DNA of 64,000 nucleotides from Hydra vulgaris (lineage: Eukaryota; Cnidaria; Hydrozoa; Anthoathecata; Hydridae). The DNA is taken from contig NC_088934.1 in assembly GCF_038396675.1 (NCBI RefSeq), forward strand, positions 3,407,501 through 3,471,500, read 5' to 3'. The position numbers and the translations under genes were made by a program. Numbering within the stretch: the stretch's first letter is position 1; every line of letters starts with the position of its first letter. The notes beneath the pieces were generated by a model. It was not told the origin of the DNA, searched no databases, and saw only the letters and a program-made list of their open reading frames with translations. Shown here in pieces: positions 1 to 64,000 of the stretch.

Positions 1-797
1 TATTATTAACGGTATATGTACATTGACATACATATTGAAATAAGAAGAAGAAATATAAAAATTTATTTCTTATGCTTGCTTTTTTTTAAAGTGTTTTTAA
101 TAAAACCACTTAAAATGTGCAACCTTTTTTTAACACTTACTTTTATACAAGCAGAGACACACTAGACCGCACTAGGCTGCACAAATGATCTACCTTAAAT
201 TACATTCTAATATAGATGAAAATTTACAACCAAGTTTTCTGAGCTTAGCTGAGCACATTAGGTGCTAGGCTTTTTATTATAAATGATATCTATTTGTAGA
301 TTTTGCTTTAAAAAATTGAAGAAGATGCATAAAGAACGGTTTTAGATCTTTTAAATCCTGTTAAAATCTTTTTTAATAATATTGTGGAAAGTTATGGAAC
401 ATTCTATGACAAATATGTGTTTTTTAGCATGTGTTTAAGCGGTTTTTTAATGTACATTTTAGTGGATAGTTGTATTGTGTTAATGGAAGATTTATTATTT
501 TGTATTTATGTATGCAAAAAGTTTTTAATTATGTAAAAACAAAGAGTTTACAAGAAAAAAGGATTTTTAATTTCTCAATTTATTGAAAGCAAGAAAACCT
601 AAAATCTAGTACTTTTCGTTTAAAAGTCGCCTAAATAACTTTTCTAAAATGCTGTTTTCATCTAGAAAATTGTACTTTAAATGGATCAAATGTCGTTCAT
701 TTAAATAACGCCTAAAAAAACAGAAAGGCAGTAAATTATTTATGAAAAATAGTCATTTCATACACCCTAATATTAATGTTTTACACTAAAACATCAG
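1..797. other. AT-rich sequence, nothing recognised
   Basis: No open frame, repeat unit or splice pair that I can support. It probably lies upstream of, or in an intron of, the host gene whose 3' exons follow. Confidence 0.5.
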
Positions 798-949
798 AGT
801 GCACTACACAATGAAGTTGTTCTAGCCCCAAACCATGATCTTATGATGAAAATGCTTTTCAGCTACAATGCTAAGGTGTCCAGAATGAGGAGGAGTCAGG
901 GAAAAGTCAAAGACTCTAATCAACCTGAGAAGGTCAAGGAGCTCTTGAT
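798..949 (+). CDS. internal exon of an unidentified host gene
   Basis: The exon is preceded by AG (796-797) and followed by the donor GTACGT at 950. It is clearly less AT-rich than its surroundings. One frame stays open across it, encoding a basic polar segment that contains APNHDLMMKM and KVSRMRRSQGKVKD and ends EKVKELL plus two bases of a split codon. Those two bases complete a codon with the first base of the exon at 2164, so the phases agree. I do not recognise the protein. The polypyrimidine tract before the acceptor is weak, so the 5' boundary is less sure than the 3' one. Earlier exons would lie to the left of the window. Confidence 0.5.
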
Positions 950-982
950 GTACGTCATCACCTAATTTCTCATATATATATG

Positions 983-988
<6 letters not shown>

Positions 989-1046
<58 letters not shown>
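989..1046. repeat. (TA)n microsatellite
   Basis: Uninterrupted TA dinucleotide array in the intron between the exons at 798 and 2164. Confidence 0.95.
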
Positions 1047-1050
<4 letters not shown>

Positions 1051-1402
1051 TATGTAAATAAAGCTCAATTTTATTGAACGTTTTATGTTTATATTCACAA
1101 TATTAAAGAAATTAAATACATTAAATAAATAATAATGACAAAAACACCATTTTGATAACCCATAACTACACCTGGCTGTGCAATCATAACCACTCCTGGA
1201 AACTAAATATGGCCAGATTTAAATTCCTCAACCTCAATTACCTATATTTAAACATACAACTGTTCCATCTAATTGAAAAAACCATTGAAAAACCATCTAA
1301 TTGAAAAAACCATTGGAACATTCCAGGACCATCCTTGACAACACCTAATAACCACCTGTACATTTATGACCACTTCCAGAGACAAATATACCATATATAT
1401 CA

Positions 1403-1406
<4 letters not shown>

Positions 1407-1493
<87 letters not shown>
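1407..1493. repeat. (TA)n microsatellite
   Basis: Pure TA array. Just upstream (about 1266-1315) a 28-base unit containing CCATCTAATTG is duplicated in tandem. Confidence 0.95.
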
Positions 1494-1499
<6 letters not shown>

Positions 1500-2163
1500 T
1501 ATAGATATTGAGTCATTAATGTGTTGTAGATCTTAATAAAGTTTGACAATTCTTAGAAAATAAGATTTTTTTAAAATTAAAATTGAAAATATATTCATTA
1601 AAAATGTAGCTTACTAACATAAATATCACTAAATAGACAAAAGTTTTATGACTTTACATAAAGTTTGTGTTTACTGTAAATATGTATTTTTTAACTTCTT
1701 TTATGAATTAAAGGGTGACGACTATTCATATGCCTAAGGGCGCAGTAGTTAAAATCTGGTTGATTGAATAAAGCAAAAAAATAATAATAATAAAGAGAAA
1801 CATAATTAATAAGATTGTTCATAAATAAAGGCAATAATACTCTTGCTAGGTTGTCTTGAATTTTTACCAAAAATTGTTAACTTTTAAGTTATATTTTTTG
1901 AAAAAATATTGATTAAAAAAATAATTTATAAATTAAAAGTTTAAAAACTTTTTAATTTATAAATTGCTTGCCAAAACCAAAACCCTCAGGTAATGCAGCT
2001 ACACTCCTTGCATTTTTCAATAACAGGATAACAGGACCTTTTTTTACAATTTTATAACAACTGATTAAATTAATATTTATTATTTCTATTGTTTACAAAA
2101 CACAAAAAAGTTAAAAATGTAATTGAAAAGTTTTATAAATCTAAACTTTATAATTATTTTTAG

Positions 2164-2332
2164 ATTACATTATATTGAGTACCTTGTTGCGCTAGTAAAC
2201 AAAAATAACTTAGACCCAGTCTTAGTTTTATCGATTGAAGAGCTTAGTGTTGTATTGACAAGAAGTTATAAAGATCTTTTGAAACAAAATGAAAATGAAG
2301 CTATTGAAGAATTTCATGAAAGATTACGAGAG
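2164..2332 (+). CDS. internal exon of the same host gene
   Basis: Acceptor TTATTTTTAG ends at 2163 and donor GAG|GTATTT is at 2333. The open frame starts with the last base of a split codon and reads LHYIEYLVALVNKNNLDPV, then an acidic, mostly helical stretch with SIEELSVVLTRSYKDLL and ends EEFHERLRE. Codon use and the amphipathic character fit real coding sequence. It joins in frame to the exon at 798 (phase 2) and to the terminal exon at 5022 (phase 0). No domain is recognised; it could be the C-terminal helical region of a conserved eukaryotic protein. Reading it as a chance open frame is less likely because all three junction phases agree. Confidence 0.6.
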
Positions 2333-3266
2333 GTATTTATTTATTTATTTTGTTTTGACAACCTAGATTATAGTCTTGACTTAAAATGAAAAGCTTAACT
2401 CGAGGTGCAAAAAAAATAATCAGTTGTCTTTAATTCTTATTTAATTGTCTTGTCTAATTTTCTTGTAATCCTTAATTTTAAAGTTTTTTATTTTTTTAAA
2501 AGCCATAAAATAAAATTAAAAAAAGTTAATTTTTAACTTTTATTATTTTGTCTTTCAATACACCTAAGCACATAAGCATTATATATTTTAATAATCTATT
2601 TATTTGTGTATATGATTTTTCTCCGTTTCCACTGAATGCTAAAAAAACCCTGACAGATTTTTGCAACTACATTTTGCACTACAACCCTTTTTGCAATTGC
2701 AAAAGATGGTGTTGAGAAGTTTTTCTGGAGCAGGTGGAAGTAAAGTTTGAATTGGCTCCAATGCATTACTTACTAAATTCCAGCCCCAGTCTGTTGGGTC
2801 CAGTTGATTGCCTAGCCATACTTGAATTTGATAGTATATTCGATATAAGTGTTGAAATTAACATCACATGAAAATCACATTAGAAGAAAGTATGTTAATA
2901 AAAATAATAGAATAAAATATTAGCAAAATAATAATAATAATAAACAAAACATAAATATTAAAAATAAACGTTTCCATTATAATTTTATAAAAAACTTTTT
3001 AATTATTTCAAGTAAAGCATCAATCACTAAAAAAAAACTAAAAAAAAACAAAAACAAAAACTTCTTATCAAATACTTTTAAAATAAATTTGAATCTAGCC
3101 TGCCTCAGCAGTGTTCGTATATCATTAAGTAAGGTTATGATAGCTTATCTGTTGTTCTTAATACTTTTTCATGATCCAGTTTTATCAAATTTAACATCTA
3201 AAAACTAGATTTTTCTTTGGTGCAGTGTTAATTATTTCTATTGTAAGTACCTTACTATAGCCATAA

Positions 3267-3368
3267 AGTAAAAACATTTATCTAATTTTCTTCAACAAAT
3301 TGTTTCGCCATCAGTAGGCTCATCCTGGTGAGCTTACTGATGATGAAAATTAGATAAGTATTTTTACT
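3267..3368. repeat. imperfect inverted repeat (hairpin)
   Basis: The left arm 3267-3324 and right arm 3327-3368 share the blocks AGTAAAAA, TATCTAATTTTC and CATCAGTAGGCTCA in inverted order. The left arm carries about 18 extra bases. The following block (3395-3440) recurs beside the Penelope-like element at 20251-20285, so this may be a fragment of such an element's end. Confidence 0.55.
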
Positions 3369-3555
3369 AATTAATTTTTGCCCTGTTCTTTAAAAACATT
3401 GAGCACTCTATTTGTTGAGTAAACTAACATAACTAACTACTATGCAAAAAAATTGGTAAATTAGAATTAAGTACATATTTTCTTGGAAATAATGAACAAT
3501 AATAAGTAAAAATTTAATTTACTTATAGTTTATTAATATTTGGTTTTATACCCTA

Positions 3556-4400
3556 ATGCTCATCTTTATTTTTGGTCCTGGGAAGTTTTCCTAATTCATT
3601 TTTAATGTGTGCCCAGAGATTTTCTATCGAATTTATGGGGCTGTTTAATGGGAAAAATTTGGCCACTTCAAAATCCGAATTTTCTCGTTATGAAACCAAT
3701 TTTTTACTACCTTTGCTGTATGCTTTGGGTCATTATCTTGTTGATAGACCCAAATCAAAGGTAGGTTTTCTTCTGCGAAGGGTAGCATAACATCCTGCAG
3801 TATATTTAAATATATTTCTTTGTTCATATTTTCTTTGATCCAAAAATGGGGACCTACTCCATAATATGAAAAGCAACCCCACATTTTAATATTTCCACCA
3901 CCATATTTAACCGTTTTGACGGTATATCCGGGATCATATTCTTTTCTTTTTGGACATATTTTTTCAGTGCATCTGACCCACACAAATTAATTTTGGTCTC
4001 ATCTGGCCATAGAATATTTCGCCATTTTGAAGATGGCCAGCCCACGTGTTTCCTAGCAAAATCTTTCCTGTTTTTAATATTATTTGGTGATAAAAATGTT
4101 TACTTTAACATATTGTTGAGTAAGCCTTTTTCTAACTGTCGAAGCATCAATTTGCAGGACAAGAGTAGTTTTTATTTCTATTGACGTTGCAAAAGGATTT
4201 CTTTTGGAATAAAGAACAATATTTTTGTCATCTCTTTTAAATGTTTTGCTCTTTCGACCACGTGTTTCGGGTGTATTTTTTTTTTAAATTGCATTGCATA
4301 CCATATTAATTGAACAGTCCATTAAATTTGAAAACTTCTTTTAAAGTTTTACCCCTAATTTCGTAAAATTTTAATTGAATTTGATTAAGAAGGTTGCGTA
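3556..4400 (-). pseudogene. Tc1/mariner transposase relic
   Basis: Minus-strand reading in at least three frames gives the order of a Tc1-type DDE transposase. There is an HTH-linker piece with GRKSKTFKRDDKN near 4250, then RKDFARKHVGW and ILWPDETKINLCGSD (first catalytic Asp) near 4010-4060. Next come GGGNIKMWGCFSYYGVGP near 3880 and the second Asp block QQDNDPKHTAKVV near 3735. Last is SIENLWAHIKNELGKLP near 3600, with the third acidic residue (Glu). The frame is broken in several places and the C terminus is short. The family cuts and pastes DNA at TA dinucleotides. No terminal repeats were found, so this is an old copy sitting in the last intron of the host gene. Confidence 0.85.
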
Positions 4401-4451
4401 TAAACATTTTTTTTGTTTGTTTTAAATATAATTTGTTATAATTATATATTT

Positions 4452-4764
4452 AAGATGGGGCAAGATGGTTTTTCATATAACAACTCAACAAAAAAACTTA
4501 AAAATGGGTGAAAACGAAACTGTATTTACATATTGTATTTTAAAACGCCAATTGGTTTTTTTAAATATTATTTTCTGGTCACGTGACCAGATAACAAACT
4601 CCTAAGCTTTTTAATTTAAATTTTTCTACATCCAAACTGAAAATTCATGCAAGCAATAAATCATCATGATAACATAAACATAATATCAAAGTATTATTGC
4701 TTCATGACAAATGGTTTCGTAATAACTCAGGGCTATCAAAACGTTCGCCATCTTGCCCCATCTT
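4452..4764. mobile_element. 313-bp MITE with G-rich terminal inverted repeats
   Basis: The 17-base sequence AAGATGGGGCAAGATGG at 4452-4468 is repeated exactly in inverted orientation at 4748-4764. The interior has no transposase similarity that I can see. The right end lies just before a (TA)n array. The superfamily is undetermined. Confidence 0.75.
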
Positions 4765-4784
4765 CCCCTATACACACATATATA

Positions 4785-4888
<104 letters not shown>

Positions 4889-5021
4889 AGCATCTTTTAC
4901 CTTGAGCACAATTAAATTAGGTTTTTATATTATATCATATGTTTTTGTATATTATATAGTTTGTTTTTTTCAATTTTTCATTAATTTTTTAAATTTTATA
5001 TTAATTTTTGTTTGTTTTTAG

Positions 5022-5060
5022 TACGTTCGCACGGAACTTCCTTTATTAAAAAAGAAATGA
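5022..5060 (+). CDS. terminal exon of the host gene, ends with TGA
   Basis: A long pyrimidine-rich acceptor (TTTTTGTTTGTTTTTAG) ends at 5021. In phase 0, continuing from the GAG at 2330-2332, it encodes YVRTELPLLKKK and then TGA at 5058-5060. The joined tail EEFHERLREYVRTELP reads as a continuous charged helix, which supports the model. A second frame across the same DNA is open to about 5188, but it would need a different splice phase. The 3' UTR runs rightward; no clear AATAAA was chosen. Confidence 0.55.
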   Translation, partial: YVRTELPLLKKK

Positions 5061-5526
5061 TTGTAGAAGATCCTCACAGTCATTCCACGGTTTTATTGCT
5101 TCATTACGGCTTTCTATTGGCTTTACAAAAGATTTATATTAGTGTGGAAAATTACGAAGTAACTGTGATGACGATTTTTATCACCTAAATTTAAAGTATA
5201 AGCTGTATTCTGTTTTATTAATATTCTGTATAATTTTTATATTTTTTAGAAGCTGTTTTTATATATTTTTTTAATTTTACAACAAATAACTGTATTGCAA
5301 GATAATGCGTGTAACTAATTGTAATGTATCTATATCAAAGTATTTGTGTTTTCATTTTCAAAGGGACAACCAATGAATTTTTTGATATTTTTTTATTTTT
5401 CCAGGAGATGGTAAATATCCAAAGGTAAAGGATGGTAAATAAGTAAATATTTTGAATACAAATGAATATTTGAAAAACGAATTTAAATTTTTTCGATAAA
5501 ACTTAATCTAATTTGGTTTCAAATCA

Positions 5527-5529
<3 letters not shown>

Positions 5530-5623
<94 letters not shown>
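5530..5623. repeat. (TA)n microsatellite abutting a Tc1 end
   Basis: TA array ending one or two bases before the Tc1 terminus at 5625. Tc1 elements insert at TA. Confidence 0.95.
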
Positions 5624-5624
<1 letters not shown>

Positions 5625-5923
5625 CAGTATTGGACAAAACATTTGCCACCAACATCGAACAATGCTAAAAAGTGTTCCTAATTTTACATGTCTTAAAAAC
5701 GAAACGAGCTATACTACCACAGCAAACAGTTCAGGAGTCTGGAGTCATAGCATGCCATGACATGAGCAATCAGGTGACAGCACACAGGCAGAATTTCGTT
5801 GACAATTGCAATTTTGCAGCGGACAAAACAAGTGCAACTTTTTTGGTTTGTTTCATTTTCTTAAGTCTGGTTCGTGTCAACGTCACGGAAGTTTTTTAAT
5901 AATTAAAGGAAGTATCCAGTAGT

Positions 5924-6091
5924 TTCCAGAAGCATGCAGAAGCTTCCAAAAGTTTCCAGAAGAAGCATCTGGAAACATCCAGAAACATTCAGAAGCATCG
6001 AAAAGAAGCATCTAGAATCTTCCAGAACAGGTTCACACAGGTTCATTTTACTATATAAGAGACATATAAATCGACATATAATTCAGTCAGT
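5924..6091 (+). promoter_or_regulatory. heat-shock-element-like cluster, TATA box and initiator
   Basis: Between 5924 and 6028 there are many alternating TTC and GAA triplets two bases apart. Examples are TTCCAGAA at 5924-5931, GAAGCTTC at 5939-5946 and TTCCAGAA at 5954-5961, with further GAA and TTC units to 6028. This is the pattern bound by HSF trimers (nGAAnnTTCn). TATATAA at 6052-6058 and an initiator-like TTCAGTCAGT at 6082-6091 follow at normal core-promoter spacing, about 220 bases before the transposase ATG. Heat inducibility is inferred from the motif only. Confidence 0.55.
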
Positions 6092-6300
6092 ATATGGAAG
6101 TCAATCAGTCAGTATTATCAAGACAGTTTATCGAAGTGAGTTTTATCAAAGTGTTTTATCGAAGAACATCAATACAAGAAGTGAAATACAACAAGTGTTT
6201 CATTACGTCAATACAGTCCACATCCAACCAAGACGTTGTGTTGCACAGAGCATTATTGTATCATCGTGATTATTTATTTTTAAGACTTTTAAGTGCAAAA

Positions 6301-7308
6301 ATGGCTCCCGACAGTCTTGGATTGGAACTAAGAAAGAAAATTATTTGCGATTACGTAAGTGGAATGTCACAAAAAAGTAATTGTGATAAATATCGCGTGA
6401 AAAAATGGACCGTATCAAGACTATGTTCCAAATATCGTTCTATGGGGAAGTTGGCAGCAGATAACAAAGGTGGTTCACCGCGTTCCACCATTTCTAGAGA
6501 GAATTCTATGATCGTCAGATTCGTCAAGAAGGATCCCTGGATATCATCAGTCGAGATACAAAAGCAATTAGAGCTGCCTGTATCGGACCGAACAATCAGA
6601 CGACGTGCTGTTGAAGCCGGATTGTTTTCTCGACGCCCTGCAAAGAAACCGCTGATTTCACTAAAAAACCAGAAGAAAAGACTCCTGTTTGCTACATCTC
6701 ATATTGACTGGAATGTGCAGAAATAGCGAAATGTCCTGTTCAGTGATGAATCGAAGTTCAACATCATTGGGAGCGATGGCATTTGCCGTGTACGTCGACC
6801 GGCCGGAAAACGCCTCAATTTACGTTACTGCCATAAGCCCGTGAAGCATGGTGGAGGCAATGTAATGGTCTGGGGGTGTTTTTCTGCTAACGGTCTAGGT
6901 CCAATACATCAAAACGATGGAATAATGGACTGTTTCATATATAAAAATATCCTGAAAGATATTATGTTACCTCATGCTGAATGGAATATGCCAATAAAAT
7001 GGGTTTTTCAGCAAGACAACGATCCGAAACACACTGCAAAAGTAGTCAAGCAGTGGTTTCAAGACAACCACCTATCGGTGATGGATTGGCCGCCTCAATC
7101 TCCGGATCTCAACCCTATCGAGAACCTGTGGGAGATCGTCAACCGCAGAATTAATCGTGAAGGTGTTCGTAATAAAGATCAACTGTTTGAACAAATCCAA
7201 AAGGCCTGGGCAGCGATTCCACAAAGTTTCATTGATCACCTGATCGAATCTATGCCTCGAAGATGCAAGGCTGTGATCGACAACAAAGGATTCGCCACGA
7301 AATATTGA
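6301..7308 (+). pseudogene. Tc1 transposase with one in-frame stop
   Basis: 336 codons from ATG 6301 to TGA 7306-7308, in one frame throughout and interrupted only by TAG at 6724-6726 (codon 142). The N-terminal half has the paired HTH region (LRKKIICDYVSGMSQKS, then SRLCSKYRSMGKL with the GGSPRSTI linker). The catalytic core shows LFSDESKF (first Asp), GGGNVMVWGCFSANGLGP, QQDNDPKHTAKVV (second Asp) and SPDLNPIENLWE (Glu; DD34E spacing). It ends with SMPRRCKAVI and FATKY. Full family length is about 340 residues, so apart from the nonsense codon the copy looks young. An earlier in-frame ATG at 6094 exists, but 6301 fits the family start. Confidence 0.9.
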
Positions 7309-7815
7309 TAGCGAAATACAGCTTGGTCAACATTTTGTCTAGTTGCACTTGTTTTTTCCAGAAGGAAATCAACTTTTTTTAAGACTTTTGATTAATTTAT
7401 TAATTTTCGTGTACAAATAATGAACTTTGTGATGAATAAAACTTTGTGATGAATAAAACTTTGTCTCTAAACAGTTACATAGTTATTTCTCTAAATTGAA
7501 AAAATGCAGCACTTTTATATAAAGAAACTAAATTATATATATATATATGTCTACGGTTGCATAATCTACGGTTGCAAAAGGTATAAAATTCATTCTCAAA
7601 TAATCGGCTGTAATGACACTCATTGAATACCTAGATAACCAGGTAAACAAAATAAATCGTTCTTAGAACTCAACTCCCACCTCGAAGTAAACAATTGAAC
7701 CCGAAAGTTGTACTTCTTTACCAAGCTTACGCTCAGTAGTTTCAGGCATTTTACCAGCGCCCTTTCAAAGTGAATTTAAGTGAACCTAAAACTGTTATTT
7801 TAATATTTTTTTGAA

Positions 7816-10172
7816 ATGGAAGTTGAGCGAACAGGTATATATTTACAATATCATAAAACACTAGTTGTATCTTTGTTGATAAAAAAATAATTTGATTGTA
7901 AAGATGACGATAGGTTAGCACTAAAATAAGAATTTTGAAAAAATTTTAATAGAGTAGAACTTTTGAGATTGTTCGGGATTGTTATAAACATAAACTGTTT
8001 TTTTATTGTTACTTTATTTATCTCTCAGAAAAAGTTACTCTTGTGTGCTCGTACTTGCTCTTTCTATATTTTTTTAATTTTTGTAGGTTCGATGGCGTGT
8101 CGTGTGAGAAAACAAGACATTTTTGAAGTATGGCGGAAAGAAAGAAATTTTAATAAAGTGATGAAATTTGTTGAAGAAACAATTAACTTTAATAGTAGTG
8201 ACACTAAAGAAGGGCCTAGAGGAAGGTTTTTAAGTGCTTAGAGGAAGGTGAAAAGACAAAAAACACAGAGCATCCAAAAAACATTTCGGAGAATGCAGTC
8301 ACTCAGCAAAAACTAGGAGAGTGAAAGATCTCGTTGAAGATAGGACATCTGATGACCTTTCTCTAGCTACACGAATTAAATTTAGGCATGAGGATAAAAG
8401 GAAAGTTATTCATATGGTTACATCACCTACCAGTTCACCAAGAAAAGTTACCAAAGTAAAAAAATGTATTTTCATTGAAAGTAAGGCTCCCATAAAAATG
8501 ACAGCAGAGCGTGCGTTAGTTCTCTTTGCTGATAATAAATTTACAAAGAATCAATACATCGATATTCAACATACCTCTAAATCGCACAACGCTGACATTT
8601 ACCCACCATACAATCGTTTGTTGGAGGCGAAGATGCTATGTTATCCCGGTGACATCAAAATAACTGAAATATCTGCCGAAGTTTTTTTTCAATCATTAGT
8701 GAACCACACAGTTCAAAGACTTTTGAGTGCACAGAGAGATATTTTAAAAGCAAGGCAGCAGGATTTTGATCCCAAAAATTTAAATATTTTATTCAAGTGG
8801 GGTTGTGATAGTGCATCGGGTCATAGCCGATATATGCAAGGTTTTGAAACGGATGATAGTGACGATTCGAGCATTTATTTTGTATCTATGGTTTCCCTTA
8901 TATTACTGCTTCGTCAGTAAGTGGGTCATGTTATTTGATTCTGTAAAATAATCATGTACCTTCATCAAAAAAATATTGTCGTCCCATCAAAATCCGTCAG
9001 GGTTAGGGTTAACCCTGGCAGGAGATCCAGGTTCGAAACGAGCTCTGGAAAGTTTTCGCGTCACGGTAAGGAAGGAGGCGTGAACTTCCTGGTTAAATGC
9101 ACTTCCGTGGAGCTCTGTGACAAGACCGTTAGGACTTCTTGGGGCACCTAAAAAAAAAAAAAAAATGTTTCACAAAGAAACACCTAATTTTGTAACATAA
9201 CAAGTTGATAATGTTAAAAAAGAAATACAGGATCTGAGCCCCAGTGAGATTATTGTGGAAGGAGTACAATTTAAAATACAATCAACGTTTTCACTAACGA
9301 TGATTGATGGTAAAACTTGCAGCACTCTTTCCAATACAGCTGCTCAAAATTGTCATATTTGTGGCGCATCCCCAAAAATAATTAACAATCTAGAAGCAGT
9401 GCGAGCAAGACCAATAAACAAAAATGCTCTTCAATTTGGACTATCAAGCTTACATGCTTGGATTAAATGCATGGAGTGTATCCTCAATATATCATACCGT
9501 TTAGATATTAAAAAATGGAGAATTGAGAAAACACAAAAAAATAAAACAGAAAAAAGAAAATAGGCAGTACAAGAAAATTTGAGAAGAGAATTGATGAACC
9601 TATCAGAATTGAATGTTGTAGTTGATGAACCAATGAGAATTGAACATTTTAGTTGATTTACCAAAGGCTGTGGCACAATCAATACAGGGAATGTGGCTTG
9701 TACTTTTTTTTACAACCCAGAGCTAGCCTCACAAGCTACAGGGGTAAATAAATCTCTTATAGAAAGATTAGGGACAATCCTCCGTACAATTGGCTCGGGG
9801 TTTGCAATAAATATACCAACTTTTGAAAATTTTACCATGCAAACTGCTGATTTGTACATTCAAGAATACTCTTGGTTCTACATGCCGCAAAGTGTACACG
9901 AAATTTCGATGCATGGAAGCCTCATTATAAAAGAAGCCATCCTACAAATTGGTACACTGTCAGAAGAGGCTCAGGAGCATAGAAGTAAAGACATTCGAAA
10001 TTACAGAGAGTTCCATGCAAGAAAATTATCCAGAAAAGAAAATGTGGAAGACATGTTAAATCTACTTCTTATAAGCTCTGACCCTTTAATCTCTTCTTTA
10101 AAGAGAAAAAAGCCAAAATCTAGTTTTCCACAATTAGTTTTAACCTTGCTAAGAGAAGCTGAAGACTTGTAG
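7816..10172 (+). pseudogene. RAG1/Transib-like transposase, copy 1
   Basis: A short first exon (ATG 7816, donor after 7834, phase 1) joins in frame to an exon starting at 8087 (GSMACRVRKQDIFEVW). Frame breaks near 8230 and a SINE at about 8999-9166 disrupt it. Downstream blocks match the RAG1 catalytic core in order. FKWGCDSASGHSRY near 8800 corresponds to the region around the first catalytic Asp of RAG1. SSKKYCRPIKIR just before the SINE and FHKETPNF just after it follow. Next are CHICGASPKIINN, a C2 knuckle like RAG1 CTLCDATR; FGLSSLHAWIKCMECIL near 9440; GTINTGNVAC near 9680; FYMPQSVHEISMHG near 9885; and LSEEAQEHRSKD near 9965, equivalent to RAG1 SEGNESGNK with the catalytic Glu. It ends LLLISSDPLISSL. 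An Asp at the second catalytic position (RAG1 LHCDIG) is not evident. Terminal repeats were not found. Confidence 0.72.
8999..9166 (+). mobile_element. tRNA-derived SINE, copy 1, inserted in RAG1-like gene
   Basis: The body matches four other copies in the window: a B-box-like GGTTCGAAACGAG, then AAGGAGGCGTGAACTTCC, AAATGCACTTCCG, CTCTGTGACAAGACCG and CTTCTTGGGGC, ending in a 15-base A tail. The tRNA-like head is degenerate here. It interrupts the RAG1-like frame between the R of PIKIR and the F of FHKET. Confidence 0.8.
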
Positions 10173-10855
10173 GCATAAATTGTTATCACATGTTATAAGA
10201 ATGTAATAAAATATTGAAAAAAGTTGTTTACAGTGTTTTCTTTTTTTTAAACATTAAACTTAATACCTACTTTGCAAATACATTGTTATATTTATATTTT
10301 CAGGATTCTGGTTTAGGCGATTTTTTTACATACTGGTAATTTAGAAAAACAAAACCAAAATCGGTTTAATTTAAAATTACTCCCCAGAAAAATAAAACAA
10401 ATGTTATAAAATGTTATTTTAAACATTGTTTTTAAATAAAGAATTAAAAATATACAAAATTTACAGTGCTTAATATTTCTAAGAAACGATAATTTAACAT
10501 AGCAAAATAAAAATCATCACTTTTAAATTTTAAAATCTAACAAAATATAAAATAAATACTAAAATTATAGTGCTTGACAAATAAAGACATTTTAAGAAAT
10601 ATAAGTGTTTTGCCAGATGTAGACAGATTTCATTTTTAAGAAAATAACTGTAGAATATTGAAACCACGGCACTTAGGGAATTCCAAGTTTTAATCCTATT
10701 ACCTGAAGACAGTAAAAGTGCACCCTACTTACAACAATTGCCATGAAATTACTATCTTTACTGCCAAACTAACCAAGATCATTCTTGTGTTTTACACATA
10801 CAACAATGTTTTACCTGTATACAAATTTTCAGTCCCTTATATTGTGGTGGAATAA
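10173..10855. other. AT-rich spacer, nothing recognised
   Basis: No supported gene or repeat; it may include the 3' flank of RAG1-like copy 1. Confidence 0.5.
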
Positions 10856-10925
10856 TTTTGCAATCATAGATCGCCGGAAAGGACCACTGTGCGTCGGTCC
10901 TTTCCGGCGATCTATGATTGCAAAA
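10856..10925. repeat. perfect 30-bp palindrome with 10-nt loop
   Basis: Arms 10856-10885 and 10896-10925 are exact inverted copies (core ATCGCCGGAAAGGACC) around the loop ACTGTGCGTC. The arms are much richer in G+C than the flanks. Confidence 0.9.
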
Positions 10926-11159
10926 GTATCCAAAAATTTAAAAAAAAAAAGTTAATACCGCACCAGAAGCTCACACACATCCATATGTGTGTGTATATAT
11001 ATATGTATATATATATACAAAAATATATATACAAACCCGTGGCTAGACTTTCTCACACCTTGACGGGGGGTAGAGGGAATCTTACAATACAATTTTTTCG
11101 GGGGGAGAAGGAGGTGGAGACCAGCAAATTTAGGGGGACCGTTTGCAAATGTTAAAACT

Positions 11160-11804
11160 TTGATAAAAATATTTAACGAGAAGTTTGATAAAATAGAAAT
11201 TAAGCTATTAAATCTTCAAGAAGAAAATACAAAACTAAAAAAAGAAAATAATGAACTTAAGAAATCGGCGGAGTTTCTTAGCGAGAAATATGAAGCAATT
11301 GTTCAAGAACTTTCTGAAATGAAAAAAAAGCCAAACTTAACATCAAACCAAAATGATATTACAAATGTTGTTGTCAAAGACAAACTAGCTGAGTTGAAAG
11401 ACAGGAGCAGAAGAAATAACCTAAGGTTTACGGGAATTGAAGAAGATGAAAACGAAACGTGGGAATTGAGTGAGGAAAAGATTCAAAATGTTTTAAAGAC
11501 AAAACTTGGATTTAAAAGTAATGTTGAAATTGAACCGGCGCACAGGACAGGGAAAAAAAGTAGCGATGGAAAAAAGTACAACAGAACCATAATAGTTAAA
11601 TTTTTAAACTACAAAGACAAAAAAACTGCGTTGGATAACTATGTTCAGTTAAAATTGTGGAACGATCGATTTTACGTAAATGAAGACTACAGTGAAAGAA
11701 CTTTAGAATTGCGAAAACAATTATTTAAAGAAGCAAAAGATTTGAGAGCCAAAGGTAAATATGCTAAAGTTGTATATAATAAACTTGTAACGCGCGACTT
11801 TTAA
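11160..11804 (+). CDS. LINE ORF1 protein (coiled coil plus RRM-type region)
   Basis: A 214-codon open frame with no stops. Residues 1-60 are a heptad-rich coiled coil (LLNLQEENTKLKKENNELKK). From about residue 75 it has the arrangement of L1-type ORF1p (Transposase_22): DRSRRNNLRFTGIEEDENE, EIEPAHRTGKK, then RTIIVKFLNYKDKKTAL and the C-terminal FYVNEDYSERTLELRK followed by GKYAKVVYNKL. Such proteins bind LINE RNA as trimers and act as nucleic-acid chaperones. LINE B (42768-43473) carries a diverged homologue. The listed start codon is TTG; the true start may differ. It is the only LINE ORF here that is intact along its length. Confidence 0.8.
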   Translation: MIKIFNEKFDKIEIKLLNLQEENTKLKKENNELKKSAEFLSEKYEAIVQELSEMKKKPNLTSNQNDITNVVVKDKLAELKDRSRRNNLRFTGIEEDENETWELSEEKIQNVLKTKLGFKSNVEIEPAHRTGKKSSDGKKYNRTIIVKFLNYKDKKTALDNYVQLKLWNDRFYVNEDYSERTLELRKQLFKEAKDLRAKGKYAKVVYNKLVTRDF

Positions 11805-11884
11805 GAAATTCTTTTATTTTAGAGTTATTGATTTTATCTTTATTATTTATTTATTTTTAATTTTTATGGTTTTTAAATACAAAA

Positions 11885-14800
11885 ATGGATTCAAGTCGCT
11901 CTAAAAATTTTGACATTTTTAAATTTAATGATTTTATACTTAACAAAGAGTCCGATCCGGATCAAAGTTATTTTAGTGAAACAGATGCTTTACAAAGCAA
12001 CTGCAGCTATTTTTATACTTATGAAATAAAAGAATTTCTTGAGCGTGATAAATTTAATGCAATTCATATAAATATAAGAAGTTTAAAAAAAAATTTTGAA
12101 AATCTTTGCAATAGTTTTGAGGAAAATCTAACTATTTTTAGTGTAATTTGCCTAACTGAAACCTGGTGTAGTTCTGCTGACTCAAATTTAGATAATAATT
12201 TTAAAATACCGGGCTATAATTTAATTTCATTAGGGTGGAAAACAAACAAACGCTTGAAATATTAAGCAAAAAAACTAAAAATATTGTAATTAGCTGTTGT
12301 TATCGCCCACCTACTGGCGAAATTAATACATTTAGTTCATTTTTACATGACGATATTGTAAATAAAATCAACCACAAAAAGAAATTACTTTACATATTAG
12401 GTGATCTGAATTTAAATTGCTTTGAGTATCACGTCAAAAAAGACATTAACTCTTTGAGCGCGTGCTAAAATTTAAACGCCGTACGTAAAAACTAAACTTA
12501 AACAAAAAAAAAAAAAAATCAAAACAACTATTTTGAATTTTAACTTCATTTTAAAATAAGTCAAGATACACAAACAATATACCAAATAATAGGAAAAAAT
12601 GTGCTCTATTCAAAGGTACCATTTTTAATTTTTGAACAGCGGTATTTTTGCAGAATAAGTCAGTTCTGAAGAAAACTTTCAAAGCCACGATCGTGGCTCT
12701 ACGTGCTTTGACGGTAAAGCCACGATCGTGGCTCCCCGTGCTCAAAGGGTTAATGGGTTTTATAATGGCCTATTTGAAAATGGAGCAGTTCCTCTAATAA
12801 ACAAACCAACAAGAATTACTCAAACAACAACTTCCTTAATTGATAACATTATAACCAATGATATTTTTAATAATTCGCTTAAAAAAGACATTATTAAAAG
12901 TGACATATCAAATCATTTCCCTATTTTCTTTTCAATAGATATTTATGCGAAAATTTTATATAATGAAAAAAATCATTTAAAAAACGACTTTTTCATAAAA
13001 AAAACCTAGAATCTTTTAAATATCAACTTTCTTTAGTTAATTGGGACATTATTAACTTTTCTGAAGACATTAATTTAATATACAAACCTTTCTTTAAAAT
13101 TTTTTATGAAATTTATCACATCAATTTTCCCAAAGTTGAAATAAATTACAAACATAAAAAAATTAAATCGCCATGGATTACTAAAGGTATTCTAAAATCA
13201 TCTAAAATTAAACAAAAACTTTATATTAAATATTTAAAATTGAAAACAACTGAGAGTAAGACCAATTATAAAAATTACGTTAGACTATTTGAACGCCTAA
13301 GGAAAAATTCAAAATTAATATATTACTCTAATTTACTTGAAAAATACAAATTAAACTCTAAACGCACTTGGCAACTAATAAACGAGTATTAGCAACTAAT
13401 TACGGGTAACACTAAAAAAGCATCGCAATCTTTTCCTTCAGTTATTAAAGTAGATGATAATTTTATTCTTGATCAAAAAACAATTGCTTCCGAATTTAAT
13501 AAATATTTTGTATCTGTAGGACAAAACCTAGCCGAAATAATTCCAAACCCTAAAAAATCATTTAAGGCAACATATGACCCTCTTAACTCGTATCTAAATT
13601 TTTTTGATTTGTCTTTTGAAGAGTTTGAAAGTGCTTATAAATTGTTAAAGTCAAATAAAGCAGTTGGTCCAGATGATATCAATGGGAACGTTATTATAAA
13701 CTGTTTTGACGTTTTAAAAGACATACTTTTCCAAATTTTTAAATGCTCTATTAATCAGGGAGTTTTTCCTGATGATTTAAAAATAGCAAAAATTATTCCT
13801 ATATTTAAAGAAGGAGAAAAAACTAATGTTAAACACTATCGTCCAATTTCTATCCTCTCTGTTTTTTCTAAAATTTTAGAAAGAATTTTGTACAACAGAA
13901 TATACAATCACCTTTTATCAAACAAATTATTATATAACATGCAATATGGATTTAAAAAAAATAATTCAACAGAGCATGCAATTATTCAGCTTACAAGAAG
14001 TATATCAGACTCATTTAATAATTCTAAATTCACATTGGGAGTATTAATTGATTTAGCGAAAGCGTTTGATACCATTAATCATAAAATTCTTGCTAAAAAA
14101 TTCAAATGTTGTGGTATAACAGGCAATGTTTTAAAATTGTTAAAAAGTTATTTAACTAATCGCAAACAATTTGTTTACGCCGATGAAACATTATCATCAA
14201 ATTTGTTAAATATTACATGTGGAGTTCCTCAAGGATCCATATTAGGACCTCTTCTTTTCCTTATTTATATTAATGATTTATACAAAGCCTCGGATTTAAT
14301 AACAATTATGTTTGCTGATGACACCAATTTATTCATGTCGCACAAAAGCATTCCTACTTTATTTAGGTTGCTTGAACATCGAGTTAATCAAAATATCTGA
14401 CTGGTTTAAGACTAACAAATTATCTCTTAACATTGATAAAACTAAATGGGTTATTTTCCATCCTCTTATCAAAAAACATAAACTGCCAATTAACATGCCT
14501 CATCTTGTTATTGACAATATACAAATTAAACAAGTAACAGTAACCAACTTTCTAGGTGTTTGTATAGATAAAAATCTTACATGGAAAAGTCACATTAAAA
14601 ACTTATCAAGTAAAATTTCAAAAAGTATAGGTATATTGTACAAAGCAAGAAATGTTTTAAATAAACGTACTTTAGTACAATTATATCACTCATTTATTCA
14701 TTGTCACATAAACTATGCAAACATTGCTTGGGGTAGTGCAAAGAAAATTAAACTTAAACCTCTTTATTGTCAGCAGAAGCATGTAGTACGTCTCATATAT

Positions 14801-15178
14801 TTTAAAGACCGTTATACTCATGCCAAGCCTCTATTATTTGACATGAAAGTTTTTAATATATATGAGCTTAACATTTTTAATATTCTTTGTTTTATGTTTA
14901 AATGTAAAACCAATTCATCCCCTATTTCTTTCCATAATTTGTATTCATCGAAATATAAAAATAAATACATTTTGCGGAATGATAATTTTATAAAGCAGCC
15001 CATTTTTCAAACAAATCTTTTTAAATTTTGTATTGATTATCGCGGACCATTCTTATGGAATAAAATAGTTTTAAAAAATTTTACTAAAGATTTTATTCAT
15101 CAAAGTAACTACTTTTCTTTTAAACAAAAGCTTAAAGAACTCATTTTTACAATTAAAGATGTAACAATATACTTTTGA
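11885..15178 (+). pseudogene. LINE ORF2: endonuclease and reverse transcriptase, broken
   Basis: Endonuclease pieces: NAIHINIRSLKKNFENL, VICLTETWCS, then ISCCYRPPTGEINTFS, YILGDLNLNCF, PTRITQTTTSLIDNI and SDISNHFP. Part of the middle is missing near 12237, and a MITE splits it at 12446. Stops follow near 13007 and 13390. The RT runs from about 13609: NKAVGPDDI, IIPIFKEGEKTNVKHYRPIS, YGFKKNNSTEHAI, LIDLAKAFDTINH (motif A), GVPQGSILGPLLFLIYINDL (motif B), MFADDTNLF (catalytic FADD, motif C). After a frameshift near 14390 come SDWFKTNKLSLNIDKT, FLGVCIDKNLTWKSHI and the C-terminal domain to 15178. No intact ORF2. Confidence 0.85.
12450..12749. mobile_element. piggyBac-like MITE flanked by TTAA
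   Basis: A 300-bp insert bounded by TTAA at 12446-12449 and 12750-12753. Its ends are CTCTTTGAGC and, inverted, CCCTTTGAGC, as expected for piggyBac-family termini. Removing it together with one TTAA joins KKDI to NGFYNGLFENGA of the LINE endonuclease in frame. The right part holds two copies of the 15-base palindrome GCCACGATCGTGGCT. Confidence 0.85.
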
Positions 15179-15691
15179 TATTTTTTTTTTTTTTAGTGAT
15201 CTTCCTTTTTACCCCCTATTTAACTATTGATTTATAAAAATTATATATGCATCATTAACAATTGTAATATATAATAATGTATTTTGTATTTGTAACGGAA
15301 TATTTTAAGTTTCTTACTTCGTTAACTTATTTCTTATCTTGTAGATATTTTATAAATTTTAACACGATCATTTCTTAGCGGTACTCGACGACAAGACCGT
15401 ATGGTCTTCTACGAGTTCCCGCGTTCTTTTAGTATTTAATAACGATTATTATATATATATATATATATATGTTTTTATTATTATATATTTGTATTTTAAA
15501 TATTGTAACAAAATGCTTATTTATAATGTAATAAAAAGAACAAAAAAAAAATAAAAAATAAAAAAATAAAAAAAAAAAAATGTGAGGAGTTTTATTTTTT
15601 AATATAGTAAAACCTAATGAAAAATTTTTTAAAATTTTAGGGCTCTCATGACATGTTTTGAGGGAGGGGAGTTAAACCCTGTAACCACTGG

Positions 15692-15859
<168 letters not shown>

Positions 15860-16660
15860 TACTTAATTTTCTAACATAATACTTCTCACGTTTAAGTAAT
15901 ATCTCATAATACTCTCGGTTATACTCTAATATACTCATAATATACTCATAATACTTTCACAGCTTAAGTTATAATTTAAAGCTTAAGTTGCTGTTAGGTT
16001 GCATTATATCGTCAGCCGTAAACCAAGAGTCCGTATATCCATTTTTTGTGTTTCCGAGAAAATCGATTTTAAAAATTTGATTTGTAAAGACTTTGTGCCA
16101 GAATGTCCGACTTATTTTTTAAATATTCTAAAGAGTGATATTTTTTTTAAGTAACATATGATAATTAAAAAAGTGAAAGTAAAAAAATGACGCCTTTACA
16201 AAAAAAATGTTTATAATATAAATAAAACTTGCTTTCTCACTTCCACTATCTTTTAAATCTGATATGGTTACTATAGCTAAATCTGTATTTGACTTTTAGG
16301 AATAATCCTCGCCATGCCACTGTGTATTACGAGCTTCGCTGCATTTTAAGTCAATTAAATCTATAATTGTATTAAGCAAGCATTCAAAATTCGCACAATT
16401 TTTTTAAATTTTTTAAAATTTCAAATTCATGATTATTCAAAAATTTTTTAATTAGATTACCTTTAAAAATGAATCCCTATAATCAGTTCGCGTATTAGCA
16501 ATCTCCATTTTCTATTTAAAAGTTGAATTTAGTGTGACCAAGGACTTATAAATAGTTGGACGTTTAACTCATTGTTATAGATCAAAGGCACCGAAAAATG
16601 CTGAAATTTTTAATAGTTAATAAGTTTCAACCTTCGACCATATAAACTGATAGACACACC
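15860..16660. other. AT-rich spacer with a dispersed block at its end
   Basis: No gene recognised. At 16619-16656 a block containing TTCGACCATATAAACTGATA recurs in inverted orientation at 39526-39562. Confidence 0.5.
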
Positions 16661-16682
16661 TTAAGCTAATATTCACAAAAGA

Positions 16683-16825
16683 AGCCATCCATAAAGTGCG
16701 TACGCAGGTATGGGGGAGGGGGGTTTCCCAAAATCGTACGAACGCGTACAAGGAGGATGGAGGAAGGAAGGGGGGGGGGAGTGGGAAAGGGGGAAGGGAG
16801 TGTTAAAAACGGTGAGTACGTACGC
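16683..16825. repeat. G-rich, MITE-like block with GTACG motifs
   Basis: Starts GCCATCCATAAAGTGCGTAC and contains long G/A-rich tracts and repeated CGTACG-type words. A related end, in inverted orientation, lies at about 41018-41038 (GCGTACTTTATGGATGAC). No terminal pair is closed within this block. Confidence 0.4.
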
Positions 16826-16842
16826 AGTTTGACTATTTCTAC

Positions 16843-16884
16843 TAAACTACTGAAAGCAAACTGCAGTTTGCATTCAGTAGTTTA
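16843..16884. repeat. 21-bp near-perfect palindrome without loop
   Basis: TAAACTACTGAAAGCAAACTG is followed directly by its inverted copy with one mismatch, centred on CTGCAG. Confidence 0.85.
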
Positions 16885-16914
16885 GGATTCATTAGGATAT
16901 CATTGCGGCCGTGG

Positions 16915-17072
16915 CGCAGTGGTTAGAGCACTTGCTTGAGAACCAGGAGATCTAGGTTTGAAAAGAACTCTGGACATATTTTTGCGTTATGGTAAAAAAG
17001 GAGGCGTGAACTTGCTATTTAAATGCACTTCTGCGGTGCTCTGTGACAAGATCGTTAGGTCTTCTTGGGGCA
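16915..17072 (+). mobile_element. tRNA-derived SINE, copy 2
   Basis: Begins GCGGCCGTGGCGCAGTGG with an A-box-like TGGCGCAGTGGTTAGAGC. The B box is degenerate (GGTTTGAAAAG). The shared 3' body runs to CTTCTTGGGGCAC. No A tail is left, so the 3' end is uncertain. Confidence 0.85.
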
Positions 17073-18150
17073 CACAGTGCTCCAGAAATGTCACTTTTGA
17101 GGCAAAAATCATATTTTTGCTGATTTTGATGCTAAAAAGCCAAAATTTTCGGTGAATGTTCATTATACTTTGCTCAACAATAACCACCATTGTGATGTTA
17201 GTTGTCATACTTCTAAAGCACACACCAATAACACGAAACCAAGGACAAATGAAATAACGAATAACAAACACGTGATACGTGTCTCATACTTAATTTTCAA
17301 CTTTCTATTAACTATAAATAGTCACCAGCATGTATGAAACACTTTTATTGAATGAATAAATATCATACATGTGCAGAACATAATCAACACATAGCGTAAT
17401 AGCTTACATTTTAATGTACTTATTTTAACATAATCATTTTTGGAATACCTTTTAGCTTAATATTTTCTGGAGGACAAATTACACATTTATTACCTCTCGA
17501 TAGATTGCATAAACATGTAGAGTAGCACAACAAGGACAAAAAGTAGACACAACATTTGACACAAGGACAACTCTAAGGACAAAAAGTAGACACATGACAA
17601 TATTTAAATTAATTTAATAATTTCCATGATTTATGGTACACTTACGAATATTACGAACACTAATGTGTAGAATAAACAAACTCTAAAATAACACACCAAG
17701 GACACATGACATAACACGTGACATACTTTTTGCATTTACACTCATTTTTAGATCTATATGATAAAACTTATTTCCACAATACTTATTTTAATAGTTTGAC
17801 TTTCTGGTTGATTAATAAACAAAATCATCAAGGACACATCTTATAATTACCTAGACATGAATATTTTCATTTCTAGGTAATTATAAAATTAGATTATAAA
17901 TAAAAATAAATTATCTTTAAAATTTCTAATTTTTTTTTTTTTACAAAACTGAGCTATTTAAAAATACATAATTATAAAGGGCTTGATTTTTTAAAAAACA
18001 ACAATGAAACAGGTGTCAAATCCCTATTTAAAAAATAAATGCGCTAATGTAAACATGCAGCTTTTTACAGATTTCTTTAAATAAAGTAAATCTATTTAGA
18101 ACCCATATGATCAATACTACAATTAAGAATACAATAAAGAATATGATTGC
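17073..18150. other. AT-rich region with recurrent AAGGACA words
   Basis: AAGGACA occurs repeatedly between about 17240 and 17835, including two copies of AAGGACAAAAAGTAGACAC (17543 and 17575). There is a 12-bp inverted pair around 17850-17885 (ATAATTACCTAG). No gene found. It could be the end region of a non-autonomous transposon. Confidence 0.4.
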
Positions 18151-18154
18151 ATTC

Positions 18155-19450
18155 AGTAAATTACAAAAGAAGATCTAAACATTCTGCTGGAAGAGCAAGT
18201 TCCTTCTTTGATTCAGAACTTCGCCTTATAGAAGTAATAAAGGTGTCTGGTGAGCAGAGCAATCTTCACATTACATCTTCATTTATAATTTTTCTAGAAA
18301 ATTTTCTTGTAAAATGTTCTCAAAAAATTTTAACATCTTTGTTTCTCCTTTCCTGGGCTTCTTCAGATAAGAGGCCAATTGGAACTGGCTTGTCTCTTAC
18401 AACCTGGTGTGAATGGACAATCATCTTATGCACTCCAGCAGGCATATGATACCATTTAAAATATGTTACATATGTCTTAAATGTATCTTTGCAATATATT
18501 TCTAGTTTATCAGGATCAATTGGGTGCTTACAGGACAATACACAAAGAATAATGAAAAATCTATTAACAAGATCCTTATCAATTTCATGGCTTCTAAATT
18601 CCCTTCTCACTGTGTTTCCATCATTGGCTGATTTTCTTTAACATATTGCATTTGAACAGGACGACAATATTGGGTTGAGGATATTTTGGGTTTTGTCCAA
18701 AGAATAACATTAGCCTCCTGTATTTTAAGTTGCACAGGTACTGTACACAAAAAAAAAACAAAGATTCTTCAACTGGAACTGGCAATCTGCCCTCTTCATC
18801 TTCAGTTTTCTGTTTGTAAACAGACTGTTCAGATGAACCATCGAATCCAACTTTGCTTATAAGAAGAAGAGTATTGCAAGACTCAGGTAGTTTCAGTTTA
18901 TCCATAACTTTCCAAATTCTGTTTGTAATATGATCCATTATTCCTTGAAGATTCACAGAAGCACTATAGTTCGATGTGACAATTCCGGAATCTGGAATGC
19001 ATTTACTTTTAGCTTTCACAATAAAATTGTAGGCAGGGTATAACATACAACCTTTATCTAAGGCCCCTTAACCGATAGTTTGATAGTCAGTCCTACTCAT
19101 TCTATAGTCTAACATTAAAGCTAAAGCATCTTCTGCTAAGTAGCTTTTAGAGCATGGTATATTACAGGATCCATCAGTTTTACTTTCCATCAAATTTTGA
19201 TAACTTTGGCATCTTTAAATCGACCTTCTTTATTGAGGTTAAGAATAAGGGCGTGAAACAGACTTTCAGTGGTAACACCTAACTTTTTAGTAATCTCTGA
19301 AGATCTACTTTTCTAAGACCTTGTTGAGAGATCTACAAATGATTTAAAGGTGCACCTCGTTGCACATTTTTTATCATAACTTGTTGTTGAGGTTCGTTTA
19401 CAGTAAATTCCATATTTAACCATTTCTCTTAACGATTTATAAACCTTCCT
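18155..19450 (-). pseudogene. RAG1/Transib-like transposase, copy 2
   Basis: Minus-strand pieces in the same order as copies 1 and 3. AEDALALMLDYRMS near 19110 matches the AERALVLFAD block of copy 1. LYPAYNFIVKAKSKCIPDSG follows near 19015. LLLISKVGFDGSSEQSVYKQ near 18820 holds the Asp equivalent to RAG1 D600. Then come YHMPAGVHKMIVHSHQVV near 18430 and PIGLLSEEAQERRNKD near 18340, equivalent to the RAG1 Glu motif. HFTRKFSRK, NEDV and LLCSPDTFITSIR follow in shifted frames to about 18155. An N-terminal Cys-rich stretch (YCKRTSTTSYDKKCATRC) lies near 19390. The middle, with the Cys knuckle and second catalytic region, is deleted around 18610-18780. The sequence differs strongly from copies 1 and 3, so it belongs to another lineage of the family. 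Confidence 0.7.
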
Positions 19451-19547
19451 TTTTGTCTACCTGTCTCATTCTATTTTATCTAAAGTTTTTTATAAATTTT
19501 TCGGTTAACCTCATCTGATTGTAATTCGAATAGCATTGAGAAATTGA

Positions 19548-19604
19548 TTAGTAAGGAAGGTAAAAACCAAAGTTTGTATACTTTGGTTTTTACTTCCTTA
19601 CTAA
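19548..19604. repeat. 24-bp inverted repeat with short loop
   Basis: TTAGTAAGGAAGGTAAAAAC at 19548 onward pairs with GTTTTTACTTCCTTACTAA ending at 19604, across a loop TTTGTATA. One base is missing from the right arm. Confidence 0.85.
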
Positions 19605-20287
19605 TTAAACTTTCATATTAATTTTCATACTTTCCTTTAATTAAATAATCGAAAATGTCTTTATTCCTCGTATCTAAAATTAGTTTCACCGCAAAATAAC
19701 TATTGAATATTAGTTGTTATTACTTTGTTTATTCGATTTTGTTTATTTGATCGTTTTATTTGTTTTATTTGGTCCGCTTTTATACTAGAATATTCCGCTA
19801 ACCATTATCACGGTTGAAACTCGTTAAAAAACATCGGGAGTGAGAGGGGGAGCCGCATTTTAATTTAAGTGCATCATGTTTGGAATGACCCTATAAATAA
19901 AAAAGCAAACAAAAGTAGCCAAAACTTTTCCAAAAATTTTCTATAAACAATATATTTTCAAACGCAAAAAATTTCAAGGTGGGCAAACCTGGGCGAAAAC
20001 TTTCCTGGTTGACCAAAGTTTTATTTTCAAATAATTTATAATAAAAAAAGTATTAAGCATACGGTTAATTGTCCCTATATTATAAAATTGTATATTTCGA
20101 ATTATTTTATATTGATTTTCTATATTTTAAAAGAATATTTAAAAAAAAAAGATTTATCTATGACATCGGCAGGAGTGAGCTTGTCTAACGTTGGAAGATT
20201 TTTGCCTGGAAAAATGTAAATTTCTTCAATTTTTGAACTTTAAACCCTAGAACATTGAGCACTCTATTTGTAGAATACACTAATATA

Positions 20288-20935
<648 letters not shown>

Positions 20936-21040
20936 TGTTGTTAAGTGCCTGGAGGTTTCTCGAATATAACTGGCATTACATCCAGCACAAGAAAATTTGT
21001 AAACAACATTGGATTTGAGCAGCTTAGGAAGTGGATCTTT

Positions 21041-21129
21041 TTATAATTAATTTAATTTTCACTACCAACAAATTACAAAACATAAACTGTTTTGTAATTT
21101 GTTGGTAGTGAAAATTAAATTAATTATAA
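21041..21129. repeat. perfect 42-bp palindrome inside the PLE
   Basis: Arms 21041-21082 and 21088-21129 are exact inverted copies around the 5-base loop TAAAC. The palindrome lies between the RT and GIY-YIG parts and disrupts the coding order. Confidence 0.95.
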
Positions 21130-23099
21130 CATCTTTACAATATTTTTTACTGATTTTATTAACTTTAGATTTAGTAAAATTTGAGTAAAAACTTATAAAT
21201 GGAGGCTTATAATATCTTATATTATGGTTATCAATACTATTTATCGCAGATGGATTTAACTTTTTATCAACAAATAATTTAATTTCAGTGTCAATTATTT
21301 TAGGTGGATATTGGTTATTTTTTAAAACATTAGATAGATTTTTTATGTCTTTATCAAATCCTAGCCATGTGTTGTTGATTTTATACGTTCTATCAATTAA
21401 ACAACGTATAAGACTAATTTTATAACAATAGGGAACAAAACTGGAAATTTTTTGTTAAAGACCAGTATATGTTTTTTTGTGATAAACTGATGTGGAAAGT
21501 GAAACAGACTTTTTGATAAGAACATCTAAAAATGCTATTTGATTATCTTGTTCTTTTTCCATTGTAAATTTTAAGTTTTTATGTTGTTTATTAAGATGTG
21601 TAAAAAATTCCTGAGCTTCAAACTCTGAATTAAAAATAGCGATAAAATCATCCACACAACGTTTATAGAAAATCGGTACGGAGAAAGAGCAATTACTAAC
21701 CCATTTTTTTCGCGAAACCCAATAAAAATATTAGCTAAAATTGGCGCTAAAGGAGAACCCATGGCAACGCCATCTAATTGATCATAATATTTCCCGTTAA
21801 ATAAGAAATGATTTTTGGATGTTGAGATTTGAAGTAACTTTTTGAACTGAGCTTTAGAAAAATATTTTAGGCACGTTTCATCTTTAAAGTATAAATCAGT
21901 AGCTATATTTATAGTTTCATTAAGTGGAATATTAGTAAATAAGCTTTCAACATCATAGGAAACCATATATTTGTTAGTTATATCAACTTGTTTTAATTCC
22001 TCAACAAAAGAAAAAGAGTCACAGGTGGAATAAAGTTTAGGTATATAAGGAGACAAAAAATCAGAAAGATATTTGGCAAGTTTACTATTATATGTCCCGA
22101 TTGTTGAAATAATTGGCCAAAAAGGTGGTAGAGAAGAATCTTTACTGAGTTTGTGCAGCTTATGTAAAGCATAAATTCTTGCTGTTTGTGAACCAACAGG
22201 ATAAATTTTATTGTAAACATCATTTTCAAAACAATTATGTTTTCTAAGTTTCTTAAGATACCTTTGTAAAGATTGTTCTCTTTTAATAGTTGGATCGTCT
22301 TTAAACTCCTAAATTTCAGTTTTATCCCTTATAATATTAGTTAAAGATTTAATATAGTCAACCTTATCAAAAATAATTATACCATTCCCTTTGTCTGGTT
22401 CTGTGATTATAATGCTTTCATTTTTCTTTAGTCTCTTCAATATTTTGTGTTTCCTTAGACAACCTTCAGATGGTGTGTATTTATATACATAATTGTTCGC
22501 TAAATGACAAAGTTTGCTTTTAAGTTGAGGTTCCGAATCACTGCTTCTAAGTTGAGTGTTGAGAAACTGTGCAATGCTATCAAACTGAGCGAAAAGGTCC
22601 GTCTTTTTTAGAAATACTGGCGGTAGAGCAAAGTTAAGACCGTTGTTTAATAATTCTAGTTCATCCTGTTGTAAAATGTATGATGACATATTATGAACAA
22701 AGCGTTGGTGCTTAGAAGGAAGACTAGTAAATTTTGTGAGGGAGCATAATTTCTTCTTGTGAGTTTTAATAATGGAAAGTTTTTTTTTCTTTACGTTATT
22801 ATTAATTACTTTTAACAAATGAATACCACTGTATTGTTGTGCAATTGTTTCTTACTTGAGGTTTTAAACCATTTAATTTGTTCAACAGAGATTTTTGTTC
22901 GTTGATTCTTTTATGTAATGCACTTTTGAGCAATCGCTTTTTTATCGAAATTATGTCAGAGTGGTTTGCATGAGGTATGTTAAAACCAAGATACTTTGGA
23001 TACACTTTACATAGTTTGCAGTTTTTAAGAAAGTTTATATCCAAACGAGCTTTGTTACTTTTAACATAAAGCTTTTCCAGCTTTCGTAAAATATGTACG

Positions 23100-23711
<612 letters not shown>

Positions 23712-24061
23712 ACGCAAATTTAATTAATAACAATATACAATAACGCAAATTTAATTGACCTGAACGTTTTTAAAAATATGAACAACGTTTTTAAAAAAAG
23801 TAACAATGTTTAAATTTTTTTTTTTTTAATATAATGTTTTTTGTTTTAATAATAAAAAAAAAATTTCGGTTTTGCATTTAAATTTTTTTTTTGTGTCAAC
23901 AAAATGCGGAGAAACTTTCTGACAACCAGTTAGGAGTTTTAACTGACCAGAATGTTTTTAAAAACATTCTGAATGTTTTTAACAATATAAACAATGTTTT
24001 TATTTTTATTTTTTTATAATAAATGTTTTTATATTTATTTTTTATTTTTACTGTAAATCAT

Positions 24062-24256
24062 GCACGGAGTGTTGCTACACTGACTATCTTATAGCCTGAC
24101 TCGCAACGGAGTGCTGCTACATTGACTGACAAATAGCCTGACTCGCAACGGAGTGCTGCTACATTGACTGACAACTAGCCTGACTCGCAACGGAGTGTTG
24201 CTACATCGACTATCTTATAGCTTGACTCGCAAGGGAGTGCTGCTACATCGACTGAG
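24062..24256. repeat. minisatellite, about 46-bp unit, four copies
   Basis: Each unit contains CTGACTCGCAACGGAGTGCT and GCTACATTGACTGAC or a close variant. The unit is G+C-richer than its flanks. No spacers of the CRISPR kind. Confidence 0.85.
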
Positions 24257-24362
24257 GGTTTGGTTGGGGCAGGCAGCCTATCAAGTAACAAAAAAAACAT
24301 CCTGGTCTTGCATTTCAATTTTTACTTTTTGTCAACAAAACTCTCTGACAACCTGTTAGGAG

Positions 24363-24550
<188 letters not shown>

Positions 24551-24840
24551 AAGAACAGAATGCTTGAATTGTATTATACTTCAAAACTTCTGTTCTCATA
24601 AATTTAATATAATTTCCTGTGTAGATTTTGGAAGATAAGCACAGTATGTATAACAAATCTTAGCTTATATCATACTGCATTTTTAGGAAATAAATTTGTG
24701 ATACATGTATACAATAAAAAATTAAATCATTAAAAAAAATTTAAATTTAAATTAAAAATAGGGACAGGCACTGTGGAGTATTCATGCTTTGACTGGCTTA
24801 AATAGGGACAGGCGCAGTAGAGTGTTGCTACCTACTCCAA

Positions 24841-24926
24841 TGTGGTCCGGTGTTGGTCCGGTGTAGTCTGGTGTAGTCCGGTGTAGTCCGGTGTAGTCCG
24901 GTGTGGTCCAATGAGGTCCGATGCGG
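24841..24926. repeat. minisatellite of about nine GTGTAGTCCG units
   Basis: A 10-base unit repeated head to tail with small changes (GTGTGGTCCG, GTGTTGGTCC). It lies about 100 bases before the pogo-like gene. Confidence 0.85.
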
Positions 24927-26614
24927 TATTCGTATACACCCATTTGAATTCATTATATTTAAGTCATTAAGAACAGTAAGTCTGTGAGTTAGTTTGAGTT
25001 CTATAATTTCTTTTTCAGTCTAAAATACAAAAATCAAGCAAGTCTAAGAGACAAGTTAAAAGAAAGCAGTATGACAATAGTAGCATGCAGAGAGCGATAG
25101 ACTTAGTTAAAAAATCGGATATGTCTATCAAATCAGCTGCTAAAATGTATAATGTTCCTCGCAGTACTTTACAAACAAAACTATCTGGTTCAAGTAGCCT
25201 TATGTGTAGGCCGGGACCAGCACCTACATTGGCACTGTACAAAGAAGAAGCATGCGAGAAATATCTTATTGAAATGGCAAGAAGAGGATTTCCTTTAAAA
25301 ATAAATGACTTATTAATAATAATTTCAGAAATATTACATAAAAGCTCACATCCTGCTATATTTGAAAATGGAATCCCTTCTAAAACTTGGGCATACAGAT
25401 ATCTAAACAGGCACCGTGACTTGAAGTCTAAAACATCAAAGCATCACTCTTTAGGTAGGTCCAGTGTCACTAAAGAGTTCCTATTGGCATGGTATAGCAA
25501 CTTTAAAAAATTTATTAAAGATAATGAATTAAGTCAAGTGATTCAGTCACCAAAACGTATTTTTAGTTTAGACGAAACGGCTTTTTATCTAAACTCAAAT
25601 AGAGCTAAATTCATTGGTATAAAGCATGAATGTCTGCAACAGGTTTGCACTACTAGTGAAAAAGAAAATGTTACAAATGCAATCAATTTTTCGGCTGCAG
25701 GAGAAATGGCTTCTCCTATGGTAATTTTAAAGAGGCAAAAATTATCTATAAGTCTTCAGCAATGTGTTCCACATGGAATGACCCTGTAAACACACAAACG
25801 TCTACTAAACGTCAAAACAACGTTTCAACAAAACGTTCAGATTTGGTCAATTATCCGTTAAGAATGAAATCCAGATTAACGTTTAGAACAAACTCCCATA
25901 AAACACCTATATTCAAACGTATTTTAGACGTCTATTATAGGATTATTATGCGTATATAAAGCGTATAGATTTTGTTTAATGTACGTTTAAATCTAGTCTA
26001 ATTAACGTATATAAAGCGTTTAGATTTAGTCTAAGTAAACGTGGATTAAACTTGTCTATTAGATTCTTTAATTTTGTTGACGTAATTTCAATTCATTTAA
26101 GTTTAAAAACTTATATAAATTAAAATTACGTTATAACTTTTTAACTTTATTTAAGTATATAGGTCGTGAAATTTATAAATAGGATATAGTTATAAAAGTA
26201 ATGAAATTTATAAATAAGGTATAGTTATAAAAGACCTGGTCTTATTTTTTATATTTTTTATAATTATTATAATATGTTTATAAACTTTTATAGTATACTA
26301 CGTATACTATTCTAAATTTATATAAAACATTTTCATATAGTGGGGATTTAGAGAAAAAATGTTTGTGCACTACACTTGTTTATGTTTCGGTACTTTAAAA
26401 AAATTAAATGATCAAGCTTTTGGCAGTGGAAATATTATATTAAAATATTTCTATCAAATATCTTTTAAATTTAATCTCATTAGCAGAAAATAAAAGTTTA
26501 CATTAAGATTAAGTCACAGATTACTTATAAATTTAATAAACTCATAAACAAATATTTTAAATCACTGGTTTATGCATTATCAAAAATCTTTCTAGAACAC
26601 CGTCTATCACTTAT

Positions 26615-27221
26615 CTAACATGCACCTGTTTGTGCAGCATCATCTACTACATTCTTATCCTGATCGTCTGATTTCGTAAGCTGATTTGTAACTGCAAAAA
26701 GCTAGGGTAAAATAGTTAGTATTTAAAATGTAAATTCATAAATCAAAATTGGAATTACACTGAACAACTTTACATATAGAGGGTTTTCTGAATGGAAGTT
26801 TCGGAAATATCCTGTACATGTTTATTTTTGACATTAAAAATTTCGTAACGTCGCGCCATATTACATGCAGTGAATTTTACCAGCTCTGTTCTACCTTTTT
26901 TCGTTAGCAAATGTAACTAAATTAAGCTAAAATGCATTTAAAATAAAGAAATAAAAAATTTATTTATCAAACCTCTTGATTGATGCAAAAATGAAAACCT
27001 ACTGTTACACAATCATACTAGCGCTTTCAAAATGAATTTAAACTGTTTACAAAACTTACGAAAAAAGTTCTTGCAGCAGTACTTTCATAACGAAAGACCA
27101 GCAACTCATATTTTTTAACTGTGCCAATGTTGCAATCAATAATTTCTAAAACATCTGAGTCCATTAATTTGTTGGCATTTAGGAAGGTAGATTGTCGCGA
27201 TAAGAGATTTTTAACTTCCAT
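26615..27221 (-). CDS. candidate small spliced gene of element A
   Basis: Minus strand. Exon 1 is 27221-27060: ATG and 54 codons (MEVKNLLSRQSTF... YESTAARTFF), ending at a strong donor GTAAGTTTTG, phase 0. Exon 2 starts at 26916 after TTTAG in phase 0 (LHLLTKKGRTELVKF, ACNMARRYEIF, NKHVQDISETS) and ends near 26774. Exon 3 at 26701-26615 follows CCCTAG and reads AVTNQLTKSDDQDKNVVDDA to a stop. Exons 2 and 3 remain open in the diverged second copy (28646-28948) despite amino-acid changes. The exon 2/3 junction phase does not fit perfectly with the best donor, so that splice is uncertain. No known domain is recognised. Confidence 0.4.
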
Positions 27222-27705
27222 GAATTAAAATGGCGCTCCCGACACTCGTATATTATTTATTAATCAGTCGTTTCGCTTTTAAGTTGTTGTAAGGAAGTGA
27301 ATCTTGAAAACGCATCTAAATTAATTATTTAGCCAATAAAAAGTAACTATTTAATAATTTTTTTACTTCGTTTTAATTATACCTATTTAAACCGCGTGAC
27401 TTAATCTGTTATGTGAGTCTTCTGACCAATATACTACTATATTACTACATTATAATATAATAAACGTTTATTAAACGTCGATCAAACGTTTAGAATAACA
27501 ACTTATATTAGTCAATATTATAAACATTTGACTGACGTTTAATGAACGTATAAATTAAAAGATTTAAAGTGTCGATTATAAATCTATAAATGTTTACGTT
27601 TAATTAAGGTCGATTATAGGTTTACATTATTGACTAATGTAAGTCGATATTCTAAACGTTAGATTGACGTTTAGTAAATGTATATATAAAAAAGTTTGAA
27701 ATATA

Positions 27706-29275
27706 CCCCAGTAAACACACAAATGTCTACTAAACGTCAAAACAACGTTTTAACAAAACGTTCAGATTTGGTCAATTATCCGTTTAGAATGAAATCCAGA
27801 TTAACGTTTAGAACAAACGTCTATAAAACGTCTATATTCAAACGTATTTTAGACGTCTATTATAGGATTATCATACGTATATAAAGCGTATAGATTTTGT
27901 TTAATTTGCGTTTAAATCTAGTCTAATTAACGTATATAAAGCGTTTAAATTTAGTCTAAGTAAACGTACATTAAACTTGTCTATTAGTTTCTTTAATTTT
28001 GTTAACGTAAATTTAATTTATTTAAGTTTTAAAACTAATATAAGTTGAAAGTACGTTATAACTTTTTAACTTTATATAAGTAATAAGAGCTATAGTAGTC
28101 ATGCTAGAGTAGGTCGTGAAATTTATAAACTTATAAATTTATAATATACGAGCTAGAGTAGGTCGTGAAATTTATAAACAGGATATAATTATAAAAGTAA
28201 TGAAATTTATAAATAAGATATAGTTATAAAAGACCTGGTCTTATTTTTTATATTTTTTATAACTATTATAATATGTTTATAAACTTTTATACTATACTAC
28301 GTAGAATATACATTTATTTTATAAAACTATTTATAAAGTTATAAACATATATAAAACATTGTCATATAGTGGGGATTTAGAGAAAAAATGTTTGTGCACT
28401 ATACTTGTTTATGTTTAGATAATTTAAAAAAATTAAATGACCATGCTTTTGGTAGTGGAAATATTATATTAATAATTTTCTATCAAATATTTTTTAAATT
28501 TAATCTCATTAGCAGAAAATAAAAGTTTACATTAAGATTAAGTCAAAGATTACTTATAAAATTAATAAACTCATAAACAAATATTTTGGATCATTGGTTT
28601 ATGCATTATCAAAAATCTTCCTAGAATACCGTCTACCCTTGTTTATCATGCACCTTTTTGTGCAACATCATCTTCTGCAATCGTATCCTGATCGTTTGAT
28701 TTTGTAACCTGATTTGTAACCGCAAAAAACTAGGGTAAAATAGTTAGCATTTTAGATGTACATTCATAAATCAAAATTGGAATTACACTGAACAACTTTA
28801 CATATAGAGGGTTTTCTGAATGGAAGTTTCGGAAATTTCCTGTACATGTTTATTTTTGACATTAAAAATTTCGTAACGTCGCGCCATATTATATGCAGTG
28901 GATTTTACCAGCTCTGTTCTACCAATTTTCTTTAGCAAATGTAACTAAATTAAGCTAAAATGCATCTAAAATAAAAAAATTTACTTATTAAACCTCTTGA
29001 TTAATGCAAAGATAAATACCTACTGTTACACAATCATACAAGCGCTAACGAAATGAATTTAAACTGCTTATAAAACTTACGAAAAAAGTTCTTGCAGCAG
29101 GACTATCATAACGTTAGATCGACGTTTAGTAAACGTATATACAAAAAGTTTGAATTATACGTTTCAAATTAAGCGTCTATTTTTAGTCAATAATAGGTCG
29201 CTAAACGTTTCATCAATTTTTCAACCAATTTCGACTAAATATTGACCAATTCTGAACCAATCTGTGTTTACTGGG
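27706..29275. mobile_element. element B, second copy nested in element A
   Basis: Left end CCCCAGTAAACACACAAATG at 27706; right end CTGTGTTTACTGGG finishing at 29275. Internally it parallels 25782-27100 nearly base for base, then lacks about 550 bases corresponding to 27097-27650, including the start of exon 1. It sits in element A at GAAATATA|ACATTTC, close to A's right end. Confidence 0.8.
28646..28948 (-). pseudogene. second copy of the small spliced gene, 5' deleted
   Basis: Counterparts of exon 2 (TELVKSTAYNMARRYEIF, VQEISETS) and exon 3 (FFAVTNQVTKSNDQDTIAED) are open in the same frames as in element A. Exon 1 is cut by the internal deletion, leaving only the donor-proximal part near 29078-29100. 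Confidence 0.45.
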
Positions 29276-31130
29276 ACATTTCAAATCAAGCGTCAAATTT
29301 TAGTCAATAATAGGTCTCTAAACGTTTTATCTATTTTTCGACCGATTTCGACTAAATAATGACCAATTCTGAACCAACCTGTGTTTACTGGGGATAGTCC
29401 AGAGAAGCTTTAGTGGATGGATGAAGGGAGAAACTTTCCTGTATTATTTGAAAGAGTTTAAAAGGTATTTTGTTGGTAAAGGCTTGCTTAATATAAATGA
29501 CAATAATCAAAAAGTTGTACTTTTTGTTGATGGTCATTCCAGTCACCTGAGCTATGGTGCATCTAAGTATTGTGAAGAGACAGGAATCGTACTATACTGC
29601 TTGTACCCAAATGCTACACACGTGCAGCAACCTGCTGATGTTGGCGTTATGAACTCATTTCAAGGTTACCGGGCATGTGAAGTGCAGATTTACAGAATGA
29701 GCCACACCAGAGCTGCCATTACAAGTGAAAAATTTACTGCCATGGCAATGAAAGCTGTTATTCAAATAACTGCTCCAGTCATGAAAAAAGCATTTGAGTG
29801 CTGTGGTTTAAACCCATTTAACCCAGTTAATTTGAACAAGCTACTTTCAACTTATCAACAAGCTCCACAGCCTGTTTTCACATATGATGTGGGTAAAAAA
29901 CTGGCATAGAGAAGGGCTAGAGAAAAACTTGTCAGAAGCTGAACTAAAGCAATTTAAAATTTGGAACAAAGACTCTACAAACTGTTTACAACACTGGTGC
30001 AGGTTATATGAAATATGGAGAGACATGGTTGCAGAAGTAAGACAACCAGCAAAAACCTCTTATAGCTTAGGTAGATATTCTAGTATTATAAAATTTCTTT
30101 GCTATTTTTGCTTCATTTAAATAAAGCATTAAAGATAAATGGATGTTTCAAGCGAACAATTAAGTAATTTTTTTTTCCAGCAACTTCACCAGTTATAGAT
30201 TTCGTTGTTACTCCAGGATTACTCAACAATCAGCTAATGGTGAACTCTGAAAACAAAATTAATGAAACTGGAGCACAAGGTAACATTATTATAATTATTA
30301 TTATGTGGTTATAAAAAGATATATATGGAGATTACGTTTTCTGTCATTACAGACAGTTCTATAAATTCAGAGTCGAATTTACACGCTTTTACTAATTTTA
30401 CTAGCTTGGATAATAGCTTATTAGGTAAGCCAATAAAAGAATAAATTATATAAATAAACAATTCATTTACTTTCTTATATACTCTTTAAATATATTTTCT
30501 GATTTACACTTAACAGATTTTGGGTCAGATATAGATAAAGTTTCAGATAATTTTCAAGTTTCCTTAGATCTAGGAAGAGCAACAATGTTGGTATTGGAAG
30601 AAATACTTAAAGTACCTGTATCAAATAAACCTGTAAATAAACAAAAGAAACGTCTAGTATATGCTCTATCTACACAAGAGCATAGAGAAACGCTAAAAAA
30701 TAAAGTCAATGGATCCATAGAAGATGAAAATTGGATTTGTTACGTGTGCAGACGAATTATGAAGAGGGATTAAGATCAAAGTTGTGGCTGAACTGTGGTT
30801 CATGTAGTCGTGCTGTGCACTTTAACTGTATATCTGAAGAGCATAAAAAGCTGACAAATATAAAAAAATTTATTAAAAAACAGAAATTTCCTTTTGTGTG
30901 TCAAGAGTGCAGTTAAATAAATTTATAATTTTATTTCTTTAAATTCTCTTCAATTTCGTGGTTTTTGTTGATAAATTACAACATTGATTATATGTATGTA
31001 TTCATTATACTATAATTATAATATATAATATACTTGTAGTTATTTTACAAACAAAAAACAAAATTTTAAAAACTATAAAAAAAATTGATCATTAGGTTCT
31101 CTAGATCTGGATTAAAATTGATGCCAATAA

Positions 31131-31647
31131 TAGAGTCGCGCGTGCCAATAATCGAGTCAAAGTGCCAATAACTTGGGACAACGTATCAACTTACTTTAAA
31201 TAGTAATATCGATGGCTAAACTCTAACATCACTATCTAAAAAATCACAACTTTTAAGGAGAGCCAAAAAACGTGATATTTTTCAAAAATTCCACAGAAAT
31301 AAAAATATGAAAAAACGTCAAATTATTAAATTCTTTTGTTTATTTATTTGAAATGTTGATTTGATTAAAATATCAGGTGTAGAACTGGCCATTGTATCTT
31401 ATTCACTCAAAACAGCTAAGTTTTAACTCAAAACAGCCAAATTTTGAGATACGTGGTGTTGGAGTTTAGCCATCGATATCTTCTATGTTTTTTTTGTCAA
31501 TGCGGAATTAATTTTGTTATGTCTTTGACAAGGTATTTATCTAATATTGTGCAAAATTCGAAATAGTTTCATTCACTGGTACGATTTTTGTACAGAAATT
31601 AGTATCAAAAATAGCGTTTAGGTGCCAATAACTGTGATACTACCATA
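31131..31647. repeat. probable 3' end of the pogo-like element
   Basis: GTGCCAATAA or close variants occur at 31131, 31143, 31161 and 31622, the last just before TGTGATACTACCATA. Such clustered terminal words after the transposase gene suggest the transposon end. The 5' counterpart was not found. A MITE is inserted at 31206. Confidence 0.35.
31206..31479. mobile_element. 274-bp MITE
   Basis: ATATCGATGGCTAAACTC at 31206 is repeated inverted as GAGTTTAGCCATCGATAT at 31462-31479; the arms continue to 22 bases with one mismatch. No coding capacity. Superfamily undetermined. Confidence 0.75.
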
Positions 31648-32441
31648 TAACAATTTTTGGTATTTAAAACCAGCCATAAGTAAAAATATTCAGAAACATA
31701 AAATTAATTGCACTAAAATAATCTTAAAAAAATGTAAATAAGAAAAAGAATAGATGCAATTTTGAAAAAATGATAATACTGAAAAAAGATTTATCTTAGA
31801 GATTGCATAGGTTCAAACAAACTGCTAACTGTCATCAAGAAGTTTTTTTTTGTATTGAATTCCTCAAAAAGTTACAAAGAAAACTTTTCAGATTAAAGTA
31901 TTAATTCTGATATTAAAGATTTAATTCTAAAAATAATGGAATGAAAAACCAAATTTAAATATTACTTTCATAAATATTAAATATTTTAATTGTATTGCTT
32001 ATTTCATCAACTTTTGCATTAACATTTGCATTTTTATTCTGCGAAATCTTTGAGTATTCTAATCATCTACATGCCCAAACCAACTTCGTTTTACCTGAGG
32101 CATCTTATGAAATACACTCACTATTCCTAATCTCTGTCTCAGGTGTTTTCTTATCATTACATTGTAAAATGCATTTATTTCAAACAACATGTTTATATAA
32201 ACATGCCTAAAATCCATAGATAGAATTAAATTAAGGTAAGAAAAAGTTATTTATAACAACTTAATATTCTGCTAATCTTAATATCCTGTTAATTGAATTA
32301 ATTGTGATGTTGTTTAAATTGTGATGTTGTTTTTTTCACACACAAAAAGCTGATTTTTTAAACTGAATCTACAGTTAAACATAACTGTACTAAAAGTTAG
32401 TAACTATATTTTTAAAAACATGACAGATACATGCAATACTT

Positions 32442-32445
<4 letters not shown>

Positions 32446-32533
<88 letters not shown>
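32446..32533. repeat. (TA)n microsatellite
   Basis: TA array ending a few bases before the inverted repeat at 32555. Confidence 0.95.
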
Positions 32534-32539
<6 letters not shown>

Positions 32540-32554
32540 TATACATATATATAC

Positions 32555-32696
32555 ATATCGATCCCCCAGAATCATAGGGAAACAAGTCCAAAATTTCCAA
32601 AAATGAAACTTAAAAGTTATGAGTGTTTTTAATATATTGCCAACATAAATTCATTTTTGGAATTTTCGGACTTGTTTCCTATGATTTTTGGGGATC

Positions 32697-32700
<4 letters not shown>
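32555..32700. mobile_element. MITE-like inverted repeat between (TA)n and (TG)n
   Basis: The left arm (ATATCGATCCCCCAGAATCA, GGGAAACAAGTCCAAAATTT) and right arm (GGACTTGTTTCCTATGAT, GGGGATCGATATATG) pair over about 50 bases with a few mismatches. The left end touches (TA)n and the right end runs straight into (TG)n. Confidence 0.7.

Positions 32701-32701
<1 letters not shown>

Positions 32702-32779
<78 letters not shown>
32702..32779. repeat. (TG)n microsatellite
   Basis: TG array beginning at the end of the preceding inverted repeat. Confidence 0.95.
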
Positions 32780-32781
<2 letters not shown>

Positions 32782-33559
32782 ACGTGCCTTCGAGTAGCAA
32801 TATTTTATTATAAATATTAGCATTTAGCTATGTATCTATGTATTTATATAATATAGATACATACATTTATATATAAAATTTGTATTAATTGAATCCTTGA
32901 TATGATTGGTTTTACACATTTTATTTAAATAAAACAAATTACCTTAGGCTAAAAAATTTAAATTTTTTGTCAATGTAGGATACACCAAATATTTATAATA
33001 TACATAAATATAAATATATATTATAGTAAAAATAATACTCAGTGATAAAGATGTTTATAAATATGGTTACTGTCTTCTAAAAACACCATCTTTCGGAAAA
33101 CCAAATTGATTTAATGAAAATATATATATATTGTTAATATTTAGACTATATTTTATTTGTCAATATAGCTCCACTTTCAAATAGCTGATTGTCATTTTAT
33201 TTTCAGGTCTCTCGACTAACCTGAAACTAGTACATTGTTAATAGACTAATGTCTTTTGTCTAGTTACTTAATCACATAGAATATATAAGCTAACATAATA
33301 AATTTTGGATTCAAGTTATTAAACATTTAAATATTAATGAATTTGTATTTTAACTTTTTGCCTCTCTCTACGTCATTTTTTCAAAGGAAGATCGGCTTCA
33401 AAATTTAGTGACTTCACGTTTGGGCATTCAACAGTTTATAATATCGGTTAAGGGTGAAATAGCTTGATGTATTTAACACTTCTAAAGTTTTAATATTTAT
33501 TATGTATATTATTTTGTTTAAATTTTGATTTTTAAATAGAATATAGGTATATAAAGATC

Positions 33560-33890
33560 ATGATTTTATCTTGTTCTGCATATAATTGCACTCAAAGATA
33601 TACTAAAGAGGTTTTGTTTCATGGGTAAGTAGCTACAAATCATTCTATGCTAAGATCCTACATTATATTTCGAATATAAATAGCATATTATTTTAATATA
33701 CCTGTTTTTGTTGGTAGTTTTCCGAAAGATCTGGAATTAAGGAGAAAATGGATACCTTAGACTGTTTACTATCGTTAAAATGGAAATGTTTACGATAGTA
33801 AACAGTCTAAACTTTGTGGTAAACATTTCACTGGTATGAAGGAAGTCCTTGGAGTTCACAAAAGAAACTAAAAAAGATACAGTTCATTCT
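33560..33890 (+). pseudogene. THAP-domain exons of P-element-like transposase
   Basis: Exon 1 (33560-33624) encodes MILSCSAYNCTQRYTKEVLF H and splits a Gly codon at GTAAGT. Exon 2 starts at 33718 after TTGGTAG and continues FPKDLELRRKWIP. After a palindrome and frame change come SKQSKLCGKHFTGMKEV. Together these give the C2CH zinc signature of a THAP DNA-binding domain: C..C near the start, then FP, KW, C and HF. The domain binds the ends of P-type transposons. The palindrome at 33757-33810 destroys the frame. Confidence 0.8.
33757..33810. repeat. perfect 19-bp palindrome inside the THAP exon
   Basis: Arms TTAGACTGTTTACTATCGT (33757-33775) and its exact inverse (33792-33810), loop of 16 bases. 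The right arm reads in the THAP frame (YDSKQSK), so the left arm is the likely inverted copy. Confidence 0.9.
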
Positions 33891-34336
33891 ATATTTAATT
33901 TCCCAAAACTTTAATGAAAAAGTACTTTTTCTTGAATACCATTAAAAAACAGGTAAAGTATTATTTCAAATAATACCACCAGTGCACTATGCGTCACTTT
34001 GCGGAAGTAGAATTTTGAACATATTTTTTAGTGATTTTTCATATTTAAACTTCTTAAGTTTTTTTTTTTTGTATTCAGTTTTTAATTCTTTATAAAAAAA
34101 AAATCAGTTTTAGTTTTTTAAACTTTTGATATTTTAAGGGTTTTTTCAAGGTTTTAAAAAACTGGCATTTTTGTTAAAATCCTTTTAAGGTATATGATAA
34201 GTATTAAATTTTTATATTATTTTTATGCGAAATTAAAATAATCATATATTTAATTGAATGTAAAACTAGAATAAGAAAAAAAAGGTTTTTGCATAGCGTT
34301 TTTTTGCTGATTATTTGATTTCTTAATCATTGATTT

Positions 34337-34446
34337 GAGCATGTGGTCACAGAGGTCGCCTCGTTTTTTTTGAATAAAATATAGCTACTGCGAATTGACT
34401 TTACTGCCATGCAAAAATATTCAGGCGATCTCTGTGACCTTATGCT
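34337..34446. mobile_element. 110-bp MITE, GAGGTCGCC family
   Basis: GAGCATGTGGTCACAGAGGT at 34337 pairs with CTCTGTGACCTTATGCT ending at 34446 over about 24 bases with a few mismatches. A relative with the same AGAGGT(C/A)GCC core is at 51115-51209. Confidence 0.65.
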
Positions 34447-34667
34447 TTAAAATCATTTTTACTTCTGTGAGTTTTATTTAAAAACCGACTAAATTCTGTG
34501 AAATCAAGGAAAATTACGTAGTTTCAATAACATACAGTTTTACCTTGCGATGGTTTTTATAAATTATCAAAATGGCTACATTCACTCTTTGTCAACTTTT
34601 AACACATGCATTTCCCTCAAAACATATATTCTTAAGAAAAAATTTGAGGAAATATGAGGAGGGATAG

Positions 34668-34806
34668 CTTATTTTAAAAGAGGGTGAAAAGCTGATTCAG
34701 CAGGGTGACCAGCTCATCAAGCAAGGTGAACAAAAAAGGAAGGAGGGCCAATTAATACTGAAAGTTCTTGGACTAAAATTAAACAGGTACGTACAATGTA
34801 TGTATT

Positions 34807-34878
<72 letters not shown>

Positions 34879-34917
34879 GGCATGTGTGTGTATTTATAAA
34901 TATAAATAAATATATAT

Positions 34918-34966
<49 letters not shown>

Positions 34967-34990
34967 ACATACAAATACATATATATTGTG

Positions 34991-35022
<32 letters not shown>

Positions 35023-35059
35023 TATAAATACATATAAATACATATATATACATATATAT

Positions 35060-35111
<52 letters not shown>

Positions 35112-36803
35112 TATATGTACACACATTTTATACACGTTTTAGAAGAAATACTGTAACAATGGGAACACCTGAACCAGGTATTTATACTGCACCTTGTGCG
35201 CCAAAACTTAGAAAATCTTTTTCAGAGCTCACGAGTAGGATGAAACTTAAAGAATTGATAATCTTATGGGAAAAGAACTGTACGAACTTCAACATGCTGT
35301 AAAAACATGCTGTAAAGTAGACCTGAGTGCAGCATGCACCCAGGTCTTCTTTATATGGTCCAAATTTATCCTTGCATACTTTTTGCAATTTGAGACTAAC
35401 AGACAGAACATGGGTTGATTTTAAGAAAATTGTTACACAAAATCATCATCTTGTTCCTCCAGGTTTAACCAAGTTAAAAGAATACAAAAAAGTTGACATA
35501 TCCAGAGCATGTGGACTATTCAGAAAATGAAGTAAAATGTAGTCTCTTCAATATGATCAAACATTCAGTTTCTAAAATGTTTGAGTATCTTTTGATGGAT
35601 GAAGATAATCCTATTAAAGTTTTAGCACAGAAGGAACGTGATAACATATGTGTTATTTGCAAAGTGGGAGGTGATGGTCAGAGTGACCAATCTGAGTTTC
35701 AGAAGGCAGCAACTATGAAGAGAGGTGTGGATGATTCCACTGTGTATAGCATAGTGTATAGCATTGATACTGTTGGAAGTGGAAAAAAGATAATATGGAA
35801 AAATTGTAATCCAAATAGTCCAGATGCAACCCGCCATCTTATGTTTTGTTTTGCCAAAGAGACTGCTAGTTTTATTCAAGAGAAGTTTGAACATTTACAA
35901 AATGAAATATTGTCTTTAGAGAATATTAAGTTTACACTTCATGAAAATACTTTTGTTATAAATTCAAGTTTGTCAATTATTTATACCACAATGAATAATG
36001 GTAAAACACTTAATGCTGTGGTATCAAAAATGCTTAAAAAAAATTTAGCATCTCAGTTTTGTCATGTATGTCAAGCAAGTTCAAGGAGTTTAATTTGGAA
36101 ACTTTTTGGAATAAAGATGAACTTGTAGGCAAGAATTTATTAAATTTGGAGTTTGCAGTCTTCATTTGTGGATATGCGGCATGGAGTGGGTCTTCAATAC
36201 TGCTTGCAAACTTCCTGCAGTGAAACAAGGAAGAAAAATTCCAAGAAAAAACAGCCAAAAATTTATTGAAAACAAAAAAAATTCCAGCCCTTATTCAAAA
36301 CACAATTAAAAATAAGGGTATCTTTTGTCAGGAAGGGAAGTGGTACATCCAATACAGGCAATGTTGCACGAAAATTCTTTAATAATCCATCTGTGACTGG
36401 AAGAGTTTTAAATTTGAATACCAATATGATCAAACTATTAAGGGACCTGCTCATTGATATGAACAGTACAACCACAAGACCAGATGTAAAAAATTATAAG
36501 CAGAAATCTGAACATCTGTTTGATCTCATTTCTAACGATCAGTTTTTAAAAGCCATTCCAATGTCACAGTCTGTGCATAGAATGATAGTTAATGGTGTTT
36601 CTTTTATTAAATATTTTAAGTATCAAATAGGTTCTTTGTCTGAGAGTTCCAATGAAGCCAGGAACAAAGCCAACAAAACTGCACGAGTGGGTCATGCACG
36701 TTTAACTTCGTTCGCCGAAAATACTAGGGATACAACTAATTATTTATTTATGACATCTGACATGTATCTATACTGCAAGAAGAGCAAAATGCAAGTGGTA
36801 TAA
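34668..36803 (+). pseudogene. RAG1/Transib-like transposase, copy 3
   Basis: Exon 34668-34786 encodes [18 protein letters not shown] (coiled coil) and splits an Arg codon at GTACGT. The next exon starts at 35143 ([17 protein letters not shown]). Frame breaks occur near 35275 and 35500. Core blocks in RAG1 order: ICKVGGDGQSDQSEFQ near 35655 (first catalytic Asp); VYSIVYSIDTVGSGKKIIW and CNPNSPDATRHLMFCFAKE near 35745-35865, matching the RAG1 stretch with PNSELCCKPLCLMLADE; FCHVCQASSRS near 36060 (Cys knuckle); KFGVCSLHLWICGMEWVF near 36150; GSGTSNTGNVARKFFNNP near 36340, like RAG1 NGNFARKLM; SVHRMIVNGVSFIKYF near 36570; and GSLSESSNEARNKANKTARV near 36630, like RAG1 ASEGNESGNKLFRRF. It ends near YLFMTSDMYLY. 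It is inserted in the P-element-like transposon. Confidence 0.75.
34812..35106. repeat. (TG)n and (TA)n microsatellites within the RAG1-like intron
   Basis: TG array 34812-34877, then TA arrays near 34922-34961 and 35062-35106, all between the two splice sites of RAG1-like copy 3. Confidence 0.95.
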
Positions 36804-37473
36804 AATTTATACTGCAAGAAGATTCAGCTGATAACTGTTCTTAAGATAAATATTCGAGAAAGCTATGTTTATCTTTAAATTTAGATATTTAATGTTATTG
36901 TTTAATTCTATTAATAATACATTTTAGGTGCTGGTGGTAGTTTATCTGATATTTCTGAGGTCTTTTCACATAATCAACACAGTATGTTTTTTTTAAGCTT
37001 GCAAAAAAAAAAAAAAAAAAAAAAATTCAATTATATCTATTTATTACAGTGAATACAGTTTTTTTCTTGGATTTATTATTAGAATTATTAGAATTAGAAT
37101 TAGAACTAATTATTAGAATTAGAATTTGATAATAGATAATTTCTATAATTACTGTTTATATCTTAAACTATACTTTTTATTACAATAATGAAACTTTTTT
37201 AAATTTTAATGTTTGTTGTTAAATAATTTTAGGAAGTCAAAGAGTAATGGTTTGTATTAAGAAAAGAAATCAAGGAAGTATCATTAAATCATGCAGCTGT
37301 AATTAATAAGCAAGTTTATGATTTCTGAAGAAATGTTATTTACACTAATTTGCTTTGATGCTTATAAATTTTTTTATCCGATATCCATAAAGTGTTGATA
37401 TTTTAACAATTTACCTTTCCATTAAAAGTCTCACTGTTCTCTTTTAAACCTAACCTAATGTGTCGCCTAGTTT
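36804..37473. other. AT-rich spacer with one possible small exon
   Basis: 36930-36980 is bounded by TTTTAG and GTATGT and is open (AGGSLSDISEVFSHNQ). It may be an exon of the interrupted P-like gene. An A tract lies at about 37002-37024. Nothing else seen. Confidence 0.3.
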
Positions 37474-37838
37474 TGTGGGGGTAAGTTGAGCAGCTTTGAT
37501 AAAAATAAGTTAAACTGAACTTTCAAACACAAAGAAGCAACTTTGAAGTTACATTATTTACATATATTTTTATAATTAGTAAATTTTAAATCGGGCTTCA
37601 AATTCCAGATAATCATATAAAATAATATTTTTATATTTTGTTACGCTTTCTTACTATTTAATTTTTTCTATTCTCATATTTACGTCATTAAAATACATAA
37701 AAATAAGTTTATAAGTTAAGCACACGCTTTCTGTTAGTGAAAGTTTTATTGATGATTCACCCAAGTTTCATACCATTTATATTCATTCATTTGTTGATTT
37801 TTCAACATACCCTTCACTATTGCTCAACTTACCCCACT
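37474..37838. mobile_element. MITE with GGGGTAAGTTGAGC ends
   Basis: GTGGGGGTAAGTTGAGCA near 37475 is matched, inverted, by TGCTCAACTTACCCCAC ending at 37837. A third, direct copy of the same kind of word (GGGGCAGGTTAAGCAGCT) starts at 37839, so a second related element may abut and extend to about 38036. Confidence 0.7.
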
Positions 37839-38377
37839 GGGGCAGGTTAAGCAGCTCCGCAAACTTTAGGCATTATCTTTTTAAAAAAAATCAAAAAGTA
37901 TACTTTTTTCCTAACAAATTTTTAGCAGATTAAATTATCTTTCAAATAGTGAAAAAATTATGTAAATCTGATGCAACTTTCATGAGATCTCTTAGATTTA
38001 GTAAAAATTGCTTCACTAGCCCAGCTCTACCCTATTTTTATTAAGAGTAGTTGTTAAACATATTTATATTTGTGACTTTTTTGTTTTGTTTTTCCATTTA
38101 ATTTTTTTAAATATTTGGTACTTATTTAAGTTATACCTTTGGGATTATTTTGTTTTAGTCAACCTACTGTTGAAATATGATTTTAATTTAGAAAGTTTTT
38201 ATGATTAAAAATTTACTACATGAATCATTAGATAACAGTTAGCGAAAAATTTAGTTCACCACGATTGCGGTAGGAATTGTGATGAGTTAATTATTGTATT
38301 TTTGTAACAGTAATAATTTTTGTTATGAATGTAATGCTAATGTGATAATTTGTTGTATGGCTCTTCTTTTAATAGTT

Positions 38378-38422
38378 ACGCACACTTGTAAAAATAGTTA
38401 CACTCTTTTTACAAGTGTGCGT
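38378..38422. repeat. perfect 17-bp palindrome with 11-nt loop
   Basis: ACGCACACTTGTAAAAA and its exact inverse flank TAGTTACACTC. Confidence 0.9.
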
Positions 38423-38592
38423 GTTTGGGTTGTGTATCATTTACATAAAATCTGTTTGGCTTTTTACTATGCTATCATCTATTTCTTGATACCTACATCA
38501 ATAATACCCCGTTTTACTTGATTGGATTATCAAGTATAAATATGATATTGTAACTAATAATATATTAAGTTATTTAATCTATTTAATTACAG

Positions 38593-39255
38593 GAAACTCT
38601 GAGTCTACAAAACAGTTATTATGTCGGATTTTACAAGAAAAGTTAAAAAGCATTACCCACCAGAACTACAAAGCTTTGCTTTAACATTAAATTTTTATTC
38701 TGCTAAAGCATATAGTTATGTTAGGAAAACATTTGATAATGCAATTCCTCATCCATGAACTATACAAAAATGGTATGAAAGTGTTGACTGTTCCCCTGGG
38801 TTTTGTAAAGAAGCTTTAGTTACTCTTCATAGCAAAGTAAAATTGGTCAACGTGTTGTGTGTTCATTGATGTTATATGAAATAGCCTTTGGAAAAAAAAT
38901 CGAATGGACAGGCCATAAATTTTCTCATTATTTTGATTTTGGTGTTGATATTAATAATGATAGTTTACCCGAAGTAAAAGAAGCTTTAGTTTTTATGGTA
39001 AACTGTGTAAATAGACGTTGGAATCTTCCTGTTGCATATTTTTTCATTGATGGTTTAGGTGGTTGTTAAAAGGCTATTATTATTAATTGTTGTCTACAAT
39101 TTTATTTATGAAAGTGGTGCAGAAATTATAAAATTATTATTGCTAAATATTTAAAGACACGGTTGCACTACAAAGCTGACTCGATCAATGATTTACGACA
39201 TAATAAACGTATACAAAGTGTATTACCAAAGCGAATTTTATTTTTAAATCAATAA
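38593..39255 (+). pseudogene. P-element-like transposase, middle and C-terminal pieces
   Basis: After an acceptor at 38592 the frame opens with STKQLLCRILQEKLK, shifts by one base, and continues HYPPELQSFALTLNFYSAKA, IPHP, then a stop, TIQKWYESVDCSPGF and KEALVTLHSKVK. After another break come SHYFDFGVDINND, EALVFMVNCVNRRWNLPVAY and FFIDGLGGC. The segment TRLHYKADSINDLRHN to a stop at 39253 resembles the C-terminal block of THAP9/P-type transposases. The second P-like copy (53400-54200) shows the same order (FAITLHFYSPKAY, NWTSSVDFEPGF, EALVFIMVGVRGHWKTPIGY), which supports the assignment. The stretch holding most catalytic residues is missing between about 39067 and 39140. Confidence 0.75.
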
Positions 39256-40082
39256 AAAGTTATTTTGTATATTATATAATGCATAATAAAACACATAAAA
39301 TTGTATTAACTGCTATATTTCAAATTCTAAGAAATCTAAGAATGCATTAAAATTTGATACAAATAATAAATTTAATGATATTTAAAAAAATAACACTAAT
39401 GATAATGTTTGCTACAAAATTTTATATTTAACGTTAAGCTTTCTATTCTTAAAGCTTTATTACGTTTGTCCCAAACATGACGTCACGCGCTAGAAAATAT
39501 AGACTTAAAAATATTAAACTTACGGCGTGTCTATCAGTTTATATGGTCGAAGGTTTCGACTTCCTCTTTTTACAAAATAAACCGACATTTATCCTACGTT
39601 TTTGCTTTGTTAACTTCTTTCAGTAAACATTTTATTACCCGTTGAGAAATATAAATGCCTTATATGTAATTAAGAATGTGTTGGAAAATATTTTAACTGA
39701 TGTGCAGAGTTTGTTAAATAATAACCTATTTGTAAAAAAACTTTGACGTCAAAAATGTTTTTGTAAAAATGCAATATTTGAAATACTAATATGAATATTG
39801 TAAAGTAAAACGAATTTTCTTCGTATTGTTGATCATATCATAGATCATTTATTGATTGAACTAGAGATCGTTGGCAATAACTCCCTACAATTAGATTTCA
39901 CTGATCTCTTACAGATTTAAACTTCTCATTTTTGAAGGAAATCAAATCTTTTTTTGTCTCGCAACTTTGTTTTGATATTTTTGGTATGTGAATTTTTTTT
40001 GCAAGTAAAGTAATAGAAAATTCATATGATTTAAAAACTTTTTGTTATATAGTTACACAGGAGTTATAGTAACGTAATTGAA
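39256..40082. other. AT-rich spacer
   Basis: No gene seen. It contains the dispersed block at 39526-39562 shared with 16619-16656 and the possible right end of the P-like element near 39470-39487. Confidence 0.45.
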
Positions 40083-40790
40083 TATAGGGGAGAGTCGCCC
40101 ATTATGGACCGTCCCTTTTTATGGACCACCGATGAAACAAATAAATGCGAATTTATTTTTAAAAGTTATTTTTAAATGGGCACATGAAGAATGCGCAGGA
40201 ACTTCAGATTGTGACTTTATTTGTGAACTTTGTAAATAAATTTTGAAATGTTATTACACATCAGTATTCATGTTTTTGTGTGTGCTAAATGTTAAAATAG
40301 TAAAACACTTTATAAATAAAACTGAGTGTATGCATACATGTGCATGAGACTGGTAGAATTAGAATCAAATAAATGGTGGCTGGCTTAAACTTAATAACTT
40401 TTTTTTTTTTTTTACAAAAAGGACATCTAAAAACCTGTTAAAAATTAGAAGCTTACATAGTCTTGAGTACTTATATTCTAATAATTCTATCTTTAGTGTG
40501 TATATAATTTGTTTAAATGACCAAGTCAAACCGTTTATAACTAGTCCATAATAGGAACCTCAATGGTCCATATTTGGAGCACAAGCTTAAAGTACCCCCA
40601 ATATAGACCACTTACGTTTTTGACACATTTTATAATTATTAATAAATCAACCACTACAAGCTTCATATAATATGTTCAGCTGAAGGTAAGAAGTGGTTTA
40701 CAATATAAAAGTTAACTATTTAAGCAAAAGTGAGTGAATTATACACTCTGCAACAAAAGGGGTCCATAATCGGCGACTCTCCTCTATAGA
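40083..40790. mobile_element. 0.7-kb element with 28-bp terminal inverted repeats
   Basis: TATAGGGGAGAGTCGCCC at 40083 and the inverse at 40761-40788 agree at 26 of 28 positions, ending in TATTATGGACC-type sequence. TGGACC words recur inside (40103, 40122, 40568, 40586). It carries the end of a PHD-type transposase gene, so it looks like an internally deleted copy of an autonomous transposon, perhaps of the pogo/psq group. Confidence 0.75.
40174..40239 (+). pseudogene. C-terminal half of a PHD-like finger (transposase remnant)
   Basis: The frame ends KWAHEECAG, DCDFICELCK and TAA at 40237. The spacing W.H..C......DF.C..C is that of the second half of a PHD finger, as at the end of the pogo-like transposase at 30830-30916. 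The upstream half and DDE core are absent. Confidence 0.6.
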
Positions 40791-41049
40791 ATACTTTTTA
40801 ACAAAGTAGTAAAATACAGATCGCAGTACTTCACATAATAAAGTTTTTTTATTTAATTGTATAAATGAGACTGTTGTCATTTTGATGTATAATCATATAC
40901 ATGTTGACGCAAATGTTTCGCTACATTTTGCGATTGTTATTTATAACAATTGATATAGCGGATATCTTGGCTTTTAAATAATGGGTTAGACGTCTATTTA
41001 TTAATACGTCCTTGGTGTGGCGTACTTTATGGATGACTTTATAGATATA

Positions 41050-42344
41050 CAGTACTGTGGATAAGTTTTAGACCACTTGCATAATTAGACGTATTCACAA
41101 TTTCTTTTTTAAAGCGTACTTAAGTTTAGTAATATATAGGAAAAGTTGAAAGAATATATTATTTTGAATAAATACATAAAATTGATGAGGATTTGTTGGT
41201 TTATTTATTAAAACGATGTGTCATAACAGCTACATCCAAAACAGGATGTTTGAAGAATGTTGTTACAGAAATCATTAAAAAGTTTAGAGAAACTGGCTCC
41301 CTTGAAAATAGAAAAAAAAGTGGTAGACCTCCTAAGCTAACAAAAGATGACAATAAATATTTAAAAATCCTATCTTTAAGAAATACAAAAAAAGCATCAA
41401 CCGAGCTGGCAAAAAACATTTACTCAGCAACTGGGAAAAATGTCAGCTCTTCTTTTATTCGACGGCACCTACTTAAATCGGGATTAAGAGGGTGTGTTGC
41501 AATTCGAAAACCATTATTCCGGTATGGCAATAAAGAAAAACGACTTAAATATGCAAAACAACACAAAGATTGGGTCCAGGAAATGTTTAATCGGGTTCTG
41601 TACACCAATGTGTCCAAATTCGAAATTTTTGGAACAAAACGACGCCAATATGTTAAAAGGAGAATTGAAGAAGCCTATCCGCCCGAGCGTTTAAACCCGA
41701 CTATTAAACACAGAGGAGGCTCTTTACAAGTTTGGGGCTGTTTATCTTCATCTGGAGTAGGTGATTTGATCAAAATAGAGGGGCGACTCACCGGGGAACA
41801 TTATTTGGATATCCTAAGGCAATATGCTGTATCATCCAGAATGAGACTAATAGGTCATAGTTTGATTCTGCAGCAGGACAATGACCCAAAACATTGTTCC
41901 CGAACGGAAAATAATTATTTAAATGAAATGGCAGAGGAAGGAACACTGAAATTGATAACCTGTGACCTTCCCAGAGTCCAGATTTGAATATAATTGAGCA
42001 TATTTGGGATTACCTGGACAGAAAGAAGGTCAAGCATGCTCCCTGAAATGCTGAAGAATGTTTTGAAGTACTTCAAAGAGAATGACACAGCATACCCCAG
42101 GATTTTATAACTAATTTGTATGATTCTATTTCCCGGCGAATATCGGCTGGGATTGAGGCAAATGGGGGACATAGTAAATATTAAGAGTTTTTTATGAAGT
42201 TTGACATTAAAAAGTTTGTAATTGTTCAATATTTTGTATGAAACACATGTGTTTTGATAAGTTTATAATTTAGAACTATAAACTTTAATATTAAAGAAGA
42301 ATTCTCTGGGATTTTTAGTAGTCTAAAACTTATTCACAGTACTA
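41050..42344 (+). mobile_element. Tc1/mariner transposon
   Basis: Terminal inverted repeats CAGTACTGTGGATAAGTTTT at 41050 and, inverted, AAAACTTATTCACAGTACT ending at 42342, with TA on both sides. It carries a single transposase gene. This is a complete element end to end, about 1.3 kb, the usual Tc1 size. Confidence 0.85.
41193..42184 (+). pseudogene. Tc1 transposase lacking first catalytic Asp
   Basis: HTH region with IIKKFRETGSLENRKKSGRP; core with TNVSKFEIFGTKRR, where the family normally has DES (the first Asp is Asn here); then GGSLQVWGCLSSSGVGDL and LQQDNDPKHCSRT (second Asp). After a frameshift near 41975 come SPDLNIIEHIWDYLDRK (Glu), a TGA near 42045, and SISRRISAGIEANGGHSKY to 42184. 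The substitution plus frameshift make it inactive. The first listed Met at 41193 is only an upper bound for the start. Confidence 0.85.
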
Positions 42345-42359
42345 TATATAAGGGTTCAT

Positions 42360-42690
42360 CATCAAAATTGCAAATTTCGAAAATTTTCGATTAAAACGGT
42401 ATCGAAATACTTTTTTTTCGATACCGTTATCTATAAAAACTTATGAAAATAATCGAAATAGCCAAATCAATTTCGAAAGAAAAAACAGAGTTTCGAAAAG
42501 TGAAATTGTTTTCGAAAGAAAAAAAGATTTTCGAATTTTGAAATTAATTTCGTAAAAAAAAAAGGATTTCGAAAAGTGAAATAAATTTCGAACAAAAAAA
42601 AAAAAATTCGAAATGTGCAATTAATGTTCAATGGTTAAAGAATTTTTCGAAAAAAAAAAAAACTTTTAGAAAAAAACTTTTCGAGCATTG
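42360..42690. repeat. TTTCGAAA-rich irregular repeat array
   Basis: TTTCGAAA or TTCGAAA recurs about every 20-35 bases, often spaced by A tracts, with an 11-bp inverted pair ACGGTATCGAA/TTCGATACCGT near 42396-42427. A matching array lies at 44281-44420, on the other side of LINE B, and a third at 50505-50720. Confidence 0.65.
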
Positions 42691-42767
42691 AGCAAAGCGC
42701 ACGTGTAAACGAAGAAAGTTAGAGATATTTTAGTATATTTGATTTTTATATTTTTTTGATTATTGTT

Positions 42768-43473
42768 ATGGAGAATGAAAAGGTAATTACTATGGGAATG
42801 CTAAGGGAATTGATGTCAATTCAATCTGACACAATTTTAAAGTGCTTTAAAGAAACTTTCAGATGCTTCCAAGAAAAAATTGATAGCTTATAAAGAGATG
42901 TTGAAGACCTTAAACATAGCCTAAATTTTAACGTGATCAACTTGAGACAAAGATAAGCAAAATTGACAAAAAATGGACGAAATTAAAACTTCGTTAATCG
43001 GAATCAAATCTTTTCAAGGAAAATTAATCAACGAATCTACCGAGAATAAAAGAAAAACAGTTGACTTGGAAGATCGAAATCGCCAAAACAATTTGCGAAT
43101 TGTGGGTGTTGAAGAGGGACCCAATGAGACAAGCGAGGAAGTTTTAAAAAAACTGAAAACGCTTATTAAAAAGGATCTTCAAATATATGAACCAATAACC
43201 ATAGAAAGAGCCCATAGGGTTGGAAAATTTAAAAACAAGCCGAGGACAATTATTTGCAAATTATTAAACTGGCAGGAAAAAGAAAACATTCTGGCTAGGG
43301 CAAGAAGTCTTAAGGGGAAAAATATTTTCATTAATGAAGACTTTAGTGAAGAAACTATGAGAATTCGCAAAGAATTATTTGCACAAACAAAAATGCATCG
43401 AAGTCAAGGAAAATATGCGAAGGTAGTATACAACCGCCGGATCGTAAGAGTTCAACTAACAAGAATAATATAA
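42768..43473 (+). pseudogene. LINE B ORF1 (homologue of LINE A ORF1)
   Basis: ATG 42768 begins MENEKVITMGMLRELMS; a TAA at about 42891 and a frame change follow. The main block (from 42973) has VDLEDRNRQNNLRIVGVEEG, ITIERAHRVGKF, RTIICKLLNWQEKENIL, IFINEDFSEETMRIRKELF and GKYAKVVYNRR, each matching a block of the LINE A ORF1 protein. This is the Transposase_22-type RNA-binding region. Two lineages of the same LINE type are therefore present in the window. Confidence 0.8.
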
Positions 43474-43559
43474 CAATTAATATTGAAAACTTAGAGTCTC
43501 CAGTTTTAAACTTTTGAGAACTAACAAAAATCAATATAGTTTTTAGACTGAAATAAATA

Positions 43560-44235
43560 CAAGTTGTCTCGACAACTCATACTATAAACCTGACGAGTTT
43601 AATAGAGAAAAAAACAATAAAGATTTTAGTATCCTAAGTATAAACATAAGATCAATGAATAAAAACTTTGAGGCTTTTTAACATTTTTATTACTCTATAA
43701 ACTATCTTTTTGATGTTGTATGTATCTCAGAAACTTGGGAAGATGCAAAAATGCCTTTGTCAGACAATTCTTTGTACAATTTATCATCTTACAAAATAAT
43801 AAGTCGTGTTGGAAGCATGGGAGGCGCGTTGCAATCTATATTCTTGACAAGTTTGTATTTAAAGCAAAAAAACTTTTTGTAAAGCAAACAAACGTATTGA
43901 AACTTTGTGTATTGAAATTCTAAATAAAACTGGTAAGCCTTTTTTAATCTCCTCACTTTATCGACCACCATGCGGTAAGCAAATTAACTTTCATAATAGC
44001 CTTAGAGCAATTATGTCGCAAATGAGCATTCAGAATAAGCATATTTTTTTCGCTGGTGATTTAAACGTAGATACTATGTGTTATGAAAAGTTTGTAAATA
44101 CAAAAAACTTTTTTAATTTACTACTTGAATTTAACATTATATCAACCATTTTTAAGCCAACGCGTATTACAAAAACTACTTGCCCCTGTCTGTTTTATAT
44201 ATATTCTTTGTGTAACGTAAAAGTTTCATTGTAAT
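43560..44235 (+). pseudogene. LINE B endonuclease fragment
   Basis: Shifted frames give ILSINIRSMNKNFEAF, VVCISETWEDAKMP, then LISSLYRPPCGKQINFHN, IFFAGDLNVDTM and IFKPTRITKTT, the APE-type endonuclease order also seen in LINE A. The element stops here; no RT follows, and TTTCGAAA repeats resume at 44281. Confidence 0.8.
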
Positions 44236-44280
44236 TTTATTATTTTATTTTTATATAAACAGCGAAGAAAAAGAAAAAAA

Positions 44281-44420
44281 AAAAATCAATTTCGAAAAAA
44301 ACCAAACAGTATTTGATAAGCTTAATTAATTTCGAAAATAAAAATAGTTTAAGAAAAGTTTAATCAATTTCAGGAAGAAAAAAAAAAGAATTTTGGTAAG
44401 TTAAGTTAGTTCCAAAAACT
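44281..44420. repeat. TTTCGAAA-rich array, right of LINE B
   Basis: AATTTCGAAAA words with A tracts, same type as 42360-42690. This suggests that LINE B landed inside one array. Confidence 0.6.
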
Positions 44421-44454
44421 AAATTTAATACCTTATATTTAAATGCGGCCGTGG

Positions 44455-44627
44455 CGTAGCGGTTAGGGCGCTTGCTTTAAAAGCAGGAGATTCCAGGTTC
44501 GAAATGAGCTTTGGACATATATTCGCGTCACGGTAAGAAAGGAGGCGTGAACTTCCAGGTTAAATGCACTTCCGCGGTGCTCTGTGACAAGACCGTTAGG
44601 ACTTCTTGGGGCAGCTAAAAAAAAAAA
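44455..44627 (+). mobile_element. tRNA-derived SINE, copy 3
   Basis: Best-preserved copy: GCGGCCGTGGCGTAGCGG head, A-box-like TGGCGTAGCGG, B-box-like GGTTCGAAATG, shared body with GTGAACTTCCAGG and CTTCTTGGGGCAG, and an 11-base A tail. Confidence 0.9.
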
Positions 44628-44708
44628 GGTTCAAATTTGCATAAAAATATTAAAATAACCGGGGATCTAAATGATTTACCGCTTGGTGTTTCGGCATTTA
44701 GATATTTC

Positions 44709-44814
<106 letters not shown>

Positions 44815-45320
44815 GTATATATGTTGCAAGCTATGAAATTAGTCTCTTTAGTTTCAAATTCTAAACCATTCAGTGACGGAGAAAGATTACTAAAATTTAA
44901 AATTATTCACATCCCTTCCCTCCTCAATGTATTTTTGTGCATTTAGTCGGAAAAATTTACCCTTTTAAAGAAGTCGGCAAATGTAGACTTTTTAGACCAG
45001 TCAGTAATCGAATTTTTAAAAACAAGGACCTTATTTTTCACTTAGCAAAAATTCTAATTGCACCACACCACGTGACACCTACTAGCGCTGCCCTGGTGGC
45101 AGCTCAATGATTGAATACTAGTGTTTTTTCCAGACTGGAAAAGAAAATAAAGACTGGAAAGAAAACTACTTGCCATTAATTAAGCTGTTTGCAAAAAAGG
45201 TTCATCAGGTAAACAAAAAAGAATACAAGGGTTCTAAGTTACTAAGAATTATAAGTGAAAACAAATTTCAGTTAAATTCGAACTCTTTTAACAAAACATT
45301 GTTTGATAAAAAAATGTTTT

Positions 45321-47784
45321 TTAGTATTTGTTTTCTTTAATAAAAACTAACTGCTTTAATAGCTCCGTATCTATTAAACCGGTTAAACCAAATAATAATA
45401 AAATAACTGAAAATATTACCCGTGCAATTTGTGTCAAAACTGGGAACAATTTTTGATTAGCCCGGAAAAATTTGATGGCACTATTTTTGTAGCTCTGAAA
45501 GTATTGCAGACTGTTTTTGTTTATTTCTTTTTCAAGCTTATTATTGTTTTCGATTATATTACAGCATGATTTATCTGTTACTAGTTCAATTAAATTGATT
45601 GGCTTTCGTCTTTTGTTGTTAACTAAAGTAATAGTATTTGCAAACGGCGGTGTTGACGATTGATGATATGTTTTTATGGTATTGTCAGTTAAGCTGTTTG
45701 ATGAGTTTAAAGTGTTATTTAAACAATTTGATTCAATTGTTATATACATTTCTTCGGATTCTTTTAGATGCATTTAATAAAATGTTAATAAAATGTTAAT
45801 ATGGGTTGCGATTCAAGTATTCCATTTAGTAAAGAATACAATCTTGGAAACAGAAATGTTACTGTAACATTTTTCTTTCCGCTAAAAAAGTTTTGTTAGC
45901 TCTTTAATTGGGTGTAACAAATCACATAAATCCTCCAGCCCCTTAAGATCATCAGCAGTGGGAAGATTGTCTTTTATATTTTGGTATTCGATGCTTATCA
46001 TATCCAACGCAGTTATATTAGTTAATATAGATTCAATCATATCGAATTGGCTATTCCAACGAATAGCTATATCCTGTACTAACTTTATATTAGTTTCATA
46101 TCGAAGTGTTTCGTAAACTTCTCTTAACTTTTTTTGTAACATCTCCGAATGCTTAAATGAACCAACAATGTGCCTGCAGGATGAAATTACCTTGACAATT
46201 TCTAATTTGCCTTCGTTAATTTTTTCAATTTGTTTAATTTCACTATCTGTAATTTCTATATTAATTAATTTTCCATTACCGTCGAAATCTTTTACTTTGT
46301 AACGCTTTGACGCTTTTTTAACTTTTTTGCTTGTATATCTCTCCTGTTTAGAAGATCGTTTTCCACAAGATTCAAACGATGACCAGCACATAGAATCTTA
46401 AGAACATTATCATCAAATTTATTTACTGCAGAGAAAATGTTTGCACCTTAGTCAGTAACTAGTGCAAAAATCTTATTACTGATTGACCATTCACTAAAGA
46501 TTTCGTTTAACGTATTTAATAAATATTCAGGTGTTTTCACTTCAGACATAAACCTAAAATCCAGGTTTCGGTCCACCAGAATCAAATTTTTGCCAATAAA
46601 ATGACAAGTTATACCGATGTAGCTGTTTTTACTCAATGATGACCAACCATCATAAGTAATTGTAAAGAAATGACTTCCTTTCAATTCTAGTATTAAAATC
46701 GATGATAGATTGTCCGTAATTGACGGAATTAATTTCTTGCTCACCGTATTTATGCATTAGGGTGGAGTGAATTTTAGTTTTTTTTACAATTCGTTTAGCC
46801 TGGGTGTGCAAAAGTTGTCTATTCATTTCAGAAATACTCTGGAAAAATATCAATGCTCTAGGAAATTATCTTGAGGTTCCTCAAGACCTTTAAAATTTTA
46901 ATGGGTCCCTAATATTATGTAAAAAAAAAGTTTTTCAAAAGAATGTCATGTTGGGTCTTAAAAGAAGTAAAATTTTATAAAAGTTTCAAAAATAACAATT
47001 ATTTAAAAAAAAAAAATGTTATTTTATAGTTTATTGCAGAAAAAATGACCTTTTAAACTAAAAATGAAAAAAGTTTATTTTTTTTAATTATCATTTCAAA
47101 AAAATCTTAAATAATATAAAATCTTAAATTTTTTATAAAATAATTGTTATTTTTGAAATTTTTATAAAATTTTGCTTCTTTTGAGACCCAACATGACATA
47201 CTTTTGAAAATTTTTTTTTACATAATATTAGGGACCCATTAAAATTTTAAAGGTCTTGAGGAACCTCAAGATAATTTCCTTGAGCATTGATATTTTTCCA
47301 GAGTATTTCTGAAATGAATAGACAACTTTTGCACACCCAGGCTAAACGAATTGTAAAAAAAACTAAAACTCACTCCACCCTATTATGCATGGCATTTTGT
47401 AGCTTTTGTTTAACTCACTAGCTAAATTTACAAAATCTGGATGACGTACTATCGAAATCGGCTGATCAGTACCAACAATAAAGTTCACGAATAAATTGTT
47501 TAATTTTTTATGACCAGTCTCTTCAAAACCATTCTCATTACCGCTCTCAGTATCGGATATATCGTCATCGTTGATTAAAATTGTTGATTTTTAGATATTT
47601 TTGAATTAATGCAATAATCAATTGATTAATGGGATTGCATTGAGCTGGTTAAACTGTTGTAAGGTAGAATCTTATAACATATGCTGCATTTTGTTTGATT
47701 CTTTTGATCTGTTTCGAAATGTGTCCAAACGAAGCTTCGTTTTCTTAATCCTTTCTTAATATCTGATTTGTTTGTTTTTGACAT
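45321..47784 (-). pseudogene. hAT-family transposase, split by a MITE
   Basis: ATG at 47784 (minus). A BED-type zinc finger follows: SFVWTHFETD, CSICYKILPYNS, then H. Before the MITE the frame reads HKKLNNLFVNFIVGTDQPIS and VRHPDFVNLASELNKSYKMP. It continues beyond the MITE with SKKLIPSITDNL, FFTITYDGWSSLSKNSYIGI (DDE-type core), FALVTD followed by a stop, GANIFSAVNKF, CAGH and RWNSQFDMIESIL. After a gap near 45780-45880 comes the hATC dimerisation segment NQKLFPVLTQIARVIFSV. The order BED, core, hATC is that of the hAT superfamily. It is inactive through stops and insertion. The outer terminal repeats were not located. Confidence 0.85.
46758..47382. mobile_element. 625-bp fold-back hAT-type MITE
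   Basis: Begins TAGGGTGGAGTGA and ends with the inverse, and nearly all of it is one long inverted repeat (arms of about 280 bases). The 8-bp duplication TTATGCAT lies at 46750-46757 and 47383-47390. Removing the element and one duplicate rejoins the hAT transposase frame (KMPC to INTVSKK). The 8-bp duplication and TAGGG ends fit hAT. Confidence 0.9.
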
Positions 47785-48206
47785 GTTTACTCAAACTAAA
47801 AAGCAAGTAGTTTTTTTAACTCGTACGCGCACAACAAATATTAATAAATTAGTAAATTATGTTATTAGTAAATTTGTAACACATGTTACTTCACTTACCG
47901 AGCGATTAAGGAGATTATTATAACTTGAGTTACATTTTAGAGTTATGTAACAAAAAGATTGCTAAGGTATAAACATAGTTGTATTATTGTAAATCTCATC
48001 CAAATAACCACAAGAGAGTAATTAGCCGTATACGTTGCAACAATGATTTCATATACGTGAGTTAGAGGCCTTAAGGGAATTGCATATTATAACTTTTAAA
48101 TATCATAATTATATCTTTGAGGAAAAGCGCACGAACTTTCATGTAAACTCTAAATCTTAAGTTTTAACTTACGTTATGCAAATTTGAAATTAAAAAATGT
48201 TTAAAC

Positions 48207-50083
48207 TAGCGTTGCTATCGACTAAGACTAAATCGACTAAAAGTCGACTGGCCGAAAGTCGAAATTAGTCAACTTTGAAAAATCTAATAGTCGATCTAAT
48301 CGACTCTGGATTTTCTACTAATCAACTAAAAGTTAATTTAGTCGAATAATAGTACTTATACATGTATTTCTAATATCTTTTTATTTGATTGAACATTATA
48401 AATCTTTTTAATTTTACTTTGTTAACAAAAGCAAATATGACTGTTGAATAGAATGTAGTTTTTTCAGAGCCGGAATAAATTATTTACCCCCACCCCACCC
48501 TCACCCCACTTTCCCCTTCCTTTCATATTAAATCAAAAATTAAAGTATAGATCTCCCTCCATCCCAGCAACCTTTCTCCTAATCCGGCACTAAGTTTTTT
48601 TTTTACTCTCTTGAAGTTCTATTAAGGGTTTGAGGATTTTAGTGCGGCCGTGGCACAGTCGTTAGAGCGCTTGCTTTATAAGCAGGAGATCCAGGCTCGA
48701 AACGAGCTCTGGACATATATTTGCGTCACGGTTAGAAAGGAGGCGTGAACTTCCTGGTTAAATGCACTTCCGCTGTTCTCTGTGACCGTTAGGACTTCTT
48801 CTCTACTTCTGTGACCGTTAGGACCTAAAAAAAAAAAAAAAATTTCAGCAACTTCCAAAAAAATTACTTTTAGTTACTGGTACCGGTATCTGCGGTAACT
48901 TGTAACAACTAAAAGTAACTCAATAGTAACTTGTAATATACTGAAAGTAGCTTCATAACGTCTTCCGGTAATTATGGATGGTAACTAAATTAAATTAATA
49001 TCCGCCTAAGTTAACGATGCGTACTGTTAACAGTAAATAACTCGCCGAATCTTTGTTCTAACATAGTATCTAAAAAATAATATACAAACAACCAGGCCTG
49101 AAAAGAGTTTGGGAAAGATTCATTGGGTGTGTGTTTGTGCAAATAATATTATTTTCATCTTACACTATTTTTGTATACTTTTTCTCTATTTTTACTATAT
49201 TAGCATATTTTTTCATTTCTTAAGTATTTTTATAAATAATAAATAATCAAAATTACAAACTTCTTTTTTCGATATCCCACTTAATTTAAATGCAAAATAT
49301 TGTTAGTTAGCTTTTGTATTTCTGGGTTTACGACTGATCATTTAACGAGGGCTTGCCAAAAAAAGGTTTTTACGTAGCTTCTTGGCATCTTTACCTTTTT
49401 ATACCTTTTTATGGTCTAAAGAATTTTCTTGACGGCCCTGCATTATTAAACAAATTCATAACATATGACAATAATTATTATACTTAAAAAACTTTATAGT
49501 TATGTGTTGTTGTTTTTTCTGTTGTTTTTTTTTGCAGTCTTTGCATGTGATTATTAAAAATTTTTGCATACTATGCCAATCCAATATACAGTGCCGATCC
49601 GTTCCGTTCTTTAACTAGGGCTCTAAGGATAATTGAATTGTGAGACCCTTCATATCTAAATAGTTTATTTTAAAACTTATATTTACTTTTATTTTACTAT
49701 TTTAGACTTATATTTGTTTTATATTTATCAAGAAATAAAAGGGATTTTTTCACAATATTAAATCATTGGGACCTAGCAAAATTTATCCTGCGTGGTGTTC
49801 CTACTGTTTTGTTTCATTAATATTTAAGTTATATAATTTAAATATATATAAAACAAACATAAATTATTTGATTTCTTTTATAATTCCCCCCTTTCCCCCG
49901 CCCCTTACATTTTGACTAAATCGACTTTTAGTTGACTTAGTAGATTTCAAAAAAGTGTTAGTTGTTCAAAATATAATTTCAAAAATTTTAATATAAGTTC
50001 AAAAGTCGACTTTGGTCGACTTTTGAAAATATATTAGGCGATTTGGTCGACAGTCGAACTTTTTAATAGTCGTAACTACATCA
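48207..50083. mobile_element. non-autonomous hAT-like element with TCGACT-rich ends
   Basis: The palindromic 8-bp duplication GTTTAAAC is present at 48199-48206 and 50084-50091. Ends TAGCGTTGCTATCGACTA and, inverted, TGATGTAGTTACGACTA are similar. Multiple GTCGACT or AGTCGA words fill about 150 bases at each end. It contains a SINE (48644-48842), and a block rich in GTAACT words at about 48850-48990 could be another nested insert. No transposase found. Confidence 0.75.
48644..48842 (+). mobile_element. tRNA-derived SINE, copy 4
   Basis: GCGGCCGTGGCACAGTCG head, GCTCGAAACGAG B-box region, shared body. Near the 3' end CTGTGACCGTTAGGAC is duplicated in tandem, followed by a 16-base A tail. Confidence 0.9.
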
Positions 50084-50091
50084 GTTTAAAC

Positions 50092-51114
50092 TATAGTTTA
50101 ACCATATTTTAGTTTTGAATTTAATTTTGAATTAGAAGTTCTAATTTTTCTTATTCAATATTGAATGAAGATGCTTTTAAGCATGCTTATTCAATAATTG
50201 ATAAGTAAAAATTTGAATAAGTGAATAAGCAAAAATTTAAAAAATTCTACGTTCAAAATTTACAATTTAAATTGTAAACAAAAGCACTTAAGTAGCTTTT
50301 GCTGTAGGTAGATTTTATTCACTTTGAGAGGGCTAATATTTTTTATGAAACATTTCACCGTGTAGATGTAAAGGGTCATTCGCAAATTATGTCACGCAAA
50401 AACTTTTCAAATCCCCCTCCTCCTTTTTCCACAAAATATCAACTCCCTATCTTATCCTGAGGGTTCCAATTCCTGCAAAAGAACCTTTGGGGTTCTAATC
50501 TCTGCAGAAATATTTCGAAACAAATTTTAAAGTTTCGAAATTAAAAAATTGTTTCGGTAATATTTTCAGAATTTCGAAATCAAAATAATATTTCGAAGCA
50601 AATTTAACAATTTCGAAATGAAAAAATCGTTTCGATGCAAAATTAATTAGTTTGAAATTATTTTGAACTTACCGAAACAAAAATAGAGTTTAGAAAACTT
50701 TTTTTTTTTTTTTATCGAAAATTTAACTTTTAGCTTCCGTAAACAACCTTAATATATATCCGTGCCGCGCTACGCGCTACTAAGCGGAAATATATTTTTA
50801 CTTACTTTTCTTAAAGATTTTTCCATTTTTAACTTATTAAATATTTTTTTTTACGAAATTAGGTTCTTATTAGAAAAGGATTATCTAAATTTGTTTTCAA
50901 TTTTTAGTTTTTTAAAAGCGGGAATGTTAAAAAAACACATGTTTTTAAAAATTTTTTGAATTGCTTATGATAGAAATTGAAGTTCTGCATAATGGGTATC
51001 TATTTTCAACTTAGTGTTATAATTAATTGATTAAAAGCCCAGAAAAGCCAAAAATTTTAGCATAATTGTTTTTCTTGTTTAATTTAGTCCGCGATGATTT
51101 ATGGAGCAGTTCAC
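50092..51114. other. AT-rich region with TTTCGAAA words
   Basis: 50505-50720 carries the same TTTCGAAA-type words as 42360-42690. Near 50369, GGGTCATTCGCAAATTATGT starts a short C/G-biased block of unknown type. No gene recognised. Confidence 0.45.
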
Positions 51115-51209
51115 GTTACTACAGAGGTAGCCAGTTTTTTTATTGATTCAAATTTTATGCAACAAATCGACTGTAAATAAAAAACATTCTGGCTATCTCT
51201 GTAGTTAGA
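51115..51209. mobile_element. 95-bp MITE, GAGGTAGCC family
   Basis: GTTACTACAGAGGTAGCCAG pairs with CTGGCTATCTCTGTAGTTAG near 51189-51208. It shares the core and layout of the MITE at 34337-34446. Confidence 0.65.
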
Positions 51210-51460
51210 TACTTCAATTCGTTTTTACGGGTGTGAAAATGTACAGAGAACCTCAGATTATTCTCATAAAACCTTTTATTTATTGCAATAAAAAACAAAA
51301 TGGTATGATAAATAAAAATGTTTAAAAGTTCTATCAAAAAACCTTTCGATTTACTCTTTATTACGGGTAAACTAAATTAATTCTGTAAAGAAGAAAAAGA
51401 CTTCATCTAGCTATTGCCTTGTAGAACGTTTCTAGGACATTAGGTATATTTGGTTCAGGT

Positions 51461-51521
51461 GGACATTTGTAGACATTTGTAGACATTTAGGTCGACATTT
51501 GTGGGTATTAGGTGGACATTT
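51461..51521. repeat. short minisatellite of GTAGACATTT-like units
   Basis: GTGGACATTT, GTAGACATTT and GTCGACATTT follow each other with small gaps immediately before the SINE. Confidence 0.7.
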
Positions 51522-51523
51522 GT

Positions 51524-51709
51524 GCAGCCGTAGCGCAGTGATCGCGCACTTGCCTCAGAAATAAAGGATCACCTCTTGACAAGTTTTGCGACATTGGTTT
51601 GGAAGGAGGCGTAAAGTTCCGATTAAATGCTCATCCGCGGTGCTCTGTGATAAGGCCGTAAGAATTTCATAGGGGACTTAAACAAAAAGAAAATAAAAAA
51701 AAAGTATTC
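51524..51709 (+). mobile_element. tRNA-derived SINE, copy 5 (diverged)
   Basis: GCAGCCGTAGCGCAGTGA head with a small deletion after the A box, no clear B box, then GGAAGGAGGCGTAAAG, TGCTCATCCGCGGTGCTCTG and an A-rich tail. This is the oldest-looking of the five copies. Confidence 0.8.
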
Positions 51710-52545
51710 AGAATAATTCTGTTAACCAGCGTTGCACCCCTTACTCATTTATTTGACTGGAGTACCTGTAAAACTGTATTACATTATTTTTCGCCTGTAA
51801 TTATGAATGCTGGATCTTCTTGGCTCTACTCTGAAGCTTGTGCTTCCTTTGATAATAGCTATGTAGCTATTCTTGTTGATTGCTCATTAGAATACAGTCT
51901 GAAACTCAGTTAAATAGTCCTAAGGCCGGCCGTAGTAAGGTTTTCCAAACTCTGTAATAGTTCTCAGAGCGGCTGATTTTAATAACAACTGTAAAATGTC
52001 AGAGTATTAAACAGTGTCATGATGTAACAGATATCTACCGCTGATATCTGCTACCCTCCTGGATCCAGGCTGGTATGGAAGTTTTTATTTTTTTCTTGTA
52101 GGTTTTAAGTTAAGCTTTATTCTACTTCATGGTTTTCACCTTTTGTGTGGCTGCTTGATCATTTTTTTCATCTTATTTACAAGAGAGTTCTTTTAATTAA
52201 TTCTTGTAAATTTAAATAAAAAACTAAACATTGCTACCGTTTCCCAGAAATTTAAATATGCTTTTTTATGACAACATTAAAAATTTAAAATATAAGCAAT
52301 CCAAAAATCAATATCGCTCTAAGAAAATGAAACCAGAAATTTAAGTTGGCTTTGAGGTTTAGCATAAACTTATTGACAAATGTTTTTTTTTTTGAATATA
52401 TTTGTTTGTTTGCTTAGTTTTATGTTTTGCATGCTGTAAAAATTTAAAATTTTGAAAAGCAGCCATATCACCAAAATGAGCCAAAAAAGGAAAACTTAAA
52501 AAATGATTCTTTCTCTCGGACGTAATAGTACATTTATAATAGCCT
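51710..52545. other. spacer of moderate G+C, unidentified
   Basis: 51720-52090 is less AT-rich than its flanks, with words such as AAGGCCGGCCGTAG, but no frame or repeat that I can name. The rest is AT-rich. Confidence 0.4.
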
Positions 52546-52704
52546 GATTTGATCAATGATATATTAAAAATAACTAGATGTCTAACTTCCGCGTATTTTT
52601 TGAAGCAAAAATCGGCCATTATGGGGGGCAAATTTAAAAAATAGTAAATCACGGTTGTTTGGATCAAATAATATTCGATATTTAATATTCAAAATTTATA
52701 AATC

Positions 52705-55393
52705 ATGGTTAATTCTTGTGCTGCAGCTGGTTGCACAAATAGAGCAATGAAAAACGACAACAGAGCATTTCATAAATTTCCAATTAATAATAGGGAACTT
52801 TATAAAAGGTGGATTGTTGCTATAAAACGTGAAACATTTATTCCTACTGAGCACAGCCGCATATGTAGTGATCACTTTTTACCTTCAGATTACATACCTG
52901 ATTTTAATAACAAGCCTAAATTAAAACCTTTTTCTGTGCCATCTGTTATTATTGATTCAAAACCAAAAGTCAAAAGAAAATTTAGTTCTATATCGCCACA
53001 AAAAAATAAAAAGAGACTCATTAAAAAAATTTCAGAAACAGGCAGTCACCATCACATCGATTTCCATTCGGATATAAGTGATAACAATAATGTTGCTGCT
53101 AATAGTAACGAAATTTATATTAATAGTGTTATTTTAAAAACAACAGAGAGTATTGATTGCCAGGTGGATATAGATAGTAGCTTTAATATTATCGAAAGTA
53201 GTAACAAAATTATTAATGATGATACTATTATTTCTAAAAGTACATTATCGACAAATGCAAGTTCAACTAAAGCAAAATTAAAGGCAAAAAATAAAATTCT
53301 TAAACAAAAGTTGCGACGAAAAGAAAAAAAATAAATTCATTAAAGGTTATGCTAAAAAATCTAAGAAAAAAAAAAATGTTTCTGACGATGCTGCTAATAT
53401 TCTTTGTGAAAACTTTAGTGGATTGACTTTTGATATTATAAAAAATCAGTTTAAAAACAATACCTCACTTCCAAAAGGGCATAGGTATACTGATGAAATT
53501 AAAAAATTTGCAATAACTCTGCATTTTTACTCACCTAAAGCATACAATTTTCTACATCCTGTACTCCATTAACCTGCTTCAAGCTCTCTAGCCAACTGGA
53601 CTTCCTCTGTAGATTTTGAACCTGGTTTTTTTTGAAGATGTTTTAAGTTATATTAGTATAAAAGCAGATACTGACATTAATTATAAAGATTGTGCATTAA
53701 TTATAGATGCAATGGCAATCAAAACATCAATTCTATACGATAAAAAGACAGGTCGATTTATTGGATTTACATATTATGGAAAAGATGTTGTTGCAATTGA
53801 ACCAGATACACCAGCTACAGAAGCATTGGTATTTATCATGGTAGGAGTACGAGGTCATTGGAAAACACCTATTGGCTATATACTGTGTAGTAAAATAACA
53901 ACTGAAAACCTTTCATGTCTTATTAAAAAAGCATTAACAGTTTCCTCTGATAAAAAAATTAATGTACGTAGCATTACATTTAATGGTGTAAATGTTAACT
54001 TTAATTCTGTTGCATCACTAGGATGTACATACGGGAAAAGACAAGAAAAAATTAATGGAAGATTTACTTTTGAAGGCTATAATCACTACTTGTATGTAAT
54101 CCCTGACCCAAGTCATATGCTAAAATTAGCTAGAAATGCATTATGTGATTTAGAGGTACTTAAGGATTGTGATGGGAAATACATCAAATGGAGTTATATA
54201 AAAGCTTTATATGAAATACAGGAAGAAGAAGGATAAAAATTTGCAAATAAAATCTCAATAAAACATATTTATTTCCAGCGTCACAAAATGAATGTTAAAT
54301 TTGCTGCACAAACACTTAGTAGTTCAGTTGCAGATGCAATTGAATTTCTGATGTTTTCCAAACATCCAAATTTCAAGCATGCTGAAGGAACTATAAATTT
54401 TATAAGGGTCATCGACAAATTATTTGATATGCTGAACTCTAAAAATCTTTTTTCAAAATCGTATAAGAAAGCTCTTTTTTTGAATGATTATCCTTATAGG
54501 AATGCAACTTTTGATCAAATAATAAACTACTTATCAAAGTTGACAGATGTTAATGGTACTCAATTATTAAAACATAGGAGAAAAACCTTTGTATTAGGGT
54601 TAATTGTGGCTGCAAAAAGTCTTCAACACTTAGCCTATGAGCTTTTGACTTTAAATGTTCATCCTTTTAAATTTTGCTTTACATACAAATTTTCACAAGA
54701 TCATCTTGAGTTACTGTTCTCTTGTATTCGTGGAATGAATGGATTTAATAATAATCCAGATGCCCTCCAACTTAAGTCATCTTTAAAAAGAATTCTTTTG
54801 CGCAATTCTATTGTAGGCTCAAAGCATGCAAATTGTTTAACATTTGAGGATATTGCAAATGGCTCTATTTTTGCATTAAAGTGGAGTAAAAAATATGCAA
54901 TTTATTCAAATCCTGAAACAGATTTTTTAAACTTTGATATTGATATTGTTACAATTCAAAATAATCTTGATAATACCTCTATCTATAAGGAAGCAATACT
55001 AGGATATATATCTGGATTTATTGTAAGAAGATTATTATCAAAGATAACATGTTCTGTGTGTGCAAACTCACTTATTTCCCAAAACAATTTTGTGGAACAT
55101 TCTTATGGAACATCAGTTTTTTCAATGATTAACATAAAAAATAGGGGTGGGCTTATTGCTCCAAGAAATGATGTTATACAAACTATAATAGTATGCGAGA
55201 GTGTTTTCAAAATTTATGTTTGCGGTGACAATTTAAAAAAACCAAAAATGAATGAAAACTTAAACTGAAAATGATTTATGAAGTTAATAAAATTATTAGT
55301 GAAAAACATTTTTTTAAAGACCTAAATGAACACGATGCTGAGCATGAAGCTGTCACTGAAGACATGCATTCCACACAACTGATAAAATGTTAG
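52705..55393 (+). pseudogene. P-element/THAP9-like transposase, frameshifted
   Basis: ATG 52705. The THAP domain spans residues 1-80: CAAAGCTNR, FHKFP, RWIVAIKR, CSDHFLPSDY and the AVPTIF-like FSVPSVI. A charged linker and coiled coil follow (KAKLKAKNKILKQKLRRKEK), then a stop. Shifted frames continue KKFAITLHFYSPKAYNF, a stop, SVDFEPGF, then 53616-54236 with CALIIDAMAIKTSILYD (catalytic Asp), FNGVNVNFNS (Asn where P-type enzymes often have Asp) and VIPDPSHMLKLARNAL (DP.H..K..RN box). 54288-55268 has RRKTFVLGLIVAAKSL and FSQDHLELLFSCIRGMNGF, with the C-terminal acidic residue and NNP. CSVC near 55045 follows. At least three breaks. P-type transposases cut at 8-bp sites and use GTP as cofactor. 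Confidence 0.9.
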
Positions 55394-55572
55394 CAAATGA
55401 CTTTTTTTAAATCAGACTGCAAAGATATGGCCAATTATATACAGAAAAAGTTTAAAAAAAATTAATGATTGGTCTACGTCAACAATCTAATAAATTAATT
55501 ACATTCAAAGGCTTATAACATAAATATAAAATAAACACTATAAAAGGATAATAAATTACTTAAAAATTCAGT

Positions 55573-55813
<241 letters not shown>

Positions 55814-56859
55814 TTAAAATAATATAAATAAAAATATTAAATTAAATTTTATTAACTGTTACTTTTCTTGATTTGTTATTTATATTGAAAGACTCTTATT
55901 TCAAAGGAAAGATATTCTTTATATACCTGAATACCAATGGAGCTTTTTTTGTATTGAAAACCTTACTAGATTATAACATAACATTGAACTAAATTTATTT
56001 AATTATTGAAGGTAAATCAATTATAGAAAAAAGTAATTATGATTTTTATGATAACAAGAAGTTTTTAACCATAAATAAAATTCTAACATTTCTAGAAGGA
56101 ACCTCCAAGTTGTGTCACACAGAGCTTAGTTAATAGTCAAAACAGTTTTATAAAATGTTTCATTACAATTTTTGACTCTGTTTACCTTGCAGTTATGTTA
56201 TAATACCTCCTAGCATTACTGCGGAGGGTAATTAATGACTAACAGGTGCATAAAATGTTAATAGATTATAGATTAAAATCCAACTAAATCTAAGATTTGA
56301 GTTAAATGTTAAATTTAAAATCAAAAAAACATGAAATAAGTATGATTTTGAAATGTTTAACAAAAAAAAAGAGCATATTTTACTTAATTATTAAATTTTA
56401 AATCAAAATAACATCAAATTTTTCAGATATCTGTGTATCGATTTTTTATTGATTACATTAAATTAAACAATCTTAAGCTTCGTATTTGTTTTGTTTTGAT
56501 AAATAGCGTAAAGATTTTGCCCCCCATAATGGCCGATTTTTGCTTCACTTTTTCTAATGCCGATTTACGGCAGTTAGACATCTAGTTATTTTTAATATAT
56601 CATTGGATTTGATTTCTCACATTTTTGGAGAAATCAAATTAAACTATTACTGAGAGTTTTGGTCAATTTTATTTAACTGTGTGTAAAGGCGTACAGATCG
56701 TTCCAATTTTTATTATTTTAAATAAATGCAATAAATCTTATTCTCACAAAAAGAAAGTAACAAAACGACTAATAAACGTTACCTCTTTGTAATCTTCAAT
56801 AATATTCAAAAATAAAACAGCGATTATATTGCAAATATCTTAAAAAAAGAACACTAGAA

Positions 56860-57225
56860 AATGAAACTAACTATAAAAATTATAAACGTTTATTCGAGTT
56901 AATTTTGAGACGTTCAACAACTAATTACTATTCAGATTAAATAATAAAAAGTAATCGTTCACAAAACACATGGCGCGTTATTAAGGAAGTAAATGGCTAG
57001 AAAAATTTAGACAGAAATGCTCTGCCAAAAAATCTCAAATTCAATAATAAATTAGTTGTTGATAAATCTATGGTAGCAGAAACGCTTAATTATTTTTTTG
57101 TTAATGTTGGTAAAAGTTTAGCCGCTAAAATTGAACCATCTAAAATGAGCTTTAAATCGTGACATCAAATAATGCTATTATGCCTAATCATGAACTTACG
57201 AAGGAAGAATTATTAAATTCAGTAT
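56860..57225 (+). pseudogene. LINE ORF2 fragment (linker between EN and RT)
   Basis: Shifted frames give NYKNYKRLFELILRRSTTNY, NTWRVIKEVNG, NALPKNLKFNNKLVVDKSM and AETLNYFFVNVGKSLAAKIE. This is the pattern of the region between endonuclease and RT in CR1/Jockey-type LINEs (compare KYFVSVGQNLAEIIP near 13510 in LINE A). It ends abruptly near 57225. Confidence 0.65.
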
Positions 57226-59753
<2,528 letters not shown>

Positions 59754-59854
59754 CTTCTTTTTGTTACTTTTCTTGCTTTTTCATCAAGATATTAAAAGAA
59801 AATTTTTTTATTGTTCTGTTTTTTCAATTTTTGTTTAAATAATTATAAATCAAA

Positions 59855-62556
59855 TAGGGACCATACTGGTACTGAGAACTCTAGAAATGGACGAATAAAG
59901 GTTATGTATAGCGATTTAAGTAAATGACAGTCCAATCTTGCAAATGATTTTTTAATTCGACCTAACATTCTATTTGCATTATTTGTTACAGAAATAACTT
60001 GATCTTTCCACTTGAGATTTTTAGAAAATATTACACCTAGATCTTTTACGCTGTTTGATTCTGGTAGTTTTATGCCATTAATATATAGAGGATTCTTTTT
60101 GTTGTTTACTCCATAGTGCATAACTACACATATATCAACATTAAACTTTAAAAGCCAGTCTTCTGTCCATTTAAATGATGTATTTAAATCCCTCTGTAGA
60201 CTTGAGGTACACTCATCAGAAATTATCGCCCTATTTCATATAGGGCGATAATTTCTGATGAGTGTACCTCAAGTACACCCTATTTCATATAGGGATTTAA
60301 ATACATCATTTAAATGGACAGAAGACTGGCTTTTAAAGTTTAATGTTGATATATGTGTAGTTATGCACTATGGAGTAAACAACAAAAAGAATCCTCTATA
60401 TAATAGGACAAAATCTTAGTATCATCAGCAAACAATTTGCATTTATTCATTAATTTACTTGGCAGATTGTTAATATATATAATAAACATTAAGGGTCCAA
60501 TAACAGACCCTTGTGGCACGCCACTAAAAATTTCAACCCACTCAGAAACAACTTCACCTAGAACTATTCTTTGTCTTCTATTATTTAGAAAAGCTTTCAT
60601 CCATTTTAGAACTAAGCCATTAAATTTAGCAAAGAGTCTCTTGCGAGGAACACTGTCGAAAGCTTTAGCAAAGTCTAGCATTACTACATCAACAGGTATA
60701 CCATCACTGTTGCACGAAGAAATAAAGTCAAGAGTCTCTAACAAATTTGTGGTACAAGACTTTCCTTTTACAAAACCATGCTGTTGGATTGTTAGTAAAT
60801 TGTTTTCGTCGAGATGTTTTTCAATTCTTTCTCTTATAATAGATTCTTATATTTTGCAAGGAATAGAAATTAGTGAAATAGGGCGATAATTGCTGGCCAC
60901 TGTTTTGTCACCTTTTTTATATATAGGTATTACATTTGCTGACTTGAACTAGATTGGCAGTTGACTGGTTTTAAGTGATTCTCTAAATATAAGAGTTAGT
61001 GGTAAAGTAAACAATGTAGCACAATTCTTGAGGACTATTGAACAAAGTTTATCAGCTCCAGGTGATTTATTGTCTTTTAGTGATTTAAGTTTAGATAAAA
61101 CTAACTCAAAGCTAATATCATCAGGTTCAATATTCTTAAATTTAATTACATTATTTAATTCGAGATAAAAAGGTGGAAGATCTCCTTTTTCTTCAATAGT
61201 AAAGACATCCTGAAAATGCTTATTTAGGCAGTTAACAATTTTATTTGGTTCATGGGATAAATTGCCATCAGGCATTCTCAAGGCCTTTATTGAGTCTTTT
61301 ATTGAATTTGTACTGTTTAAATACTTATATAACAGTTTAGGATTAAGTTTAGAGGTTAACACTAGATTCTTTTCAAATAAAAGTCGAGCATTGTATATTT
61401 CTGTTTTAACTAATTTGCATAACTGTTTCTATTCTTTGGTCAGTTTAACATCATTCTATCTGTGAGCACAATTTATGTATCTTAAATTTCTTTTTCTTCT
61501 TATTAACTGCTTGATTTCGTTATTAATCCAAGGAGTTGCTAAGCTTTTGATTCGTGAAATATCTATGGTTGGAACAAACAAATTGCATGCTTCAGTGGTA
61601 TAGTAAATTAATTCATTGTACATGTCTTGCACTGTCTTGTTTTCGTACAACTTCACCCAATCAATATTGGACATAAAATTAGAAATTTTATCAAATTTAG
61701 CTTTGCTATACAAAAACTTAAAGTTACTACAAGCTAATCTGCTGAAATTATTTTTTAAGACGAATTTAAAGTAAATAATTTGATGACCTTTGTTTATGTC
61801 ACCAAGCACAAAACTTGGATCAACAACATATACACTGCCAGATTCTGTTGTGAATATTAAATCTAGAACATTTGAGGTTGAGCCATTAGCCAATTGAAAA
61901 GTTGGTATGTTTATATGTTGATAGAGGAAAGTATCACTTAAAGTTTTATAGAATTTATGTTCTATGCCACTGTCATTTAAAATTGATGCTATACTACCAT
62001 TTGACCATTTAATAGCTGGGAAATTGAAATCACCCATAATTAGTACATCTTCAACATATCTTCTTGCTATTTTAAAAATATTGTCAAAGTCTACCATATC
62101 AACAAAGTAGTTTGGTCTGTATAGACAACCAACTAGGTATTTATCTTGGCCAACTACTGCCCAAACTTGTTTTATTTTGCTAATGCTAAAATCAGTGTCA
62201 ACCAGTTCGTATGAATCTATTGAATTTTTTATATACAAGCATACACCGCCGCCTCTACGATCACCAGTTCTATCATATCTGTATATATTGTACCCAGGGA
62301 TATTTACAATTGAGTTATTTTTGAACCATGTTTCGCTTACTCCAACAATTTTAGGACAATACAAACTAGTTACAACCTTTAATTCATCTAACTTATTTTC
62401 GAGTGAGGTAGCATTCAGATATATACAATTTAATTCTGTTATCCTTTCAGGTGATAAAGGTGCTTTAAGCACAGTTTTGATTTTTCTTGAACTTTTGCAA
62501 TTGGTTACCGCGGATACCATATCGAAATGTAGAGTTTGTTTCAAGATTTGCATTAA
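59855..62556 (-). pseudogene. LINE C ORF2: endonuclease and reverse transcriptase
   Basis: Minus strand from about 62553. Endonuclease: LNCIYLNATSLENKLDELK, IVGVSETWFKNNS, GGGVCLYIKNSI, VGCLYRPNYFVDMV, LIMGDFNFPAIKWS, NVLDLIFTTES and INKGHQIIYFKF, open for 365 codons. RT: LKSLKDNKSPGADKLCSIVL, then [61 protein letters not shown] (motif A), FSGVPQGSVIGPLMFIIYIN (motif B) and KLFADDTKIL (FADD). After a fold-back duplication (60083-60401) comes SVKDLGVIFSKNLKWKDQV to FLEFSVPVW, where it is cut at about 59855. It differs from LINE A, so a third non-LTR lineage of the CR1/Jockey group is present. Confidence 0.85.
60083..60401. repeat. fold-back inverted duplication inside LINE C
   Basis: Sequence 60083-60238 is followed directly by its inverted copy at 60243-60401, with arms of about 150 bases, nearly identical. 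A 21-base extra block with CCCTATTTCATATAGGG lies in the right copy. It splits the RT after FADD. Confidence 0.9.
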
Positions 62557-62684
62557 GCCTGTTTCTTTCTTGTCTTAGATGGAGATCGAGTTATCTTTCG
62601 GCTTCAGTTAGATATATATATATAGATATATATAGATATATATATCTTCAGTTAGATTTTTATATATATAAAATTGTTATATAT

Positions 62685-62800
<116 letters not shown>

Positions 62801-62844
62801 TAATGGGAAGGAGACTTGTATTATGCCATTTAATTCATATTTAA

Positions 62845-63350
<506 letters not shown>

Positions 63351-63469
63351 GTAAGGTTTTATGTTTTTATTTTCATATATGATTTTAATTTCTAAATTAT
63401 TTTAAGGTTGTGCTATATTATTTAGTTTTTTCATATAAAGTTTTTCATATAACATTTTTTTATCATATA

Positions 63470-64000
63470 CAGTGGGTGCTCATATTATTAGAAACACTGT
63501 CTTTTTTTTGAAAATTATGTGTTAAAGGTTATTTATTATAGAAATAAAATGGTTGCAGACTATTTTTTCGTAACTTTTGAGTGTTGCGGTCTATATTTAT
63601 TACAAAGAACATACTTATTTATATTTTTTTTAAAATAATTCCACTATTCTACAAGCAAAAGATTACATATTGGTGATTTATTTTAGTATTTTGTTATCCC
63701 TTCCTTGGCACTTATTACCGCTTCTACACGTCTTGGCATACTTTCTATGCATTTTATTGCATTATTTTGATTATCTATGTTATTGTGCCAGACTTTGATC
63801 ATCTTTTCAATTAATTGTATTTTGTTGGTGATCATTTTAGAAGCAATTTCCCTTTTCATGATCTCCCACAGATTTTCAATAGGGTTTAAATCTGGTGAGT
63901 TTCTAGGCCATGGTAGCACTGGAATTTTCTTTGCTTTTAGGTACTCTGTAACCTTTTTTGCTTTATGGCATGGGGCAGAATCATGCATAAATGTAAATTT
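63470..64000 (-). pseudogene. Tc1/mariner element, C-terminal part of transposase, runs off window
   Basis: The terminus CAGTGGGTGCTCATATTATT at 63470 follows TA. The minus strand from 64000 to 63683 is one open frame: FMHDSAPCHKAKKVTEYLKA (second catalytic Asp in HDSAPCH), LPWPRNSPDLNPIENLWEIM (Glu) and SMPRRVEAVISAKEGITKY, then stop at 63683. The part in view is intact; the HTH region and first Asp lie beyond the window, so whether the whole gene works cannot be judged. Confidence 0.85.

Follow-up and report, generated by a model that had tools for sequence, protein, structure and literature searches.

The window, i.e., the whole stretch of 64,000 nucleotides of Hydra vulgaris DNA analysed here, contains the remains of a transposon, copy 3, whose features are collected in Table 1. 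A preliminary description had placed at 34668..36803 a "RAG1-core-like transposase relic" with most catalytic landmarks recognisable. Each of the sequence blocks that it named is present in the sequence, at the place and in the order given, and all lie inside the element, which is itself larger (33985-37317). Most landmarks are kept, but the second catalytic Asp and the second ZnH2 His are both Asn. The nonamer-like block of the 5' terminal inverted repeat (TIR) has one change relative to the CGGAAATAG of the family, and no further family end was found elsewhere within the window. In the 5' part of copy 3, an inverted repeat with 17-bp arms and a single mismatch was also recognised by eye (GGTCACAGAGGTCGCCT and AGGCGATCTCTGTGACC, 34345-34361 and 34423-34439, 61 bp apart).

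Table 1. Features of copy 3 and its surroundings (positions in the window).
Feature	Position	Strand	Remarks
CAGTG, left half of presumed 5-bp target-site duplication	33980..33984	.	Adjoins 5' TIR; right half gone with 3' end
Transib element copy 3	33985..37317	+	5' end intact, 3' end gone; limits are where paralogue homology starts and stops
5' end CACTATGCGTCAC, CAGTG just before	starts 33985	+	Kept
5' TIR CACTATGCGTCACTTTGCGGAAGTAG	33985..34010	+	Heptamer-like CACTATG, 10-bp spacer, nonamer-like block
Internal deletion junction	34645..34647	.	Homology gap; L033, L031 and L040 hold about 260-385 bp there
Heptad-repeat remnant, probably exon (33 residues)	34647..34786	+	AG/GTACGT after, at 34787; 5/20 copies match
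Coiled-coil block (11 residues)	34698-34730		Named in the preliminary description
Probable intron	34787..35142	+	TG and TA microsatellites, TTTTAG at end; splicing predicted from sequence
Main transposase exon	35143..36797	+	Six frame-shifting indels among seven; GTG/GTATAA at end
Terminal basic segment (12 residues)	35213..35245	+	Like the pre-core segment of other Hydra Transibs, judged by eye
Block ICKVGGDGQSDQS	35655-35693		Named in the preliminary description
First catalytic Asp (D600 equivalent), GAT	35673..35675	+
Block NPNSPDATRHLMFCFAKE	35808-35861		Named in the preliminary description
Second catalytic position (D708 equivalent), AAT = Asn	35997..35999	+	Asp in 16/20 copies
Block FCHVCQASSRS	36057-36089		Named in the preliminary description
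CHVC zinc knuckle	36060..36071	+
Block GSGTSNTGNVARKFF	36336-36380		Named in the preliminary description
Block SVHRMIVNG	36570-36596		Named in the preliminary description
ZnH2 histidines	36576..36593	+	First His kept, second = Asn
Block LSESSNEARNKANK	36636-36677		Named in the preliminary description
Catalytic Glu (E962 equivalent), GAA	36654..36656	+

Two other Transib relics, copy 1 (8252-10172, plus strand) and copy 2 (about 18167-19136, minus strand), are found in the window; they resemble copy 3 but are of other families, having 28% and 20% identity to it, respectively, over the aligned parts. A search for the Transib-end pattern around these two copies found none. The window also contains remains of P-element-type transposases, at 38603-39069 (matching Pfam Tnp_P_element and TNP-like RNase H) and, as judged by eye, at 52702-55268, with a THAP-like start.

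Copies of the same family were searched for in the Hydra genome (911,502,276 bases in 15 contigs) using the last piece of copy 3 as query. At least 152 matches were obtained, dozens of them with at least 70% protein identity (150 of 3145 candidates scored). These matches, together with those to Hztransib given below, show that the blocks did not arise by chance. Twenty loci of about 9 kb each were fetched, at most 18 of them independent, because L025, L026, and L027 are near-identical and L030 and L035 have a small-indel pattern in common. The homology of these copies to the window begins at 33985 where their 5' end is kept and stops at 37317 in the window, and L025 runs about 570 bases further, to the right TIR. 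The near-identical loci L025-L027 (C9:25608784, 25626348, and 25656111) lie within 50 kb and show 99.86-100% identity across a stretch of more than 3 kb that reaches past the end of the element; they are a recent segmental duplication with one copy inverted.

The region upstream of the main exon includes a heptad-repeat segment of five 7-residue units, with microsatellites between the two. The preliminary description had proposed it as an added coiled-coil first exon, of which the upstream segment stands as a plausible exon, matched in 5 of the 20 fetched copies, while its position as the first exon does not; the segment looks internal, because an acceptor-like site precedes it (TATAG in 4 of these 5 copies). 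It is followed by AG/GTACGT in the window, L022, and L040, while L031, L033, and L023 have variants of this sequence at the same place. When the window and 16 further loci (L041-L056) were searched for the segment, it was found in copy 3 only, which hints that this exon may be special to the copy-3 family; these loci comprise 14 of other families and two copy-3-family fragments, with short flanks. Downstream, the main exon is followed by the exact pattern GAG/GTATAA in 9 of the 20 loci and GTG/GTATAA in one, and 14 of the 20 have a TTTTAG whose following sequence is similar between them. The exon borders, introns, and splicing of the family are thus putative, as read from these signals.

Both ends of the element are recognisable in the family. 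The left ends read CACTATGCGTCGCTTAGCGGAAATAG (eight, including that of the window) and the right ends, reversed, CACTATGCGTCGCGCTGATAGAAAAAACGGAAATAG (12 listed), with small variation between copies. Both ends have CACTATGCGTCGC or close variants. The TIRs start with a CAC heptamer, and 13-bp TIRs are common to the copies. The Transib heptamer consensus is CACWATG. The ends are bipartite and asymmetric, the spacer between the heptamer and the CGGAAATAG block measuring 10 bp at the left end and 20 bp at the right end. When the inner stretches of both ends were dinucleotide-shuffled 5000 times, they shared a 9-mer or longer in 9 cases, a figure that flatters the block CGGAAATAG, as it was noticed first and tested after. 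Matching 5-bp target duplications were found in 4 of the 5 copies, among the 20 loci, with both ends called: CGGCG in L022, L032, and L036, and GAGCC in L029. The fifth, L033, has two called ends without a common duplication (CATCG vs. TTCTA), its 3' call having five mismatches. Where only the right end of a copy was called, its flank is mostly similar to these duplications (CGGCG, CGTCG, CGCCG, CGACG, CCCCG, CGGTG, and CACCG).

The protein remains of copy 3 match Hztransib, the Transib transposase of Helicoverpa zea (species as given in PMC8355894), of which the structures PDB 6pqn and others are available. The translated pieces 35478-36128 and 36270-36803 matched the Hztransib chain 6pqn_A with E = 2.1e-5 and E = 1e-17, respectively; the latter piece also found, by phmmer, an amphioxus RAG1L chain (E = 0.019) and, more weakly, two unrelated chains (E = 0.64 and 0.95). 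The family profile A3 matched 6pqn_A with 120.7 bits (E 6.3e-34) over positions 11-432 (422 of 442), amphioxus RAG1L with 23.5 bits (E 1.9e-4), and vertebrate RAG1 not at all at E up to 1. In hhalign, L025 and L032 gave a probability of 99.9 with the Transib group (Hztransib, L053, and L042), 8.0 with RAG1L and zebrafish RAG1, and 12.2 with the Hydra locus L051 (described below). The DDE triad (D, D, and E) and both ZnH2 His are invariant in the six aligned sequences, from four families, of profile A2. With this profile, 27 and 177 pattern stretches were retrieved from collections of genome contigs and viral contigs, respectively, among which no relative was confirmed. An AlphaFold prediction of the read-through copy 3 with 13 sequences gave a poor model (mean pLDDT 38.4, pTM 0.28).

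Two profile comparisons had been suggested in the preliminary description. That with Transib gave a clear match, so that a lack of any significant RAG1 or Transib profile hit does not apply. That with Pfam RAG1 (PF12940) gave no match at E up to 1, either for the window pieces or for the paralogues L025 and L032. This miss says little on RAG1 vs. Transib, because L042, a Transib of another family in the same genome, passes the cut-off of this unspecific model with 45.6 bits; L053 also matches, below the cut-off. Across the Hydra genome, Pfam RAG1 had 24 matches, mostly short and around the catalytic Glu (68 of 130 candidates scored), and it matched in 0 of 14 control genomes. The search for RAG2 found no match in the Hydra genome and none in any control genome either. 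Copy 3 is almost certainly a fossil, i.e., a broken and degenerate copy, of a DNA transposon of the Transib superfamily in Hydra vulgaris. As judged from these comparisons, its family is assigned to Transib and not to RAG1-type elements, whereby the preliminary reading stands in describing a degenerate, cnidarian transposase related to RAG1 and Transib, with landmarks like those of the RAG1 core, and changes in the family to which it belongs.

A different placement would make copy 3 a RAG1-like element of the RAGL or ProtoRAG type, whose RAG1L once stood beside RAG2L and which would be nearer to RAG1 than to Transib. It has in its favour that the motifs of the RAG1 core recur here in an unchanged order, together with the weak RAG1L matches given above (phmmer and profile) and the solitary cnidarian RAG1L loci that passages of PMC7204232 describe as closer to RAG1L of deuterostomes than to Transib of arthropods. 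The core tree (11 sequences, unrooted) is also relevant here, as it draws RAG1L, RAG1, and L051, which join each other with supports of 100 and 100, beside the pair formed by the copy-3 family and window copy 1, although with a support of only 40. In this tree copy 1 is the partner of the family (UFBoot 87), the branch to the family has a length of 1.63, and the remaining Transib nodes have supports of 62 and 77. Because of the weak node, it is mainly the profile scores, and less the tree, that separate copy 3 from RAG1. These scores, the hhalign probabilities (8 vs. 99.9), and the Pfam RAG1 miss speak against a RAG1-like element, as does the CTT1 motif (C..C...GH....C), which was absent by a loose pattern from the three forward frames of the 20 loci, a search that a spliced motif could escape. 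Additionally, the identity of the family is 16-21% to RAG1L and zebrafish RAG1 and 25-28% to Hztransib. Membership in RAG1L was rejected on the profile, hhalign, the Pfam RAG1 miss, and copy 1 as the neighbour in the tree, and is very improbable. An origin in some other DDE superfamily whose core is similar (Chapaev, CACTA/EnSpm, or PIF) could be considered, as Chapaev appears as a distant Transib relative in passages of PMC4411706; however, the CACTATG ends, the GC-rich 5-bp target duplications, and the match to the Hztransib profile fit Transib, and such an origin can be given hardly any weight.

The same small weight is given to copy 3 being a domesticated host gene or regulator in which the missing second Asp would have been tolerated or favoured by selection. 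This would account for Asn at that position while the first Asp and the Glu are kept; however, the same residue is lost in other copies (Asp in 16 of the 20 sequences, Asn in copy 3 and one more, and Gly in two). The first Asp is kept in 16/20 and the Glu in 17/20 copies, and the second ZnH2 His is present in 18, with Asn in copy 3 alone and one gap. The damage to the main exon was counted over 35240-36790 against the column majority of an alignment of the window with 19 loci (20 sequences; L038, too short, was left out) and comprises four single-base deletions plus insertions of 3, 4, and 1 bases. The frame is shifted by six of these seven indels, and the reading frame along the exon is 2, 0, 2, 1, and 0 in turn. 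Besides the internal deletion, about 570 bp of the 3' end, including the right TIR, are gone by comparison with L025. Copy 3 diverges from the family majority by 5.3%, with differences of 32/28/22 by codon position, and the differences in all 20 sequences are likewise even (437/400/419, near-duplicates included), which looks like neutral decay after the spread or insertion of the family. Domestication was rejected on the indel and codon-position evidence. The column majority of the 20 sequences is open for 515 codons, and the longest open frame among the listed matches with at least 70% identity has 409 codons (L032; 150 candidates scored). Copy 3, as a Transib fossil, is inert, because no working protein is possible and one end is lost.

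The life of the family is proposed here from its observed membership, ends, and target duplications, the catalytic residues of the paralogues, and the decay of copy 3. In Hztransib and RAG, the heptamer is nicked, a hairpin forms on the flank, the ends are paired, and insertion is staggered by 5 bp. The live Hydra family would have encoded one DDE transposase, which would have bound the bipartite terminal repeats at the heptamer CACTATG and, presumably, at the CGGAAATAG block. By homology with Hztransib and RAG, the element would have been cut out by nicking at the heptamer with a hairpin on the flank; the ends would then have been paired, in a synapsis that may favour one short-spacer and one long-spacer end. 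Insertion into GC-rich 5-bp targets with a 5-bp stagger would have left the CGGCG-like duplications, a step that is supported by the 5-bp duplications seen.

As in Hztransib, the Hydra family has the DDE residues, the zinc motifs, and the same domain order, while the heptad-repeat segment and the probable microsatellite-filled introns are found in the Hydra family and not in Hztransib. According to passages of PMC8289069, symmetric TIRs prevail among Transib families and are present in Hztransib too, in contrast with the asymmetric TIRs of the Hydra family. Asymmetric 12/23-like ends are described, in passages of PMC8355894, for Drosophila Transib5, Anopheles Transib2, and N1-N3. These insect elements and the Transib Subgroup I of PMC9435367 (seen in part) are like the Hydra family in having a heptamer and a second block at unequal distances, which are 12/23 (±1) in the insect Transibs and 10/20, with CGGAAATAG as the second block, in Hydra. 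CTT1 is a feature set for Subgroup I in the same passages of PMC9435367, whereas in the Hydra family it was not found; the family does have the asymmetric bipartite TIRs that are a trait of Subgroup I, which leave the subgroup undecided because Subgroup II has asymmetric TIRs too. Closer in spacing is AanRAGL of Aureococcus, whose ends, as given in a part of PMC9435367, combine a 13-bp with a 10-bp element across spacers of 4 and 13 bp, i.e., 10/19 bp from the heptamer against 10/20 in Hydra; however, AanRAGL encodes RAG1L and RAG2L, and the Hydra family shows one transposase gene. The asymmetric bipartite plan is therefore already in print, and its 10/20 version is not among the asymmetric ends described in the passages of PMC9435367 and PMC8355894, a comparison narrower than a survey of the literature.

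Transibs are likewise already known in Hydra, which is named in the legends of Transib trees in PMC4411706 and PMC9435367, as far as the passages go. The copy-3 family is a divergent family within this known superfamily, and a separate subgroup is possible because its branch is very long and its identity to Hztransib low, at the values given above. CMC-Transib, a possible counterpart of the copy-3 family, is one of 14 TE families enriched in Hydra vulgaris AEP over strain 105 in PMC12220107, the passages of which contain no sequence or subfamily. According to the same passages, some subfamilies of the AEP-enriched elements underwent local expansion in certain regions of the chromosomes. Among the listed matches, 17 lie within the first 12.1 Mb of contig C2 (60706-12089841) and are copy-3-family fragments with 47-72% protein identity; L055 and L056, on this contig, have 1.7 kb in common around the fragment with 90% identity, which suggests that a larger repeat was amplified locally.

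RAG1 is known to derive from Transib, and debate continues on how the 12/23 rule arose. On its own, copy 3 is an ordinary fossil; the family, with many copies and measured 10/20 ends, is a RAG relative with a single gene in which unequal end spacing can be put to the test. The 10/20 ends recall the 12/23 RSSs of RAG1, and it is conceivable, if rather unlikely, that they are true functional counterparts of the 12- and 23-RSSs, with short/long pairing enforced without RAG2 in a divergent cnidarian Transib lineage. If so, the spacer rule would be older than RAG2.

A further locus of the genome, L051:480-2687 on the minus strand (C7:15155679-15157886), has an uninterrupted ORF of 736 residues, which scores 93.9 bits with Transib, 49.7 with RAG1L, 35 with zebrafish RAG1, and 33.3 with Pfam RAG1 (cut-off 25). 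By these scores, L051 is a better candidate than copy 3 for a RAG1-core-like protein of the Hydra genome.
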